A stretch of DNA of 64,000 nt. Origin: Bacillota bacterium. GTDB lineage: Bacteria; Bacillota; Sulfobacillia; JACIYH01. The stretch's first letter is position 1. The number at the start of each line of letters is the position of its first letter. A model generated the notes under the pieces. The model searched no databases and had not been told where the DNA came from. It saw nothing but the letters and a program-made list of their open reading frames with translations. This document shows, piece by piece, positions 1-64,000 of this stretch. The DNA lies in assembly GCA_040757085.1 (NCBI GenBank), contig JBFLXJ010000017.1, positions 1-64,000 of the forward strand, read 5' to 3'. A program made the translations under genes and the position numbers.

Positions 1-58
1 TGACCATCCCCCGTCGATTCCGGATGGTCTAGGCTTCGAAACATCTGGCCGTCGCCTC

Positions 59-122
59 CTTCGAGTACCTTTTGGTTTTGAGGCAACGACCTCGCTTCGA
101 GTACTTTTTACGTGAGGCAACG
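59..122. repeat. two imperfect tandem copies of a ~35 bp unit
   Basis: CTTCGAGTAC occurs at 59-68 and 95-104, and GAGGCAACG at 80-88 and 114-122, so a unit of 34-36 bp is present twice. Bases 1-180 otherwise hold no convincing gene. The only long reading frame there lies antisense to the riboswitch and shows no recognisable protein. A TATAAC at 171-176 could be the -10 box of the riboflavin operon, but I see no good -35 box. The function of the repeat is unknown. Confidence 0.45.
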
Positions 123-179
123 CGGGGGCTTGCGGGCGGATGTACCAGCAGGTACAATTGAGTAAAAGTGTATAACGGG

Positions 180-346
180 CCTTCGGGGCAAGGTGAGAAG
201 GGCGCCTGCGGCGGGTGACGGTCACCGCCGCGGCCGAGTCCTTCAATTCCTGACCGGCGGTGAAAGCCCGCGAACCACGGCACCCGTGCGTGGCAGACCC
301 GGTGGAATTCCGGAGCCGACAGTACAGTCTGGATGGGAGAAGGCGT
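180..346 (+). promoter_or_regulatory. FMN riboswitch (RFN element)
   Basis: The conserved RFN blocks appear in order: CTTCGGGGCAAGGTGA at the 5' side, GACCGGCGGT, AGCCCGCGA, GGCAGACCCGGTG, AATTCCGGAGCCGACAGTA, and AGTCTGGATGGGAGAAGG at the 3' side. One variable arm is lengthened by a strong GC hairpin (208-231). FMN binding to this aptamer normally shuts down riboflavin synthesis genes. It sits directly upstream of ribD-ribE-ribBA-ribH, and a terminator-like hairpin follows it, so control is probably by transcription attenuation. Confidence 0.95.
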
Positions 347-428
347 GCTTCCCCCGGTAGTTGCGCCCGGCACACCTGGCCGGCGCGTGCGTGGGGGAAG
401 AGGCGGCGACGCCTCGTGTGTGAGCCAT

Positions 429-462
429 AGCCCCGAGCCCCAGCGGCCGGGGTTCAATTTTT
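429..462 (+). terminator. attenuator hairpin of the FMN riboswitch
   Basis: AGCCCCG (429-435) can pair with CCGGGGTT (447-454), and the hairpin is followed by CAATTTTT. It lies about 80 bases after the aptamer and just before ribD, where the expression platform of a terminating RFN element is expected. The anti-terminator partner was not worked out. Confidence 0.6.
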
Positions 463-474
463 GGTACTGCCACC

Positions 475-1800
475 ATGCCCCGTGGCCAGAGCCGGGAGAG
501 GGGATGCCTTACGGAGAAGGGGTTAGGGAGCATCGACGAATACTTCATGGCCAGGGCCCTGGAGTTGGCAGAGCGGGCAGCCGGGCGCACCAGTCCCAAT
601 CCCATGGTGGGAGCGGTGGTAGTCAAGGACGGTCGCATCGTGGGTGAGGGATACCACGCGGCGGCGGGACAACCCCACGCGGAAGTGGTGGCATTGCGCC
701 AGGCGGGGGCGGCGGCCCGGGGTGCCACCCTCTACGTCACCCTGGAGCCGTGTTGCCACTTCGGGCGTACCCCTCCCTGCACCCGGGAGGTGGTACGCGC
801 CGGCGTGGCGCGGGTGGTGGCGGCCATGCTCGATCCCAACCCGCGGGTGGCGGGGCGCGGCGCAGAGGAGCTGCGGCAGGCGGGAGTGCAGGTCCAGGTG
901 GGTTGCCGGGAGGAGGAAGCCCGTCGCCTGAACGAGGCATTCTGCAAATACATCACCACAGGAGTCCCCTTTGTAACCTACAAGGCCGCCCTCAGCCTGG
1001 ACGGCAAGGTGGCCACGGCGTGCGGGGACTCCCGCTGGATCAGCGGAGAAGAATCGAGACGCCTGGTGCACCGGCTGCGCGACCGCTGCGACGCCGTGGT
1101 GGTGGGGGTTGGGACGGTGCTGGCCGATGATCCTCTGCTTACCGCCCGCATCGAAGGGGGACGGGATCCCGTGCGGGTGGTGGTGGACAGCCGGGGGCGC
1201 ATCCCCCTCACGGCCCGTCTGCTCCAGTCCGGGTCTCCTGCTCCCACCCTGGTGGCAACCACGGCCGCCATGGACAGGGAAACCAGGTCGGCACTGGAGG
1301 CCATGCCGGGGGTAGAGGTGATCGAGTTACCGCCCCGGGAAGGACGGGTGGATCTGGGGCCACTGCTCCGAGCGCTGGGGTTGCGGGGCATCATGTCGGT
1401 GCTGCTGGAGGGTGGTCCTACCCTGGCCGCTTCTTTCCTGGCGGAAGGATGGATGGACAAGATCATGTTTTTCCTGGCCCCCTTGCTCATAGGGGGGCAG
1501 AGAGCACCTTCTCCTTTGGGAGGGGAAGGTGTGGCCCGCTTGCAGGACGCCTGCCGGTTGCGGGACGTTTCGGTGGAGCGGGTGGGTGAAGACATCCTGG
1601 TCACCGCCTACGTGGTCAGAGACGGGGAGACGCCGAACTGTCACTCCGGTAGTGCGAATGCGGCTCGGGAGGAGGAGGCACGAGTTGTTCACCGGGATTG
1701 TAGAAGAGGTGGGGCTGGTACGAGCCCGGCGTCAGACGTCGCAGGGCGCGGAGTTGGAGGTATCTTGCCGGCGGGTATGGGAAGACCTCCGGCCCGGTGA
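475..1800 (+). CDS. ribD: bifunctional riboflavin deaminase/reductase RibD
   Basis: RibD deaminates 2,5-diamino-6-ribosylamino-pyrimidinone phosphate and then reduces the ribose side chain, the second and third steps of riboflavin synthesis. The N-terminal deaminase domain shows TSPNPMVGAVVV, the zinc-binding HAE (GQPHAEVVAL) and PCCHFGRTPPC. The reductase domain follows, with KAALSLDGKVA and LLEGGPTLAASFL. The start is uncertain. Homology begins near IDEYFMARAL (532 onward); ATG 475 lacks a Shine-Dalgarno site, and ATG 547 is the alternative. The frame stays open about 50 codons beyond the expected C-terminus and overlaps ribE by 116 bases. That is unusual and may mean a lost stop codon or a small indel near 1620-1650. 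Confidence 0.93.
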   Translation: MPRGQSRERGCLTEKGLGSIDEYFMARALELAERAAGRTSPNPMVGAVVVKDGRIVGEGYHAAAGQPHAEVVALRQAGAAARGATLYVTLEPCCHFGRTPPCTREVVRAGVARVVAAMLDPNPRVAGRGAEELRQAGVQVQVGCREEEARRLNEAFCKYITTGVPFVTYKAALSLDGKVATACGDSRWISGEESRRLVHRLRDRCDAVVVGVGTVLADDPLLTARIEGGRDPVRVVVDSRGRIPLTARLLQSGSPAPTLVATTAAMDRETRSALEAMPGVEVIELPPREGRVDLGPLLRALGLRGIMSVLLEGGPTLAASFLAEGWMDKIMFFLAPLLIGGQRAPSPLGGEGVARLQDACRLRDVSVERVGEDILVTAYVVRDGETPNCHSGSANAAREEEARVVHRDCRRGGAGTSPASDVAGRGVGGILPAGMGRPPAR

Positions 1801-2368
1801 CAGCGTGGCGGTAAACGGCGTCTGCCTGACGGTGGTGCGGGCAGGGAGTGGCCGGTTCGTCGTACAGGCCATGCCGGAGACCCTGCGGCGCACTAACCTG
1901 GAACATTTGGCGCCGGGTGACGGCGTTAATCTGGAGCGGTCGCTCTCCCTGGGCGGGCGATTGGGCGGTCACCTCGTTACCGGTCACGTGGACGCCACCG
2001 GGACTGTCGCTTCCCTGCGGCCGGATGGCGACGCGGTGATCATGGACATCGCCACCCCGCCTGAGTTACTGCCCTACCTGGCGCCGCGCGGCTCGGTGGC
2101 GGTGGACGGAGTAAGCCTGACCATAGCCGGCACGCGGCGGGACCCGGGCGGGGAGCAGGGACGATTCTGGGTATCGCTGATACCCCATACGCGGGCGGTC
2201 ACCAACCTGGGCAGGCGGAAGCCCGGGGACGTTGTCAACCTGGAGGTGGACATCCTGGCTCGCTACGTGAAGCACCTGCTTCAGCTGGCCGGGGAGGGGG
2301 CCGGGCGGGGGTCGGGAGAAGAGGGGGGCATCAGTGTCGAGCGGCTGCGAGAGGTGGGGTTCCTGTGA
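1685..2368 (+). CDS. ribE: riboflavin synthase alpha subunit
   Basis: Converts two 6,7-dimethyl-8-ribityllumazine molecules to riboflavin plus the pyrimidinedione precursor. The 227-residue product begins FTGIVEEVG and has the two lumazine-binding repeats expected of the family ([13 protein letters not shown] in the first, [14 protein letters not shown] in the second), with GHLVTGHVD between them. The start is TTG 1685, placed by the strong GGAGGAGG upstream and by homology. Its start lies inside the 3' end of ribD. The symbol is ribE in Bacillus-style naming and ribC in E. coli. Confidence 0.95.
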
Positions 2369-2408
2369 GGGACTTTGGCCCGCACGCGTGAGGGAGGGGG
2401 CAGGGGAC

Positions 2409-3614
2409 GTGGAGTTTGCCACTGTACCGGAGGTTCTGGAGGAAATCCGCCAGGGCCGCATGGTGATCGTGGTCGACGACGAGAACCGTGAGAACGAGGG
2501 CGACCTGGTGATGGCGGCCGAGAAGGTCACGCCCGAGGCCATCAATTTCATGGCCAAATACGGCCGGGGGTTGATATGCCTGCCCATCGTGGGCGAGCGC
2601 CTCGATGAATTGCAGATCCCTATCATGGTCCCGGGGTCGGGCGACCACATGGGCACCGCCTTCACGGTCTCCGTGGACTCCCGCCACTGCACCACGGGGA
2701 TATCGGCCCACGAGCGGGCCATGACGGTCAAGGCCGTGATCGACCCTGCCACCCGCCCCGAGGACCTGGTGAGGCCGGGTCACATCTTCCCCCTGCGCGC
2801 CAAGGAAGGGGGCGTGCTGCGCCGGCCCGGCCATACGGAGGCGGCGGTGGACCTGGCCCGCATGGCCGGGCTGTACCCGGCCGGGGTGATCTGCGAGATC
2901 ATGAACGAGGACGGCACCATGGCCCGCCTCCCCCAACTCAAGGAGTTCGCCCGGCGGCACGGCCTGAAGATCATCACCATCGAAGAGATCATCAAGTACC
3001 GCATGCACACCGACCGGCTGGTGAAGCGCATCGCCACCACGGTGCTGCCCACCCGTTACGGCGAGTTCTGGCTTCACGCTTACGAGGACCTGCTCACGGG
3101 CAAGTGCCATGTGGCGCTGGTCAAGGGGGAGGTCGGGGGGGACGAGCCCGTGCTGGTGAGGGTGCACTCCGAGTGTCTCACCGGCGATACCTTCGGTTCC
3201 CTGCGTTGCGATTGCGGGGAGCAGCTGGACCGGGCCATGCACATGGTGCAGGACGCGGGCCGGGGAGTGGTGCTCTACATGCGCCAGGAGGGACGGGGCA
3301 TCGGCCTGGCCAACAAGATACGGGCGTATGCTCTCCAGGACGCCGGGCTGGACACGGTGGAAGCCAACCTGAAGCTGGGCTTCCCCCCCGACGCCCGCGA
3401 CTACGGCACCGGCGCTCAGATCCTGGCCGACCTGGGCGTGCGGCGCATGCTGCTCCTTACCAACAACCCGCGCAAGTACGCGGCGCTGGCGGGATACGGG
3501 CTGGAGATCGTCGATCGTGTCCCCATACAGATCAAACCCAACCACGTCAACGCGCGTTACCTGAAAACCAAGCGGGAGAAACTGGGACACCTGCTGGACG
3601 GATTGGACGATTAG
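2409..3614 (+). CDS. ribBA: bifunctional DHBP synthase / GTP cyclohydrolase II
   Basis: The N-terminal half (about 1-200) is 3,4-dihydroxy-2-butanone 4-phosphate synthase, with the acidic signature [16 protein letters not shown] and [10 protein letters not shown]. The C-terminal half is GTP cyclohydrolase II, with the zinc ligands in [18 protein letters not shown] and the active-site region RQEGRGIGL. Together they make both precursors that feed lumazine synthase. The frame is open upstream to 2334, but GTG 2409 behind GAGGGGGCAGGGG fits the family start (VEFATV). The product is about 401 aa, normal for RibBA. It lies between ribE and ribH in the riboswitch operon. Confidence 0.96.
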
Positions 3615-3651
3615 CAGGGAGTCGGCCGATCAGGAGAAAGGAGTCAGGACA

Positions 3652-4116
3652 GTGAAGGTATATCAGGGCGAGCTGCTGGGACAGGGTCTGAAGATGGGTA
3701 TCGTGGTCAGCCGCTTCAACGAGTTCATTTCTTCCAAGCTGCTGGAGGGCGCCCTGGATGCCCTGTCCCGCCACGGGGTGTCCGACGACGATATCACCGT
3801 GGCCTGGGTGCCGGGCGGGTTCGAGATCCCGTCCATCGCCCTGCACATGGCCCGCTCCGGCCGTTACGATGCGGTGATATGCCTGGGGGCGATCATCCGT
3901 GGTTCCACGCCCCACTTCGAGTACGTGGCCGCCGAGGTGACCAAGGGGGTCGCCAAAGTAGGGCTGGACACGGGCGTCCCCACCATATTCGGCGTAATTA
4001 CCGCCGACAACCTAGAGCAGGCCATCGAGCGGGCGGGGACCAAGATGGGCAATAAGGGATTCGACGCCGCCCAGGCGGCGATCGAGATGGCAAACCTGCG
4101 CCGGCACCTCGCCTGA
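3652..4116 (+). CDS. ribH: 6,7-dimethyl-8-ribityllumazine synthase
   Basis: Condenses the RibD-derived pyrimidine with 3,4-dihydroxy-2-butanone 4-phosphate. The 154-residue length is typical. Family motifs are [30 protein letters not shown] with the catalytic histidine, and [17 protein letters not shown]. The GTG start has AGGAGAAAGGAG upstream. It is the last gene of the riboswitch-controlled rib operon. The 157 bases to the next gene hold only a CTGAGA/TCTCAG inverted repeat (4113-4134) without a T tract. Confidence 0.97.
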
Positions 4117-4273
4117 GAGCCCGACCCGTCTCAGGAGGGCGCAACCGCCGGCGGGACGTCCCCTCGTGACTTGCCTGCCCGCGCATGACGGATCGCGCGG
4201 GGGCATACCCATAGGGCGGGCTTGCCCGGGGAGCAAACCCCATGGGGCGCACCTGCACGGGGGGAGGAGCAAC

Positions 4274-6508
4274 GTGGAGGGAGCACCTGCCTGGCATGCC
4301 ATTCCCGCCGATCAGGTCCTGGGGATGCTGCAGGCGGACGCGGAAAAGGGTCTGACCGAACAGGAAGCCACGCGCAGGCTGGAAAGGGTGGGTCCCAATT
4401 CCATCCACAAGAAGAGGCGAACGCCCGCCTGGCGTCTCTTCCTGTCCCAGTTCGACGACTTCATGTCGCTCGTCCTGCTGGGGGCAACGGCCATATCCGG
4501 CCTGCTGGGCGAGGTCGCAGACGCCCTCACCATCATAGCCATCGTCATCCTCAATGCCTGGCTGGGGTTCATCCAGGAATACCGGGCGGAGAGGTCGCTG
4601 GAAGCACTGCGGGCGCTGAGCGCCCCCACTGCCCGCGTGCTGCGGGACGGGCGGGAGGTGATGGTGCCCGCGCATCTGGTGGTGCCCGGCGACGTTCTGC
4701 TTCTGGAGGCCGGAGACCGGGTGGCCGCCGATGGCCGCATCCTGGAGGCATACCGGGCGGAGGCGGAAGAAGCAGCCCTTACCGGCGAATCGGTTCCGGT
4801 GCGCAAGGTGGCGGGTGTGCTGCCGGCGGAGCGTGCGCTGGGGGAACGACGGAACCTGGTATACGCGGGAACCACCATCACCCGGGGCCGGGTGAAGGCG
4901 GTGGTGGTCAGCACGGGGATGAATACCGAGATGGGTCGCATCGCCGGGCTGATCCACGAGGCGGATGAGGGACTCACCCCCCTGCAGCGTCGCCTGGAGG
5001 AACTGGGACGGCGCCTGGTGTGGGGATGCCTGGCCGTGTGCGCCCTGGTGGCCGCCCTGGGGGTAATGCGGGGCGAAGCTCCCTACTTCATGCTCCTCTC
5101 CGGGGTGAGCCTGGCGGTGGCGGCCATCCCGGAAGGGTTGCCGGCCGTGGTGACCATCTGCCTGGCCCTGGGGGTACAGCGTATGAGCCGGCGCCGGGCC
5201 ATCGTCAGGCGCCTGCCGGCCGTGGAGACCCTGGGATGCGCCACGGTCATATGTGCCGACAAGACGGGGACCATCACCCGCAACGAGATGACGGTGCAGT
5301 ACCTGTGGGTAGCCGGCCAGGAGTGGCGCGTCACCGGCGAAGGATACCAGCTCCGGGGGTCCTTCGAGCCCCCGCCTGGCCCGGGTGTGGGCGGGCAACT
5401 CTTGCCGCCGCAGGTGGAAATGGCGCTTCTGGCCGGCGTGCTGTGCAACGATGCCCGCCTGGTGCGCCGGGGCCAGGGGTGCGAGGTGCAGGGGGATCCC
5501 ACCGAGGCGGCGCTGCTGGTGGCCGCGGCCAAGGCGGGGATGTGGCGGGAAGAACTGGAGCGTGAATGGCCGCGGGTGGGTGAGATCCCCTTTGAACCCG
5601 AGCGCAGGTGCATGAGCGTGGTGTGCCGCTCGCGCCCGGGCAAATACGTTGCGTTCGTCAAGGGGGCACCCGATGTGCTCCTGGGGATGTCACGCCGGGC
5701 GCTGGGCCCCCGGGGAGCGGGGCCCCTGGATCGCCAGCTTGCCGGTGAGATCGCCGCCCGCAACGAAGGGTACGGCCGCCGCGCCCTGCGCGTGCTGGCT
5801 CTGGCTTACCGCGAACTGGATGGCCTGCCTGCGGAAATCACCCCGGAGACCGTGGAGCGGGATCTGGTTTTCCTGGGATTGGCCGCCATGGCCGATCCGC
5901 CGCGGCCGGAGGCGCGCCGCGCGGTGGCCACCTGTCACCGGGCGGGCATTGCCACGGTGATGATCACGGGTGATCATGCTGCCACGGCGCGGGCAGTGGC
6001 CGAGCGGGTGGGAATGCTGGCACCCGGTGATCGCATACTCACCGGTGCCGAAGTGGAGGCCCTCACCGACGAACGGCTTCACGAACTGGCGCCGTCAGTG
6101 AAGGTGTACGCCCGGGCCTCGGCCGCTCACAAGCTGCGCATCGTACGGGCCCTCAAATCCCACGGCCACGTGGTGGCGATGACGGGAGACGGGGTCAACG
6201 ATGCCCCCGCGCTCAAGGAAGCGAATATCGGGGTGGCCATGGGGCTCACCGGAACCGAGGTGAGCAGGGAAGCATCGGCCATGGTCCTGCAGGACGATAA
6301 CTTTGCCACCCTGGTGGCAGCGGTGGCCGAGGGGCGGGCGATATACGATAACATCCGCAAGTTCGTGCGCTACCTGCTTTCCTGCAACGTGGGCGAGGTG
6401 CTGGTGATGCTGGGCGCCACCCTGGCCCGGCTGCCCATCCCGCTCTTGCCTATCCAGATGCTGTGGGTAAATCCAGACTGGCGGAACCCTGCCACTGAAA
6501 ACCCTTAA
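4274..6508 (+). pseudogene. Ca2+-transporting P-type ATPase, 5' part (interrupted gene)
   Basis: The first 731 or so codons of a SERCA/PMR1-like calcium pump. It has LTGESVPV (actuator domain), PEGLPAVVTICLALG (M4, with the calcium-binding glutamate), the phosphorylation site DKTGT, TGDGVNDAP, and CNVGE in M5. Translation starts at GTG 4274 behind GGGGGGAGGAGC. Native sequence ends inside the M6 motif LPIQMLWVN. The last dozen residues (PDWRNPATENP) come from the inserted element and run into a stop. M6-M10 and the M6 ligands of the NxxTD motif are missing, so this half alone should not pump ions. The missing part lies at 18350-18877 in the same frame. No other frameshift or stop is seen. Confidence 0.93.
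6449..6468 (+). repeat. attL: left att repeat of the integrative element
   Basis: This 20 bp sequence matches 18341-18360 at 19 of 20 positions. The mismatch is G 6457 versus T 18349. The uninterrupted identical core is ATGCTGTGGGT (6458-6468). It falls in codons for the conserved IQMLWV motif of the ATPase. The native CAG (Gln) codon is on this side, so the crossover lies to its right in the 11 bp core. Confidence 0.88.
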
Positions 6509-6598
6509 TGCCCAGGGAAAGGGCGGGTGCCGCCACAATGTGGAAGTCCACCACCGTTCAAACGAAACCGTTGCCGTCCCGGGACCTCCTGAACAATC

Positions 6599-6618
6599 CG
6601 TTAGCAACCCGTTAGCAG
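6599..6618 (+). repeat. left arm-type integrase sites (2 x CGTTAGCA)
   Basis: CGTTAGCA occurs at 6599-6606 and 6610-6617, one helical turn apart, about 140 bp inside attL. The same TTAGCA motif is doubled near the other end (18275 and 18285). Short paired direct repeats near both ends are what arm-binding domains of Tn916/lambda-type integrases recognise. The rest of 6509-6787 is non-coding apart from a short palindrome CCACAATGTGG (6533-6543). Confidence 0.65.
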
Positions 6619-6790
6619 ACCAGAAGCCCGCCGGCTGAGTAGGGTGACTTTACACCGCCCCCACGAGTGCATCCGTACGGATATCGGGCGACCCGCCGCC
6701 ATGATGCGGGATCTGCGGCGAGAGCCGGGCAAGCAGGAGAAGGGGTGCGTCTGGTCGAAAGCTGTCAGCAATGACCAGGAAGGGAGCGTG

Positions 6791-7111
6791 ATGGGCATGG
6801 ACGATATCCGTCAGGTACGCGCGGCCATGGACGAAAAGAGGCTGGCCGCCCTCGAGACGCTGAGTGCGGTCGTGCGCTGGCTGCGGGAGACAAAGCCTTC
6901 GGAAATCTTCTACATAGAAGGTGAAGGCAAGGGGAAGGGCCCCGTGCCGACCATGAGCGAGGAGCACCTGCGGGTGATCTGGCAGCGTTGGGTGGCCAAG
7001 GCGTCGGACGTCCTGGAGAAGAGTGCTATCATCCCCGACCTGCTCCTCTCGGACATAGAGCGGTTGTTCAAAGGGGAAGGCCGCGGTGCCGGCCAGGCGG
7101 GAACACCTTAA
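6791..7111 (+). CDS. small protein of unknown function (element cargo)
   Basis: About 106 aa, starting at ATG 6791 (or GTG 6788) behind AGGAAGGGAG. The sequence is charged and looks helical: an N-terminal stretch DDIRQVRAAMDEKRLAALETL, a tryptophan-containing segment, a Gly/Lys-rich loop (EGEGKGKGP), and a C-terminal segment ending in PDLLLSDIERLF. No cysteine cluster, signal peptide or membrane segment is visible. It is the first gene of the element and overlaps the next one by 26 bases, so the two are probably co-translated. I do not recognise the family. Confidence 0.6.
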   Translation: MGMDDIRQVRAAMDEKRLAALETLSAVVRWLRETKPSEIFYIEGEGKGKGPVPTMSEEHLRVIWQRWVAKASDVLEKSAIIPDLLLSDIERLFKGEGRGAGQAGTP

Positions 7112-7385
7112 GGCGGCAAAGGTTCTGCTCGGTTATTGCGACCCTCTGGTGCACCGGCTGATGGACCAGGCGCCCGATAGGCTCGGTTTGCGCCACCGTT
7201 ACGTCACGCACAACGCTGAATACCTGTCAGCGCTGGAGAAGCTACTGGGGAGGGAAGCCCGGCTCGAGGCCACGCTGCATCTCTTGCAGGATTGGCGTGT
7301 GGTGGTCGAGGAGGATTATCGCTTCGGAGGACCGCGGTTGCCCGGTGCGAGGCGGCAGGGCGCTTCCGCGGGACCTGGCGGTTAG
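7086..7385 (+). CDS. small protein of unknown function (element cargo)
   Basis: About 99 aa from GTG 7086, out of frame with and overlapping the end of the previous gene. It has a likely helical core containing GYCDPLVHRLMDQAP, RHRYVTHN and ALEKLLGREARLEATLHLLQDW. It contains several histidines and aspartates but no complete HD-domain or other motif that I can defend. The last 15 or so residues are low-complexity Gly/Arg/Ala. It pairs with the gene before it and precedes the dehydratase gene. Its role is unknown. Confidence 0.55.
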   Translation: MPARREHLKAAKVLLGYCDPLVHRLMDQAPDRLGLRHRYVTHNAEYLSALEKLLGREARLEATLHLLQDWRVVVEEDYRFGGPRLPGARRQGASAGPGG

Positions 7386-7401
7386 GGATGGTGCAACGGC
7401 T

Positions 7402-8406
7402 GTGGACCAAATCGTGACACTGGCAGACGTGGTCGAGGCTCGCAATCGCATCCGGACTGAAGTGGTACGCACGCCCCTGGTCAGCCCGGAGGCACTCGGG
7501 AAGAGAGTGGGCGTCCGGGTGGCGCTGAAGCTCGAGAACTTCCAGCGTACGGGGGCGTTCAAGTTCCGGGGGGCTCTGAACTGCGTGCTGAAGTTGCTGG
7601 ATGCTCGCCCGGGCACGGACCTCCGGCTGGTCACGGCGTCAAGCGGCAATCACGCCCTGGGGATATCCCTGGCGGGCAGGATTGCTGGGGCTAAGGTGAC
7701 GGTGGTCATGCCCGAGGGGGCACCGCTGGTCAAGCAGAAGAAGGCTCGCGAATACGGTGCTGAGGTCCTCCTGCACGGACAGGCGTATGACGACGCCCAG
7801 GTTCGCGCCCGCCGGTTGGCGGAGGAGACGGGGGCGGTGTACATCCCCAGTTTCAACCACCCCGACATCATGGCCGGCCAGGGCACGATTGCCCTGGAAG
7901 TGCTCGAGGATCTGCCCGAGCCGCAGGTGCTGGTTTTCCCCATCGGGGGCGGGGGACTGGCGGCCGGTGTGGCGGTGGCGTGCAAGGCCCTGGCGCCCCG
8001 CACGGTGCTTGTGGGCGTGCAAGCGGAAGGGGCCGCTTCCACCAGGGCGTCCCTGGCACAGGGAAAGCCGGTGGAACTCTCCTCTCTGCATACAGTGGCC
8101 GACGGCATCGCCGTGAGGCGCCCGGGAGATCTCACCTTTGCCGTGGTTAAGGAACTGGTGGACGACGTGGTGACGGTCTCCGACGAGGAAATCCTGGGGG
8201 CCATGAGGATACTGATCACGGAAGCCTCGCTGGTGCCGGAGCCCGCCGGTGCTGCCGCCGTGGCCGCCCTGCTGGCCGGGAAGGTCGAGATCGGGGAGGG
8301 CGGCTGGGCCGTTGCCGTGGTGACGGGCGGGAACGTGGATGCCCGGCTCTTGCACAGGGTTCTGCAAGACTCCGCCGGAGGGTCGGATTCCGCCTCGGGC
8401 TGTTAG
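7402..8406 (+). CDS. threonine/serine dehydratase-like PLP enzyme
   Basis: A fold-type II PLP enzyme of about 334 aa. It carries the PLP-lysine motif GAFKFRGAL, the phosphate-binding SSGNHALG, and the glycine loop GGGGLAAG. The length matches catabolic threonine dehydratases (TdcB-like) or serine racemases without the regulatory ACT domain of biosynthetic IlvA. Expected reaction: L-threonine to 2-oxobutyrate plus ammonia, or the serine equivalent. GTG 7402 is the best start by homology, although the Shine-Dalgarno site is weak. It lies inside the mobile element, upstream of the sigma-54 activator. No link to CO metabolism is obvious. Substrate assignment is not secure. Confidence 0.82.
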   Translation: MDQIVTLADVVEARNRIRTEVVRTPLVSPEALGKRVGVRVALKLENFQRTGAFKFRGALNCVLKLLDARPGTDLRLVTASSGNHALGISLAGRIAGAKVTVVMPEGAPLVKQKKAREYGAEVLLHGQAYDDAQVRARRLAEETGAVYIPSFNHPDIMAGQGTIALEVLEDLPEPQVLVFPIGGGGLAAGVAVACKALAPRTVLVGVQAEGAASTRASLAQGKPVELSSLHTVADGIAVRRPGDLTFAVVKELVDDVVTVSDEEILGAMRILITEASLVPEPAGAAAVAALLAGKVEIGEGGWAVAVVTGGNVDARLLHRVLQDSAGGSDSASGC

Positions 8407-8546
8407 CAGAGGGACACTGGAGGGTACGGAGGCCCGGTTCAGCCTGCCGCGGCTCAGTGGGTCCGTCGTCGGCAAGCAGGCAGAGCCATGCGCCCGTTGG
8501 GAGGAGGGGACGGGCTCCGCCTCGAACTAGCACACGGGGGGCAAGC

Positions 8547-10499
8547 ATGACCCAACAGAGCCCAGAGACTGCGGTAGAGGCCAGCATCAAGTCCGTGGTT
8601 GCCTCACTCGACTCCCCCGATGCCCAGGCCAGCACCGATGCCCTCTATTATTCCACGGGTCACCGCATCGGGCAGAAGCTTTCTGTAAACGGGCTCGAGC
8701 AAATCGTTAGCCGCCTCAACGAGCTGGGGATGGGTCACCTCGAGCTGGTGAGCCGGCCACCGGGTTCAATCGTGTTTCGCTGGTTTGATTGTCTAACGTG
8801 CTCCGGTCTCCCCGACGTGGGTCGCCCCCTCTGCTACCTGGAAGCAGGCATCCTGGCCGGAGCCGTACAACGGGCGTGTGGACAGTGGGTGAGGGTGCGG
8901 GAAACCAGGTGCTGGGGGCTTGGGGACAGTTTTTGCGAAATGCGGGTATACCCGAGTGATCCGGCCGACCAGGATACGCCGCCAGTACCCCTGTCCGAAG
9001 ACCAGCTGCTGGTCACCGTCACCCTGCGTGCAGTGCAGACAGCCAAGTTTTCTCGCCTGAGGTGGCTGGCATGCCCGGGGGCTGCACCCGCTGATTCCCC
9101 GCAAGGGGGGGGCCGGCCGGAGTTCCTCGGTGACCTCATCTTCGCGGAGATGCCCATCGCCATGGCCCTGACCGACGACCGGGGCCGAATCGTGAAGGCT
9201 AACTCGTCATGGCAAGAGCTGACCCGGTCTTGCTACCGCGGCCCCAAGGCCCTCCTGATCCCGCCCCATCGCATCCAGCGGGTGCTGGAGTCCGGGCAGG
9301 CTGAGGTGTGGACGCCCGGCCAGATGGGAACCTGCGATTTCGTGCTTATGGCACTCCCCCTCTTCAGAGACGCCTCACGGGTTGGCGTCCTGCTGCAGGG
9401 TTATCGCGTGGATTCAGAACTTACCAGGCTTCTCATCCGGCGGGTCACGGAACTGGAAAGCGAGGCCCGCAAGTATCGGATCGCCCTTGAGCGGACCACG
9501 GCGGGATATGGCCGATTCGGTCCCCTGGAAACCACGAGTCCGGTCATGCGGAACGTCCTGCTCCTGGCCCAGCGGGTGTCCCAGACGGATGCCACCATAC
9601 TGATCACCGGAGAAAGCGGCACGGGCAAGGAGGTGCTGGCGCGCGCCATCCATGATGCAAGCCTTAGAGCTTCCCGGCCGTTCGTCAAGGTGGACTGCAC
9701 GGCTGTTCCCGAGCAACTGGTCGAGTCCGAACTGTTCGGGTACGAGGAGGGGGCATTCACGGGGGCCCGCAGGGGGGGCAAGCCAGGCAAATTGGAGCTT
9801 TCCCAGGGAGGCACCCTGTTCCTGGACGAAATCGGCGACCTTCCCGTCGGGGTGCAGGCCAAGCTGCTCCGGGTGGTGGAAAGCCGGGAGTTCGAACGCC
9901 TGGGCGGTACCCGCACCCTGCGGCTCGATGCCCGCATCATAGCGGCCACGAACCGCGACCTGCACGCTATGGTGAAGGCGGGTGCCTTCCGGGCAGACCT
10001 CCTCTACCGGCTGGAGGTGGTCAGAATTGCCCTGCCTCCGTTACGGGAACGCCTGGAGGATCTACCGCTTCTGGTAGAAGCACTGCTGGCCCGGCTCAAC
10101 CGTGCATACGGGAAACACCTGAGCCTGGCCCCGGGGTGCCTCGATCACCTGCGGCGTTACCCCTGGCCGGGCAACGTGCGGGAACTTGAGAACGCCCTCG
10201 AGCGCGCCGTAATCGTTTGCCGCGGAGACCAAATTACACCGGATGACTTTCCGTGGGGCATGCTGGAGTCACCGCCGGGGGTCGCGGCCACGGCAGCCCC
10301 AAGCACGTATCACTGCTACTCGGAAAAACGCGGCCACTGGGAGCCGGTGGCAGAAACGGAGCGTCAGGTAATCCTGCGTGCTCTGGCCGCGTGCGGCGGT
10401 AACAAGACCAGGGCCGCACGCATGCTGGGGATTTCCCGCCAGGCCCTCCACGCCAAAATGCACAGGCTGGGCCTGTGCTCCCCTCAACGTCCGCGCTGA
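8547..10499 (+). CDS. sigma-54-dependent activator with V4R and PAS-like sensor domains
   Basis: A 650-residue enhancer-binding protein. Residues 20-130 look like a V4R domain, with FDCLTCSG and ETRCWGLGDSFC; DmpR/XylR relatives use such cysteines to bind zinc beside the effector pocket. A PAS-like segment follows (about 190-290; IAMALTDDRGRIVKANSSW). The AAA+ domain has Walker A GESGTGKE (about 355), the sigma-54 contact loop GAFTGA (about 402) and Walker B GTLFLDEIGD. A Fis-type helix-turn-helix ends the protein (NKTRAARMLGISRQALHAKM). No response-regulator receiver domain is present. The start is ATG 8547 after GGGGGG. It directly precedes a canonical -24/-12 promoter driving the CODH operon, so it is the likely activator. 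The inducer is unknown. Confidence 0.93.
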   Translation: MTQQSPETAVEASIKSVVASLDSPDAQASTDALYYSTGHRIGQKLSVNGLEQIVSRLNELGMGHLELVSRPPGSIVFRWFDCLTCSGLPDVGRPLCYLEAGILAGAVQRACGQWVRVRETRCWGLGDSFCEMRVYPSDPADQDTPPVPLSEDQLLVTVTLRAVQTAKFSRLRWLACPGAAPADSPQGGGRPEFLGDLIFAEMPIAMALTDDRGRIVKANSSWQELTRSCYRGPKALLIPPHRIQRVLESGQAEVWTPGQMGTCDFVLMALPLFRDASRVGVLLQGYRVDSELTRLLIRRVTELESEARKYRIALERTTAGYGRFGPLETTSPVMRNVLLLAQRVSQTDATILITGESGTGKEVLARAIHDASLRASRPFVKVDCTAVPEQLVESELFGYEEGAFTGARRGGKPGKLELSQGGTLFLDEIGDLPVGVQAKLLRVVESREFERLGGTRTLRLDARIIAATNRDLHAMVKAGAFRADLLYRLEVVRIALPPLRERLEDLPLLVEALLARLNRAYGKHLSLAPGCLDHLRRYPWPGNVRELENALERAVIVCRGDQITPDDFPWGMLESPPGVAATAAPSTYHCYSEKRGHWEPVAETERQVILRALAACGGNKTRAARMLGISRQALHAKMHRLGLCSPQRPR

Positions 10500-10537
10500 C
10501 GGCTCCGACGTCCCGGACGGGGGGAGGGGGTTCGCCG

Positions 10538-10583
10538 TGTCAAGAGTTTTTGACATGTTAAGCTAACAAGACACCCTGTTGTT
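10538..10583. promoter_or_regulatory. candidate enhancer: three clustered inverted repeats
   Basis: Three small palindromes are packed together: TGTCAA-N6-TTGACA (10538-10555), TGTTA-AGC-TAACA (10556-10568), and AACAA-N9-TTGTT (10565-10583, overlapping the second). They lie about 115-160 bases upstream of the predicted sigma-54 transcription start. That distance is typical of upstream activator sequences bound by Fis-type helix-turn-helix domains of enhancer-binding proteins. The binding protein is inferred, not shown. Confidence 0.5.
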
Positions 10584-10669
10584 ATACACGGGATGGTACG
10601 GGCGACCTGGAGGGCTCGAATGCCGAGCTCCCCGTTGCATTTGCCGCTGCCAGCAGTACGGATTATTGA

Positions 10670-10686
10670 TGGCACGGTTCTTGCAC
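10670..10686 (+). promoter_or_regulatory. sigma-54 (-24/-12) promoter of the CODH operon
   Basis: TGGCACG at 10670-10676 and TTGCAC at 10681-10686 are separated by GTTC, an exact match to TGGCACG-N4-TTGC, with the invariant GG and GC ten bases apart. Transcription should start near 10695, leaving a leader of about 30 bases that contains the GGAGG of cooS (711-715 within the 10.7 kb line, spaced 9 bases from GTG 10725). Its position between a sigma-54 activator gene and cooS makes the match hard to dismiss. Confidence 0.93.
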
Positions 10687-10724
10687 AAGCCGCGCGGCAA
10701 AACCGCGAAGGGAGGCAAACTACC

Positions 10725-12584
10725 GTGCCGGACAAGAGCCGTGACCCGGCCGCGCTCGTCCTGCTTAAGAAGGCCGAGCGGGAAGGAATCGAGGTGGCCT
10801 GGGACCGCTACCGCCTCCAGCAACCCCAGTGCGGGTTCGGGCTCCTCGGGGTGTGCTGCCGCAATTGCAACATGGGCCCCTGCCGGGTGGACCCCTTCGG
10901 AGAGGGCCCCCAGAAAGGGGTCTGCGGGGCAGACGGAGACACCATGGTGGCCCGTAACCTGCTGCGGGCGATAGCCGCTGGCGCTGCTGCCCACTCCGAC
11001 CACGGGCGGGACGTAGCGGAAACGTTACTTGGCGCTGCAACCGGAAAGGCCCCCGACTACCGGATCAGGGACGAGGCCAAGCTCCGCCGGCTAGCAGCCG
11101 AGTTTGGAATAAAACCTGACGGCGAGACGCCGGCGGGGCTCGCCCGGGAGGTGGCCGAGCAGGCCCTGGATGAGTTTGGCACCCGCAAGGGGTTCCTCCA
11201 CCTGATCAACCGCGCCCCCGCAAAGCGCCGGGCCCTGTGGGATAAACTGGGCATCACGCCGCGCGGCATCGACCGGGAAGTGGTTGAGGCCATGCACCGC
11301 ACCCACATGGGGGTAGACAACGATCCGGCCAGCCTGATCCTGCACGGGCTGCGCGTTGGTCTCTCGGATGGCTGGGGCGGATCCATACTGGCCACCGAGC
11401 TCTCGGACATACTCTTCGGAACCCCCGTGCCGGTACGCGGCCGCGCTAACCTGGGCGTGCTGAAGGAAGACGCCGTCAACATCGTGGTCCACGGGCACGA
11501 ACCCATCCTGTCCGAGATGATTGTCCAGGCCGCCCAGGACCCGGAGCTGGTCCAGTACGCCCGTTCCCTGGGTGCCAGTGGCATCAACCTGGCGGGCATG
11601 TGCTGCACGGGAAACGAGATCCTGATGCGTCACGGGGTGCCGGCGGCAGGCAACTTCCTGCAGCAGGAACTGGCCATCGTCACCGGAGCCGTGGAAGCCA
11701 TGGTGGTGGACGTCCAGTGCATCATGCCGTCCTTGCCCCAGGTGGCATCGTGCTACCACACGAAGATCATTTCCACCTCGCCCAAGGCGCGCTTCCCGGG
11801 CGCGCTCCACATCCCCTTCTCAGAAGAGCACGCCCTGGCCACCGCTGCCCGCATCGTCAAAGAGGCGGTGGACAATTTTCCCAACCGCAAGGAAGACCGC
11901 TTGCTGATCCCCCACGAAGCCACCGACTATGTGGCTGGCTTCAGTACCGAGGCCATCCTGGCCGCCCTGGGAGGCACCTTGAATCCCCTGCTGGACATCA
12001 TCAAGGCCGGGACGATCAAGGGCATCGTCGCCCTGGTGGGTTGCAATAATCCCCGCGTGCCGCAGGACGTGGGCCACGTGACCATAGCCCGGAAGCTCAT
12101 CGCCGAGGACGTGCTGGTGGTGGAGACCGGCTGCGCCGCCATCGCCAGCGCCAAAGCGGGGTTGCTGCTGCCCGAGGCGGCCGAGCTGGCCGGAAAAGGT
12201 CTGGCAGGGGTGTGTCGGGCGCTGGGTATCCCGCCCGTGCTGCACATGGGCTCCTGCGTGGATATCAGCCGCATTCTCACCGTGGCGGCTGCCATCGCCA
12301 ACGCCTTGGGAGTGGACATCAGCGACCTGCCCGTGGCCGGGGTAGCCCCGGAGTGGATGTCCGAGAAGGCGGTGAGCATCGGGGCATATGTGGTGGCTTC
12401 CGGTGTATTCACCGTGCTGGGTACCGTGCCGCCCGTGCTGGGTAGCCGCGCCGTCACCGACATCCTCACCCGTGCCGCCCAGAACCTGGTGGGGGCTTGT
12501 TTCGCCGTGGAAGAGGACCCGGTCAAGGCTGCCGACCTGATCCTGGCCCACATCGCATCGCAGCGTGCCCGCCTGGGCATCTAG
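10725..12584 (+). CDS. cooS: anaerobic carbon monoxide dehydrogenase catalytic subunit
   Basis: A nickel-iron CODH of 619 aa that oxidises CO to CO2. The N-terminal cysteines match the D-cluster pair (Cys36, Cys44) and the B-cluster ligands (Cys45, 48, 53, 67) in CGFGLLGVCCRNCNMGPC. C-cluster ligand regions are present: INIVVHGHEPIL (His), DVQCIMPSL, the VGCNNPR region, VETGCAAI and GSCVDISRI. The start is GTG 10725 after GGAGG. It is followed at once by cooF and NuoE/F/G-like genes, with no acetyl-CoA synthase gene nearby. This points to CO oxidation feeding NAD(P)H rather than the Wood-Ljungdahl enzyme. It is controlled by the sigma-54 promoter 50 bases upstream. Confidence 0.97.
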   Translation: MPDKSRDPAALVLLKKAEREGIEVAWDRYRLQQPQCGFGLLGVCCRNCNMGPCRVDPFGEGPQKGVCGADGDTMVARNLLRAIAAGAAAHSDHGRDVAETLLGAATGKAPDYRIRDEAKLRRLAAEFGIKPDGETPAGLAREVAEQALDEFGTRKGFLHLINRAPAKRRALWDKLGITPRGIDREVVEAMHRTHMGVDNDPASLILHGLRVGLSDGWGGSILATELSDILFGTPVPVRGRANLGVLKEDAVNIVVHGHEPILSEMIVQAAQDPELVQYARSLGASGINLAGMCCTGNEILMRHGVPAAGNFLQQELAIVTGAVEAMVVDVQCIMPSLPQVASCYHTKIISTSPKARFPGALHIPFSEEHALATAARIVKEAVDNFPNRKEDRLLIPHEATDYVAGFSTEAILAALGGTLNPLLDIIKAGTIKGIVALVGCNNPRVPQDVGHVTIARKLIAEDVLVVETGCAAIASAKAGLLLPEAAELAGKGLAGVCRALGIPPVLHMGSCVDISRILTVAAAIANALGVDISDLPVAGVAPEWMSEKAVSIGAYVVASGVFTVLGTVPPVLGSRAVTDILTRAAQNLVGACFAVEEDPVKAADLILAHIASQRARLGI

Positions 12585-12607
12585 CCGACACGAAGGGGGT
12601 GACCACC

Positions 12608-13180
12608 TTGACAGCATCGGCGGTCCAGGAATTGCTGCCCCAGATCACCATGGACCCTTCCCGCTGCCTGGGATGCCGGTCCTGCGAGCTGGCCTGTGCG
12701 GTGGCCCACTCCACCTCCGGCCACCTGTACGGAGCCATATCCGAACGGCCCCTTCCCCACCGCCGCATCGTGGTCGAGCAGGTGGGAGAAGTAAGGTCAC
12801 CTGTCCCCTGCCGCCACTGCGAAGACGCGCCGTGCGTGTCGGCCTGCGTGACCGGGGCGATGGCCCGGGACGAACCCCGCGGCCTGGTGCTGTGCGACGG
12901 GGATAAGTGCATCGGATGCGGCATGTGCATGGTGGCCTGCCCCTTCGGGGCAGTGTGGCACCCACCCGAAACCAGGCGCGCGCAGAAGTGCGACTTTTGC
13001 CTTCACCTTCCCTCCGGCCCGGCCTGTGTGGCAGCCTGCCCCACCCGGGCGCTGCGTTTGGAACAGGTGAGCGCCGCCGCCAGGCGCAAGCGCCAGGCCG
13101 CCCTGGCCCGGCTGCTGGCGGGAGAGTGGCCTGCCCCGGCGGCACCCGGAGCAGGCCTGACCGGCGAGGGAGGGGCCTGA
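12608..13180 (+). CDS. cooF: CooF-like four-cluster ferredoxin subunit
   Basis: A 190-residue iron-sulfur protein that should take electrons from CODH. Four cysteine groups are visible: CLGCRSCELAC, CRHCEDAPCVSAC, CIGCGMCMVAC, and CDFCLHLPSGPACVAAC. This is the pattern of CooF/HycB/DmsB-type 4x[4Fe-4S] subunits. TTG 12608 is preferred over GTG 12599 because AAGGGGGTGA lies six bases before it. It is 23 bases after cooS. The tail after about residue 155 is Ala/Arg-rich and poorly conserved. Its partner downstream is the NuoE/F/G-like unit rather than a membrane hydrogenase. Confidence 0.93.
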   Translation: MTASAVQELLPQITMDPSRCLGCRSCELACAVAHSTSGHLYGAISERPLPHRRIVVEQVGEVRSPVPCRHCEDAPCVSACVTGAMARDEPRGLVLCDGDKCIGCGMCMVACPFGAVWHPPETRRAQKCDFCLHLPSGPACVAACPTRALRLEQVSAAARRKRQAALARLLAGEWPAPAAPGAGLTGEGGA

Positions 13181-13182
13181 CC

Positions 13183-13728
13183 TTGTCCGCCTCAACTTCC
13201 GTGCGGGGCATCAGTCCACCGCACCCTGAAGAAGAAGAGGCCATTGCGGCGGAGGCTGCCGCCATCGCCCGTTCTCTGCGCGACCGGCCCGGGGCCGTGA
13301 CCGCGGTGCTGGAGACGGTGCAGCAGAGGTGGCACCACCTCCCCGTTGCCGCCATGCGGGCAGTAGCCCGGGAACTGGGCATCCCGCTCAGCAGGGTGTA
13401 CGGGGTAGCGACCTTTTACGCAGCGTTCAGCCTGTCGCCCCGCGGCCGGCACATGGTCCAGGTGTGCCTGGGAACCGCCTGTTACGTGCGCGGCGGGACG
13501 AAACTGGCCGAAGCGCTCGAGGAGCACCTGAGAACCCCCATGGGGCAGCCCAGCGCGGACTTTTGTTTCCACCTGGAAGGAGTACGCTGCCTGGGGTGCT
13601 GCAGTTTGGCCCCGGTGGTGCGGGTGGACGGCAGGACGTTCGGGCGCGTGAGGCCCCAGGATATCCCCCGCCTTCTTGCTTCGGTCTTGGCGCGCACAGG
13701 CAGCCTCCAGGGCGGTGATGGCACGTGA
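13183..13728 (+). CDS. NuoE/HydC-like [2Fe-2S] subunit
   Basis: A thioredoxin-fold subunit of 181 aa, as in NADH dehydrogenases and NAD-linked hydrogenases or formate dehydrogenases. The [2Fe-2S] ligands are in CLGTACYVRGG and RCLGCCSLAP. VYGVATFYAAFSLSPRG is the usual NuoE helix region. The start is TTG 13183 after GGGAGGGG, two bases past the cooF stop. It overlaps the following NuoF-like gene by four bases (GTGA), so the two subunits are likely translationally coupled and form one NAD(P)-reducing unit. Confidence 0.92.
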   Translation: MSASTSVRGISPPHPEEEEAIAAEAAAIARSLRDRPGAVTAVLETVQQRWHHLPVAAMRAVARELGIPLSRVYGVATFYAAFSLSPRGRHMVQVCLGTACYVRGGTKLAEALEEHLRTPMGQPSADFCFHLEGVRCLGCCSLAPVVRVDGRTFGRVRPQDIPRLLASVLARTGSLQGGDGT

Positions 13729-15686
13729 CGGCCATACCCACCTCAGACCGGCCTTTCTCACCGCTGCTCCGCGCCCTGCGAGAGGAGGGGCTGGCCCGCC
13801 TTGCGCCCAAGGTTCCGCGGGTGAGTTTGGGGATGGCCAGCTGTGGCCTGGCGGCTGGCGCCCGGGAAACGTGGGATGCCCTGCGGGCCGCCCTCGCCGG
13901 GCGGGACACCGTGGCCTGCCTGGTACCGACCGGATGCCTGGGATGGTGCCAGAAGGAGCCACTGGTGGAAGTGCGGTTGCCGGGCAGCCCCGCCCTGGTA
14001 TTTGGCCGGGTTACCGCTGAGGCGGCAGATCAGGTGGCGGCGTGGCTGGCGGGGGGTGAACTCCCCCGGGCCCACCTGCTGGGCCAGTACCCTGCTGCCG
14101 ATCGCAGCGACGGCCAGACCCAGCCCACCACCCCTGACCCCCGGTTTCCAGCCGGTGAGATCCCCCTCATCTGGGATCTACCGTTTTACCGCGGTCAATT
14201 GCGGTGGGTCACGCGGAATTGCGGTTTCGTCAATCCCGCCGACCTGGCCGAATACGTCGCCCGGGGCGGGTACCTGGCCCTCGAGAAGGCCCTGGCCCGC
14301 GGGCCGGAGTGGGTGGTCGAGCAGGTGACACGGGCCGGCCTGCGCGGCCGCGGGGGCGCCGGCTTCCCCACCGGGGCCAAATGGCAGGCAGCCCGCCGCG
14401 CTCCCGGGGAGCAGAAATACGTGATAGCCAATGCCGATGAAGGTGACCCCGGCGCCTACATGGACCGCGGACTGCTGGAGGGCGACCCGTTTTCGGTGAT
14501 AGAGGGTATGACCATCGGCGCCCTGGCCGTGGGTCACTGCCACGAGGGATTTGTTTACGTGCGGGCGGAGTACCCCCTGGCCGTGGAACGGCTGGAGACT
14601 GCCATCGCGGAGGCAAGGAAAGCCGGACTCCTCGGGGAAAACGTCCTCGGGTCGGGGTTTGCGTTCGAAGTGCACGTGGTCAGGGGAGCGGGTGCCTTCG
14701 TCTGCGGCGAGGAGACGGCCCTGCTGGCCTCTATCGAAGGCAGACCGGGCGAACCCCGACCCCGGCCGCCCTTTCCGTCCGAAAAGGGGTTATGGGGGCG
14801 TCCCACCGTGATCAACAACGTGGAGACGTGGGCCAACGTACCCCTCATCCTGATGAGCGGAGCGCAGCTATACGCAAGCGTGGGTTCGGAGGGAAGCAAG
14901 GGCACCAAGGTGTTCTCCCTGGTGGGGGACGTGTCCAACACGGGCCTGGTGGAAGTACCCATGGGGGCCACCCTGCGCCACATGGTGGAGGTCAACGGTG
15001 GTGGCCTGTCCCGGGGGACCCGGATCAAGGCCGTGCAGACGGGCGGTCCCTCCGGAGGGTTCCTGCCCGCCTCTCTGCTCGACTTGCCCGTGGATTACGA
15101 GAGTCTCACGGGGGCCGGCACCATCATGGGCTCCGGAGGCCTGGTGGTGATGGGAGAGCGCACCTGCATGGTGGACGTGGCCCGCTACTTCCTCTCCTTC
15201 ACCCGGGCAGAGTCCTGCGGCAAGTGCGTGCCCTGCCGCGAGGGTACGCACCGCATGCTGCAGATCCTCGAGCGGATATGCGCGGGAGGAGGCCGACCGG
15301 ACGACGTCGGCTTGCTGGAAGAATGGGCATGGGCGGTGAAAGACGGCTCCCTGTGCGGCCTGGGTCAGACAGCCCCCAACCCGGTGCTCAGTCTGCTTCG
15401 TTACTTTGGCGACGAACTCGAGCAGCACGTCCGGGATCGTTTCTGCCCGGCTGGCGTGTGCCGGGAACTCTTCCGGTTCGGCATCGTACCTGAAACGTGT
15501 ACCGGATGCGGAGCCTGCCTGCGGGCGTGTCCCCGGGGAGCCATAGGTGGCGAACCGCGCCAGCCCCACATCATCGATCAGGCTCGATGCACCCTGTGCG
15601 GGGTCTGCCGTGATGCTTGCCCGTTCGAGGCCATCGTGGTGGAGCCTCGCTCACCGGCCGACGAGGGGGTGAACCGGAATGAGTGA
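13725..15686 (+). CDS. NuoF/HydB-like NAD(P)-binding flavoprotein subunit
   Basis: A 653-residue FMN protein that should exchange electrons with NAD(P). It has an N-terminal thioredoxin-like [2Fe-2S] domain (about 1-120, with ASCGLA and TGCLGWC), the FMN/NAD domain with GRGGAGFPTGAKW and NADEGDPGAYMDR, an SLBB region, and the N3-type [4Fe-4S] motif ESCGKCVPCREG. A C-terminal 2x[4Fe-4S] ferredoxin domain follows (CTGCGACLRAC, CTLCGVCRDAC). Extra N- and C-terminal Fe-S domains are the arrangement of HydB/HndC-type subunits of NAD-linked, often electron-bifurcating, hydrogenases. The start is GTG 13725, overlapping the NuoE stop. Confidence 0.94.
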   Translation: MTAIPTSDRPFSPLLRALREEGLARLAPKVPRVSLGMASCGLAAGARETWDALRAALAGRDTVACLVPTGCLGWCQKEPLVEVRLPGSPALVFGRVTAEAADQVAAWLAGGELPRAHLLGQYPAADRSDGQTQPTTPDPRFPAGEIPLIWDLPFYRGQLRWVTRNCGFVNPADLAEYVARGGYLALEKALARGPEWVVEQVTRAGLRGRGGAGFPTGAKWQAARRAPGEQKYVIANADEGDPGAYMDRGLLEGDPFSVIEGMTIGALAVGHCHEGFVYVRAEYPLAVERLETAIAEARKAGLLGENVLGSGFAFEVHVVRGAGAFVCGEETALLASIEGRPGEPRPRPPFPSEKGLWGRPTVINNVETWANVPLILMSGAQLYASVGSEGSKGTKVFSLVGDVSNTGLVEVPMGATLRHMVEVNGGGLSRGTRIKAVQTGGPSGGFLPASLLDLPVDYESLTGAGTIMGSGGLVVMGERTCMVDVARYFLSFTRAESCGKCVPCREGTHRMLQILERICAGGGRPDDVGLLEEWAWAVKDGSLCGLGQTAPNPVLSLLRYFGDELEQHVRDRFCPAGVCRELFRFGIVPETCTGCGACLRACPRGAIGGEPRQPHIIDQARCTLCGVCRDACPFEAIVVEPRSPADEGVNRNE

Positions 15687-16524
15687 GCACATGACGGTGG
15701 ACGGTCTCCCCGTGCCCGTCCGCCCTGGCGAGACCATGCTCACGGCGTGCCGGCGGGCTGGCATATCGATCCCCACGCTCTGCTACCATCCGGGCCTGGA
15801 ACCATACGGGGCATGCCGGCTGTGCGTGGTGGAGGCAACGCGGCCCGATACCCACGCCGGCCCACCGGCACCGGGCCGGGTGGTGGCCTCGTGCACGACC
15901 CCTGCTCAGGCGGGCACGGTGGTACGAACGGATTCCCCCCGCGTGATGCGCGTGCGCCGGGCGGTCCTGACGTTCCTGCTGGAACGCTGCCCCGACGCAG
16001 GGATCGTGCAGCAACTGGCCGAGGGTCTGGGGATTGCTCCCGCGCCTGGCTCAAGAGCAAGGATCCCGGCCCCCACGGAGTCGGCCCTGCCCCCGGTGCC
16101 AGCTCCCCTTAAGGAGAAGTGCATCCTGTGCGGCCGCTGCGTTCAAGCCTGTGAGCGGCTTGGCCACTTCGCGATCGGTTTCGCGGGGAGGGGTGTGTTC
16201 CGACGGGTTACTCCCCCCTTCGGGACATCCTCGGAAACGTGTGCCGCCTGCGGCGCCTGCATGGAAGTTTGCCCGACCGGAGCCGTGGACGTGGTGATCG
16301 AGCGCAGCGCACTCCCCCCGCATGCCGGAGTCCCGGTGGCCCGCGCCCACCTCCCGGCCTGGCAGACAACCGTTCCCCTGGGCACCTGCCGCTCTTGCGG
16401 CCATACTCTGTGGAGCAACCGTATGATCCAGGCGAGGGGAGGCCCTGTCCCGGAGGGCATGGCCGACCTGTGCCCGGCCTGCCGGCGGAAGGAGATGCTC
16501 TCCCGTTTCTGTCGATCTGGCTAA
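15679..16524 (+). CDS. NuoG/HoxU-like Fe-S subunit with C-terminal zinc-ribbon-like tail
   Basis: A 281-residue electron-transfer subunit. It has an N-terminal [2Fe-2S] domain (PTLCYH, GACRLCVVE, VASCTTPA), then two [4Fe-4S] motifs (CILCGRCVQAC and CAACGACMEVC). The usual histidine-ligated cluster motif between them is not evident. It lacks the hydrogenase H-cluster and molybdopterin domains that normally follow. Instead it ends with CRSCGHTL...CPACRR, two CxxC pairs resembling a zinc or rubredoxin-type site. It overlaps the NuoF-like gene by eight bases. Last gene of the CODH operon. It probably bridges CooF and the flavin subunit; this role is inferred. Confidence 0.85.
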   Translation: MSEHMTVDGLPVPVRPGETMLTACRRAGISIPTLCYHPGLEPYGACRLCVVEATRPDTHAGPPAPGRVVASCTTPAQAGTVVRTDSPRVMRVRRAVLTFLLERCPDAGIVQQLAEGLGIAPAPGSRARIPAPTESALPPVPAPLKEKCILCGRCVQACERLGHFAIGFAGRGVFRRVTPPFGTSSETCAACGACMEVCPTGAVDVVIERSALPPHAGVPVARAHLPAWQTTVPLGTCRSCGHTLWSNRMIQARGGPVPEGMADLCPACRRKEMLSRFCRSG

Positions 16525-16692
16525 TCCGGCCGGCCTCGGCTGCCCCACTTCCGGTATAACGTGCATCCCGTCTGCGTTGTGTTTCAGGCCGTGCGTGAAC
16601 ACCGTGACTGTGCTGCGATCTCCTCACCCAGCAACCAAGACCGGTAAATGCCTCCCCGACCGGCATACCCATGAGAAGGGGAGGTGGGCAAG

Positions 16693-16896
16693 TTGGCGCC
16701 CGAAGAGTTGCCCCAGTTCCTTACGGTCGAGGAGGCCGCTCGTCTGCTGAGACTTAAGCGCAGCACGGCGTACGAGCTTGTGCGTCGGGGTTTCATACCT
16801 TCGATCAGGTTGGGGCGGTTCATCCGTGTCCCTCGTGACAGGTTGCTTGCCATAGGGAAGGAGGGTAGCACGGGCGGAGGTTGTCGTGCGATTTAA
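16693..16896 (+). CDS. xis: excisionase-type helix-turn-helix protein
   Basis: A 67-residue MerR/AlpA-fold protein with the signature of excisionase-family DNA-binding domains: FLTVEEAARLLRLKRSTAYELVRRG followed by IRLGRFIRVPRDRL (shown here as two segments of a winged helix). TTG 16693 sits seven bases after GGGGAGG and is preferred to GTG 16684. Its place before the integrase and its size fit a recombination directionality factor. The 168 bases before it (16525-16692) hold nothing else that I recognise. The 11 bp TACCCATGAGA before this gene (16666) recurs before int (17064). Confidence 0.8.
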   Translation: MAPEELPQFLTVEEAARLLRLKRSTAYELVRRGFIPSIRLGRFIRVPRDRLLAIGKEGSTGGGCRAI

Positions 16897-17109
16897 GCCC
16901 GGCTGCGTTGCGGTGGGGCGGTCAGTCAGGTATGGCCCCGGCGTGGGAAAGCCCGGAGTGCTGCGCTACGGGTGTGCCGCCCTGCCTGACCTTCTCCGGT
17001 TCGCAAAGCTTCGCGGCCAGGAGTAGCCGTGCCCTCCCAATTCTACCTGACTCCCGATCCTATTACCCATGAGATGGAGGGTCGGGTCGGTTGAGGGGGG
17101 CGCGGCGGG

Positions 17110-18249
17110 GTGAGAGGCCACATCCGGAAGAGGTCGAAGAATTCCTGGGCCGTGGTGGTGGAGCTGCCCCGTGATCCCGAAACGGGGAAGCGGCGTCAGA
17201 AGTGGGTGACGGTGAGGGGGCCCAAGCGCGAGGCCGAACGGGTGCGGAGCGAGATGCTGGCGGACCTCGGGCGAGGGCTAATGGGGACGGCACCCAGGAA
17301 CCTTACCCTCGGGCAGTACCTGGATGAATGGCTGGAGGCTGTGAGGGACAGCGTCCGACCCCAGACGTTGCGGGTGTGGAGGAGCCACCTCAAGCACTGG
17401 AAGGAGACGCTCGGCCGGGTCCCGCTGGCGGACCTGAGCGCGCTGGATGTCCAGCGGGCCCTCGGTGAACTGTCTTCCCGGTTATCCGACCGGAGCCGGA
17501 GGACGGTGTTCACGGTCCTGAGGGCGGCGTGCAGGCAGGCGGTCAAATGGGGCCTGATCGGCCGCTGCCCCACGGATGCGGTCAAGCTTCCAGCCGCAGG
17601 ACCCCGCCAGATGGGCGTCTGGGACGAAGAGCAGGTGGTCCGCTTCCTGGATGCGGCGCAGGGGACGCGCTGCTACACGCTATTTCATGTGGCGCTTACC
17701 ACCGGGATGCGGCTGGGCGAACTCCTGGGCCTGACCTGGGATGACGTAGACCTCAACAGGGGTGAAATCCTGGTCAGGCGTTCGCTTTTTCTGCCCGTGC
17801 GGGGTGAGCCCGTGTGGCAGGACCCCAAGACACCCGGTTCCCGGCGGAAGATACCCATCGACGGGGGGACGGCGCGGGTGTTGTGGCAGTGGAAGAAAAG
17901 GCAGGCGGAAGAGCGCCTGCGCGCGGGCCCGGGGTGGCACGATTACAACCTGGTCTTTGCCACTGCCCGGGGGCGGCCGCTGGACTCGAGCTACGTAGCG
18001 AAGGTGCTCAAGTCAGCCGCGGCGCGAGCAGGGGTGCAACCGCTGCGCTTCCACGACCTGCGGCACACCCATGCCACCCTGCTGTTCCGCCAGGGGGTCC
18101 ATCCCAAGGTTGTCTCCGAGCGGCTGGGCCACTCCAGTGTGGCCCTCACGCTGGATACGTACAGCCACCTGCTCCCGGACACCCAGCGGGAAGCGGTGCG
18201 TGCGGTAGAGCGGGCCCTCGGCCAGAGGCCGGGGGATACCCGCGGCTAG
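17110..18249 (+). CDS. int: tyrosine recombinase (integrase) of the element
   Basis: A 379-residue phage/Tn916-type integrase. It has an N-terminal arm-binding domain (about 1-60: IRKRSKNSWAVVVELP and KWVTVRGPKREAE), a SAM-like core-binding domain (about 60-165: LTLGQYLDEWLE), and the catalytic domain. The catalytic residues are visible: Arg in TTGMRLGELL, His-x-x-Arg in HDLRHTHATL, LGHSS, and the nucleophile in LDTYSHL. It starts at GTG 17110. The gene ends 100 bases before attR, the usual position. Bases 16897-17109 hold no gene; they contain AGTCAGGTA (16924) and its inverse TACCTGACT (17044). Confidence 0.95.
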   Translation: MRGHIRKRSKNSWAVVVELPRDPETGKRRQKWVTVRGPKREAERVRSEMLADLGRGLMGTAPRNLTLGQYLDEWLEAVRDSVRPQTLRVWRSHLKHWKETLGRVPLADLSALDVQRALGELSSRLSDRSRRTVFTVLRAACRQAVKWGLIGRCPTDAVKLPAAGPRQMGVWDEEQVVRFLDAAQGTRCYTLFHVALTTGMRLGELLGLTWDDVDLNRGEILVRRSLFLPVRGEPVWQDPKTPGSRRKIPIDGGTARVLWQWKKRQAEERLRAGPGWHDYNLVFATARGRPLDSSYVAKVLKSAAARAGVQPLRFHDLRHTHATLLFRQGVHPKVVSERLGHSSVALTLDTYSHLLPDTQREAVRAVERALGQRPGDTRG

Positions 18250-18272
18250 GGCTGGTCACCCAGCGCTCGGGC

Positions 18273-18291
18273 GGTTAGCAGGGGTTAGCAG
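18273..18291 (+). repeat. right arm-type integrase sites (2 x GGTTAGCAG)
   Basis: GGTTAGCAG is present at 18273-18281 and 18283-18291, ten bases apart, between the integrase stop and attR. It shares TTAGCA, in the same orientation, with the paired repeats near the left end. The spacing of one helical turn in both pairs supports binding by integrase arm domains. Confidence 0.65.
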
Positions 18292-18340
18292 AAGGGCGGC
18301 CTGGTCCCCCAAAACAGTGGCAAGAAAGCGGGGTTGGCAC

Positions 18341-18360
18341 CCTATCCATATGCTGTGGGT
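18341..18360 (+). repeat. attR: right att repeat of the integrative element
   Basis: Matches attL (6449-6468) in 19 of 20 bases. The left part, including CAT (His) where the ATPase family has Gln, is element-derived. ATGCTGTGGGT and everything after it is native ATPase sequence. The element therefore carries a close copy of the conserved ATPase target as its attP. Confidence 0.88.
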
Positions 18361-18877
18361 GAACCTGGTCACGGACGGGCTACCTGCCCTGGCCCTGGGC
18401 TTGGAGCCCGCGGAGCCCGACGTCATGGAGCGGCCCCCCCGGCCGCCCCGCGAGAGCATCTTCGCCCGCGGCATGCTGCGTCGGATCATGGCCAGGGGGA
18501 TATTCATCGGGTTAGCCAGCCTGGCCGTGTTCTGGTGGGGTGTATATGCTCCGCTGTCGAGCGGTGGGGCGGAGGGCCTGGACGGAGCGCGCACGATGGC
18601 GTTCGCGTGTCTGGTCGTGGCCCAATTGGTGCATGCCTTCCACTGCCGGTCGGAGACCCGTTCGCTGTTTCAGATGCCCGCCCGGGGGAACCCTGCCCTG
18701 GTGGGGGCGGTGGTGATTTCGCTGGCCATGCTGCTTGCCGTGATATACGTTCCCTGGATTTCCCGGTTCTTCCACACGGTCGCGCTGGGATGGCCTCAGT
18801 GGGTGGTAGTCCTGGCCGCTGCCCTCGCCGGCGACCTGGTGGCCCTGGTGGGCCTGCTCGTTTTCCCCCGTCGCTGA
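18350..18877 (+). pseudogene. Ca2+-transporting P-type ATPase, 3' part (interrupted gene)
   Basis: The missing C-terminal 175 residues of the pump cut at 6458. It begins MLWVNLVTDGLPALALG, which includes the M6 calcium ligands (N, T and D of NxxTD), then M7-M10 with hydrophobic stretches such as IFIGLASLAVFWWGV and VVLAAALAGDLVALVGLLV. The frame is intact and matches the frame of the 5' part. Joining 4274-6457 to 18350-18877 gives about 903 residues, a normal length for bacterial SERCA-type pumps. The upstream ATG codons could in principle start a short membrane peptide, but no Shine-Dalgarno supports it. It ends 13 bases before the convergent dsrP stop. Confidence 0.93.
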
Positions 18878-18890
18878 CGGGTTGCTTGCG

Positions 18891-20102
18891 TCAGGCGCTG
18901 TTCTGCGGAGGAGATGCGGACGCGCCGCAGGAAGGACTGGCGGCATGGCCGGTCGCTTGTTTGACGGAGATGGCAATCTTGCACAGGCCGGTGAGGATCA
19001 GCAGGCCGGTTGCCCACACCCCCACCGTTATGAGTATCTCGGGCATCGTGGGGGCGTACTCCGTTATCTTTTCGAAGGGGTTGGGGATGAACCCGCCGAT
19101 CACCAGTCCGATCCCCTTTTCCAGCCATATGGAAACGAAGGTGGCGGCGCAGGCAAACAGCAGGGTGCTTTCCCGGCGGCGGGTGGCGGGGTTGATCAGG
19201 AGGTACGCGGCTACCAGCCCCAGCGCCACAGATGCCCACATGACGGGCACCAGGTTCCCGGTCCCGTCCTTTCCCGTGAAGAGGTACTCAATGGTGGGCA
19301 GCCCGTGACCGGGCACCCGGCTGTAGAGGGCGGTGAAGAGTTCCAGACCCAGGAAGAACATGCTGGTGGTGAGTGCGTAGGTAACGATCAGGGCCAGCTT
19401 CCCGATGGCTTCCCGGCCTGCGTCAAAGGAACTGAACTTGCGCATTACGAAGGCGAGGATGATCACCAGGGCCGGGCCGGAGGCGAAGGCGGAGGCCAGG
19501 AAGCGCGCGGCCAGGAGCGGGTTCAGCCAGTAATGTCGCCCCGGGAGCCCGGCGTAAAGGAAAGCGGTCACCGTGTGGATGCTTATGGCCCACGGGATGG
19601 AAACATACACCAGGGTCTTGACCCAGCGCGGCGGCGGCACTTCGTTTCGCTCTGCCTCCAGGACGTTCCACCCGATCACCAGGTTGAGGAGCAGGTAGCC
19701 CGTCAGCACGACCATATCCCAAAACAGTATCGAGTTGGGGGTCGGGTAGAGAATCATGTTGAATACCCGCATGGGCTTACCGAGATCCACGATCACGAAC
19801 AGCAGGCACATGATCACGGCGGCAACGGCCAGGAACTCGCCGAACACGGTGATCCTGCCGAATTCCCGGACGTTGTGAAGGTAGTAGGGCAGCACCACCA
19901 TCACCGCCGAGGCCGCCACCCCGACAAGGAAGGTGAACTGGCCTATATACAGGCCCCAGGAAACGTCCCGGCTCATCCCCGTAATGGTGAGGCCTCTTGA
20001 GAGTTGCAGCAGGTAGCAGCCCAGCCCCGCGCCCATCAGGGCGAGCAGGAGGATCACCCATCCCCAGTACCTCTTGCTTCCGGTCAGTGCTTTCTCGATC
20101 AT
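18891..20102 (-). CDS. dsrP: DsrP: NrfD-family quinol-interacting membrane subunit
   Basis: A 403-residue polytopic membrane protein of the NrfD/PsrC family with about ten hydrophobic segments (for example WVILLLALMGAGLGCYLL and FLAVAAVIMCLLFVIVDLG). DsrP exchanges electrons with menaquinone and passes them to DsrO/DsrJ in the DsrMKJOP complex. The start is ATG 20102 (GTG 20105 also possible) after GGGAGGG. It is the last gene of the minus-strand dsr operon, 94 bases after dsrO. The C-terminal 20 residues are a Ser/Ala/Pro-rich tail. Confidence 0.92.
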   Translation of the reverse strand: MIEKALTGSKRYWGWVILLLALMGAGLGCYLLQLSRGLTITGMSRDVSWGLYIGQFTFLVGVAASAVMVVLPYYLHNVREFGRITVFGEFLAVAAVIMCLLFVIVDLGKPMRVFNMILYPTPNSILFWDMVVLTGYLLLNLVIGWNVLEAERNEVPPPRWVKTLVYVSIPWAISIHTVTAFLYAGLPGRHYWLNPLLAARFLASAFASGPALVIILAFVMRKFSSFDAGREAIGKLALIVTYALTTSMFFLGLELFTALYSRVPGHGLPTIEYLFTGKDGTGNLVPVMWASVALGLVAAYLLINPATRRRESTLLFACAATFVSIWLEKGIGLVIGGFIPNPFEKITEYAPTMPEILITVGVWATGLLILTGLCKIAISVKQATGHAASPSCGASASPPQNSA

Positions 20103-20196
20103 CACCGGCCCTCCCGCCTGGTTTGTCACGCCACGCTCCCGGCCCGTCCCACCGTGGCCTGTATGCCTCGCCCCTACCGGCACGTCCCGCTGGGGT

Positions 20197-20976
20197 TCAT
20201 CCTACGACGTAGTAAATGTTGGGCCGGGTGCCCAGCTCGGGCTTGCGGCGGATGGTGTAGCGGGTGCGCAGGATTTCCCGCACCGCCGACCCGGGATCTT
20301 CCAGGTCTCCGAAGACCAGTGCCCCGTACCGGCACGCGGCCGCGCACGCGGGGGGTGATCCCGCCGCCAGCCTCTCTTCGCAGAAGTTGCACTTCTCTAC
20401 CACGCCTCTTTCCCTGGTGGGGTAGGCGGGATTGACGCTGTTTATGAAGGGACGCGGATCGGTGAAATTGAAGCTCCGCGCCCCGTAGGGACAGGCGGCC
20501 ATGCAGTACCGGCATCCGATGCAGCGGTGGTAGTCCATCATGACGATTCCATCTTCCCTCTTAAACGTGGCTCGGGTGGGGCACACCCTCACGCACGGGG
20601 GGTCGCTGCAGTGATTGCACAGTACCAGGAAGGGCTTGCCGCTAAGCGCTGCGCCAATCTGATGCCCCTGCTCGGGGAATGCGTTTTCGTAGGGTTCGGT
20701 CCATATCCACCTGACCTGTTCTTTCTCCTCGGGGATGTCGGGAACGTTGTGCTCCCGGTGACAGGCCAGGATGCAGTCCCGGCAGGTGCCTTTTCCGTTT
20801 TCCCAGCACTTCCTCATGTCCACGACCAGGGCCCATCTCTTGGCGGTGAGGGCTCCCGGAGCTCGAGCCACGCGGGCCCGGTCGGTCTTGGCCAGGACGT
20901 CGATCACCGGTGCTCCCAGCAGACCCAGCAGGCCCAGCCCGCTCAGCTTGAGGAAGGTCCTTCGACTAATCTCCAT
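20197..20976 (-). CDS. dsrO: DsrO: periplasm-facing Fe-S subunit with Tat signal
   Basis: A 259-residue ferredoxin-like subunit. It starts with a twin-arginine signal, SRRTFLK followed by a hydrophobic LSGLGLLGLLGAP, so it should be exported folded and sit outside the membrane. [4Fe-4S] motifs seen: CRDCILAC, CNHCSDPPCVRVC, CIGCRYCMAAC, CNFCEERL...CAAAC. It forms a DsrJOP module with the triheme DsrJ and DsrP. ATG 20976 overlaps the dsrJ stop by one base (TGATG). Confidence 0.93.
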   Translation of the reverse strand: MEISRRTFLKLSGLGLLGLLGAPVIDVLAKTDRARVARAPGALTAKRWALVVDMRKCWENGKGTCRDCILACHREHNVPDIPEEKEQVRWIWTEPYENAFPEQGHQIGAALSGKPFLVLCNHCSDPPCVRVCPTRATFKREDGIVMMDYHRCIGCRYCMAACPYGARSFNFTDPRPFINSVNPAYPTRERGVVEKCNFCEERLAAGSPPACAAACRYGALVFGDLEDPGSAVREILRTRYTIRRKPELGTRPNIYYVVG

Positions 20977-21380
20977 CACCGGCCCCCCTCCTCCGGAACA
21001 ACGTGGCAATTCCAGCAGTTGGGCTGTACGCGCACGTAATTGTGGCACTGGTCACAAAACCGGGCCTTGTTGGAGTGACACTTCAGGCACGTATCCTCAA
21101 GACTCATGACGTATTGTTTGCCGTCCTGCCCTACGTAGATCCTTTTCCCGTCCCGCACCACCCAGTCCCGCCATTGCTTCAGGAGCTCCATGTGGGAGGC
21201 CCTCATATAGTCAGTGGGTTCTACGCACTCCTTTTGCGCCAACTGGGCGATTGCCGGAGTGTCCAGGTCCGGCTCCGGGGGAGGGGTGGCCTTCCCCAGG
21301 TGGTACCACACGGGGAAGGTTATCAACATGGCGAATATCGCCAGGCCCGCCAGTATCTTGCCTGAGTCGTACATCCCCAT
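20976..21380 (-). CDS. dsrJ: DsrJ: membrane-anchored triheme cytochrome c
   Basis: A 134-residue protein with an N-terminal signal anchor (ILAGLAIFAMLITFPVWY) and three CxxCH heme sites: CLKCH, CDQCH and CWNCH. This matches DsrJ of sulfur-metabolising bacteria, the triheme subunit of DsrMKJOP. ATG 21380 overlaps the dsrK stop by one base and has GGAGGGCTG upstream. Confidence 0.95.
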   Translation of the reverse strand: MGMYDSGKILAGLAIFAMLITFPVWYHLGKATPPPEPDLDTPAIAQLAQKECVEPTDYMRASHMELLKQWRDWVVRDGKRIYVGQDGKQYVMSLEDTCLKCHSNKARFCDQCHNYVRVQPNCWNCHVVPEEGGR

Positions 21381-22984
21381 CAGCCCTCCGTCCGCTGCAG
21401 GGGGTTACCCCGCAGGTCAGTTGTCCGCTCGCCCTCGCCCGGCAAGACCAGGGCATTCCCCACCAGTTCGTGGACGCCGGCTACTCCCACTCCGGGAACC
21501 CAGTAATCCATCAGGGGCGGCAGGGCTGCCCTGTCGATGGCGCAGATGCAGGCCAGCGTGTTCACGCCGTGCTTCTCGTGGACGTACTTTACCGCGTTGG
21601 CCCGGGGGAGGCCTCCCCTGAGCCTCATCTCCAGGTTTTCGTCCGGGCCCAGGCCGGCGCCGCTGCCGCAGCAGAAGGTGTATTCGCGGATGGTGTTTTC
21701 GGGCATCTCGTAAAAGTGGCGGCAGACGTTCTTGAGGATGTACCGGGGTTCGTCAAGCAGCCCCATGGCCCGGGAGGGATTGCAGGAGTCGTGGAAGGTG
21801 ACCCTGAGGTGGTCGTTGCGACTGGGGTCCAGCTTCAGCTTGTTGTGCTTGATCAGGTCGGCCGTGAACTCGCAGATGTGGACCATCTTCGTGGATTTGG
21901 CGTTCTCGAACTTCGTGCCCGTTATGGGGGAGACCGGCTCCTCCAGGAAGTCGGCCGGGCCATTCATGGTGTCCATGTACTGGTGGAGCACACGCCACAT
22001 GTGGCCGCACTCGCCGCCCAGGATCCACTTCACCCGCAGCCTCCTGGCCTCAGCGTATATCTTGGCATTCAGCCTCTTCATCACCTCATGGGAGGTGAAC
22101 AGGCCGAAGTTCCCGCCCTCGGAGGCATAGGTGCTCAGGGTGTAATCGAGGCCGATGGCGTGGAACAGCATGAGGTATCCCATGAAGGTGTAAATCCCGG
22201 GATCGGCAAACACGTCCCCGGAGGGGGCTACGAAGAGGATTTCCGCACCCTTGCGGTTGAAGGGCGGTTCCACCTCGATCCCGGTGACGTTGTGAATTTC
22301 TTCCACACAGAACTCCACCATGTCCTTGAACGCATGGGGCAGGAGGCCCAGGTGGTTCCCGGTGCGGTAGCAGTTCGCTACCGGGGTGGCGATCCAGTCG
22401 ATGTTGCACCCCACCAGGTTCAGCAGCTCCCGGGCTATGATCGTGATTTCCGCCGTATCGATGCCGAAGGGGCAAAAAACCGAGCACCGCCGGCATTCGG
22501 TGCACTGGAAGAAGTAGTAGAACCACTCTTTGAGCACCTGCTCGGTCAGTTCTCTGGCCCCCACCATTTTCCCCAGGATCTTGCCCGCCGTGGTGAACTC
22601 CTTGCGGTACACCGACCTGAGGAGTTCGGCCCGCAGGACCGGCATGTTCTTGGGATCACCGGAGCCAATGAAGAAGTGGCACTTGTCGGCGCAGGCTCCG
22701 CACCTCACGCAGGCGTCCATGAAGATCTGCAGGGAGCGGAACCTGTGCAGGCGCTCGCGGAGCCCTTCCAGGATGATCTCCTTCCAGTTGGGGGGGAGCT
22801 TCCAGTCCTCGTCCTCGGGGGACCACTGCCGGGGGTTCGGCAACCCCAGGACTTCCAGACTCTTGGGCTTGGCGGCATAACACCAGGTTCCCTTTTTGAA
22901 CTCGACGGGGGTGTCCATCCACCCCGTGCGGGGCGGCTTGTGGTTAACCCGGGCCAGTTCCTCAGGTTGGGGCGTTGCCGTCAT
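21380..22984 (-). CDS. dsrK: DsrK: heterodisulfide-reductase-like catalytic subunit
   Basis: A 534-residue HdrD-like protein, the cytoplasmic subunit thought to act on the DsrC trisulfide/disulfide. It has two [4Fe-4S] motifs (CVRCGACADKC and CTECRRCSVFC) and then CCG-type domains, with FHDSCNPSR and FCCGSGAGLG carrying the cysteines for the non-cubane cluster. ATG 22984 follows AGGAGGACC. It is two bases after dsrM and overlaps dsrJ by one base, so the operon is tightly coupled. Confidence 0.95.
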   Translation of the reverse strand: MTATPQPEELARVNHKPPRTGWMDTPVEFKKGTWCYAAKPKSLEVLGLPNPRQWSPEDEDWKLPPNWKEIILEGLRERLHRFRSLQIFMDACVRCGACADKCHFFIGSGDPKNMPVLRAELLRSVYRKEFTTAGKILGKMVGARELTEQVLKEWFYYFFQCTECRRCSVFCPFGIDTAEITIIARELLNLVGCNIDWIATPVANCYRTGNHLGLLPHAFKDMVEFCVEEIHNVTGIEVEPPFNRKGAEILFVAPSGDVFADPGIYTFMGYLMLFHAIGLDYTLSTYASEGGNFGLFTSHEVMKRLNAKIYAEARRLRVKWILGGECGHMWRVLHQYMDTMNGPADFLEEPVSPITGTKFENAKSTKMVHICEFTADLIKHNKLKLDPSRNDHLRVTFHDSCNPSRAMGLLDEPRYILKNVCRHFYEMPENTIREYTFCCGSGAGLGPDENLEMRLRGGLPRANAVKYVHEKHGVNTLACICAIDRAALPPLMDYWVPGVGVAGVHELVGNALVLPGEGERTTDLRGNPLQRTEG

Positions 22985-22986
22985 GG

Positions 22987-23982
22987 TCAGTGGTCCTCCT
23001 TTTCCACGGGTATACCGGCCTGGACCATGTGCTTTCTGAATTCCTCCTCGTATTCCTCGTAAGTGTGCACCTTGACCGGGTAGTTCCAGGGATTTATGTG
23101 CCGGCGTTCACGATTGGTGTTGGCCAGATTCCTGGTGGGGCTGAGGAAGATGCCGGCCATGTGCACCAGTTTGCTGAACGGGAAGTAGATGAGCAAGACG
23201 CTGACCAGGAACAGGTGCACGTAAAAGAGGGTGCCGATGCCGCCGGGCACGACGGGGTGGAAGGTGACCAGCCCCATGGCCAGTTCCTTTACGGCGGTGA
23301 TGTCCACCCGGAAGAAGTAGCGCATGAGCACACCGGATATGGCTACGCCAAGGATCAGGAAAAGCGGGAAGTAGTCCCCGGGCAGGGAAATGTAGCGCAC
23401 CTGGGGGATGACAACCCTCCTGAGGAACAGGTAGGTCGCGGCCACCAGTACCACCACATCGGTCAGGAAGAGGGCGCTCACGCCTACCTGGAAGAAGCCA
23501 TCCAGACCCTCGAGCCAGCGCACAAAAGAGGGGACCGGCTCCGTGAAAAAGCGCAGGTGCCTTGTGACTATGGTGAAGAGGGACCAGTGGAAGGCCAGTC
23601 CCGCCAGCCACAGCCACTTTTCCCAGAAGTAAGCGAGCTTGGGGCCTTCCCGCAGCTCGAACCGGGTGTTGCGCAAAAGGGAGCGAAAGAAGAGTGCCTC
23701 CAGTGCTACCCTGACTATGACGCCCGCCGCAGTGGAAGGGTTATCGAAGGTGGCTGCCCGGATCCAGGGCAGGGATTTCTGCTGCCCGCACGTGGTGGGT
23801 ATGCGGAAGGGGACGGGGGCCATCGCCCACCTGACCACGCGGTATATCACCCCGGCCACAAAGGTGGCTCCGGCGACATACGGTATGACCGCCCCAAAGA
23901 GGACGTGCAGGCCGGCCTCTGCGCCAACGTATGCCACCAGTACCAGTGCGACGGTCAAAATGAGGGATATCCCGATGCCCAC
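22987..23982 (-). CDS. dsrM: DsrM: NarI-like cytochrome b membrane subunit
   Basis: A 331-residue membrane protein with about six hydrophobic segments, resembling the di-heme b subunit NarI/HdrE. Histidines lie within or beside the membrane segments (for example LAFHWSLFTIVTRHLRFF and FYVHLFLVSVLLIYF). It should transfer electrons from menaquinol to DsrK. The start is GTG 23982 after GGGAGGGTTAACGA. It is the first membrane gene of the dsr operon. Confidence 0.93.
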   Translation of the reverse strand: MGIGISLILTVALVLVAYVGAEAGLHVLFGAVIPYVAGATFVAGVIYRVVRWAMAPVPFRIPTTCGQQKSLPWIRAATFDNPSTAAGVIVRVALEALFFRSLLRNTRFELREGPKLAYFWEKWLWLAGLAFHWSLFTIVTRHLRFFTEPVPSFVRWLEGLDGFFQVGVSALFLTDVVVLVAATYLFLRRVVIPQVRYISLPGDYFPLFLILGVAISGVLMRYFFRVDITAVKELAMGLVTFHPVVPGGIGTLFYVHLFLVSVLLIYFPFSKLVHMAGIFLSPTRNLANTNRERRHINPWNYPVKVHTYEEYEEEFRKHMVQAGIPVEKEDH

Positions 23983-23985
23983 TCG

Positions 23986-24627
23986 TTAACCCTCCCCTTC
24001 TTCCGGGTCGACGGTGTGGTCGCCGCCCGGCCTCGTTTGCCGCTGGGGGTCCGCCTGCTGTCGCGTTTCGGCCCGGTGCATGTGTTCCCCTTGCTCCGCG
24101 GGCTCTGCTGAAGGCTCGGGAGCGGCGACGAGCAGATTGGCCCTTTCCAGTAGCCGGTAGGTCCGGTTCTTCAACTCATTGAGCTTGATCTCGTGGATTT
24201 TCTCCCGGCAGTCCAGGTAAACGTCAAAGGACAGGAGGGCGAGGTGGTCTATCCTGGACTCCAGCTGGCGCCACTCTTCGAGCGGCACTTTGCCGTTCTG
24301 GGCTTCGGGCCCGAGCACATCCCGGATCACTTTCTTCAGGTCCAGCACGAAGGCGAGGGCCCGGGACGGCAACAGGCCCTGCACGGCCCTGATCCTGATG
24401 ATCCTGTCCAGCAGCGTGGCTGTTCGTCGCAGGTCCGGTTCCCGGATCAACTCTTCGTAGAGGTCCTTTATCCCCTGGTAGAAGGTGCTCCCCACCGGGT
24501 TGGCGAACCGGTCCTTTTCCTCTTTCAGGAACCTCACGGTTTCCGGGGGGTAATCTTCCAGCAGGACATCAAACCATCTTTCAACGATTGCCGGTTTCTT
24601 CTCGGAGAGCAGAACTTGGAGGGACAC
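23986..24627 (-). CDS. RsbRD-N-terminal-domain-like protein leading the dsr operon
   Basis: A 213-residue soluble, mostly helical protein. It begins SLQVLLSEKKPAIVERWFDVLLEDYP and contains TFYQGIKDLYEELIREPD, the pattern of the RsbRD N-terminal (globin-like, heme-free sensor) domain. Similar genes are known upstream of dsrM in sulfate reducers. The C-terminal 45 residues are acidic and Pro/Gln-rich. Start GTG 24627 after GGAGGAC. It probably has a regulatory or assembly role for DsrMKJOP; the specific function is unknown. The promoter must lie in 24628-24780, but I could not find convincing minus-strand boxes. Confidence 0.75.
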   Translation of the reverse strand: MSLQVLLSEKKPAIVERWFDVLLEDYPPETVRFLKEEKDRFANPVGSTFYQGIKDLYEELIREPDLRRTATLLDRIIRIRAVQGLLPSRALAFVLDLKKVIRDVLGPEAQNGKVPLEEWRQLESRIDHLALLSFDVYLDCREKIHEIKLNELKNRTYRLLERANLLVAAPEPSAEPAEQGEHMHRAETRQQADPQRQTRPGGDHTVDPEEGEG

Positions 24628-24734
24628 CCGGCCGTCCTCCCCTTTCTCTCTACGGCCTGTGACGGGTCCGGGAAAACAATTTCGCCAAAAGTGCCGGTTG
24701 TTCCTTTCGGTGGGTCTGAGAATGTGAGGCGGCG

Positions 24735-24763
24735 TTGACGGGGCGCACGGCAGGGAATATAAT
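24735..24763 (+). promoter_or_regulatory. sigma-A promoter of the MarR-ABC exporter operon
   Basis: TTGACG (24735-24740) and TATAAT (24758-24763) are 17 bases apart. The predicted start is near 24770, about 35 bases before the MarR start codon. It lies in the divergent region between this operon and the minus-strand dsr operon, where an autoregulating MarR protein could bind. Confidence 0.9.
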
Positions 24764-24804
24764 TAGCCGCGGTCTAAGTATGCTTCCTTGCGGAGGGGAA
24801 CGGC

Positions 24805-25311
24805 TTGGGTGACGAGCGGGGGACGGGGGCGTTCAGCGCAGAAGACCTCCTGGTGATGTACCAGGAACTGGTACGTTCGATAAGAGAACTGCACTGGCAC
24901 GAATTGCTTCCCGTGCGGTTGACGATGCCCCAGCTCAAGGTGCTGCACGTGCTGTGCAGGCACGGCAAGGTTACTGCCGGCGAACTGGCGGAAACGCTGG
25001 GGGTTTCCGCTCCCACGGTCACCGACATAGTGGAGCGCATGTCGGCCCTGGGCCTGGTGACCAAAGAGCGGGGGTGCGAGGACCGCCGGGTGGTTTACGT
25101 TTCCGTAACGCCTGCGGGGGAGGAAACCCTCCGGCAGGTACTTCAGGAGCGGTGGTCATTCTACCGGGACCTGTTCGAGGGGATGTCCCCCGGGGAGCGG
25201 GACGCGGTGGGGCGCGGCTTGCAGGCGCTGCAGGAAGCAGTCCGGCGGCATAGCACCCTGGGGAGGGCGAGGACGGCGCCGGGAGGAGGCAACGCGAAGG
25301 AGCATGACTGA
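24805..25311 (+). CDS. MarR-family transcriptional regulator
   Basis: A 168-residue winged-helix regulator. The MarR signature is clear: TMPQLKVLHVLCRHGKVTAGELAETLGVSAPTVTDIVERM (recognition helix region; quoted in part as APTVTDIVERM) and the wing DRRVVYVSVTPAG. TTG 24805 follows CGGAGGGG. It is co-transcribed with an ABC exporter and overlaps its ATPase gene by eight bases, suggesting ligand-responsive control of that exporter. The ligand is unknown. Confidence 0.93.
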   Translation: MGDERGTGAFSAEDLLVMYQELVRSIRELHWHELLPVRLTMPQLKVLHVLCRHGKVTAGELAETLGVSAPTVTDIVERMSALGLVTKERGCEDRRVVYVSVTPAGEETLRQVLQERWSFYRDLFEGMSPGERDAVGRGLQALQEAVRRHSTLGRARTAPGGGNAKEHD

Positions 25312-26317
25312 CGAAGCCATAGTCGAGACGGACCGGCTGACCAAGCAATACGCGGGCGGAACCCTGGCCGTAGACCGGGTGAGTTTCCAGGTGCGGAGGG
25401 GCGAGATATTCGGCTTCCTGGGTCCCAACGGTGCCGGGAAGACCACCACCATCATGATGCTCACCACGCTGACCCGGCCCACGTCGGGCCGGGCGGTGGT
25501 GTGCGGTTACGATGTGGTGGCCTCGCCGCATCTGGTCAGGCAGCAACTGGGGTACGTGTCCCAGGATGTGGCGGTGGACGAGAGCCTGACCGGCTGGGAG
25601 AACCTTTACCTGCAGGGGAGGCTGTATCACCTGGCACCGGCTGCGCTGCGGCAGCGCATTGCCGATGTCCTGGCCACCGTGGAACTGGAGGAACACGCCC
25701 ACCGTCCGGTATCCACCTATTCCGGAGGGATGCGCAAGAGGCTGGACATCGCCGCCGGTCTCATCCATCGCCCCCGGCTGCTGTTTCTGGACGAGCCCAC
25801 CCTGGGCCTGGACATCCAGACGCGCAGCCGCATCTGGGAATACATCCGGCGGATGCGAGACGAGCACGGCGTCACCGTGTTCCTCACGACCCACTATATG
25901 GAGGAGGCCGACCGCCTGTGCGATCGGGTGGCGATCATCGACCACGGGCAGATCGTGGCCCTGGACACTCCCGCAGCCCTGAAGCGTTCCCTCGGGGGCG
26001 ACCTGATCACCATCCGCCTGGCGGGTGCGCCGGCCCGGCCCGATCTGGCCGCCGGAATGGCGGGCCTGCCCCTGGTGGAGTCGGTAAAACCCGGGGAGGA
26101 CGGTGCTTTCCAGTTGGTGGTCCGGGAAGGAGAGAGGGCTACCCCGGTGCTGCTGGACTTCCTTTCCTCCCGGGGGGTGCAGGTGGAGTCGGTGGCCCTC
26201 AAGCGCCCCACGCTGGACGACGTCTTTCTGCGCTACACGGGGCGGCAGTTGCGGGAAGACGAGGGTGCGGCAAGTTACCAGCGCATGGTGAGGGCGGTAA
26301 GGAGGGTGCGGCGGTGA
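25304..26317 (+). CDS. DrrA-type ABC exporter ATPase
   Basis: A 337-residue nucleotide-binding protein. Walker A GPNGAGKTTT, signature YSGGMRKRLDIA, Walker B LLFLDEPTLGLD, and the H-loop TTHYMEEAD are all present. The C-terminal extension (about 225-337) is of the daunorubicin-resistance DrrA type, with LKRPTLDDVFLRYTGR. It pairs with the permease that follows (GTGA overlap) and is preceded by a MarR regulator. Probably exports a drug-like or lipid substrate; the specific substrate cannot be read from the sequence. Confidence 0.94.
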   Translation: MTDEAIVETDRLTKQYAGGTLAVDRVSFQVRRGEIFGFLGPNGAGKTTTIMMLTTLTRPTSGRAVVCGYDVVASPHLVRQQLGYVSQDVAVDESLTGWENLYLQGRLYHLAPAALRQRIADVLATVELEEHAHRPVSTYSGGMRKRLDIAAGLIHRPRLLFLDEPTLGLDIQTRSRIWEYIRRMRDEHGVTVFLTTHYMEEADRLCDRVAIIDHGQIVALDTPAALKRSLGGDLITIRLAGAPARPDLAAGMAGLPLVESVKPGEDGAFQLVVREGERATPVLLDFLSSRGVQVESVALKRPTLDDVFLRYTGRQLREDEGAASYQRMVRAVRRVRR

Positions 26318-27114
26318 GCATGGGGAAAGCGTTTTCAGTCGCGGGCGGCACGCTGCTGGCTGACACCTGGTGGATATGCTGGCGGGAACTGAAGCGCCTG
26401 TGGGGGCAGAAGATCCGCATCCTGATGACCCTGATCCAGCCTCTCATCTGGCTGGCCCTGATGGGCAACATGTTCGAGCGGATAGCGGCCATACCGGGCT
26501 TCCCCGCCCGGTCTTATCTGGACTACATGGCGCCCGGGATAGTCACCATGGTCACCCTGTTCGGCGGCATTTTCGGGGGGCTGGGCGTGGTGTGGGACCG
26601 GCGGCTGGGATATCTCCAGAAGCTGCTGGCCGCCCCCATCTCTCGGGCGGCCGTTGTTACGGGCAAGATGCTGGCCATCGCCATCCAGACCGCCTTCCAG
26701 GCACTGGTGATATTCGGACTGGCCCTGTCCATGGGAGTCCATTTTGCGGCCGGGGTCCCCGGGGTGCCGGTCTTGGTCCTGCTGGCCGTACTGCTCAGCC
26801 AGGTATTTGCCGGGATTTCTCTGTGCCTGGGGGCGGTGCTCACCAGTCACGAGGCCCTGATGGCGGTGGTGAACTTCCTCACCATGCCCCTGATGTTCAC
26901 TTCCAACGCCATGATGCCTCTCGACATGATGCCCCCGTGGCTGGCCCGGCTGGCCGTGCTGAATCCCCTGAGTTACGCCATCAATCCCATGCGCACCCTT
27001 TTCCTCAGCGGCTGGGACTGGGCAGGGCTGGTCCGGGGTGTCGTGGTCCTGGCCCTGGCCGGCCTGGCCATGACGGTGGCGGCATCCTCTCTGTTCCGCC
27101 GCAGCATCGCCTGA
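26314..27114 (+). CDS. ABC-2 type (DrrB-like) exporter permease
   Basis: A 266-residue membrane protein with about six hydrophobic segments and the ABC-2 signature LNPLSYAINPMRTLF. GTG 26314 overlaps the ATPase stop by four bases, and GGAGGG lies ahead. It would form the transmembrane half of the MarR-controlled exporter. Confidence 0.93.
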   Translation: MSMGKAFSVAGGTLLADTWWICWRELKRLWGQKIRILMTLIQPLIWLALMGNMFERIAAIPGFPARSYLDYMAPGIVTMVTLFGGIFGGLGVVWDRRLGYLQKLLAAPISRAAVVTGKMLAIAIQTAFQALVIFGLALSMGVHFAAGVPGVPVLVLLAVLLSQVFAGISLCLGAVLTSHEALMAVVNFLTMPLMFTSNAMMPLDMMPPWLARLAVLNPLSYAINPMRTLFLSGWDWAGLVRGVVVLALAGLAMTVAASSLFRRSIA

Positions 27115-27159
27115 GGCCACGGGCCGAAGGTCCTGGCGACCGCGGTGATGGGAAAGGGG

Positions 27160-27353
27160 TGGCTGGGTCGTTCCACGGGCGGCCGCTACCTGCTGGCCGG
27201 CGAGGACGTGAGCAGGAAGGCCGACTCCCAGCTTGCCGAAATCCGCAACCGGCCATCGGTTTCGTCTTCCAGAATTACTACCTGCTTCCCCGTCTCACGG
27301 CGCTGGCCAATGTGGAAATCCCCCTCGTATGCCGGGGTGTGCCGGCGGCGTAA
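27160..27353 (+). pseudogene. remnant of a MacB/LolD-type ABC transporter ATPase
   Basis: A decayed fragment. GRYLLAGEDVSRKADSQLAE-IRNR is read in one frame up to about 27256, and IGFVFQNYYLLPRLTALANV with EIPLVCRGVPAA in another frame to a stop at 27353. Together they match the Q-loop region of MacB-like ATPases. One base is missing at the join (CGG-CC-ATC). Walker A, signature and Walker B segments are absent. No Shine-Dalgarno or full gene is present, so it is not functional. Confidence 0.8.
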
Positions 27354-27422
27354 CGCCTGGTGTTGCCAAAGGGGCCGGGCATCGGTATCCTAGAAGCGAC
27401 CGCACGGCAGGGGGGTCGCTCG

Positions 27423-28271
27423 TTGGTTCCTTTTGTCAAGATGCACGGCCTGGGGAATGACTATGTGTTCGTGGATCTGGTGGCCCACGACCTCCCCGGT
27501 GTGGGGGAAGACGAGTTCCCGGTGCTGTCCCGGGCGGTGAGCGACCGCCACCGGGGAGTGGGCTCGGACGGCCTCATCCTGGTATTGCCCCCTGTGCAGG
27601 ACGGGGGACCCTACCGGATGCGCATCTTCAACGCCGACGGTTCCGAGGCGGAGATGTGCGGCAACGGGGTGAGGTGCTTTGCCTTCTACCTGCACAGCCG
27701 GGGGTACTGCCGCGGGCCCGACTGCCAGGTGGACACCCTGGCGGGTCCTATCCACACCCGCATCCTGCACGTGGAAGCGGTGGGCGGGCAGCCCCGCTGG
27801 GCCCGGGTGCGGGTGGACATGGGTCCCCCCCGGGGATGGCGGGAACTGGCGGTCCCGGTGGCAGGCCGGGAATTCCGCATGATTGCGGTGTCCATGGGGA
27901 ATCCCCACGCCGTGATCATGGATGGCTGGAGCGAGGAAGACTTCCCGGTGTACGGCCCCCAACTGGAAAGGCACCCCGCCTTCCCCCAGGGGACCAACGT
28001 GGAGTTCGTGCGTATCCGCCATCCCGGGGATGCGGGCGAGCGCGGCCACCTGGAGGTGCTGGTGTGGGAGAGGGGGTCGGGTCCCACCCAGGCCTGCGGA
28101 ACGGGGGCGTGCGCGGCCGTGGTGGCGGCGGCTCTGCAGGGCAGGGCGGCCCGGCAGGCGCGGGTTTCTCTGCCCGGAGGAGACCTGGAGGTGGAGTGGT
28201 CCGCCGAGGGCAACGTGTACATGACGGGGCCGGCCCACGAGGTGTGCCGCGGGGAGTTCCTCTGGCCCTGA
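27423..28271 (+). CDS. dapF: diaminopimelate epimerase
   Basis: Converts LL- to meso-diaminopimelate for lysine and peptidoglycan. It has 282 residues and both catalytic cysteine motifs: ADGSEAEMCGNGVRC and QACGTGACAA. It starts MHGLGNDYVF-like with VKMHGLGNDYVFVD. TTG 27423 is chosen by homology; GGGGGGTC lies 12 bases upstream. The downstream neighbour is a DapL-type aminotransferase, so the two probably perform consecutive steps of the diaminopimelate-aminotransferase route. Confidence 0.95.
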   Translation: MVPFVKMHGLGNDYVFVDLVAHDLPGVGEDEFPVLSRAVSDRHRGVGSDGLILVLPPVQDGGPYRMRIFNADGSEAEMCGNGVRCFAFYLHSRGYCRGPDCQVDTLAGPIHTRILHVEAVGGQPRWARVRVDMGPPRGWRELAVPVAGREFRMIAVSMGNPHAVIMDGWSEEDFPVYGPQLERHPAFPQGTNVEFVRIRHPGDAGERGHLEVLVWERGSGPTQACGTGACAAVVAAALQGRAARQARVSLPGGDLEVEWSAEGNVYMTGPAHEVCRGEFLWP

Positions 28272-28327
28272 TTTGGGGCGGCCGGGCTCAGCCGGCAGCA
28301 GTGGAGCGAGGATTTGGGAAGGGGTGC

Positions 28328-29497
28328 ATGTCGATGCCGCAGGTAGCGCAGAGGATAGCAAGTATTCCGCCGTACCTTTTCGCCCGTATGGATAAGGTGC
28401 GCAAGGAACTGGTGGCCCGCGGGGTGGATGTGATCAGCCTGGCCATCGGAGATCCGGATGTGCCCACGCCCGGATACGTGGTGGACGCCCTCTACCAGGC
28501 AGCCCAGGACGCTTCCACTCACCGCTACCCGCCCTACGAGGGCCTGGCCGAATTCCGCCGGGCCATGGCCCGGCGGTACCGGGATAGGTTCGGGGTGGAA
28601 CTGGACCCCGACCGGGAAGTGATGACGCTCATCGGTTCCAAGGAAGGCATTGCCCACCTGTTCTGGGCCTTCGTGGACCCCGGAGACGTGGTGCTGCTGC
28701 CGGATCCGGCGTACCCGGTGTACCGGACTCATGCCGCCCTGTGCGGGGCGCGCATCCACTCCATGCCCCTTTTGCCCGAGAACGGCTTCCTGCCCGACCT
28801 GGAGGCCATCCCGGAAGAGGTGGCGCGGGCAGCCAAGCTCATGTTCATTAACTATCCCAACAACCCCACGGCGGGCGTGGCCGACCTGGAATTCATGCGC
28901 AGGGCGGTGGATTTTGCCCGCCGGTACGATATTCTTCTCTGCCACGACGCTGCCTACGTGGAGAACACGTACGACGGCTACGTTGCCCCCAGCGTTCTGC
29001 AGGTGGACGGTGCCAAAGACGTGGCCATCGAGTTCTACTCGCTCTCCAAGCCCTTCAACATGACGGGATGGCGCCTGGGTGCTGCGGTGGGGAACGCTGA
29101 GGCGGTGGCCGGGCTGGGTGTCATAAAGACCAATACCGACTCGGGCCAGTTTGCCGCCGTGCAGCGGGCCGGGGTGAAGGCCCTCCTGGACAACCCTGAT
29201 CATTTCATCGCCTCCATGAACGAGGTGTACCGCCAGCGCCGTGATCTGGTGGTGTCAACCCTGCGCGACCTGGGGTTTGACGTGCGGCCGCCGCGGGGCA
29301 GTTTTTACATCTGGTTGCGCGTACCCCAGGGATACACGGATGAGGAGTTCTCCGCCCACCTGCTGGAAAAGGCGGGCGTGATGGTCACTCCCGGGTCGGC
29401 GTACGGGGAAACCGGGCGTAGCTTCGTGCGTATTTCCCTCACCGTGCCCACCTCCCGCCTGGAGGAGGCCATGGGGCGCCTGCGGAACAGCCTCTGA
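28328..29497 (+). CDS. dapL: LL-diaminopimelate aminotransferase-type PLP enzyme
   Basis: A 389-residue class I aminotransferase. Motifs: AIGDPDVPTP, YPNNPTAG, and the PLP-lysine SLSKPFNMTGWRLG. It resembles the DapL2/methanogen-clostridial LL-diaminopimelate aminotransferases, which make LL-DAP from tetrahydrodipicolinate. The neighbouring dapF supports this over a general alanine/aspartate aminotransferase. The start is ATG 28328 after GGGAAGGGG; a second ATG follows two codons later. Confidence 0.85.
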   Translation: MSMPQVAQRIASIPPYLFARMDKVRKELVARGVDVISLAIGDPDVPTPGYVVDALYQAAQDASTHRYPPYEGLAEFRRAMARRYRDRFGVELDPDREVMTLIGSKEGIAHLFWAFVDPGDVVLLPDPAYPVYRTHAALCGARIHSMPLLPENGFLPDLEAIPEEVARAAKLMFINYPNNPTAGVADLEFMRRAVDFARRYDILLCHDAAYVENTYDGYVAPSVLQVDGAKDVAIEFYSLSKPFNMTGWRLGAAVGNAEAVAGLGVIKTNTDSGQFAAVQRAGVKALLDNPDHFIASMNEVYRQRRDLVVSTLRDLGFDVRPPRGSFYIWLRVPQGYTDEEFSAHLLEKAGVMVTPGSAYGETGRSFVRISLTVPTSRLEEAMGRLRNSL

Positions 29498-29532
29498 GCG
29501 AGGGGCGGATGAACCGGGTGGGAGAGCCTGGC

Positions 29533-30516
29533 GTGCGCAGTATGAGCGGATACGGATGCGGGGAAGCCCAGGCGCGCGGATGGCGCGTCAGGGTGGAGGT
29601 GCGCAGCCTCAACCACCGGTTCCTGGATGTGGCCGTTCGTTTCCCCCGTTTTTGCCTGGCCCTGGAGGAGCGGGTCCGGGAAGTGGTGGGGCAGCGTCTG
29701 CAGCGCGGCCGGGTGGAGGTGTTCCTGACCGCCGAGCCCACGGTGGACCTGCCCCGCCAGGTGCGGGTGGACCGCGGCCTGGCCAGGGCCTACCACCATG
29801 CCCTGCAGGAACTTGCCCGGGTGCTGGCCGAGGAAATGGCTCCGGCAGCGGGTGAGGTGCCCGCGCGGGACGGCGCGACAATAATGGGTGAGCCGTCCGT
29901 ACGGCAGGAGCGGGCCGTGATGGGCTGGTCGGCCGGTACCGGCCGGCCGGGGCCGGGAGAGTTGGTCTGGATCGCCCAGTTGCCGGGTGTGATGGAGCCC
30001 GCCGAAGCCCAGGTGGATGTGGAGGGGGTGTGGGCGGCTGCCCTCCCCGCCCTGGAGCAGGCCCTGGCTGCGGTGGAGGAAATGCGGGCCGCCGAGGGGG
30101 AGCGCCTGGGGACGGACATGGGCGCCAGGATAGCGCGGTTGCGGGAACTGGTGGCTCAGGTCCGGGCGCGAGCACCCCACCTGGAAGAGGAGTACCGGCA
30201 ACGGCTGGTCAGGCGCCTCGGGGAACTGGCACCCCTGGTGGAACCGGCCCGGCTGGTGGCGGAGGTGGCTCTCCACGCCGAAAAGGTGAGCATCCACGAA
30301 GAACTGGTACGGCTATCGTCCCATCTGGAGGAGATGGGGCGCCTGCTGGCCGGAGACGAACCCGTCGGCCGGCGCCTGGACTTCCTGTTGCAGGAGGCGT
30401 TCCGGGAGGCCACCACCATGGCGGCCAAGGCCCAGGACGCTGCCGTCTCTGCCCTGGTGGTCGAGATTAAGGCAGAACTTGAGAAAATGCGGGAGCAGGG
30501 ACAAAATGTGGTGTAG
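29533..30516 (+). CDS. yicC: YicC-family endoribonuclease
   Basis: A 327-residue YicC/YloC protein. It begins [11 protein letters not shown], equal to the usual MIRSMTGYG start, has [13 protein letters not shown] near residue 20, and ends with the conserved DUF1732 segment [24 protein letters not shown] 29533 behind GGGAGAG is preferred over the in-frame ATG 29509. The family cleaves RNA. It leads the yicC-remA-gmk-rpoZ-coaBC-priA block found in many Bacillota. Confidence 0.93.
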
Positions 30517-30542
30517 GGGCGGATGAAGCAGGGGAGGTCACC

Positions 30543-30824
30543 ATGGAAATCAAGCTCGTCAACGTGGGATTTGGTAATATAGTGTCGGCCCACCGGATCG
30601 TGGCCATCGTGAGCCCGGAATCTGCGCCCATCAAGCGGATCATCGGTGAGGCCCGCGACCGGGGCCTGCTCATCGATGCCACTTACGGGCGGCGGACGCG
30701 GGCGGTGATCATCGCCGACTCGGGCCACGTGGTCCTGTCGGCAGTGCAGCCGGAGACGGTAGCCCACCGCGTGGGTGGTAAGGAAGCGGTTGAGGAGCCG
30801 GCGGAATCCCCGGGCAGGGAGTGA
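30543..30824 (+). CDS. remA: RemA/DUF370 regulatory protein
   Basis: A 93-residue protein starting [25 protein letters not shown]-like, with [35 protein letters not shown] (cited in parts; the key segment is [13 protein letters not shown]). RemA is a small DNA-binding regulator of matrix genes in B. subtilis. GGGGAGG lies six bases ahead of the ATG. Its position before gmk is conserved. Confidence 0.94.
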
Positions 30825-30834
30825 CGGCTCGTCC

Positions 30835-31530
30835 ATGGATACGGGACTGCTGGTGGTTCTTTCCGGGCCTTCGGGGGTAGGCAAGGGTCGGGTGAGGGAG
30901 GCCCTGAGTGCCGAGATGCCCGACCTGGTATATGCGGTATCGGCTACCACGCGGGATCCCCGGCCGGGCGAGGTGGACGGGGTCCACTATCATTTCCTGA
31001 GCGAAGAGGAATTCCGCCGTCGCCTGCAGGGGGGCGAGTTCGTGGAGTGGGCCAACGTGTATGGTCACCTCTACGGCACCCCGGGCGAGCCGGTGCGACG
31101 CTTGCTCCGGGAAGGCCGCACGGTGATCATGGAGAAGGACGTGCAGGGCGCGCGCACCCTCCGGGGTGTGTTCCCCGAGGCCGTGTTCGTGTTCCTGCTA
31201 CCCCCGTCGGTGGAAGAACTGTGGCGGCGCCAGGAAGGGCGGGCGACGGAGACGGAGGAGAGCCTGGCACGGCGCCGACATGCGGCTGCGGCGGAACTGG
31301 CCGAGGTGGAGTGGTATGATTATGCGGTGGTGAATGACGATCTGGACCGGGCGGTCGCCGCCGTCAGGGCCATCATCACCGCCGAAAGATGCAGGGTGAG
31401 GCGGGTACTCCCCCGCCTGAATCTCCCCTGGTTGCCGGAGAGCCCCCGCGGTGAAGGGGCCGGCAGCCGGGGATGCGGCGCAGGGCTGCGCCACTGTCCT
31501 ATACGAGTCAGTGGGTTGAAGGAGAGGTGA
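30835..31530 (+). CDS. gmk: guanylate kinase
   Basis: Phosphorylates GMP to GDP. P-loop GPSGVGKGRV and the GMP-binding segment SATTRDPRPGEVDGVHYHF are present. The 231-residue frame is some 25-30 residues longer than usual, with a low-complexity tail after about residue 200 (LPESPRGEGAGSRGCGAG). ATG 30835 comes ten bases after the remA stop. It is four bases from rpoZ. Confidence 0.95.
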   Translation: MDTGLLVVLSGPSGVGKGRVREALSAEMPDLVYAVSATTRDPRPGEVDGVHYHFLSEEEFRRRLQGGEFVEWANVYGHLYGTPGEPVRRLLREGRTVIMEKDVQGARTLRGVFPEAVFVFLLPPSVEELWRRQEGRATETEESLARRRHAAAAELAEVEWYDYAVVNDDLDRAVAAVRAIITAERCRVRRVLPRLNLPWLPESPRGEGAGSRGCGAGLRHCPIRVSGLKER

Positions 31531-31534
31531 GGCC

Positions 31535-31747
31535 GTGAACCTGGTCGATCTGCCCCTCGAGCAACTGCTTCCCTACGTGGACGCCAAGTACACCCTGGTA
31601 TCGCTGGCGGCCAAGAGGGCGCGGGAACTGCTGGAAGGGCATCCTCCCCTGCTGGTGAGTCGTTCCAGCAAGCCGGTCACAGTAGCCCTGGAGGAAATAG
31701 CGAGCGGGCTCATCACCTACCGGCGCGAGGTTGCGCGGATGAAGTAG
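31535..31747 (+). CDS. rpoZ: RNA polymerase omega subunit
   Basis: A 70-residue protein with YTLVSLAAKRARELLEG and KPVTVALEEIASGLITYR, the omega signature. The start is GTG 31535 after GAAGGAGAGGTGAGG. It sits in the conserved gmk-rpoZ-coaBC order. Confidence 0.93.
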   Translation: MNLVDLPLEQLLPYVDAKYTLVSLAAKRARELLEGHPPLLVSRSSKPVTVALEEIASGLITYRREVARMK

Positions 31748-31772
31748 GTGGGCCGCCGCGGGAGGGGGGCGA

Positions 31773-33209
31773 ATGGTGGTGTCCCCTGAGGAACTCAGGA
31801 CAGGCGAGCCTGGAGGTGAGGAGTCCCGCAGGGAAGCCGGCAGCGGCACGGCCAGAGGGGCGGCGTCCCCGCAGCCGGCCCTGGCGGGGAAGGTGGTGGT
31901 GGTGGGCATCACCGGCGGGATCGCCGCCTACAAGGCGGTAGAGGTGGTGAGCCGTCTCCGCCAGCTGGGTGCGGACGTGCACGTGGTGATGACCCGCGCC
32001 GCCACCAGGTTCGTGACGCCCCTCACCCTCCAGACGATCTCCGGGAACCCGGTGGTCACCCGCCTGTTTTCCCGGGTGACCCGCTGGAACGTGGAGCACG
32101 TGGCGCTGGCGGAGCGGGCGGATCTCTTGCTGGTGGTTCCCGCCACCGCCAACGTGGTGGGGAAGGTGGCGGCCGGTATCGCCGATGACTTCCTGACTAC
32201 CACCATCATGGCCTGCCGGGCCCCCGTGGTCTTCTGCCCTTCAATGAATTTTCGCATGTACGAGAATCCCGTGTTTCAGGGCAACATGGCCCGGCTCAAG
32301 GAGCTGGGGTACCATTTCATACCCCCCGAGACGGGGTGGCTGGCCGAGGGGACGGTGGGGGTGGGCAGGCTGCCCCAGCCTGCCCGCATCGTGGAGCGGG
32401 TGGTGGCAATGCTTGCTGCGCCGGCGTGCCGGCTCGCTAGCGCTGGAGCGGCCATCCCAAGGGCGGACGAACCTGCGCGGGAGTCCGGGTCGGTCAGAGC
32501 GGCGGAGCCCGCCGGGGACGTCGGGGCTGTGGGTGTGCCGGCGGGCGACCTGGCAGGACGGCGGGTGCTGGTCACGGCCGGTCCCACCCGGGAGATGATC
32601 GATCCCGTGCGGTTCATATCCAACCCCTCATCGGGGAAGATGGGGTATGCCCTCGCCCGCGCCGCGCGGGCCCGGGGTGCCGGTGTGGTGCTGGTGTCGG
32701 GCCCCGTGGAGCTGCCACCGCCGGAGGGAGTAGATCTGGTGCGCGTTACCTCTGCCGAGGAGATGTACCACGCGGTCATGGAGAGGCTGCCGGGCGTTCA
32801 CCTGGTGCTCAAGGCGGCAGCGGTGGGCGACTGGCGTCCCCGCCGGGTGTACCCGTGCAAAGTGAAGAAGGAGGATAAGGCGGGCTGGTTGCTGGAACTC
32901 GAGCCCACCCCTGACATCCTGGCGGAAGTGGGCAGGCGGAAAGGGAACACGGTGGTGGTGGGGTTCGCCGCCGAGACGGACGACATCGACCGCCACGCCC
33001 GGGAGAAGATCGCGCGCAAGAACCTGGATTTACTCGTGGTGAACGACGTGAGCCGGCCCGGGATGGGTTTTGCCAGCGACGACAATAAGGTGACGTTGTA
33101 CTGGCCCGACGGGACCACCGAAGATCTTCCCCTGATGAGCAAGGAGGAACTGGCTCATCGCATCCTCGACCGTGTTGTCCCCCTCCTGGAATCACGCCGC
33201 GGTGAGTGA
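31773..33209 (+). CDS. coaBC: phosphopantothenoylcysteine decarboxylase/synthetase
   Basis: A bifunctional coenzyme A enzyme of 478 aa. The N-terminal CoaC flavoprotein (about 38-215) has GITGGIAAYKA, the active-site region NVEHVALAERAD, and PSMNFRMYENP. A 45-residue Ala/Gly/Pro linker precedes the CoaB domain (from about 265: VLVTAGPTREMIDPVRFISNPSSGKMG, cited for TAGPT and SNPSSGKMG), which includes LKAAAVGDWRP. The N-terminal 35 residues before the flavodoxin-like core are low complexity. It is followed by priA with an eight-base overlap. Confidence 0.95.
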   Translation: MVVSPEELRTGEPGGEESRREAGSGTARGAASPQPALAGKVVVVGITGGIAAYKAVEVVSRLRQLGADVHVVMTRAATRFVTPLTLQTISGNPVVTRLFSRVTRWNVEHVALAERADLLLVVPATANVVGKVAAGIADDFLTTTIMACRAPVVFCPSMNFRMYENPVFQGNMARLKELGYHFIPPETGWLAEGTVGVGRLPQPARIVERVVAMLAAPACRLASAGAAIPRADEPARESGSVRAAEPAGDVGAVGVPAGDLAGRRVLVTAGPTREMIDPVRFISNPSSGKMGYALARAARARGAGVVLVSGPVELPPPEGVDLVRVTSAEEMYHAVMERLPGVHLVLKAAAVGDWRPRRVYPCKVKKEDKAGWLLELEPTPDILAEVGRRKGNTVVVGFAAETDDIDRHAREKIARKNLDLLVVNDVSRPGMGFASDDNKVTLYWPDGTTEDLPLMSKEELAHRILDRVVPLLESRRGE

Positions 33210-35394
33210 ATTGGACGAAGGGGATTACGTCGAAGTTGTCCTGGACGACGCCCCCCCGCGGGCGGGCGGGATGTGGACTTACCTGGTCCCGCCCTGCCTG
33301 AAGGGATGCCTGGCAGTGGGGCAGCGGGTGGAGGTGCCGTTCGGGGGCCGGGTTATGGAAGGCACCGTGGTGGGACCGGGCCGGCCTCCGCACCGGGCGG
33401 AAGTCCGCCCTGTGCTGGGCCTTGTTCCCGGCCGGGTGGCTTTACCCCCGGAACTGGTGAGCCTGGCCCTGGCCCTGGCGGGACTGTACATGTGCCCGCC
33501 GGCAGCGGGACTGCGGGCCGTATCTCCTCCCGCCCTCCGGGTTGAGGAGCGGGGGACGGTACGCCTGCTGGTTCCGGCCGGGGAACTGCAAGTCCGGGTC
33601 GCCTCGCTTCGGTCCCAGCGGGCGAAAAAGCTGGCAGGGATCCTCCTGACCGCGCCGCGCCGGCGGAGTTGGCCGCTCGGGGACCTGGAGGAGGCCTGGG
33701 AGGAAGGGCCGCGCTCGCTGCAGGAGACGCTGCGCATAATGTCCCGGCACGGACTGGTGCAGGTGGTGAGGTCGCGCCGGGGAGTTGCTGCCACCCGGGG
33801 GACCCTGCCGTCCGAGCCCGCGCCTGGCGCGGCCGCGGTGTCGTCCACCCCAGGGGCGGCGCCACGGCGCGAGGCGGCGGAGACGGTGGTGCTCTTGGGC
33901 GGAGATGCCTACGGCCGGGCGGAGATCTACCTGGGCACGGTGGAGGAAGCCCTGTCCCGGGGCGAAGCGGCCATCGTACTGGCACCGGAGATCGAGCAGG
34001 TGGACAGGCTGGCCCGCTGGTGGGGTGCTCGGCTGGGAGGGCGCCTGGCGGTGCTCCACGCCGGGCTCACCCCCGCCCGCAGACAGGCGGCCTGGTTATC
34101 CCTCGTCCGGGGTGGGGCACGGGTGGCCCTGGGCACCCGGTCGGCGGTTTTTGCTCCCGTTTCGACCCCCGCTCTGGTGGTCGTGGAAAGGGAGCACGAC
34201 GACGCCTATAAACAGGAGGAAATGCCCCGTTACCACGCCGCCCGGGTAGCCATGATGCGCCCCGTGGGCCAGGTGGTGCTGGGGAGTAGCACGCCCCGGC
34301 TGGAGACTTTCTTCCGGGCCGAACGGGGGGAGTACCGCCTGCGGGAGTTGCCCCGCCCGCCGCTGCCCCCGGTGACGGTGGTGGACCTGCGGTCGGCGGC
34401 AGGTCGTCCCCCGCGGGGTAACCTGAGCGGCCCCATGAGGGCCGCCCTGGCCCGCGTGGTGGCCCGGAGGGAGAGGGCGGTGCTGTTTCTCAACCGCCGG
34501 GGATATGCGGGGGCCGTGGCCTGCCGGGAGTGCGGCCAGGCCCTGGGATGTCCGCGCTGCCGGGTTTCCCTGGTGTATCACCGCCGTGGATTGATGTACT
34601 GTCACCTGTGCGGCTTTTCCCGTCCCGTGCCCGACTTCTGCCCCTTTTGCGGAGGGCGGGGGCTGGGCCTGTTCGGGGTGGGGACCCAGAAGGTGGAGCA
34701 GGAAGTGGAGCGCTTTTTGCCGGGGACGCCCGTCTTCCGCCTGGATGCGGACGCGGCATCCCGTCCCCAAGAAGTGGAGGCCGTGTGGAAAGCGTTTCTT
34801 GCCCATCGCCCGGCCGTGCTCGTGGGCACCCGGATGGTGGCCGGGGGAGCGGAATTCCCCGATCTGGGCCTGGTGGGGGTGGTCAACGCCGACGTGGGGT
34901 TGCACCTGCCTGACTTCCGGGCGGCGGAGCGGACCTTCTCCGTCCTGTATGACCTGGCGGAGATGGCGGTCGATTGGGGCGGTGAAGTGATCGTGCAGAC
35001 GTATCATCCCGATCATCACGTGATCCGGGCAGCGCGGGCCCACGACTACAGGGATTTCTACCGGGAAGAGATCTGCCTGCGCGAGGAACTCGGGTACCCG
35101 CCCTTTTCCCACCTGGTACGGGTGATATGCGCGGCTCCGGCAGAGCAGGAGGCCCGGCGGGCGGTGGAGGACATCTGCCGGCACCTGCCCCCCGCCCCGG
35201 GGGTGGAGGTGCTGGGGCCCGCGCCAGCGCCGCTCTCGCCGTTGAAGGGCATGTTCCGCTGGGTGGTGGTCTTGAAGAGCCGGGAGCCTCAGGGCGCCCA
35301 TGCTCCCCTGGAGGATGCGCTGGGGCGGGCCCGGGTCGAGGGACGCCGGGGGGTGCGGCTTACCGTGGACGTGGATCCTTATGATATGCTTTAA
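33202..35394 (+). CDS. priA: PriA-like replication restart protein with degenerate ATPase motifs
   Basis: About 730 aa with PriA organisation: an N-terminal DNA-binding domain, helicase core and zinc-binding insertion. The zinc ligands are intact (CRECGQALGCPRC, YCHLCG, CPFCGG), and the C-terminal motif VGTRMVAGGAEFPDLGLVGV is recognisable. Walker A, normally GVTGSGKTE, reads GGDAYGRAE here (about residue 233), with Lys and Thr lost. Walker B DEEH reads EREH (about 328). Such changes are known from actinobacterial PriA, considered helicase-inactive. The start is GTG 33202; TTG 33211 is an alternative. It lies between coaBC and def as in B. subtilis. Confidence 0.9.
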   Translation: MSELDEGDYVEVVLDDAPPRAGGMWTYLVPPCLKGCLAVGQRVEVPFGGRVMEGTVVGPGRPPHRAEVRPVLGLVPGRVALPPELVSLALALAGLYMCPPAAGLRAVSPPALRVEERGTVRLLVPAGELQVRVASLRSQRAKKLAGILLTAPRRRSWPLGDLEEAWEEGPRSLQETLRIMSRHGLVQVVRSRRGVAATRGTLPSEPAPGAAAVSSTPGAAPRREAAETVVLLGGDAYGRAEIYLGTVEEALSRGEAAIVLAPEIEQVDRLARWWGARLGGRLAVLHAGLTPARRQAAWLSLVRGGARVALGTRSAVFAPVSTPALVVVEREHDDAYKQEEMPRYHAARVAMMRPVGQVVLGSSTPRLETFFRAERGEYRLRELPRPPLPPVTVVDLRSAAGRPPRGNLSGPMRAALARVVARRERAVLFLNRRGYAGAVACRECGQALGCPRCRVSLVYHRRGLMYCHLCGFSRPVPDFCPFCGGRGLGLFGVGTQKVEQEVERFLPGTPVFRLDADAASRPQEVEAVWKAFLAHRPAVLVGTRMVAGGAEFPDLGLVGVVNADVGLHLPDFRAAERTFSVLYDLAEMAVDWGGEVIVQTYHPDHHVIRAARAHDYRDFYREEICLREELGYPPFSHLVRVICAAPAEQEARRAVEDICRHLPPAPGVEVLGPAPAPLSPLKGMFRWVVVLKSREPQGAHAPLEDALGRARVEGRRGVRLTVDVDPYDML

Positions 35395-35414
35395 GGGGGT
35401 GGAGGCGGGGCCGT

Positions 35415-36815
35415 ATGGCATCCGGAGAGATAAGGTGTGATCCTGATCCCGTGTTACGAAAGGTGGCCAAACCCGTGCGGCGGGTGAACCGCCAGGTGCG
35501 GGATCTCCTGGACGATATGCTGGTGGCAATGCGCCGGGCGCGGGGGGTGGGGCTGGCGGCGCCCCAGGTGGGTATCTCCCGGCGGGTAATCGTGGTGGAC
35601 GTGGGCGACGGGCCCATCGAACTCATCAATCCCGAGATTGTCCACGCCGAGGGCAGCGAGACAGCGGTGGAGGGGTGCCTGTCCGTGCCAGGGCTGGTGG
35701 GGGAAGTGCCCCGCTATGAGAAGATCACTGTGAGCGGGCTCGACCGGCACGGCCGCCAGATCTGGGTGGAAGCGGAGGGGCTCCTGGCCCGGGCCATGCA
35801 GCACGAGATCGACCACCTGAACGGTATCCTCTTCGTGGATCGGGCCGTGGAGGTGCGCGAGGTAATGCCGGCGCCCCGGGTAGTATTCCTGGGGACGGGG
35901 GAGTTTGCCCTGCCCACTCTGGAGGCGCTGCAGGCAGAATGCGATCTGGTGGCCGTGGTCACCCGTCCGGACCGGCCCCGGGGGAGGGGCCTGGTTCCGG
36001 GGGCACCCCCGGTGAAGGAAAGGGCCCGGGATCTGGGGATCGAGGTGCTGCAGCCCGCCTCCCTGGGGGCGGAGGAATTCCTGGCCGAGGTGCGGGCCCT
36101 GGAGCCGGATTACCTGGTGGTGGCCGATTTCGGCCGTATCCTTCCCGCTTCCCTTCTGGGGGTGGGCAAGGCAGTGGTCAACCTGCATCCCTCGTTGCTG
36201 CCCCGCTGGCGGGGCCCGGCGCCCATCGAGCGGGCCATCATGGCGGGTGACCGGGTGACCGGGGTGACTACCCTGTACGTCTCGGAACGGGTCGATGCGG
36301 GGGACATCATCCTCCAGAAAGAGGTACCCATATCTCCCGAAGATACCGGGGGGAGCCTGCGGGCACGGCTGGCCCGGGAGGGAGCGGAACTGGTGGTGAG
36401 CACGCTGCATCTGCTGATCAAGGGGCAGGCCCCCCGCCGGGCGCAGGACGAATCCCTGGCCACTTACGCCGCCCCCATTACGGCGGCGGACGAGGTGCTG
36501 GACTGGACCAGGCCCGCGGATGACGTGGTAAATCACGTGCGTGCCCTGGCCCCTTCACCGGGGGCACGTACCCGGTGGGCAGGACGTCATTTAAAGGTGG
36601 GGCGGGCCCGCGTGTACACGCCCGCAGCCGCGGCGGTGGGCTCTCCTGGGCAGGTTGTGGCCCACACGGACGAGGGATTTGTGGTGGCTTGCGGCAGGGG
36701 AGCCGTAGAAGTACTGGAAGTGCAGCCGGAAGGGCGACGCTGGATGCCCGCAGCGGACTTCCTGCGGGGTTACCGCTTGCAGGTAGGAGAATTCGTGGGA
36801 AAGGAGGAGACCTGA
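35415..36815 (+). CDS. fused peptide deformylase / methionyl-tRNA formyltransferase
   Basis: One 466-codon frame holds both enzymes of the formyl-methionine cycle. Residues 1-150 are a complete deformylase: GVGLAAPQVG, EGCLSVPG and metal-binding HEIDH. From Met151 onward is a complete Fmt: PAPRVVFLGTGEFALP, HPSLLPRWRGPAPIERAI, and DAGDIILQKE, followed by the C-terminal tRNA-binding domain. No stop or frameshift separates them. The internal ATG 35865 has GGAGG 11 bases upstream (849-853 of that line), so free Fmt could also be made. Elsewhere def and fmt are adjacent separate genes, so this is a fusion by loss of the def stop. Confidence 0.93.
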   Translation: MASGEIRCDPDPVLRKVAKPVRRVNRQVRDLLDDMLVAMRRARGVGLAAPQVGISRRVIVVDVGDGPIELINPEIVHAEGSETAVEGCLSVPGLVGEVPRYEKITVSGLDRHGRQIWVEAEGLLARAMQHEIDHLNGILFVDRAVEVREVMPAPRVVFLGTGEFALPTLEALQAECDLVAVVTRPDRPRGRGLVPGAPPVKERARDLGIEVLQPASLGAEEFLAEVRALEPDYLVVADFGRILPASLLGVGKAVVNLHPSLLPRWRGPAPIERAIMAGDRVTGVTTLYVSERVDAGDIILQKEVPISPEDTGGSLRARLAREGAELVVSTLHLLIKGQAPRRAQDESLATYAAPITAADEVLDWTRPADDVVNHVRALAPSPGARTRWAGRHLKVGRARVYTPAAAAVGSPGQVVAHTDEGFVVACGRGAVEVLEVQPEGRRWMPAADFLRGYRLQVGEFVGKEET

Positions 36816-36816
36816 T

Positions 36817-37515
36817 TTGTACTGGGGATACGGTGTGGACGCCGGCCTCTTGCTGTTCGTGCTGCCCGCGTTTATCTTTTCCCTCTATGCTCAGGCGCGG
36901 GTGACCGCCACCGCCCAGCAGTTTTCCCGGGTGATGGCCTCCGTTGGTAAGACCGGGGCCCAGGTGGCGGAGGAACTGCTCTGGCGGGCGGGAATAAGGG
37001 ACGTGCGGGTGACCAGGACCCCGGGGGTGCTCAGCGACCACTACGATCCCCGCCAGCGCGTCCTGCGCCTTTCCCCCGCCGTGCACGACGGCTTTTCCAT
37101 CACTGCCCTGGGGGTGGCCGCCCACGAGGTGGGCCATGCCATCCAGCACGCGGTGGGTTACGGTCCCCTGGCCCTGCGCAACCGCCTGGTGCCGGTGGTG
37201 AGCTTCAGTTCCCAGGCCGCCATCCCCCTGTTCTTCGTGGGGCTCATCGTGGGATCGGGATCCCTCATGAACCTGGGGCTGATCCTGTTCCTGGGTGCGG
37301 TGGTGTTCACCGCCATCACCCTCCCCGTGGAGTACAACGCCAGCTCCCGCGCCCTGGCCGAGTTGGAGGTAGGGGGATATCTGCGCACGGAGCGAGAAGT
37401 GCGGGGTGCCCGGGCGGTGCTGAACGCCGCCGCCCTCACCTACGTGGCGGCCCTGGCGATGGCGGTGGCCCAGCTGCTGCGCATGTTCATGCTGGCCCGC
37501 AGCCGGGAGGACTGA
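36817..37515 (+). CDS. YugP-type membrane zinc metallopeptidase
   Basis: A 232-residue Zn_peptidase_2 protein. It has a hydrophobic N-terminal segment (LLLFVLPAFIFSLYA), the zinc site AAHEVGHAIQH, and two or three more membrane segments (IPLFFVGLIVGSG, LGLILFLGAVVFTAITL). TTG 36817 follows AAGGAGGAG, one base after the def-fmt stop. The same gene often sits between fmt and rsmB in clostridia. The substrate is unknown. Confidence 0.9.
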   Translation: MYWGYGVDAGLLLFVLPAFIFSLYAQARVTATAQQFSRVMASVGKTGAQVAEELLWRAGIRDVRVTRTPGVLSDHYDPRQRVLRLSPAVHDGFSITALGVAAHEVGHAIQHAVGYGPLALRNRLVPVVSFSSQAAIPLFFVGLIVGSGSLMNLGLILFLGAVVFTAITLPVEYNASSRALAELEVGGYLRTEREVRGARAVLNAAALTYVAALAMAVAQLLRMFMLARSRED

Positions 37516-37516
37516 G

Positions 37517-38875
37517 GTGCCTGCCACCGCTGGCCGGGAACTGGCCCTGCGCATCCTGGGGGAAGTCGAAAAGGGTGCTTACGCCGACGTGGCTTTTGAC
37601 CGCTTGAGCCGCTGGGAGAAAGACCCCCGGGAGCGCGCGTTTGCCCAGGAACTGGCCTACGGGGTGGTACGCCACCTCCTCACAATAGACCGTACCCTGG
37701 CCCGTTACCTGCGCCACCCCCTGGAGAAGTTGCCAGTCCCCATCCGCAACAGTTTACGCCTGGGGGCCTACGAGCTTATGTTCGCCGAGGGGGCGGCCTA
37801 CGCGGCCGTGTCCCAGGCGGTGGAGCTGGCTCGCACCCACGGTCATGCGGGCACGGCCTCCCTGGTCAATGCCGTGCTGCGCAGGGTGGCGCAGGATCCC
37901 CGCCCCCCGGCTCTCGACCGGGAGGCGGGGGACGTGGGTCGCATCTCCCTCACTTACTCTTGCCCGGAGTGGCTGGTGCGGCGGTGGGTTGCCAGGCTGG
38001 GGGCGGGGGAAGCTGAGGCCCTGTGCGCGGCCATCAACCGTACCCCTCTTTTGGTGGGGCGGTGCAATGTCACCCGCATCGGGCCCGCCGAACTGCTCTC
38101 CCGCCTGGAAAAGGAGGGAGTGCGGGCCCGGCCGGGACGTTATCGCCCTGAGTGCTTTGTCCTGGAGGAGAGTCCGGTGCCCGTGGCGGAACTGCTGTCA
38201 TTCCGGGAGGGGTTATTCTCCCTCCAGGACGAGGGGTCCGCCCTGGTGGCACCCGTGCTCGATCCCCACCCCGGCGAGCGGGTGGTGGATGCGTGCAGCG
38301 CCCCGGGCACCAAGACTGCCCACCTGCTGGAACTTATGGGGGGGCGGGGGGAAGTGCTGGCGGTGGACGTCAACCCCCGGCGGCTACGCCTGGTGGAGGA
38401 GGGTTGCATCCGCCTGGGGCTGGGGACGCTGCACACCGTGGCCGGAGATGCCCGGCGCCTGGGGGAACTGTTGCCTGCCGCCTGGGAAGGCCGGGCCGAC
38501 CGCATCCTGGTGGATGCCCCCTGTTCGGGGCTGGGCGCGGTGGCCAGGCGGCCCGACCTGCGTTGGCGGCGCAGTGAAGCCGATCTGCGTACCCTGGCCG
38601 GGTTGCAGGGGGAAATCCTGGACGGGGCCGCCGCTGCCCTGGCCCCGGGGGGAGTGCTCGTCTATTCCACCTGCACTACGGAGCCGGAGGAAAACCAGCA
38701 GGTGGTGGAGTCTTTCCTGGCCCGGCACCCCGAGTTCACGCCGGACCAAATTGCCCTGTGGGTTCCTTCCGCGTTGCGGGAAGAATGCGGGGACGGATGG
38801 TTGCAGCTCTGGCCCCACCGGCACGGTGTGGACGGTTTTTTCATATGCCGGTTGCGCAAGGGTGGAGAGGGATAG
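37517..38875 (+). CDS. rsmB: 16S rRNA (cytosine-967-C5)-methyltransferase
   Basis: A 452-residue RsmB. The N-terminal NusB-like domain (about 1-130) has RERAFAQELAYGVVRH. The SAM domain has DACSAPGTKTAHL, with catalytic cysteines in VDAPCSGLG and YSTCTTEPEEN. The start is GTG 37517, directly after the YugP stop. The rlmN gene that follows rsmB in B. subtilis is absent here; the PP2C gene comes next. Confidence 0.95.
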   Translation: MPATAGRELALRILGEVEKGAYADVAFDRLSRWEKDPRERAFAQELAYGVVRHLLTIDRTLARYLRHPLEKLPVPIRNSLRLGAYELMFAEGAAYAAVSQAVELARTHGHAGTASLVNAVLRRVAQDPRPPALDREAGDVGRISLTYSCPEWLVRRWVARLGAGEAEALCAAINRTPLLVGRCNVTRIGPAELLSRLEKEGVRARPGRYRPECFVLEESPVPVAELLSFREGLFSLQDEGSALVAPVLDPHPGERVVDACSAPGTKTAHLLELMGGRGEVLAVDVNPRRLRLVEEGCIRLGLGTLHTVAGDARRLGELLPAAWEGRADRILVDAPCSGLGAVARRPDLRWRRSEADLRTLAGLQGEILDGAAAALAPGGVLVYSTCTTEPEENQQVVESFLARHPEFTPDQIALWVPSALREECGDGWLQLWPHRHGVDGFFICRLRKGGEG

Positions 38876-38915
38876 AGCATCGAAACAGAGAACTTGTGGG
38901 AGCGGGGGTGAAAGG

Positions 38916-39692
38916 GTGAGGGCCTGGGCTGCCAGCGACACCGGGTTGGTGCGTGCCCGCAACGAAGACGCCTACATGGTTCTCGAACTTGGGGATGGGC
39001 TGGCCTGCGCGGTGGCAGACGGGCTGGGGGGGATGCAGTCGGGGGAGGTGGCGGCTGCCCTGGCCGTGGAGGTGGTGAGGGAACGGCTGGCGCAGCACCG
39101 GGGGACAGCGGTGCCGGAGGTGCTGCGCGATGCCATCTGGGCCGCCCACCACCGCATTCAGGAAGTGGGGCTTGCCCGCCGGGAGCCCATGGCCAGTACC
39201 CTCACCCTGGCCGTGCTCACTCCCGGGCTGGTGATCATTGGTCACGTGGGGGACAGCCGCGCTTATCTCTTCCGTCCCGGCCGCGCGGATGAGGGTACCG
39301 CGGGGCCGGGGAGCGGGAAGACGGAAAGAATAGGGGTTCTGAGGCAACTCACCCGAGACCACTCCCGGGTGGGGGAAATGGTGTGGCGGGGGGAACTCAC
39401 GGAGGCTCAGGCACGTTGCCATCCCCAGCGTCACCTGCTCGACCAGGCGGTGGGGGCAGGGGACCGGCTTCATGTGGATTTGCTGCAGAAGGAACTTGAG
39501 CAGGGGGACGTCGTCCTCCTGTGCACGGATGGTCTCACTGCAGTGGTTGATTCTTCTGAAATCGCCTGGGTGCTGGCGCAGGGGGACCTTCCCCTGGCCG
39601 CCGGCCGGTTGGTGGAAATGGCGAATCGGCGGGGTGGACCCGATAATGTGACAGTGGTGGTGGCGGAGGCACGTTGGGAGGACAATCGTTGA
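38916..39692 (+). CDS. prpC: PP2C-family serine/threonine phosphatase
   Basis: A 258-residue phosphatase that reverses phosphorylation by the adjacent kinase. Metal-binding motifs are present: RARNEDA, AVADGLGGMQSGEVA, GHVGDSRAYL, LCTDGL, and GGPDNVTVVVAE. A loop of about 18 residues, Gly-rich (EGTAGPGSGKTE), is inserted after SRAYLFR. GTG 38916 is chosen by homology. It overlaps the kinase gene by four bases (TTGA). Confidence 0.94.
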   Translation: MRAWAASDTGLVRARNEDAYMVLELGDGLACAVADGLGGMQSGEVAAALAVEVVRERLAQHRGTAVPEVLRDAIWAAHHRIQEVGLARREPMASTLTLAVLTPGLVIIGHVGDSRAYLFRPGRADEGTAGPGSGKTERIGVLRQLTRDHSRVGEMVWRGELTEAQARCHPQRHLLDQAVGAGDRLHVDLLQKELEQGDVVLLCTDGLTAVVDSSEIAWVLAQGDLPLAAGRLVEMANRRGGPDNVTVVVAEARWEDNR

Positions 39693-41524
39693 TCGGCAGG
39701 AAGCTGGCTGGTCGCTATCAGGTGGTGGAGCGGCTGGGTGCGGGCGGCATGGGGGTGGTGTACCGGGCCGAAGACACCTGGCTGGGCCGTACCGTGGCCA
39801 TCAAGGTCCTGCGCCCGGAACTGGCCGCCGACGCCGACTTCCTGCGGCGGTTCCGGCGGGAGGCCAAAGCGGCGGCCTGCCTGTCCCATCCCAACATCGT
39901 GAGCCTGTTCGATGTGGGTCAGGACGGGGACCTCCACTACCTGGTCATGGAGTATGTGCCCGGCCATACCCTGGAGCAGCGCCTGGACCGGGGGCCTCTC
40001 CCTCCGGGGGAGGCGGTGCGGGTGGCTTCCCTGGTGGCGGCGGCCCTGGAGCACGCCCACTCCCATGACGTCGTCCACCGGGACATCAAGCCTCAGAACA
40101 TCCTGCTGGCGCCGGGGGGACAGGTTAAGGTCACCGACTTCGGCATTGCCCGCGCCGGGGTAGCCTCTACGGTGACCCACCCCGGTGCCATCGTGGGTTC
40201 GGTGCATTACCTGGCCCCCGAGCAGGTGCAGGGGGCGCCGGGAGACCAGCAGGCGGACGTGTACGCCCTGGGCGTGGTGCTCTACCGCATGCTCACAGGG
40301 CGGCTCCCCTTCGAGGGGGAGAACCCCATCAGCGTGGCCCTGAAGCACGTGCACGAACAACCTGTTCCCCTGCGCCGTTTGGCACCCCGGACCCCGCCCG
40401 GGCTGGAAAAGGTGGTCATGCGGGCGCTCCGAAAGGATCCGGACGAGCGGTATGCGTCCGCCGGGGAGTTGCTGGCCGACCTGCAGGGGGTGGCTGCCCA
40501 GTCGGGGGTGGCCTCTGTCCGGGGGGGTGAGGCTGTGATTGGGGAGCACAACCTGCGTCCGGTGCGCCACCAGCGGGTGACCAGGCGTCCTCGCCTGGTG
40601 TCCTGGGTCCTCTTCACGATCCTGGTCTTGGGCCTGTTGGCGTACGGCGGCTACGCCTTCTCGCGGTGGTGGTACGTGCCCACCCTCACCACTCCCAACG
40701 TGCTCAGGATGGATCTGGCTTCTGCCCAGGAGCAACTGCGCTCCCAGGGGTTGCAATACGAAGTGGTGGGGCAGCTATATTCCTCCGAGGTGGAGGTGTC
40801 TCACGTCATCAACCAGGATCCCGACCCGGGGGAACCGGTGAAAAAGGGTGGAATGGTCAAACTCTGGATCAGCCTTGGCCCCGAGTTCGTCAAGGGTGGG
40901 GTGCCTGCCGTGGAGGGGAAGACGCTGCGGGAGGCACAGGAGATCCTGCGTTCGGTAGGGCTGGAGGCCAGGGCCACGTATCGCTACCACGACACCCAGC
41001 CCAGGGATACTGTCATATCCCAGCGCCCCCGGGCGGGGGACCCCGCCGTGAAGGGGTCTGCCGTGGACCTGGAGGTTTCCTCGGGACCGGAGCCCAAGCC
41101 CACCCAGGTGCCGTCGGTCTACGGACTCACCGTGGAACAGGCCTCCTCCCGGCTCAAGGAGGCGGGGTTGGCGCTGGGCGCGGTGGAGGAAGTACCCAAT
41201 GCCTTGCCGCGGGGGACGGTGTGCGGGCAGGAACCCGCGGCCGGGGAGACGGTGCCCCAGGATACGGTGGTCAATATCAAGCGCAGCAAGGGTACTTCCC
41301 TGCCCGTCCACCGTTCTCTGGTGCTGGTCTCCGTCCCCGGTAAGGTCGAGGAGACCCACCTCGTCCAGGTGGTGGTGACGGACGAACTGGGCACCGCAGT
41401 GGTTTTCTCCGGCCAAAGGCCGGGAGGTTCCGATTTCCCGGTGGTGGTGACCTGGGCGGGGGCACAGGCGGCGGTGAAGACCATGTGCGACGGACAGGTG
41501 GTTTACGAGGGGGTACTGAAGTAG
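39689..41524 (+). CDS. prkC: PASTA-domain membrane serine/threonine kinase (PrkC/StkP type)
   Basis: About 611 aa. The N-terminal kinase domain (about 5-260) has the GAGGMGVVY loop, catalytic VAIKVL lysine, HRDIKPQN, DFGIA and APEQ. A single membrane segment lies near 310-330 (SWVLFTILVLGLLAYGG). Outside the cell, three PASTA repeats follow (from TPNVLRMDLASAQEQL; VPAVEGKTLREAQEIL; VPSVYGLTVEQASSRL), then a beta-rich tail. PASTA kinases sense peptidoglycan fragments and control spore germination and the cell wall. TTG 39689 has GGGAGG ahead. Confidence 0.95.
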   Translation: MIGRKLAGRYQVVERLGAGGMGVVYRAEDTWLGRTVAIKVLRPELAADADFLRRFRREAKAAACLSHPNIVSLFDVGQDGDLHYLVMEYVPGHTLEQRLDRGPLPPGEAVRVASLVAAALEHAHSHDVVHRDIKPQNILLAPGGQVKVTDFGIARAGVASTVTHPGAIVGSVHYLAPEQVQGAPGDQQADVYALGVVLYRMLTGRLPFEGENPISVALKHVHEQPVPLRRLAPRTPPGLEKVVMRALRKDPDERYASAGELLADLQGVAAQSGVASVRGGEAVIGEHNLRPVRHQRVTRRPRLVSWVLFTILVLGLLAYGGYAFSRWWYVPTLTTPNVLRMDLASAQEQLRSQGLQYEVVGQLYSSEVEVSHVINQDPDPGEPVKKGGMVKLWISLGPEFVKGGVPAVEGKTLREAQEILRSVGLEARATYRYHDTQPRDTVISQRPRAGDPAVKGSAVDLEVSSGPEPKPTQVPSVYGLTVEQASSRLKEAGLALGAVEEVPNALPRGTVCGQEPAAGETVPQDTVVNIKRSKGTSLPVHRSLVLVSVPGKVEETHLVQVVVTDELGTAVVFSGQRPGGSDFPVVVTWAGAQAAVKTMCDGQVVYEGVLK

Positions 41525-41536
41525 GAGCGGTCGGTT

Positions 41537-42403
41537 GTGCGCGGGCAGGTACTGGGTTGTTACGGCGACCGGGTGGCGGTGCGCCTAGAGGGAGGGGAAG
41601 AACTGAGTTGCCGCCTGCGGGGCCGCCTGCGCCGGGAGGCCCTGGGTGTGGTAGCAGGTGACCTGGTCCGGGTGGGCGGGAGCCGGGCGGCTCCGGTCGT
41701 GGAGGAAGTGTTTCCCCGCCGCAATCTGCTGGATCGGCCCGTGGTGGCCAACGTGGACCAGGTCCTGGTGGTGTTTTCTTACCGGGACCCGCCCCTGGAC
41801 CTGGGGCACGTGGGCAGGGTCCTCGTGGCGGCGGAGAAGGCCGGTGTGGGCGCGGTGGCGGTGCTCAGCAAGGCCGACCTGCTGGAAGAAGGAGAGCGTT
41901 CCCAGGTGCGGGATCTCTTCCGGGCCGTTCCCTATCGGCTGGTGGTGACCAGCGCTGTCACGGGGGAAGGACTGGACGAGCTGCGGCCGCTGCTCCACGG
42001 CAGGGTTTCCGTGCTGGCCGGTCAGAGCGGGGTGGGGAAATCCCGCCTGCTCAACGCGCTGCGACCCGGCCTGGCGCTGGCCACCGGGGAAATTTCCCCC
42101 CGCGTGCGGCGCGGTCGCCACACCACCCGCCTGGCCCGTCTGCTGGACGTGAACGGAGGGATGGTGGCCGATACCCCCGGTTTTTCCCGCCTGGATCTCG
42201 CCGGTGTGGACCGGCGGGAACTGGCGGCCCTGTTCCCGGAAATGCTGGAACTGGCACCGCATTGCCGCTTCGCGGATTGCTACCATCGGGCCGAGCCGGA
42301 TTGCGCGGTGCGGGAGGCGGCGGAACAGGGGCGCGTGGCTCCCTGGCGCTACCGGCTGTACCTTGAGTTGCTGGGTGAAATCGAGGAGGCTTTACCCTGG
42401 TGA
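41537..42403 (+). CDS. rsgA: ribosome small subunit-dependent GTPase A
   Basis: A circularly permuted GTPase of 288 aa acting in late 30S maturation. An OB-fold N-terminus comes first, then G4 (LSKADLLE) before G1 (GQSGVGKSRLLNAL) and G3 (DTPGFS). The C-terminal zinc site is CRFADCYHRAEPDC. GTG start at 41537. It overlaps rpe by four bases (GTGA). The prkC-rsgA-rpe order is conserved. Confidence 0.95.
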   Translation: MRGQVLGCYGDRVAVRLEGGEELSCRLRGRLRREALGVVAGDLVRVGGSRAAPVVEEVFPRRNLLDRPVVANVDQVLVVFSYRDPPLDLGHVGRVLVAAEKAGVGAVAVLSKADLLEEGERSQVRDLFRAVPYRLVVTSAVTGEGLDELRPLLHGRVSVLAGQSGVGKSRLLNALRPGLALATGEISPRVRRGRHTTRLARLLDVNGGMVADTPGFSRLDLAGVDRRELAALFPEMLELAPHCRFADCYHRAEPDCAVREAAEQGRVAPWRYRLYLELLGEIEEALPW

Positions 42404-43068
42404 GCGACGTTAAGGTGGCTCCTTCGCTGCTGGCGGCCGACTTTGCCCACCTGGGCCGGGCGGCCCGAGCGGCGGAGGAAGCGGGTGCCGATCTCCTGCA
42501 TATTGACGTCATGGACGGGTGTTTCGTCCCCCCCATCACGGTGGGACAACAGGTGGTGGCTGCCATCAGGCCGCTCGTGCGCATTCCCCTGGATGTCCAC
42601 CTCATGGTGGTCAACCCCGAGCGGCACCTGGCCTCTTTTCGGGAGGCGGGCGCGGACATAATAACGGTGCACGCGGAGACCTGCCCCCATCTGCACCGCG
42701 TGCTGGGGGCGATCAGGGAGCTGGGAGCCCGGGCGGGCGTGGCCTTCAATCCCGCCACTCCCATTGATGTGCTCACGTACGTGGGGGATTTGGTGGATGT
42801 GGTGCTGGTGATGACCGTGAACCCGGGCTACGGGGGCCAGGCCCTCATTGCCGCCGCCCTGAACAAGGTGGAAGCGGTGTCGCGCCTGCGCGAGCGAGGG
42901 CTGCGGGCGGAAATCGAAGTGGACGGTGGCATCAATCCCGAGACCGCACCCCTGGCCCGGCGAGCCGGGGCCACCATCCTGGTAGCCGGTACCGCGGTGT
43001 TCGGTGCCCCCGACTACGCTGCCGCCATCCGGGCTCTCCGAACCCCGCCCGCCGGAGCGGGAATATAA
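42400..43068 (+). CDS. rpe: ribulose-phosphate 3-epimerase
   Basis: Interconverts ribulose 5-phosphate and xylulose 5-phosphate. A 222-residue TIM barrel with APSLLAADFAHL, LHIDVMDGCFVP, PLDVHLMV, VMTVNPGYGGQ and EVDGGI. GTG 42400 overlaps the rsgA stop. Confidence 0.96.
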   Translation: MSDVKVAPSLLAADFAHLGRAARAAEEAGADLLHIDVMDGCFVPPITVGQQVVAAIRPLVRIPLDVHLMVVNPERHLASFREAGADIITVHAETCPHLHRVLGAIRELGARAGVAFNPATPIDVLTYVGDLVDVVLVMTVNPGYGGQALIAAALNKVEAVSRLRERGLRAEIEVDGGINPETAPLARRAGATILVAGTAVFGAPDYAAAIRALRTPPAGAGI

Positions 43069-43094
43069 TGTGAGGGACCTGGGCATGAGGGAGG

Positions 43095-43193
43095 ATGGAG
43101 CTGGTGATCAGGTTCAGCGTGTACAGGGTTCCCCGCGCCCTGGGGCCCATAATACGCATCCTGGTACGCGCGTTGGGTCGCCGGGCCGCCTGA
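43095..43193 (+). CDS. spoVM: SpoVM-like spore coat/cortex morphogenesis peptide
   Basis: A 32-codon gene, MELVIRFSVYRVPRALGPII followed by RILVRALGRRAA. It aligns with B. subtilis SpoVM (26 aa): a short hydrophobic start, then a K/R-x-P-K/R-x-L-G-x-I-x-R core with the functionally important proline and an amphipathic helix carrying arginines. It has a very strong GAGGGAGG directly before ATG, and sits after rpe and before rpmB, exactly where spoVM lies in Bacillus. SpoVM recognises the convex forespore membrane and anchors SpoIVA. Its stop overlaps the likely CTG start of hslO. Confidence 0.82.
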   Translation: MELVIRFSVYRVPRALGPIIRILVRALGRRAA

Positions 43194-44071
43194 CCGATTA
43201 CCTGGTCAGGGCGGTGGTCAAGGATCCCCCTCTGGTTGCCCTGGCCGTCCGCCTCACCGGGGCCGTCCAGGAGGCCCGTCGCCGTCACCGGACCTCCGCC
43301 CTGGCCACGGCCGCCCTGGGGCGGGCACTGGCCGGGGCGGCCCTGCTGGCGTCCACCCTGAAGGGGGAAGAGAGTATCACCATCCGGGTGGTGGGAGATG
43401 GTCCCCTGGGAGGGATCATTGCGGAAGGCCGGGCCGGCGGGGCGGTGCGGGGCTACGTGGAAAACCCCGCGGTCGAGCTTCCTCCCACCCCGGACAACAA
43501 GCTGGACGTCGGCCGGGGGGTGGGGCGGGGGTACGTGTACGTCACCAGGGACATGGGGCTGAAGGAGCCCTACACGGGGCGAGCTCCCCTGGTGAGCGGG
43601 GAGATTGCCACCGACCTGGCTTACTACCTGGCTACCTCCGAGCAGACCCCCTCTGCGATGGCCCTGGGTGTACTGGTGGAACCGAGCGGGAAGGTGCGCG
43701 CCGCGGGAGGCCTGCTGGTCCAGGTGCTCCCGGGAGGCCCGGGACCCGAGGAGTTGCAACAACTGGAGACGAGTCTGGGGCGGCTCCCCGCGCCGAGCAG
43801 CCTGATAGAACAGGGAAAGACCCCCGAGGAGATCATCCTGGGGGTCCTTTCCGCTTACCCGGTCCTGTTTACGCCGCCTCAACCCGTTTTCTACCGCTGC
43901 CGGTGTACGCGGGCGCGGCTCTTGGAGGCCCTGGCCACCGTCGATCTGAACGATGCAGCCGCAGACGAAATCCTGGAGGCCCGCTGCCATTTTTGCGGCC
44001 GTACTTACCGGGTGCCGGTGGAAGAAATCAGGGCCTGGGTCAAACGGCCCGCTGCACCTTCCCCGCCTTGA
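43190..44071 (+). CDS. hslO: Hsp33 redox-regulated chaperone
   Basis: A 293-residue holdase activated by oxidation. Zinc/redox cysteines are CRCTRARLLEAL and CHFCGRTY near the C-terminus. GYVENPAVELPP is typical of the core. Homology begins at L/M-TDYLVRAVV, where the codon is CTG 43190, which overlaps the spoVM stop as CTGA. With CTG the length is normal. The next in-frame candidates (ATG 43085, GTG 43070) would add a 35-40 residue extension translated through spoVM. Initiation at CTG by coupling to spoVM is therefore the best reading. The 3' end overlaps rpmB on the other strand by 32 bases. Confidence 0.88.
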   Translation: MTDYLVRAVVKDPPLVALAVRLTGAVQEARRRHRTSALATAALGRALAGAALLASTLKGEESITIRVVGDGPLGGIIAEGRAGGAVRGYVENPAVELPPTPDNKLDVGRGVGRGYVYVTRDMGLKEPYTGRAPLVSGEIATDLAYYLATSEQTPSAMALGVLVEPSGKVRAAGGLLVQVLPGGPGPEELQQLETSLGRLPAPSSLIEQGKTPEEIILGVLSAYPVLFTPPQPVFYRCRCTRARLLEALATVDLNDAAADEILEARCHFCGRTYRVPVEEIRAWVKRPAAPSPP

Positions 44072-44231
44072 GGCAACTGGTGCATACCAGGGCCCGGCGC
44101 ACCCGCCCGTCATGTACGATGCGGATCTTCTGCAGGTTGGGGTTCCAACGCCTCTTGGTGCGCCGGTGGGAGTGGCTGATCTGGAACCCTACCCAGGCGT
44201 CTTTCCCACACACAACGCATTTGCGGCCCAT
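44040..44231 (-). CDS. rpmB: 50S ribosomal protein L28
   Basis: A 63-residue L28 with MGRKCVVCGK, HSHRRTKRRWNPNLQ, and a second CxxC (CTSCLKAGK) giving a zinc-binding four-cysteine form. ATG 44231 follows AGGAGA. It is on the minus strand while its neighbours are on plus, as in B. subtilis. It converges on hslO with a 32-base overlap. Confidence 0.97.
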   Translation of the reverse strand: MGRKCVVCGKDAWVGFQISHSHRRTKRRWNPNLQKIRIVHDGRVRRALVCTSCLKAGKVQRAV

Positions 44232-44264
44232 AGCGCATTCTCCTTTGACACGAGAGTCCGTCCC

Positions 44265-44293
44265 ATTTTAGCATGGGATTGCTCGGGTGTCCA
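44265..44293 (-). promoter_or_regulatory. sigma-A promoter of rpmB
   Basis: On the minus strand, TGGACA (44293-44288) and TAAAAT (44270-44265) are spaced by 17 bases, each 5 of 6 to consensus. The start would be near 44258, about 27 bases before the L28 start codon. A TTGACA on the plus strand (44245-44250) has no matching -10 box. Confidence 0.75.
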
Positions 44294-44342
44294 CCAGCTC
44301 ACGCAGTACGTGTAGCGCTCACCGAGCACCATCCGGGGGCTG

Positions 44343-44711
44343 ATGCCGAGGAGGGCAGATGATTTGCCTTATGAGGTGACCAACCGGCTGGGCAAGGTGG
44401 TCTGGAGCGATGAGGCCATCGCCACCCTGGCGGGTGCCGCTGCCAGCGAGTGCCCGGGGGTGGCGGGGATGGCAGCCCGGGGAGTGGGGGCCGGGCTGGC
44501 CGAACTGCTGGGGCGGGAGAGCCTGGCCCGCGGCGTGGAGGTTTCCGTGCGGGGAGGAAAAGTGCATCTGACCTTGAACATCATGGTTGGATACGGCAAC
44601 CGTATCCCCGCGGTGGGCCGCGAGGCGGCCGAGCGGGTATGCCGGGCGGTGCAGGAGGCCGGGATTCCGGTGGGCCACGTTACCGTGCATGTACAGGGCG
44701 TACGCGTCTAG
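44343..44711 (+). CDS. Asp23/Gls24 (YloU) family protein
   Basis: A 122-residue Asp23 protein with LGKVVWSDEAIATLAG, CPGVAGM, and the conserved repeat VHLTLNIMVGYGNRIPAVG. Family members are envelope-stress or membrane-associated proteins. YloU-YloV (FakA) adjacency is widely conserved and is kept here. The Shine-Dalgarno site is weak. Confidence 0.92.
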   Translation: MPRRADDLPYEVTNRLGKVVWSDEAIATLAGAAASECPGVAGMAARGVGAGLAELLGRESLARGVEVSVRGGKVHLTLNIMVGYGNRIPAVGREAAERVCRAVQEAGIPVGHVTVHVQGVRV

Positions 44712-44756
44712 AAGAGCTTGCCGGACCCGCCAGTCGCCCTGTGGGGGGAGCAGAGC

Positions 44757-46340
44757 GTGCCGGGACGCATCGGGGGATGGGACCTGCGCCGGATGATAGG
44801 CCTGGCCACCAGGTACCTGGAGAGGCACCGGGCCGAGGTGGATCAGCTCAACGTATTCCCCGTTCCTGACGGGGATACGGGCACCAACCTCCTGCTCACC
44901 ATGCGCTCGGCCCAGGCCGAGATGGAAAAAGTGGGATCGTCGTCTCTGGATGAGGTGAGCGGCGCCCTGGCCCGGGGCTCGCTGCTGGGAGCTCGGGGCA
45001 ACTCGGGGGTGATCCTTTCCCAGATATTCCGGGGCCTGGCCCGCACCTTCGAAGGGAAGCGGGAAGCGGACGGGCTCGACCTGGGTCTGGCTTTGCAGGA
45101 AGGTGTGCAGGCGGCATACCGGGCGGTTGTCCGCCCCGTGGAGGGCACCATCCTCACGGTGGCGCGGGAGGCCGCCCGCCGCGCGGTGGAAGTTGGCCGG
45201 CGCACGCGGGACGCGGTGGCCGTTCTGCGGGAGGCCTGGACCGTCGCCCGCGAAACCCTGGGGCGCACGCCGGACCTCCTGCCGGTGCTGAAGAAAGCCG
45301 GCGTGGTGGATGCCGGGGGACAGGGCCTGGTTTACATCCTCGAGGGACTGCTGGCCGCCCTGGTGGGTGAAGAAGGGTTCGCCCAGATGGTGGAACCCGA
45401 GCCCGTGAGTGTGGCTGTGCCCGGGTATGCGGGACCTTCTCCCTACGATCTGGTGGCTACCATCCGGGGAAAGGGCAAGTGGTCCCGCCTGCGCCAGGAT
45501 CTGCAGGCGCTGGGAGACTCCCTGGTGCTGGCCGAAGACAACGACGTGGTCCGCATTCACATCCACACCGCCTGTCCTGACCGGGTGCTCGCCCTGCTTG
45601 TGGACCAGGGGTTGGTGGAGGCGCGCGTGGAGGACATGCGCCTGCAGGTGGCGAGCCTCGCTCCGGCTGCCGAGGGTCAACCGGAAACCGGGGTAGCGGT
45701 GGTGGCCGTGGCACCTGGAGAGGGCTGGGCGGAGATACTGGGCAGTTTGGGCGTGGTGGTGGTGCCGGGAGGTCCCACCATGAACCCCAGCGCCAGCGAA
45801 CTGCTTGAGGCGGTGGGGCAGACCTCGGCCCGGGAGGTCATCATACTCCCCGGGCATCCCAACGCCTGGGCGGTAGCCCGCCAGGTGGCATCTCTCAGCC
45901 GTGTTCCCGTGCAGGTGGTCCCCGCCCTGTCCGGTCCCCAGGTGATGGCGGCTGCCCTCGCCTTCAACCCCGACCTTGGGGCCGGCGAGAACGTCCGCTG
46001 CATGCAGGCCGCCGTCGGCGGGGTGAAGACGGCTCAGGTCGCGCGGGCGGTGAGGGATTCTGCAGCGGGAGAAGTGCCCGTACGCAGGGGTGATGCGGTG
46101 GGGTTCCTGGAGGATCAACTGGTGGTGGCGGCTCCCACCTGCGAGGAGGCCGTGCTGGCGCTGCTGGAGCGGGCGGTCACGGGTAGCAGCACTGCGGTTA
46201 CCCTGTTTTACGGGGCGGGCGTAGAGCCGCCGGCCGCCGCCCGGGTAGCGGACCGGGTTCGGGCGCGGTATCCCCAATTGCTGGTTGAGGTGCATTACGG
46301 AGGACAACCCCTGCACCATTACGTGATATCCGTGGAGTGA
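44757..46340 (+). CDS. fakA: fatty acid kinase catalytic subunit FakA (YloV, DAK-like)
   Basis: A 527-residue protein. The N-terminal DhaL/Dak2-like ATP-binding domain has NVFPVPDGDTGTNLLLTM and SLLGARGNSGVILSQIFRG. A middle domain and a DegV-like C-terminal domain (PGGPTMNPSASELLEAV) follow. FakA phosphorylates fatty acids held by FakB, feeding them to phospholipid synthesis. GTG 44757 after GGGGGAGC is preferred to TTG 44718. No fakB is in the window. Confidence 0.93.
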   Translation: MPGRIGGWDLRRMIGLATRYLERHRAEVDQLNVFPVPDGDTGTNLLLTMRSAQAEMEKVGSSSLDEVSGALARGSLLGARGNSGVILSQIFRGLARTFEGKREADGLDLGLALQEGVQAAYRAVVRPVEGTILTVAREAARRAVEVGRRTRDAVAVLREAWTVARETLGRTPDLLPVLKKAGVVDAGGQGLVYILEGLLAALVGEEGFAQMVEPEPVSVAVPGYAGPSPYDLVATIRGKGKWSRLRQDLQALGDSLVLAEDNDVVRIHIHTACPDRVLALLVDQGLVEARVEDMRLQVASLAPAAEGQPETGVAVVAVAPGEGWAEILGSLGVVVVPGGPTMNPSASELLEAVGQTSAREVIILPGHPNAWAVARQVASLSRVPVQVVPALSGPQVMAAALAFNPDLGAGENVRCMQAAVGGVKTAQVARAVRDSAAGEVPVRRGDAVGFLEDQLVVAAPTCEEAVLALLERAVTGSSTAVTLFYGAGVEPPAAARVADRVRARYPQLLVEVHYGGQPLHHYVISVE

Positions 46341-48415
46341 GGGTTTTGACCGAACAGGGACTCGGCATGCCCCTGCGCTTCTGCAAAGGGGTGGGACCGG
46401 CGCGGGCGCGGGAACTGGCCCGCCTGGGCCTGCGCACGGTAGAGGATCTGCTCTTTTATTTCCCCAGGCGCCACGAGGATCGGCGGGAGCTGTGTCCCGT
46501 GGCACGCCTTCGCCCGGGCGAGGTGCACACGGTGCGGGGGGTCGTGTCCTCCATCGAAGAGCGGCGCCCGCGGCCCGGCCTTTCCCTGCTCAGGGTGGGC
46601 ATAAGCGACCGCAGCGGTACCCTGTGGGGGACCTGGTTCAACCAGCCCTTTCGCAAGAACCAGTTCCGTCGGGGCATGACGGTCATATTCTCCGGGCGGG
46701 TGGAACGGCGGTTCGGGGAGTGGCGCATGGACAACCCCGAGTACGAGGTGGAAACGGGGGCGGATCCCCTGCACGTGGGGCGCCTGGTCCCGGTTTATCC
46801 CCTTAAAGAGGGCATTTTCCAGCGTCCCCTGCGCGCCCTGGCCAAAGAGGTGGTGGACCAGTTCGCGCCCCTGGTTCCCGAGGTCTTGCCCCCCGAGGTA
46901 CGGGAGAGTGCCGGCCTGGTCCCTGCCGCCACCGCCATCCGGGACATGCATTTCCCCACTGACGAGGCCAGCCTGGAGGCTGCCCGCCGCAGGCTTGCCT
47001 TCGAAGAGTTGTTCCTCTTGCAGCTTGCCATCGCCCTGCAGAAGCGCCAGGTCAAGGAGCGGCAGGGGATCAGTCATCCCCCCGATGGTGAGCTGCTGGA
47101 GCGCTTTCGCCGTTGCCTGCCTTACCGCCTGACGGCCGCCCAGGAACGCGTTTATGGCGAGATCCGCACCGACATGGAGTCCCCCCGCCCCATGAACCGG
47201 CTGCTGCAGGGGGACGTGGGATCGGGCAAGACGGTGGTGGCGGCCATGGCCGCCCTCAAGGCGGCGGGGGCAGGGTACCAGTGCGCCTTCATGGTCCCCA
47301 CGGAAATCCTGGCTGAGCAGCATTACCAGAACCTGGTCCCCCTGCTGGAACCGCTGGGCATACGGGTGGGCCTGCTCACAGGCAGCCAGAGCGGCACGGA
47401 GCGGGCCCGCGTACTGGAGACCATGGGCAGGGGAGAGGCGGGCGTATACGTGGGCACCCACGCCCTCATCGGTGAGAGTGTGATGCTGCCTCGCATGTCG
47501 CTGGCCATCACCGACGAACAGCACCGCTTCGGCGTGAGACAGCGGGCCATGCTGCTGGAAAAGGGTCTGGCCGCCGATGTGCTGGTGATGACCGCCACCC
47601 CCATCCCCCGCACCCTGGCTCTCACCGTGTTTGGCGACCTGGACCTGAGCGTCATCGATGAGATGCCCCCCGGTCGCCGACCCGTGGAGACGCACTGGCT
47701 TCCTTCCGTCAAGCGGCGGGAGGCGTACGCCTTCGTACGCCAGGAGCTCCGGAAAGGGAACCAGGCCTACGTGGTCTGCCCCCTGGTGGAGGAATCGGAC
47801 AAGCTGCAAGCGGAGGCGGCCACCCGGCTGGCCGCCGACCTGGAGAGCGGGGAACTCCGGGGGGTGCCGGTGGGGCTGGTACACGGGCGGCTGCCGGCCC
47901 GGGATCGGGAAAAAGTGATGTCTCAGTTCCGGGCGGGGGAAATCCAGGTGCTGGTGGCCACCACTGTGATCGAGGTGGGGGTGGACGTCCCCAATGCCAC
48001 CGTTATGGTGGTGGAGGGAGCCGAACGATTCGGTCTGGCCCAGCTTCACCAGTTGCGGGGCCGCGTGGGCCGGGGGAGCCAGCCCTCGTACTGCCTCCTC
48101 ATCGGCGACCCGGGCAGCGAGGAGGCCCGCATGCGCCTGCAAGCCATGGAGCGCACCACGGACGGGTTCGAAATCGCCGAGGAGGATCTGCGCCTGCGCG
48201 GGCCGGGTGAGTTCTTCGGACTCCGGCAGCACGGCCTGCCGGATTTCAAAGTGGCCCATCCCCTCAGGGACCTGCCCCTGCTGGAGCAGGCCCGGGCTGC
48301 CGCTGCTTCGCTGGTGGCGCGCGATCCCGGGCTGCGCTCTCCCCAGCACCATCTCCTGCGCCAGACCCTCCTCGGGCGCTACGGGGAACGCCTCGGTCTG
48401 GTCCAGATCGGCTGA
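46337..48415 (+). CDS. recG: ATP-dependent DNA helicase RecG
   Basis: A 692-residue branch-migrating helicase. The wedge/OB domain is at the N-terminus, Walker A is GDVGSGKTVV, the Walker B variant is DEQHRFG, and TATPIPRTLALT and the TRG-like HQLRGRVGRG are present. The GTG start overlaps the fakA stop (GTGA). The sdaAA/sdaAB genes found before recG in B. subtilis are missing. Confidence 0.96.
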   Translation: MRVLTEQGLGMPLRFCKGVGPARARELARLGLRTVEDLLFYFPRRHEDRRELCPVARLRPGEVHTVRGVVSSIEERRPRPGLSLLRVGISDRSGTLWGTWFNQPFRKNQFRRGMTVIFSGRVERRFGEWRMDNPEYEVETGADPLHVGRLVPVYPLKEGIFQRPLRALAKEVVDQFAPLVPEVLPPEVRESAGLVPAATAIRDMHFPTDEASLEAARRRLAFEELFLLQLAIALQKRQVKERQGISHPPDGELLERFRRCLPYRLTAAQERVYGEIRTDMESPRPMNRLLQGDVGSGKTVVAAMAALKAAGAGYQCAFMVPTEILAEQHYQNLVPLLEPLGIRVGLLTGSQSGTERARVLETMGRGEAGVYVGTHALIGESVMLPRMSLAITDEQHRFGVRQRAMLLEKGLAADVLVMTATPIPRTLALTVFGDLDLSVIDEMPPGRRPVETHWLPSVKRREAYAFVRQELRKGNQAYVVCPLVEESDKLQAEAATRLAADLESGELRGVPVGLVHGRLPARDREKVMSQFRAGEIQVLVATTVIEVGVDVPNATVMVVEGAERFGLAQLHQLRGRVGRGSQPSYCLLIGDPGSEEARMRLQAMERTTDGFEIAEEDLRLRGPGEFFGLRQHGLPDFKVAHPLRDLPLLEQARAAAASLVARDPGLRSPQHHLLRQTLLGRYGERLGLVQIG

Positions 48416-48576
48416 CGTAAACGGGACCCCGCGCTGCTTTCCCATGCAGTTTCAAATTCCATGAGGTTGCATTTGCACAAATGGGGCTTCTTCGCCGGTT
48501 TCCCCATACGGTTCCAGCATAATAGACTGCCCGCGAGTGAAACTAGGAGCAGAAAGCTGCAAGGAGGTGAACTTCC

Positions 48577-48816
48577 GTGGCCCAGGGTCAGAAGAGAAAC
48601 CGGGCCCTCGTGCGTGAGGCCGGACCGGCACTGCAGAACTTCAAGTATGAAGTAGCGCCTGAGGTGGGAATCACCCCTCCGCCCGATGACTACTGGGGTG
48701 ACTTCTCGTCCCGGCAGTGCGGTGCAGTGGGCGGCCACATGGTGCGCCGGATGATCGAACAGGCTGAGCGCTCCCTGGCCGGAGGTACGACCCCTCCCAG
48801 GCCCGCAGGCCGGTAG
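48577..48816 (+). CDS. alpha/beta-type small acid-soluble spore protein
   Basis: A 79-residue SASP that coats spore DNA. The GPR-cleaved and DNA-binding segments are recognisable: LQNFKYEVAPEVGI, then the second conserved block CGAVGGHMVRRMIEQAE, resembling the usual G-x-x-T-x-K/R-L/M region. GTG 48577 sits behind AAGGAGGTGAAC, a near-perfect Shine-Dalgarno. CATAATA at 48518-48524 resembles a sigma-G -10 box, but I found no good -35 box. Its protease, gpr, is the convergent neighbour. Confidence 0.9.
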   Translation: MAQGQKRNRALVREAGPALQNFKYEVAPEVGITPPPDDYWGDFSSRQCGAVGGHMVRRMIEQAERSLAGGTTPPRPAGR

Positions 48817-48828
48817 CTGGGGTGGAGC

Positions 48829-48858
48829 GGGGATGCCCGGCGCGAGCCGGGCATCCCC
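48829..48858. terminator. hairpin between the convergent SASP and gpr genes
   Basis: GGGGATGCCCGGC (48829-48841) pairs perfectly with GCCGGGCATCCCC (48846-48858) around a four-base loop. It lies between two convergent genes and could end both transcripts. No T tract follows on either strand, so it may stop polymerase poorly or protect the 3' end. Confidence 0.65.
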
Positions 48859-48859
48859 G

Positions 48860-49855
48860 TTACCGGAGGTAGCGGGCCACATCCTCTTCCGTGATGCCGG
48901 GGTGGAAGGCAGCGTTGATGCCGCCCGCGATAATGCGGGCCATCTCTTCCACATCGGCATCCACTTCTTTGGGAGTTACCACCATCTCTCCCATAATCGG
49001 CCGCAGGATCCCGCCCAGGAACTCTTGTTTCCCCCGGGCGTCCAGTCCCTGGAGGTAGGTGCGCAGGTCGGCCGCCTGCGGTACGTGGTGACTTACCTGA
49101 CCGATGGCTTCCATGGCGATGGTCATGGCGTACACCACGGTGGGGCATCCCACTGCGATGACGGGGGCGCCCACCGATTCCCGGTCCACGCTCAGGCGCC
49201 GGTTTCCCACTCCCGAACCGGGCTGGATGCCGGTGTCGGCCAGTTGCACGGTGGTCATGATGCGGTCCAGGCTGCGGGCGGCCAGGGAGTCGACCGCCAC
49301 CACCAGGTCGGGGTTAACCCGGGAGACGACGCCGCGGATGACCTCCCCCGTCTCGATGCCGGTGACACCCAGCACGCCGGGGGCAATGGCGCAGAGCGCG
49401 CGCATCCTGCCCTTGAGTTCCGGAGGCACCATCTCCCTGAGGTGGCGTGTAACGAATACCTGCTCGACCACGCGCGGGCCCAGGGCGTCGGGGGTGGCGC
49501 GCCAGTTCCCCAGTCCTACCACCAGCACGGTGGCATCCGCCCGCAGTTGGGCGAGGGGCGCCAGTTCCTCGGCGATGACCCCGGACACGCGATCCGCCAG
49601 TTCCCGGCTGCGGGACCGCAGTTGGGGGGCCTCTATGGTGACGTACGTTCCAGGTGGCTTTCCCATCAGGGCGGCCCCGTCTTCATCCTGGATTTTCACG
49701 CGGGTGATCTTGATGCCGTCGCGGCTCAACTCCTCCACGCTCACCCCGGGGATTTCCCTTCCCGTGCGGGCGCGCACCCGCTCGGAAGCCTCCAGGGCCA
49801 AGTCGGTGTACACGTCGCAGTCGCGGAAAACGTCGGTAGACACCTGCAAGGACAT
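48860..49855 (-). CDS. gpr: germination protease GPR
   Basis: A 331-residue spore protease that degrades SASPs at germination. It has the typical start TDVFRDCDVYTDLALEA preceding the autoprocessing region, VVGLGNWRATPDALGPRV, GIETGEVIRGVV, and DSLAARSLDRI. ATG 49855 follows GGGGAGGTGCG. It converges on the SASP gene, its substrate. Confidence 0.96.
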   Translation of the reverse strand: MSLQVSTDVFRDCDVYTDLALEASERVRARTGREIPGVSVEELSRDGIKITRVKIQDEDGAALMGKPPGTYVTIEAPQLRSRSRELADRVSGVIAEELAPLAQLRADATVLVVGLGNWRATPDALGPRVVEQVFVTRHLREMVPPELKGRMRALCAIAPGVLGVTGIETGEVIRGVVSRVNPDLVVAVDSLAARSLDRIMTTVQLADTGIQPGSGVGNRRLSVDRESVGAPVIAVGCPTVVYAMTIAMEAIGQVSHHVPQAADLRTYLQGLDARGKQEFLGGILRPIMGEMVVTPKEVDADVEEMARIIAGGINAAFHPGITEEDVARYLR

Positions 49856-49999
49856 CGCACCTCCCCGCCGGTATGCTTTCCCGGGGCGGGCCACCTATTC
49901 TCGCCTGCGTAAGAGGTTAAGAAAAGGAGATTGGGGGTATAAGAAGGAGCATGGGGCTGGTTTCCCTATTGTTCCGATTAGCACGGGGGCGGGTTACCC

Positions 50000-50029
50000 T
50001 TGAGCGCTTGTGAACGCAAGTGTTATATT
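50000..50029 (+). promoter_or_regulatory. possible promoter of the Com-like gene
   Basis: TTGAGC (50000-50005) and TATATT (50024-50029) are 18 bases apart. The spacer holds a short inverted repeat, CTTG-N6-CAAG. A GTGA-N6-TCAC palindrome lies further down, near 50067. The region 49856-50158 otherwise shows no gene. Confidence 0.4.
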
Positions 50030-50158
50030 ATCGTTGGTCGAGGCCGAAGGGTTTTTGGCTTGGCAAGTGAAATTTATCACTATTAGAGGGGGGTGAGCCG
50101 ACCCGGCACCAAGTGGGAGGGCCTGAGCCCGGACTGCAGATGCAAGGGGGGATCGGAA

Positions 50159-50338
50159 ATGGCTTTGGAGAACCTGCGTTGCCAGTGCAAGAAGATCGTG
50201 TGCCAGATCGAAGGGGACGAAATCTGGATCAAGTGCCGCCACTGTAAGCGCATGATTGTAATCCGGACCAAGGGGATTGAGTCCATAACCAGCCGGGATA
50301 CTTCCCCGGTGACAGTGCTGCAACCGAGCGTTGTGTGA
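50159..50338 (+). CDS. small Com-like zinc-ribbon protein
   Basis: A 59-residue protein, MALENLRCQCKKIVCQIEGD onward, with four metal-binding cysteines in two pairs (CQC...C and CRHCKR) around IEGDEIWIKC. This is the layout of the short Com-like zinc ribbons, best known from phage Mu. AGGGGGG lies ahead of ATG. Its function in chromosomes is unknown. A strong terminator follows (50381-50413), so it is a single-gene unit. Confidence 0.7.
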   Translation: MALENLRCQCKKIVCQIEGDEIWIKCRHCKRMIVIRTKGIESITSRDTSPVTVLQPSVV

Positions 50339-50380
50339 TCCGTAGCGGGCGCAATTGCCTGAACTACGTACCGGGAGTGC

Positions 50381-50413
50381 GGGCCCGGACCCCGAAAGGG
50401 GCCGGGCCCTTTC
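50381..50413 (+). terminator. strong hairpin terminator after the Com-like gene
   Basis: GGGCCCGG-A-CCCC pairs with GGGG-CCGGGCCC around a GAAA tetraloop, with TTTC after it. The stem is very stable, the T tract short. Confidence 0.75.
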
Positions 50414-50533
50414 GACAGCGCGCGGGATGGAGACTTCCGGTTCAGGGCGCCTGCGGCAGGAATGCCCGGCCCCGGGTCGAGAATATTTTGGACGTTGAGC
50501 AGGGCCGGGGGAGTATGCGGGAAAGAGGCGGTG

Positions 50534-51544
50534 GTGCCTATGGGTGGGGGGGACTGGACGGAGGAGGCCGTGGCTGCCCTGCGCTCGCGGAGCCGGCGGG
50601 AGGAGGCCGGCCACCTGGTAGTGAGTGACGCAGACCTGGAATCCGTGGCCAGCCAGTGGGGAAAACCGGTGTTGCAAATTGAGCACCTGGCCCTGGCTGC
50701 GGATATGGTTCCGGCGCGGTATCTGCGCAACGTGGGTGCGGTGGGTACACCCGGTCAGATGCGCCTCCTCGACTCCCGGGCTACGGTCGTTGGATTGGGC
50801 GGGGCAGGGGGCCTGGTGGCGGAGATCCTCGCCCGGGCCGGGGTAGGAACGCTGGTCCTGGTTGACCCGGACTGCTTTGAGGAATCCAACCTCAACCGCC
50901 AGGTGCTCGCCACGCGCCGCACCCTGGGCCGGCCCAAGGCCGAGGTGGCCCGGGAGCGGGTGCACGAGATAAATCCTCACCTGCAAGTGGTGGTGCGGTG
51001 CCAGGCACTCACCGCCGATAATGCCCGCGCCATCCTGCAGGAGCCGGCCGGGGCCAGTCACCAGGCGCGCGTGGTGGTGGATTGTCTGGACAGCGGGCGA
51101 AGCCGTCTGGTCCTGCAGGCGGCCTGCCGGGAACTTGGCCTGCCCCTGGTGCACGGGGCCATCCGGGGCTGGCAGGGGCGGGTGCTGCTTGTTTTGCCGG
51201 GGGGCCCGGGACTGGAATGTTTTTACCGGGAAGACGACGTTCCGTCGCCCTCAGAGGTGCTGGGGTCCGGGGCGCCTGCCCCCACTCCTGCCCTGATGGC
51301 GGCCTGGCAGGCAGGCCAGGCCGTGCGGGTGCTGCTGGGCGACACGTCCTCAGCGGGCCAGGTGTTCACTTTCGACCTGCGCAGCGGGCAGGCCGGCGTG
51401 GTACCCTTCGTGCTTGCCCGCATGTCGGCCGCCTGGTGGCGCCGCCGGGGCAAAAGAGATGGCCAGGCGGGGCCTGGCCCATTTGGGAGAGGAGAAACCG
51501 GAGGAAAGAGTCGGGGAAATCCCCCTGAAAGGTTCCCCCGGTAA
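50534..51544 (+). CDS. ThiF/MoeB/HesA-family E1-like adenylyltransferase
   Basis: About 336 aa. Residues 80 onward form the Rossmann ATP site VVGLGGAGGLVAEILARAG, with DPDCFEESNLNRQ (metal and adenylation residues) and VDCLDSGRSR. The zinc-binding CxxC pairs of MoeB/ThiF are not visible, and a single cysteine is in LECFYRED. The N-terminal 75 residues resemble no catalytic domain. No ubiquitin-like partner (ThiS/MoaD) is nearby, so the substrate is unknown. The start is uncertain: GTG 50531/50534 or ATG 50540. The last 40 residues are low complexity. Confidence 0.82.
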   Translation: MPMGGGDWTEEAVAALRSRSRREEAGHLVVSDADLESVASQWGKPVLQIEHLALAADMVPARYLRNVGAVGTPGQMRLLDSRATVVGLGGAGGLVAEILARAGVGTLVLVDPDCFEESNLNRQVLATRRTLGRPKAEVARERVHEINPHLQVVVRCQALTADNARAILQEPAGASHQARVVVDCLDSGRSRLVLQAACRELGLPLVHGAIRGWQGRVLLVLPGGPGLECFYREDDVPSPSEVLGSGAPAPTPALMAAWQAGQAVRVLLGDTSSAGQVFTFDLRSGQAGVVPFVLARMSAAWWRRRGKRDGQAGPGPFGRGETGGKSRGNPPERFPR

Positions 51545-51640
51545 GCGGGTTCTTATACCAGTCTGGGCTCTGTGAGGCGTAGCCATGAGGCGTCATTTCC
51601 TTGGGGTGGCGGGCCGAGCCGCCCGGAGGCGCGGCCCTTG

Positions 51641-51649
51641 TGTTATAAT
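51641..51649 (+). promoter_or_regulatory. extended -10 promoter upstream of rsmD
   Basis: TGTTATAAT carries TATAAT (51644-51649) with a TG extension. No -35 box is evident, as is common for extended -10 promoters. It lies about 30 bases before the rsmD start. Confidence 0.6.
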
Positions 51650-51678
51650 TGTCATCCGGTGGAAGTAAGCCTTTGCCC

Positions 51679-52230
51679 ATGCGTGTGATCGCTGGTCAAG
51701 CCAGAGGGCGCCCGCTACGGTCCCTGAGGGGCACGGCCATGCGCCCGACCCCCGCCAGGGTGCGGGCTGCTCTGTTTTCCATCCTGGGAGAGAGCATCCT
51801 CGGGGGTGCCTTTCTGGACCTTTACGCGGGTACCGGGGCGGTGGGGATAGAGGCGCTCAGCCGCGGGGCCCCCTGCGCCGACTTCGTCGAGCAGCACGGG
51901 CCGGCGTGCCGGGTGCTGGCTCAGAACCTGGCTGCTACGGGACTGGACGGGCGTGCCCGGGTGATCGCGGTTCCGGTGGCGCGTTTCCTGGCCCGGCCTG
52001 CGGACCGGACCTATGCTGTCGTCTTCGCCGATCCCCCGTACGGCCTGGGCCAGGGGGAGCGGGTGCTGTCTGCCCTGGCAGGGTGGTCCGGGGTCGTGGC
52101 CGAAACTCTGGTGGTGGTTCAGCACAGCGGCAGGGAGGACATATCCAGTAGGGGATGGCGGCTGCTGCGGAGAGAGACGTACGGAGAGACGCGGCTTTCT
52201 TTCTACAAACTTGAGGGGGGTGCACATTGA
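51679..52230 (+). CDS. rsmD: 16S rRNA (guanine-966-N2)-methyltransferase
   Basis: A 183-residue RsmD. It starts [13 protein letters not shown], with [33 protein letters not shown] (SAM site), and the catalytic ADPPYG. ATG 51679 is preferred; TTG 51673 is two codons earlier. It overlaps coaD by four bases (TTGA). The rsmD-coaD pair is widely conserved. Confidence 0.95.
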
Positions 52231-52709
52231 AGGCCGTATACCCGGGAAGCTTTGACCCTGTGACGGCAGGGCACCTGGATATCATCGAGCGGGCGGCCAG
52301 GATTTTCGACCACCTTGTGGTGACGGTGTTCAACAACCCGAGCAAGCAGCCACTGTTCAGTGTGGAGGAAAGGGTGACCATGTTGAGAGAAGTCACCTCC
52401 CACCTCCCCAACGTGGAGGTGGATTCGTCTCAGGGCCTGCTCATCCCCTACGTGCGCAAGGTGGGCGCCCGGGTGATCATCAAGGGTCTGCGCGCCATGT
52501 CGGATTTCGACTACGAGTTCCGCATGGCACTCATGAACAAAAAGCTCGATCCCGAGGTGGAAACGGTCTTCATTCTCACGTCCAGCCAGTACGCCTACCT
52601 GTCGTCCAGCCTGATAAAAGAGGTGGCGTCCCTGGGTGGTTGTGTCACCGGCCTGGTCCCCCCTTCCGTGGAGCGGCGGCTGCGCCAGATGTGGCCGACG
52701 GCGGAGTGA
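52227..52709 (+). CDS. coaD: phosphopantetheine adenylyltransferase
   Basis: The penultimate enzyme of coenzyme A synthesis, 160 aa. Nucleotidyltransferase motifs [16 protein letters not shown] and SSSLIKEVA are present, with [12 protein letters not shown] between. TTG 52227 overlaps the rsmD stop and has GAGGGGGG ahead. Confidence 0.97.
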
Positions 52710-52795
52710 GGCGGCCCGGCTCGCCAGCGTGGTCGCAGCGGAGTGGGGTGGCGTTCCCGGCTGCCATGACCGGTGGCGGAATGAGGTGGTGAGCA

Positions 52796-53311
52796 GTGTA
52801 CGCTCCGGGTCCGGAAGCTCTCCTGGACCGGCTCGAAAGGATCGTCTCGGATGCTCCACGAGTTCCCTTCGGAAAGCGCGTCCTGGTCGACCAGGAGCAG
52901 GTATTCGCGCTGCTGGATGAGTTGCGCTCCAGCCTGCCTCGCGAGGTCGCCGAGGCACGTTCCCTCCTCCGTCAGCGGGACCAGATCCTGCACCAGGCCC
53001 GCTTTGAGGCCGAGCAGATCCTGGAAGCGGCCCGTGAGAAGGCGCGCGCCCAGGCCGAGGAACACGAGATCGTGCGCCTGGCCGGGGAAAAGGGTAAGCA
53101 GGTCATAATGGAGGCGGAGCGCGCCGCGCAAGAGATCAAAGAGGAATCCTATCGGTATGCCGGGGGAGTGCTGGAGCAATTGGAGAACTGGCTCACCAGG
53201 GCCCTGGAGACGGTGCGGCGCGGCCGGCAGGAGCTGGAGGCGCAAGCGGGGGGACAGGAGATGCAGCCCGCGGCGGAACGTGGGGGGAAGCCCCCGGGAG
53301 CCGCGGGGTGA
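52796..53311 (+). CDS. coiled-coil protein resembling ATP synthase subunit b/DivIVA
   Basis: A 171-residue protein. After a short N-terminal segment with DQEQVFALLDELRSSLPREV, a long charged coiled coil runs from about 45 to 145 (RFEAEQILEAAREKARAQAEE). No membrane segment is present. Genes of this kind lie beside coaD in many clostridia and are annotated as ATPase or b-subunit-like; the function is not established. GTG 52796 follows GAGGTGG. It overlaps the next gene by four bases. Confidence 0.75.
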   Translation: MYAPGPEALLDRLERIVSDAPRVPFGKRVLVDQEQVFALLDELRSSLPREVAEARSLLRQRDQILHQARFEAEQILEAAREKARAQAEEHEIVRLAGEKGKQVIMEAERAAQEIKEESYRYAGGVLEQLENWLTRALETVRRGRQELEAQAGGQEMQPAAERGGKPPGAAG

Positions 53312-54273
53312 GGGGAGATCTCTTGCGGGAGCGGGTGCGCGGGTACGCCCGGCGGCGTACCGGGGTCCCACGGTGGGTGAAGCTGGCAGCAGGGCTGGGT
53401 CTCGGGCTCCTGCTGGCCTGGCTTCCCTCTCCTTTCCTGGTGTTGAGTCCGGGCCGCGTTTTCGACCTGGCGGACATCATCGCCGTGCCGGGTTCCGTAA
53501 CGGGGGGCCGGGGGGTGGGCATGGTAACGGTGGCCGCCTGCCCCGGACGGGCATGGGAGGTTGCCCTCGCCCTGCTTCATCCCTGGCGCGAGGTGGTGTG
53601 GGGCCGCTCCCTGCCCCTTCCCGTGGAACAATACATGGCGGCAGAACGGGCCCTGTTCACGGAGTCGGCCCAGTTTGCCGCTGCAGCGGCCCTTTCGTTG
53701 GTGCAGGGGCAGCTCGAGCCTGCAGGAAAAGGAATCCTGGTGCAGTGGGTATCCCGCGCCAGCCCCCTGGCGTCCCGGTTGCGGCCGGGCGATGTGCTGG
53801 AAGGTTACCCCACCACCTTTCATCTGCGGCGGGAATTGGGCGAGCGGGGATTTGCTCTGGTCAGGGTGAGCGGGGGGAAGGAGTTGCGGGTGCGGGCCGA
53901 TGACCTGCGGGGAGTGGGCCTTGCCAGCCTGGAGCCTGTGGTACCGGGGTTCCCCCTCCAGCTGAAGAGCCAGGAGGTGGGAGGGCCCTCGGGGGGCCTG
54001 GCCTGCGGCCTGGAGATCCTGCGCCAGCTCGGAAAACTCGATATCCCTGCCGGGGTCAGGGTGGTGGCCACGGGCAGTCTTGACCCCGCGGGGGAGGTGG
54101 GCAGGACCGGAGGGGTAGATCTCAAGGCACGGGCCGCCTGGCAGGCGGGGGCGGACCTGTTCCTGGTGCCGGCCCAGCAGGAGGAGGAGGCGCGGCGGGC
54201 CGCCCCCGGCCTGCGGGTGGTGGGTGTGACTTCCCTGACCCAGGCGGTGGCCGCCGTGCAGGCCCTGCGCTGA
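53308..54273 (+). CDS. SepM/YlbL-type membrane-anchored Lon-like serine protease
   Basis: A 321-residue protein with an N-terminal membrane anchor (LAAGLGLGLLLAWLPSPFLVL), a PDZ-like middle region (ASPLASRLRPGDVLEG) and a Lon catalytic domain. The nucleophile is in VGGPSGGLACGLEIL and the lysine in GGVDLKARAAWQAGADLFLVP (cited for GGVDLKARAA). It likely cleaves an extracytoplasmic peptide or protein. The coaD-ylbL neighbourhood is as in B. subtilis. Confidence 0.9.
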   Translation: MRGDLLRERVRGYARRRTGVPRWVKLAAGLGLGLLLAWLPSPFLVLSPGRVFDLADIIAVPGSVTGGRGVGMVTVAACPGRAWEVALALLHPWREVVWGRSLPLPVEQYMAAERALFTESAQFAAAAALSLVQGQLEPAGKGILVQWVSRASPLASRLRPGDVLEGYPTTFHLRRELGERGFALVRVSGGKELRVRADDLRGVGLASLEPVVPGFPLQLKSQEVGGPSGGLACGLEILRQLGKLDIPAGVRVVATGSLDPAGEVGRTGGVDLKARAAWQAGADLFLVPAQQEEEARRAAPGLRVVGVTSLTQAVAAVQALR

Positions 54274-54276
54274 TCG

Positions 54277-54305
54277 TTGACAGGCGCTCGCCTGCCCCAT
54301 ATAAT
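54277..54305 (+). promoter_or_regulatory. consensus sigma-A promoter of yceD-rpmF
   Basis: A perfect TTGACA (54277-54282), 17 bases, and a perfect TATAAT (54300-54305). It starts three bases after the sepM stop and drives the yceD-rpmF pair, whose ribosomal protein product needs strong expression. Confidence 0.95.
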
Positions 54306-54332
54306 TGCCGCCGGGCAAAGAAGGTGGAAGGT

Positions 54333-54860
54333 GTGCAGGTGGACATTTCCGGGCTGCGTCCCCAGACGGGAGCGAGAATGGGGTTCTCGTTTTGCGAGCC
54401 CCTGCCCGATGGCCTGCCGGCGGGCATCTCCCTGGTTGGTCCCGTGGAGGTCGAGGGCACCGTCCTGAACACAGGTCCTGCCTACCTGGTGGAAGGGGAG
54501 ATACGGGCCACGGTGGAGGCCATTTGCGGCCGCTGCCTGGCTTCCTTCCGCGAGACCGTGCGCACCCCCCTCCGGGAGGAGTTCCGGGAGGGGAGCCCCT
54601 CTCTTCCCGGACGGGAAGAGATTTCCGAGGAAAGTGGTGCAGAGGTCTGGTTTTTCCAGGGGGACACCATGGACCTGACGGAGGCGGTGCGCCAGAATCT
54701 GATCCTGGCCCTGCCGTCCCAGCCCCTGTGCCGGCCCGAGTGCCCGGGACTTTGCCCGGTGTGCGGCCGCCGGCTGGATGAAGGTACCTGTTCCTGCCGG
54801 GTGGAGGAGGTTGACCCTCGCCTGGAACCCCTGCGTCGTTTCCTGACCCGGAAGGAGTGA
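54333..54860 (+). CDS. yceD: YceD/DUF177 family protein
   Basis: A protein of about 175 aa upstream of rpmF, as in most bacteria. It has the DUF177 pattern: VEAICGRCLASFRETV, a central acidic region, DLTEAVRQNLILALPSQPLC, and a C-terminal zinc-like CPGLCPVCGRRLDEGTCSC. Plant and bacterial homologues act in 23S rRNA/ribosome biogenesis. Several GTG codons are possible starts (54324, 54333, 54339); 54333 has the best spacing to AAGGTGG. Confidence 0.9.
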   Translation: MQVDISGLRPQTGARMGFSFCEPLPDGLPAGISLVGPVEVEGTVLNTGPAYLVEGEIRATVEAICGRCLASFRETVRTPLREEFREGSPSLPGREEISEESGAEVWFFQGDTMDLTEAVRQNLILALPSQPLCRPECPGLCPVCGRRLDEGTCSCRVEEVDPRLEPLRRFLTRKE

Positions 54861-54866
54861 TGTGCT

Positions 54867-55064
54867 TTGGCCGTTCCCAAGAAGAAAACGTCCCGGTCCA
54901 GGCGGGGCATGCGCAGGTCCCACTGGCGCCTGCAGCCGGCCACGATGGGGGAATGTCCCCGTTGCCATGAGCCCGTAGTGTCGCATCGGGCCTGCCAGGC
55001 GTGCGGTTACTACGCGGGCCGCAAAGTGCTGGATCTGGAAGAGGCGAAGAAAAAGAAGTCCTGA
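54867..55064 (+). CDS. rpmF: 50S ribosomal protein L32
   Basis: A 65-residue L32. It starts MAVPKKKTSRSRRGMRRSHW and has zinc-binding CPRCHEPVVSHRACQACG. TTG 54867 lies six bases after the yceD stop, with GGAGTGATG ahead. Confidence 0.97.
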   Translation: MAVPKKKTSRSRRGMRRSHWRLQPATMGECPRCHEPVVSHRACQACGYYAGRKVLDLEEAKKKKS

Positions 55065-55080
55065 AGAACTGGCCGGACTC

Positions 55081-55109
55081 TTGCCCCGGATGGCTGCTCG
55101 CTGTATACT
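55081..55109 (+). promoter_or_regulatory. probable promoter of fapR
   Basis: TTGCCC (55081-55086) and TATACT (55104-55109) are spaced by 17 bases, with TG before the -10. The fapR start codon is 30 bases further on. No clear FapR operator palindrome was found around it. Confidence 0.65.
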
Positions 55110-55139
55110 TGTTGGCAGCACCAGCTAGAAGGTGGTGTT

Positions 55140-55814
55140 ATGCCCAGGTCGCAAGCAGTCCAGCGGGCGGTGGGGGGTGGCCGGGAAGATGGCACCGGCC
55201 TGGGGCGCCGGCACCGGCGTCTGCTCCTGCAGGAGAAGTTGCGGGAAAACCCCTTCCTCACGGACGAGGAGTTGGCGCACGCTTTCGCGGTGAGCGTGCA
55301 GACCATACGGCTTGACCGCATGGCCCTGGGTATCCCCGAACTCAGGCAGCGCACACGCGAGGTGGCCCAGCGCACCCTGGGTGCGGTGAAAGCCCTTTCC
55401 AGCCAGGAAATTGTGGGCGACCTGGTTGACATCAGGTTGGGGCAGAGTGCGGTTTCCATGCTGGAGACGGGGCCGGAGATGGCGTTTTGCCGCACCGGCA
55501 TCGTGCGGGGCCACTTTATCTTTGCCCAGGCCGAGTCCCTGGCCCTGGCCCTGGTGGATGCCCCGGTGGCCCTGACCGGCCTCGCCAACCTCAAGTTCAA
55601 ACGTTCCGTGCGGGTGGGGGAAAAGCTTTTGGCCCACGCCCAGGTGCTGCGCCACAAGGGCAGGAGCCTGGTGGTGCAGGTGGTGACCCGTTCCCGGGGC
55701 GAGCAGGTATTCCGGGCCAAGTTCGTGGTTTTCCCGCTGCCACCCCAGGAGGGCCAGGCTCCGGAGCCTGGTGCCGCGGGGAAGGCTGCAAGCGGCCGGG
55801 CAGGAGAGGAGTGA
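55140..55814 (+). CDS. fapR: fatty acid biosynthesis repressor FapR
   Basis: A 224-residue regulator. It has an N-terminal helix-turn-helix (LTDEELAHAFAVSVQTIRLDR) and a hotdog effector domain (from about 100) that binds malonyl-CoA in B. subtilis, with RGHFIFAQAESLALALVDAPVAL (in part) and ANLKFKRSVRVGEKLLA. It heads the fab cluster. plsX, normally next, is missing. The N- and C-terminal tails are Gly/Arg-rich. Confidence 0.93.
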   Translation: MPRSQAVQRAVGGGREDGTGLGRRHRRLLLQEKLRENPFLTDEELAHAFAVSVQTIRLDRMALGIPELRQRTREVAQRTLGAVKALSSQEIVGDLVDIRLGQSAVSMLETGPEMAFCRTGIVRGHFIFAQAESLALALVDAPVALTGLANLKFKRSVRVGEKLLAHAQVLRHKGRSLVVQVVTRSRGEQVFRAKFVVFPLPPQEGQAPEPGAAGKAASGRAGEE

Positions 55815-55854
55815 ACCGGGGTTGCCTGGACCCACTGACGTTACGGAAGACCGG

Positions 55855-56832
55855 GTGCGGGCTCGCATCGTGGGCATGGGGGTGGCGGTGGGGGAGAAGG
55901 TACTCACCAATTTCGACCTGGAGAAGATGGTGGACACCAGCGACGAGTGGATCGTCTCCCGCACCGGGATCAGGGAGCGGCGGATAGCCGCTCCGGAGAC
56001 GGCCACCTCGGACCTGGCCGTCTCTGCCGCCCGCGAGGCCCTGGCCCAGGCTGACATTTCTCCAGCTCGGCTCGACCTGGTGGTGGTGGGTACGGTGACT
56101 CCCGACATGGCCTTCCCTGCTACCGCCTGCCTGGTGGCCGACCGCCTGGGCGCGTCGGGGGTAGCTGCCTTCGACCTCTCTGCGGGTTGCACGGGGTTCC
56201 TGTACGGATGTGCGGTGGCAACCGGGATGATCGAGGCGGGGATGGCGGAGTATGCTCTGGTGGTGGGGGGAGACGTCCTCTCCCGGATAACGGACTGGCA
56301 GGATCGCTCCACCTGCGTTCTCTTCGGGGACGGGGTGGGGGCAGCGGTGCTTGCCCGCGAGAAGGGGCACCGGGGTTTTCTGGGGTTCCGCCTGGGTTCC
56401 GACGGGTCTGGCGGCAAGCATCTCTACCTCCCGGCGGGAGGGTCGCGCCTGCCCGCCAGCGCCGAGACGGTGGCCGGGAGGCTGCATTACATACGCATGA
56501 ACGGCCAGGAGGTATTCAAGTTTGCCGTCCGGGTCACCGAGGAGGCCTCGCTGGGCCTGCTGGAGGACCTGGGACTTACGCCGGAGGACGTGGACCTGTT
56601 CATCCCCCACCAGGCCAATCTGCGCATCGTGGACGCAGCCGTCCGCCGCCTGGGCTTTCCCCCCCACAAGGTGGTGGTGAACCTGGAGCGGTACGGGAAC
56701 ATGTCCGCCGGTTCCGTCCCGGTGGCCCTTTACGAGGCCGCCCGGGAGGGGAGGGTTTCCCCGGGGGACTTGTTGCTCATGGTGGCATTCGGAGCGGGGC
56801 TCAGTTGGGCGGCGGCGGCCTGCCGCTGGTGA
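55855..56832 (+). CDS. fabH: beta-ketoacyl-ACP synthase III
   Basis: Starts fatty acid synthesis by condensing acetyl-CoA with malonyl-ACP; 325 aa. Catalytic Cys in DLSAGCTGFLYG, His in IPHQANLRI, Asn in ERYGNMSAGSVP (GNTSAAS in most relatives). GTG 55855 matches the family start (RARIVGMG) and has GGAAGA upstream. TTG 55822 is possible and adds 11 residues. Confidence 0.95.
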   Translation: MRARIVGMGVAVGEKVLTNFDLEKMVDTSDEWIVSRTGIRERRIAAPETATSDLAVSAAREALAQADISPARLDLVVVGTVTPDMAFPATACLVADRLGASGVAAFDLSAGCTGFLYGCAVATGMIEAGMAEYALVVGGDVLSRITDWQDRSTCVLFGDGVGAAVLAREKGHRGFLGFRLGSDGSGGKHLYLPAGGSRLPASAETVAGRLHYIRMNGQEVFKFAVRVTEEASLGLLEDLGLTPEDVDLFIPHQANLRIVDAAVRRLGFPPHKVVVNLERYGNMSAGSVPVALYEAAREGRVSPGDLLLMVAFGAGLSWAAAACRW

Positions 56833-56846
56833 GGAGGGCGGACGCG

Positions 56847-57797
56847 ATGGGTGCCGGGATGCGGGTGGCGTTTCTCTTCCCGGGCCAGGGGGCCCAGTAC
56901 GTGGGCATGGGGGAGGACCTGTACCGGGAGTTCCCGGTGGTGCGGGAGGTGTTCTCGCGGGCCAGCCGGGCGGCGGGGATTGACCTGGAGAAACTGTGTT
57001 TCGGGGGGCCCGCGGAGCAACTTAACCTCACCGAGAACACCCAGCCGGCCGTGCTCACGGTTTCCTGGGCGGTGGCGCAGGTGCTTGCCGCCCACGGCAT
57101 AGTCCCGCAGGCAGCCGCAGGCCTCAGTCTGGGAGAGTACACTGCCCTGGTGGCGGCGGGAGCCCTTGCTTTCGAAGAGGCGGTGAGCCTGGTGCGGCGG
57201 CGGGGGAGGTACATGCAGGAGGCCGTCCCCCCGGGGGAGGGCGCCATGGCCGCGGTGATGGGGATATCGGCTCTGGAGGTGGAGGAAATCTGCCGCCGGG
57301 CGCAAAAAGAGGGGGTGGTGGAGCCGGTCAACTACAACTGCCCGGGGCAGACGGTGGTGGCCGGACACGCCGGGGCGGTGCGGGAGGTGATGAGGCTGGC
57401 CAGGGAAGCGGGGGCGCGGCGGGTGCAGGAGCTGGCAGTGAGTGCACCCTTCCACTCCTCCCTGATGGCGCCGGCCCGCGAGAGGCTGGCGCGTGACCTC
57501 GCCCGCGCCCAGATCAAGGACCCGGCCTTCCCGGTGGTGGCCAACGTGCACGGCAACTACGTGACCACGGCGGAGGAAGTGCGGAAGTCCCTGGAGCAGC
57601 AGGTGGATCACCCGGTGCGGTGGGAGGATTGCGTGCGCAGGCTGGTGGGTGACGGGGTCCGGCTGTTCGTGGAAGTGGGCCCGGGGACGGTGCTGGCCGG
57701 CTTCTGCAAACGGATCTGCCCACAGGTTCCGGTTTTCAGCGTGGGCGACCTGCCTTCCCTGGGGCGGCTGCTTGATTCCCGGGAGGAGGTTTGCTAA
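56847..57797 (+). CDS. fabD: malonyl-CoA:ACP transacylase
   Basis: Transfers malonyl groups to ACP; 316 aa. [14 protein letters not shown], the nucleophile in [15 protein letters not shown], and SAPFHSSLM are present. ATG 56847 follows GAGGAGGGCGG. The usual next gene, fabG, is absent; acpP follows after 73 bases. Confidence 0.96.
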
Positions 57798-57870
57798 TAT
57801 TGGCGAGGCACTTGCCCAGATAACGGGGACCGTGCCAGATCTCTCTAATTGCCAGCAGGGGGTGGGGATA

Positions 57871-58116
57871 GTGGCGGGTAAGGACGCCATCTTCCAGAAG
57901 CTGAAGCGGATCATAGTGGAGCAACTCGGCGTAGATGACGAGGCGGTTACCATGGAGGCCTCCTTCCAGGACGACCTGGGGGCAGATTCCCTCGACGTGG
58001 TGGAACTTCTCATGGCCATCGAAGAGGAGTTTGAAATCGAGATCCCCGATGAGGATGCCGAGAAGATCCAGACGGTGGGGGACGCCGTTGAGTACATTCG
58101 GGAGCGGGTTTCCTGA
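57871..58116 (+). CDS. acpP: acyl carrier protein
   Basis: An 81-residue ACP with the phosphopantetheine attachment site [20 protein letters not shown] and the acidic helix [20 protein letters not shown]. The start is GTG 57871 after a G-rich Shine-Dalgarno. Confidence 0.97.
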
Positions 58117-58130
58117 CCAAGGGTGAAACC

Positions 58131-59375
58131 GTGCAGCGCCAGCGAGTAGTGGTTACGGGTATGGGCCTTATCACCCCGGTGGGAACCGGGGTGGAGGCGT
58201 TCTGGCGCTCCCTGCAGGAAGGCCGCTCCGGGGTGGGGCCCATTACCCGGTTTGATGCCAGCCAGTTTCCCGTCCGCATCGCGGCCCAGGTGGATGACTT
58301 CGATCCCCTCCAGTACATGGACCGCCGCGACGCCCGCCGCATGGACCGTTTCGTCCAGATGGCCCTCGCGGCAGCTCACCTGGCCCTCCAGGATGCCCGC
58401 TTGCGGCTGGAGGATTGCGACCTGGATCAGGTGGGCATCACCATGGGCACGGGCATCGGAGGCATCCACACCCTGGTTGATCAGATGGGCGTGATGGCGG
58501 ATAAGGGCCCCGACCGGGTGAGCCCTTTCTTCATCCCCATGATGATCGCCAACATGGCGGGGGGGCAGCTGGCCATCTCCCTGGGGGCCCGGGGCCCCAA
58601 CACTACTCACGTGACCGCCTGTGCCGCCTCGGCGAACGCGATCGGGGACGCCTTCCGCATCCTGCAGCGGGGGGAAGCCCAGGTCATGCTCACCGGCGGC
58701 ACCGAGGGGTGTCTGGTGCCCATCGCCCTGGCCGGGTTCTGTTCCATGAAGGCTCTGTCCGAGCGCAACGACGATCCCGCCCGGGCGAGCCGTCCTTTCG
58801 ATGCCCGGCGGGACGGGTTCGTGATGGGAGAGGGAGCGGGGGTCCTGGTCCTGGAGTCGCTCCCCTTTGCCCGGGCCCGCGGCGCCCGCATTTACGCCGA
58901 ATTGGCCGGTTACGGGATGACGGGAGATGCCTACCACGTCACCGCTCCTCCCCCGGACGGCAACGGGGGAGCCCGGGCCATGAAGAGGGCCCTGACTGAC
59001 GCCGGGCTCGAGCCCACCGACGTGGACTACATCAACGCACACGGTACCGCTACCCCGCTTGGGGATGCCGCGGAGACGGCGGCCATCAAGGCGGTGTTCG
59101 GGGAGTACGCCTACCGCATCCCGGTGTCATCCACCAAGTCCATGACCGGCCACCTGCTGGGTGCAGCCGGGGTGGTGGAACTGGCGGCGTGCATCCTGGC
59201 TATCCGCGATGGTGTGGTTCCTCCCACCATCAACTACGAGTATCCCGATCCCGAGTGCGACCTGGATTACGTGCCCAACCGGGCGCGGCCGCATCGGGTG
59301 GACGTGGCTTTATCCAACTCATTCGGCTTCGGAGGCCAGAACGCCACCCTGATCGTGAAGCGCTATGAGGGTTGA
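58131..59375 (+). CDS. fabF: beta-ketoacyl-ACP synthase II
   Basis: Elongating condensing enzyme, 414 aa. Catalytic Cys in VTACAASANAIG, His in NAHGTATPLGD, and His in KSMTGHLLGAAG. GTG 58131 is 14 bases after acpP. The end overlaps rnc by 11 bases. Confidence 0.97.
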   Translation: MQRQRVVVTGMGLITPVGTGVEAFWRSLQEGRSGVGPITRFDASQFPVRIAAQVDDFDPLQYMDRRDARRMDRFVQMALAAAHLALQDARLRLEDCDLDQVGITMGTGIGGIHTLVDQMGVMADKGPDRVSPFFIPMMIANMAGGQLAISLGARGPNTTHVTACAASANAIGDAFRILQRGEAQVMLTGGTEGCLVPIALAGFCSMKALSERNDDPARASRPFDARRDGFVMGEGAGVLVLESLPFARARGARIYAELAGYGMTGDAYHVTAPPPDGNGGARAMKRALTDAGLEPTDVDYINAHGTATPLGDAAETAAIKAVFGEYAYRIPVSSTKSMTGHLLGAAGVVELAACILAIRDGVVPPTINYEYPDPECDLDYVPNRARPHRVDVALSNSFGFGGQNATLIVKRYEG

Positions 59376-60084
59376 GGACGCCGGTCGAGAGGTCCTGGTA
59401 CTCGCGCATCTGCGACGGGTACTGGGGGAGTTCCGCAGTGACGGCCTTTTCCTTCAGGCCGTCACTCACAGTTCCTGGGTGCAGGAGCACGCCGGGGCAG
59501 GGCGTGACTCCAACGAGCGCCTGGAGTTCCTGGGGGATGCGGTGGTGGGGCTGGCCGTGGCCTCCTACCTGTATTCCCGGTTCCCGGGGGCGCGGGAGGG
59601 AGAACTCAGCCGGCTCAAGGCTGCCGCGGTGGGCGAGGGGGCCCTGGCTCAGGCCGCGCGCCGGCTGGGCCTGGGGGGGCTGCTCTTCCTGGGCCGGGGG
59701 GAAGAGCAGAGCGGGGGGGCGAGCAAGCCCGCCCTTCTGGCAGACGTATTCGAGGCGGTGTGCGCTGCCCTCTACCTGGACGGCGGCTGGCAGAGAGCGC
59801 GTGACTTCGTGGTGGACCAGCTTGCCCCCGCAGTGGAGCGCGCCCTGAAACGGGGGACGGGTGATTTCAAGAGCACCCTGCAGGAGAGGGTGCAGGAACA
59901 GGGGGGCACTGTTTCTTACCGGGTGGTGGCTGAGGAGGGCCCGGATCATGCCCGCGTCTTCACAGTGGAAGTGCTGGTGGATGGCCGGGTGGCGGGCCGG
60001 GGAAGGGGGCGGAGCAAGAAAGCGGCTGAACAGGAAGCTGCCCGGATTGCTTTGGAGGAATTGAGCCCTAAGCTGGCGAAATAA
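59365..60084 (+). CDS. rnc: ribonuclease III
   Basis: A double-strand RNA endonuclease of 239 aa. Catalytic signature NERLEFLGDAVVGLAV, second metal site LLADVFEAVCAALYLD, then a dsRNA-binding domain ending SKKAAEQEAARIALEEL. ATG 59365 overlaps the fabF stop. The acpP-rnc-smc order is conserved, here with fabF and spoVS added. Confidence 0.96.
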   Translation: MRVEDAGREVLVLAHLRRVLGEFRSDGLFLQAVTHSSWVQEHAGAGRDSNERLEFLGDAVVGLAVASYLYSRFPGAREGELSRLKAAAVGEGALAQAARRLGLGGLLFLGRGEEQSGGASKPALLADVFEAVCAALYLDGGWQRARDFVVDQLAPAVERALKRGTGDFKSTLQERVQEQGGTVSYRVVAEEGPDHARVFTVEVLVDGRVAGRGRGRSKKAAEQEAARIALEELSPKLAK

Positions 60085-60131
60085 ATCGTGCCACCTTGCA
60101 GAAACAGGAAATTGACAAAGGGGGTACGTAG

Positions 60132-60392
60132 GTGGAAGTCCTGAAAGTGTCCGCCCAATCCCGACCCAAGGCGGTGGCGGGGGCCCTGGCAGCCCTCCTG
60201 CGTGAAAAAGGCTCGGCTCAGATTCAGGCGGTGGGAGCCGGTGCCGTGAACCAGGCGGTCAAGGCCATCGCCATAGCCCGGGGCTACGTGGCTCCCAACG
60301 GTATCGACGCAGTGGTTATCCCTGCCTTTTCGGAGGTGGCCATTGACGGCGAGGTGCGGACGGCCATCAGATTCATAGTCGAGCAACGGTGA
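60132..60392 (+). CDS. spoVS: stage V sporulation protein S
   Basis: An 86-residue SpoVS: LKVSAQSRPKAVAGALA, the alternating IQAVGAGAVNQAVKAIAIARG, and VVIPAFSEVAIDGEVRTAI. It is an Alba-like nucleic-acid-binding protein needed for coat assembly and septation during sporulation. GTG 60132 follows AAAGGGGG. Its position between rnc and smc is not the B. subtilis one. Confidence 0.95.
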   Translation: MEVLKVSAQSRPKAVAGALAALLREKGSAQIQAVGAGAVNQAVKAIAIARGYVAPNGIDAVVIPAFSEVAIDGEVRTAIRFIVEQR

Positions 60393-60398
60393 AGCAGG

Positions 60399-60418
60399 CC
60401 CCCGGGTTCCGGGGGTCT
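60399..60418 (+). terminator. hairpin after spoVS
   Basis: CCCCCGG (60399-60405) pairs with CCGGGGG (60409-60415) around GTT and is followed by TCTT. The short T tract makes it a weak or partial terminator, so smc may be partly read through from upstream. Confidence 0.5.
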
Positions 60419-60434
60419 TGCCCACGGAGAAACC

Positions 60435-63400
60435 ATGTTATTACGGCGTATCGAGGTCCTGGGTTTTAAGTCCTTCGCGGACCGCATCTCCCTGGAAATA
60501 GGTCCTGGAGTTACCGCCATAGTGGGGCCCAATGGTACAGGCAAGTCCAACCTGGCCGATGCCGTGCGTTGGGCCCTCGGTGAGGCCAACCCCCGGCAGC
60601 TGCGGGGGTTGCGCATGGAGGATATGATTTTCGGGGGCTCCGAGTCGCGCCGTCCCCTTTCCATGGCGGAAGTGTCCCTAACTTTCGACAACAGCGACGG
60701 CGCTCTCCCCCTCGATTTCAGTGAGGTCACCATTACCCGCCGGGTATACCGGGACGGGTCGGGGGAGTATTTCATTAACCGCACCCCTTGCCGGCTCCGG
60801 GACGTGCAGGAACTGTTCTACGACACCGGGATTGCCCGGGATGGGTACTCCCTGGTGGGTCAGGGCCGGGTGGAAGAAATCCTCTCCGCCCGCCCCGAAG
60901 AGCGGCGCCTGCTCCTGGAAGAGGCCGCCGGTATCGTGAGGGCCCGCCAGCGGCGCCGGGAGGCCCTGGCCCGGCTGGAGGCCAGCAACCGGGACATGGA
61001 GCGCCTGGGCGACGTGCTGGCCGAACTGGAACTCCAGATGCAGCCGCTGGAGGAGGAGGCCCGCCGGGCCCGGGAGTGGGAGGGGTACCGCCAGCAGAGG
61101 GACGCTGCCCTTCTTGTGCTCACGTGGCGGGAAAGGGTGGAGGTGGCCCGGCAATTGGCACTGGCCTCGCAAGCGGTGGCCAAGCTGCAGTCCACCTGCC
61201 GGGTGGAGCAGGAGAAGTCGGCCCGCCTGGAGGAGAGCTATCAAGCGGTCCGGCAGGAGGAGAAAGCCCGCCAGCAGGAACGGCAAAAGCTCCAGGACGA
61301 GCTCATGTCCCTTTCCGGCCTCGTGTCTGAGGCGGGCCGCGAGCTGGCCCGGTGGGAGGAGCGGGTGCGTTCCCTGGAAGCCGACATCGCCCGTCTGCGG
61401 GAAGAGAAGGAAAGCGTGGTGGCCCGCCTGGGTGCGGCCCACGAACGGGTGGAGGAGTCCGGGCGGGCTCTGGATTCCTGGCAGGCGACGTGGGGAGAGG
61501 CGGCCCGGGAACTGGGGGCCCTGAGGGCGGAACTGCGCGGGCAGCAGGAGGCCGTTCGGCGTCTGGCCGCCGATCTGGAGGCCAGGAAGGGCGAACTCAT
61601 CGACCTGCTGGGGAGGGGAGCCTCTGCGCGCAATCGCCAGGTGGCCCTGGAGTCCGAGGCCCGCCAACTGGACGAATCCCTGCAGCGCGCGGGGCAGAGG
61701 CGGCAGGAGATGGAGGAGGCCCTGCGTCGGGTCGATGAGGACTTGCTGGTGCTCTCGGAGCACGAGAAGCGGGCCCGCTCCCGGCAGGTGGAGCTGAAGG
61801 CGGAGGGGGAACGGGCGCGGGCGGAGAGGGAGAAGGCCCGCGCCCGGCGGACGGAGCAGGAGACCGCGTTCCGCCAGGCCGAGGCCGCTTATCACCAGGT
61901 GTCGTCGCGGCTGGGGGCCCTGCGCGAACTGGAAGAGTCTTTCGCCGGGTTCGCCCGGGGGCCGCGGGCTTTGCTGGAGGCAAAGCGGCGGGAACCTTCT
62001 GCGTTCCCCGGCTTGGTAGGCCCGGTCTCTGCCATCCTGGACGTCCCCAGCCAGTACGAGACGGCTGTGGAGGTGGCCCTGGGGGCCGCCGTGCAGGATA
62101 TGGTGGTGAAGACGGTGGAGGATGCCCGCCAGGCCATCGCCTTCCTCAAGCGCACGCAGGCGGGATGGGCTACCTTCCTGCCCCTGGATTCCCTGCGTCC
62201 CACCCCCTTGAGCCCTGCGGAGCGGGCAGCCCTCCGGCGCGACGGCATCCTGGGGGTGGCCTCGGACCTGATCACTTTCCTGCCCGAGCACCGGCCCGCC
62301 GTGGAGTACCTGCTGGGCCGCACCGTGTTGGCCCGCGACCTGCCCGCTGCCCTGTCTTACGCCCGGGCGGTGGGATTCCGGGTCCGGGTGGTAACCCTGG
62401 AAGGTGACGTGGTGTTCCCGGGGGGTAGCCTGGCCGGGGGATGGAGGAAGGGTTCCCGGAGCGGGGTATTGGGGCGCACCCGCGAGATGTCCCTGCTGGA
62501 AGAGAAAACGAGGGAACTCGCGGACCTGATGGAGGCCTGTCGCCGGGCGGGGGAAGAGGCGGCCCGGGAAGAGCAGGTGTGGGGGCAGCGGCTGGCGGAG
62601 GCCCAGGAAGAACTGCGGGGGTTGGAGGTATACCTGGCGGGTCTGGGCAAGGAGGTACAGGCCAAGAAGGCCGAGCGCCAGAGGCTGGTGGGAGACCTGG
62701 CGGGGCTGGAACTGGAGCGAAGCGTACAGGAGACCAGGCTGGCGGAACTGAAGCAGGAGATCCTGGCCTGGGAAGAACGGTTGAGGGAACTGGAGTCTGC
62801 CCGGGGGGATATGGAGGCCACCATCTCGTCCCTCACGGAGAGGCTCGAGGAAGCCCGGGAGAGGCAGCACTCCCTCGAGCAGCAAGAGGTCGCCCTGCGG
62901 GTGCGGCTGGCCGGGCAGGAGGAGCAGCGCGCCCGTCTGGAAGAGGCGGCTGCCCGGGCCCGGGAGGAACTGGGCGCCCTCACCCGGGCGCGGGAGGCGG
63001 TGGAGGAGGCTCTGGGGGCACGCTGCCGTGAACTCGAGGAAGCACGGGAGCAGTGCAGGTACTGGCAGGAGGAGCTCGCATCCGGCTCCGCCCGTCACCA
63101 GGAAGGCAAGGAACGGATGGAAAAGTCCGCCATCGAGGCGGAGCGGGTGGCGCGGCGCCTTGCTTCGTTGGAGCGCGCCCGGCGCCAGGTCGAACGCAGG
63201 CTGGCGGAAGCGCAGGAAGCCCTCCACGCCGCCCGCCTGGAAGAGGTGCGCCTGGGGCTGCGCGTAGAGGAACTGGACCAGCGCCTGGCCCAGCGCTTCT
63301 CGTGTTCGCCGGCGGAGGCCGAGCAGCGTGTGGCAGAGAACCCCTTCAAGGAATTCGACACCACCGCCCTGCAGGAGATGGTGGGGGATCTGGAGGCTCG

Positions 63401-64000
63401 TATGCGCGATCTGGAACCCGTCAACCTGGCGGCGGCGGGGGAATACGTCCGGCTCCGGGAGCGTCACCAGTTCCTCTCGGACCAGCGCCGCGACCTGGAG
63501 GAAGGTCGGGCAAAGCTGGGTCAGGTGATCAGGGAACTGGAGCGGGAGATGAGGGAGAAGTTTACCAGGACCTTTGCCGAGGTGCGGGAGCGATTTGCGG
63601 CCACCTTCGCTCAGGTTTTCGGTGGCGGCAAGGCGGACCTCGTCCTGGTCGGCTCCGATCCCCTGGAGGCGGGGATTGAGGTGGTGGCTCAACCACCGGG
63701 GAAGAAGCTGCAGCACCTTTCTCTGCTTTCCGGGGGAGAGCGTACCCTGTGCGCCATCGCGCTTCTGTTTGCCCTGTTGCAGACCCGTCCCAGCCGTTTC
63801 TGTCTCTTCGACGAGGTGGATGCCAACCTGGATGAGGCAAATGTAGACCGGTTCGCCCGCTTCCTGCGGGAACTCTCTTCCGCGGGGCAGTTCCTGGTGG
63901 TTACTCACCAGAAGGGTACCATGGAGGTGGCGGACGTCCTGTACGGTACCACCATGGAGGAGTCCGGGGTATCGCGGGTGGTTTCCCTCCGTCTTACCGG
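60435..64000 (+). CDS. smc: chromosome partition protein SMC (runs off the window)
   Basis: At least 1,188 codons from ATG 60435, open to the window edge; only a few residues should be missing. The N-terminal head has FKSFADRISLEIG and Walker A GPNGTGKSNLADAVRWALG. Long coiled coils flank a hinge domain near 510-680 (FPGLVGPVSAILDV, GGSLAGGWRKGS). The C-terminal head has the signature LSLLSGGERTLCAIALLFAL and Walker B FCLFDEVDANLDEANV. SMC compacts and segregates the chromosome with ScpA/B. The large open frame on the opposite strand is a GC-rich shadow. Confidence 0.97.
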   Translation, partial: MLLRRIEVLGFKSFADRISLEIGPGVTAIVGPNGTGKSNLADAVRWALGEANPRQLRGLRMEDMIFGGSESRRPLSMAEVSLTFDNSDGALPLDFSEVTITRRVYRDGSGEYFINRTPCRLRDVQELFYDTGIARDGYSLVGQGRVEEILSARPEERRLLLEEAAGIVRARQRRREALARLEASNRDMERLGDVLAELELQMQPLEEEARRAREWEGYRQQRDAALLVLTWRERVEVARQLALASQAVAKLQSTCRVEQEKSARLEESYQAVRQEEKARQQERQKLQDELMSLSGLVSEAGRELARWEERVRSLEADIARLREEKESVVARLGAAHERVEESGRALDSWQATWGEAARELGALRAELRGQQEAVRRLAADLEARKGELIDLLGRGASARNRQVALESEARQLDESLQRAGQRRQEMEEALRRVDEDLLVLSEHEKRARSRQVELKAEGERARAEREKARARRTEQETAFRQAEAAYHQVSSRLGALRELEESFAGFARGPRALLEAKRREPSAFPGLVGPVSAILDVPSQYETAVEVALGAAVQDMVVKTVEDARQAIAFLKRTQAGWATFLPLDSLRPTPLSPAERAALRRDGILGVASDLITFLPEHRPAVEYLLGRTVLARDLPAALSYARAVGFRVRVVTLEGDVVFPGGSLAGGWRKGSRSGVLGRTREMSLLEEKTRELADLMEACRRAGEEAAREEQVWGQRLAEAQEELRGLEVYLAGLGKEVQAKKAERQRLVGDLAGLELERSVQETRLAELKQEILAWEERLRELESARGDMEATISSLTERLEEARERQHSLEQQEVALRVRLAGQEEQRARLEEAAARAREELGALTRAREAVEEALGARCRELEEAREQCRYWQEELASGSARHQEGKERMEKSAIEAERVARRLASLERARRQVERRLAEAQEALHAARLEEVRLGLRVEELDQRLAQRFSCSPAEAEQRVAENPFKEFDTTALQEMVGDLEARMRDLEPVNLAAAGEYVRLRERHQFLSDQRRDLEEGRAKLGQVIRELEREMREKFTRTFAEVRERFAATFAQVFGGGKADLVLVGSDPLEAGIEVVAQPPGKKLQHLSLLSGGERTLCAIALLFALLQTRPSRFCLFDEVDANLDEANVDRFARFLRELSSAGQFLVVTHQKGTMEVADVLYGTTMEESGVSRVVSLRLT

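Follow-up and report, generated by a model that had tools for sequence, protein, structure and literature searches.

Fusions of the genes for peptide deformylase (Def) and formyltransferase (Fmt) have been described in four reference genomes of Exiguobacterium, each of which carries a second Def, and the available text of that study reports that an Escherichia coli def-fmt deletion mutant grows again when complemented with one of these fusions (PMC12690207, Mol Biol Evol 2025). This was the only account returned by our literature searches, which found no other report of a def-fmt fusion. The ordinary operon, for example that of E. coli, encodes the same two families with def before fmt, and differs by the stop codon between the genes. 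A formyltransferase fold is also part of longer multi-domain chains in ArnA and HypX, both recovered as Foldseek matches, which combine it with another partner and another chemistry. In ArnA and HypX, the formyltransferase part is N-terminal.

The window, that is, the whole stretch of DNA analyzed here (64,000 nucleotides), derives from a Bacillota bacterium of the class Sulfobacillia. At 35415–36815 on its forward strand lies one open reading frame, which runs from ATG to TGA (36813–36815) without an internal stop and encodes 466 residues. A GGAGG at 35401–35405, 9 nt 5' of the ATG at 35415, is its likely ribosome-binding site. The fused gene lies between genes of the same orientation, with priA (33172–35394; PriA domains PF18074 and PF17764) directly upstream, and a zinc metallopeptidase (36817–37515; PF04298) directly downstream, followed by rsmB (37517–38875; PF01189, PF01029, and PF22458).

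Residues 1–147 (35415–35855, forward strand) constitute the Def domain, with a match to PF01327 at residues 5–147 (169.4 bits, cut-off 22.8) and to the deformylase equivalog TIGR00079 (161.7 bits, cut-off 103.95). Motifs I–III, defined as in the available text of PMC12690207, are intact: GVGLAAPQ (44–51), EGCLS (86–90), and QHEIDHLNG (129–137). The linker REVMPAP (residues 148–154, 35856–35876) lies between the Pfam matches and is in frame and conserved in both genomes of the same genus, G001 and G002. It leads into the N-terminal catalytic domain of Fmt (residues 155–330, 35877–36404; PF00551), which contains the N-x-H-x-SLLP motif, and further into the C-terminal domain of Fmt (residues 355–454, 36477–36776; PF02911). 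Both matches lie above the Pfam cut-off, and the Fmt equivalog TIGR00460 spans residues 155–459 (280.3 bits, cut-off 201.5). The stretches NLHPSLLP (256–263) and DAGDI (294–298), which we take to be catalytic, are also intact. An AlphaFold2 model of the fused protein, calculated from an alignment of 84 sequences, has a mean pLDDT of 96.5 and a pTM of 0.88, the join included. Foldseek matched the model to Fmt (PDB 4iqf, TMt 0.94) and to E. coli Def (PDB 4az4, TMt 0.83). Sequence matches in the PDB numbered 123, and among the 60 of them that were listed, no single entry spans both the Def and the Fmt domain. The original prediction, made from the window alone, that two complete domains share one frame is borne out; the interval that it gave as about two residues between Def and Met151 of Fmt amounts to three (148–150) by the Pfam match boundaries. 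In domain order, short linker, and completeness of both domains, the protein resembles the Exiguobacterium fusion.

Genes for def and fmt that stand in one frame, separated only by stops, are common. A sample of the phylum contained at least 81 such cases among 382 genomes outside the class, each with at least one stop (manual count). Together with the draft state of the assembly (34 contigs), this would suit a sequencing or assembly error, in which a lost stop or a frameshift mimics a fusion of two ordinary genes. Such an error has practically no chance of being the explanation, because the identical join is present in two congeners and in 43 more genomes of the class, including one-contig assemblies such as G044. 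A search of relatives identified fused def-fmt in 46 of 81 class-level genomes, the own genome included (script and manual count), with 84% identity for G001 and 82% for G002. Between codons 144 and 156, the three congener pairs differ at first, second, and third codon positions by 2/0/6, 2/0/4, and 2/0/7, and this third-position bias, with no change at second positions, indicates that the joining segment is both translated and constrained. The fusion thus withstands the suspicion of a hidden stop codon. Separate adjacent def and fmt genes are found in 25 of the 81 genomes, so that the fusion is dispensable at the scale of the class; 10 are unscorable or have non-adjacent genes (G009, G014, G026, G033, G034, G054, G062, G068, G071, and G078). 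Among the best 80 of 264 relatives' loci, four are fused, and these are the same four loci as in the class genomes.

A separate Fmt might nevertheless be made from an internal start, as had been suggested for an ATG preceded by GGAGG. Both elements are present (35849–35867, forward strand): GGAGG at 35849–35853 precedes the in-frame ATG at 35865–35867 (Met151) by 11 nt, exactly at the start of Fmt, and the gene's own start likewise has a GGAGG. On this basis, Def and Fmt could also, or even mainly, be made separately, with the fusion as a minor or parallel product. The start is, however, not conserved even within the genus, the ATG codon being replaced by CTA in G001 and by GTG in G002, and we rejected the internal start as a conserved feature. 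Of the 46 class genomes with the fusion, 15 lack any ATG, GTG, or TTG in the segment that joins Def to Fmt (manual count from a listing that holds four genomes twice). With comparable spacing, GGAGG or AGGAG precedes 38 of 977 in-frame ATG, GTG, or TTG codons inside the 34 long open reading frames of the window, so that the motif alone is weak evidence; for ATG codons, the count is 5 of 208, possibly including that at 35865. Moreover, free Fmt would still leave Def in fused form only. We consider separate production unlikely: as the internal ATG is not conserved, it is probably not the rule, and the sequence comparison points to a single fused product as the likelier outcome, with some separate Fmt through leaky initiation being possible in this species.

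The host genome (2.67 Mb) yields one match to PF01327 in a whole-genome profile search, which is the fused gene; no second, separate Def was found in this search of the 98.3%-complete genome, in contrast to the Exiguobacterium species, which keep one. PF00551 has two matches, the fused gene and PurN. A further formyltransferase-like gene, with ~38% identity to the Fmt part, is present in G001 (C2:292773–293717) and G002 (C71:3258–4196) and was not found in the host genome. Across the class, a manual reading found no PF01327 gene besides the fusion in 38 of the 46 fused genomes; provided that their assemblies are complete, these must rely on the fused Def. One further Def occurs in G006, G013, G015, G027, G031, G046, G047, and G076; in this counting, G013 has an additional third match below the cut-off, and the two PF01327 matches of G017 belong to one frame. 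These two matches (L114, G017:C61:9681–10307) cover the overlapping profile ranges 2–81 and 56–153, which may reflect an internal duplication in the fused Def.

If the fused Def were inactive or degenerate, the fusion would serve mainly as Fmt. Departures from the Def motifs in some relatives and the presence of a second Def in four of the five fused genomes of family f5 speak for this explanation, which is very improbable for the window genome, where motifs I–III are preserved and the search showed no further Def. Over 56 fused rows (46 from the class and 10 Exiguobacterium-like), the strict motifs I, II, and III are retained in 52, 53, and 47, respectively, and all departures from motif III keep HExDH, except for L124 (HEMEH). 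The Fmt motif N-x-H-x-SLLP is retained in 54 of the 56; L114 and L121 are short pieces. In family f5, loci L113, L118, L122, L123, and L124 depart from the strict motif III with CHE, RHE, SHE, and AHE, in addition to the HEMEH of L124. The second Def of this family is found in G006, G031, G047, and G076, and not in G059, where present perhaps relieving the fused Def.

A row search of the phylum sample (398 genomes) gave unbroken full-length rows for at least 8 of its 16 class members. Among the rows listed for the 382 genomes outside the class, no unbroken def-fmt was observed, although fusions with long linkers would appear there as two rows and may be missed in these counts. A separate sample of 299 genomes of Bacilli (the class of Metabacillus) contained at least 26 unbroken full-length rows; ten of these were fetched and all ten are fused, with linkers of 0–6 residues (script boundaries). 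We refer to these fused rows as Exiguobacterium-like, a label that derives from the published fusion and the sampling of Bacilli. In a tree of 111 rows, from which two short fused pieces, L114 and L121, as well as L142, L148, and L150 had been dropped, the Exiguobacterium-like rows form one clade (node value 100) inside Bacilli (98 and 100), away from the class fusions.

An AU test with 54 of the 111 rows under a simpler model (LG+G4) rejected a single clade of all fused rows (p-AU 0.0034, lnL difference 150.6) and with it a common origin with the Exiguobacterium-like fusion, which indicates at least two origins. The class fusions alone as one clade were not rejected (p-AU 0.475), so a single origin within the class is possible on these sequences; the free tree requires nine changes of fusion state over all rows and contains many weak branches. 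The fusion type is already known from Exiguobacterium, and the class case is an independent variant of it. It is class-wide, usually the sole deformylase, and apparently ancient.

The gene very probably encodes one bifunctional Def/Fmt housekeeping enzyme that arose through loss of the stop between adjacent genes, independently in the class and in Bacilli. At the level of sequence, this reading draws on the single frame, the intact motifs, the conservation, the lack of another Def, and the presence of two or more origins. The co-directional neighbors of the usual priA-def-fmt-rsmB operon would have lost the stop between def and fmt long ago in the class of the window genome and, independently, in Bacilli (Exiguobacterium). 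The C-terminal Fmt part is predicted to formylate the initiator Met-tRNA and the N-terminal Def part to strip the formyl group from nascent chains. Fmt works on Met-tRNA ahead of initiation and Def on the growing chain, so that the two activities do not merely cancel each other. Most likely, the chain would carry two independent active sites made in a 1:1 ratio, with equal supply as the presumed main consequence and advantage. Channeling of the formyl group is not expected, since Met-tRNA and nascent peptide would each be handled at a separate site and at a separate stage.

According to the available part of PMC8712518, E. coli Def uses its C-terminal helix to bind ribosomal protein L22. As originally noted, a helix of this type is absent from the fused protein, where the chain enters Fmt after residue 147, but the absence is not special to the fusion and the helix does not define the family. 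The separate Defs of the class have short or acidic tails, and in none of 25 does the tail start with basic residues of the E. coli kind, so that the helix is missing without fusion as well; on the same count, we rejected helix loss as a consequence of the fusion. A basic tail stretch is seen, for example, in loci of Acidobacteria, and in L145 a cluster of basic residues lies much further along the tail.

Def owes its essentiality solely to the prior action of Fmt. With Def and Fmt in one chain, and this chain the sole deformylase, the two functions would be tied, and the lineage would offer a natural experiment on the importance of their ratio. Reduced susceptibility to deformylase inhibitors is known to arise through loss of fmt, as stated in the available text of PMC12690207. 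It is conceivable, if rather doubtful, that this twice-evolved tethering, as the sole deformylase of one lineage, reflects a different running of the formyl-methionine cycle. In that case, Def would not be anchored by an E. coli-type helix, Def and Fmt would be fixed at a 1:1 ratio and perhaps kept side by side on the ribosome, and any loss or reduction of fmt would affect the essential Def as well. The fused lineage would equally be a natural test of whether deformylation needs a ribosome-binding helix. Two or more independent origins of the fusion suggest that selection or mechanism favors it, though in-frame genes one stop apart are common.

Within the class, the length of the linker between Def and Fmt ranges from a few to ~70 residues, with PPE as a recurring motif in many families. 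The fused locus of G002 (L086) carries an Ala/Gly/Pro-rich insertion of ~42 residues in the C-terminal part of Fmt, which is absent from the window protein. An Ala/Pro-rich stretch of ~45 residues is also observed in CoaBC, encoded in the window at 31773–33209, between its two domains (Pfam matches 42–213 and 260–442).
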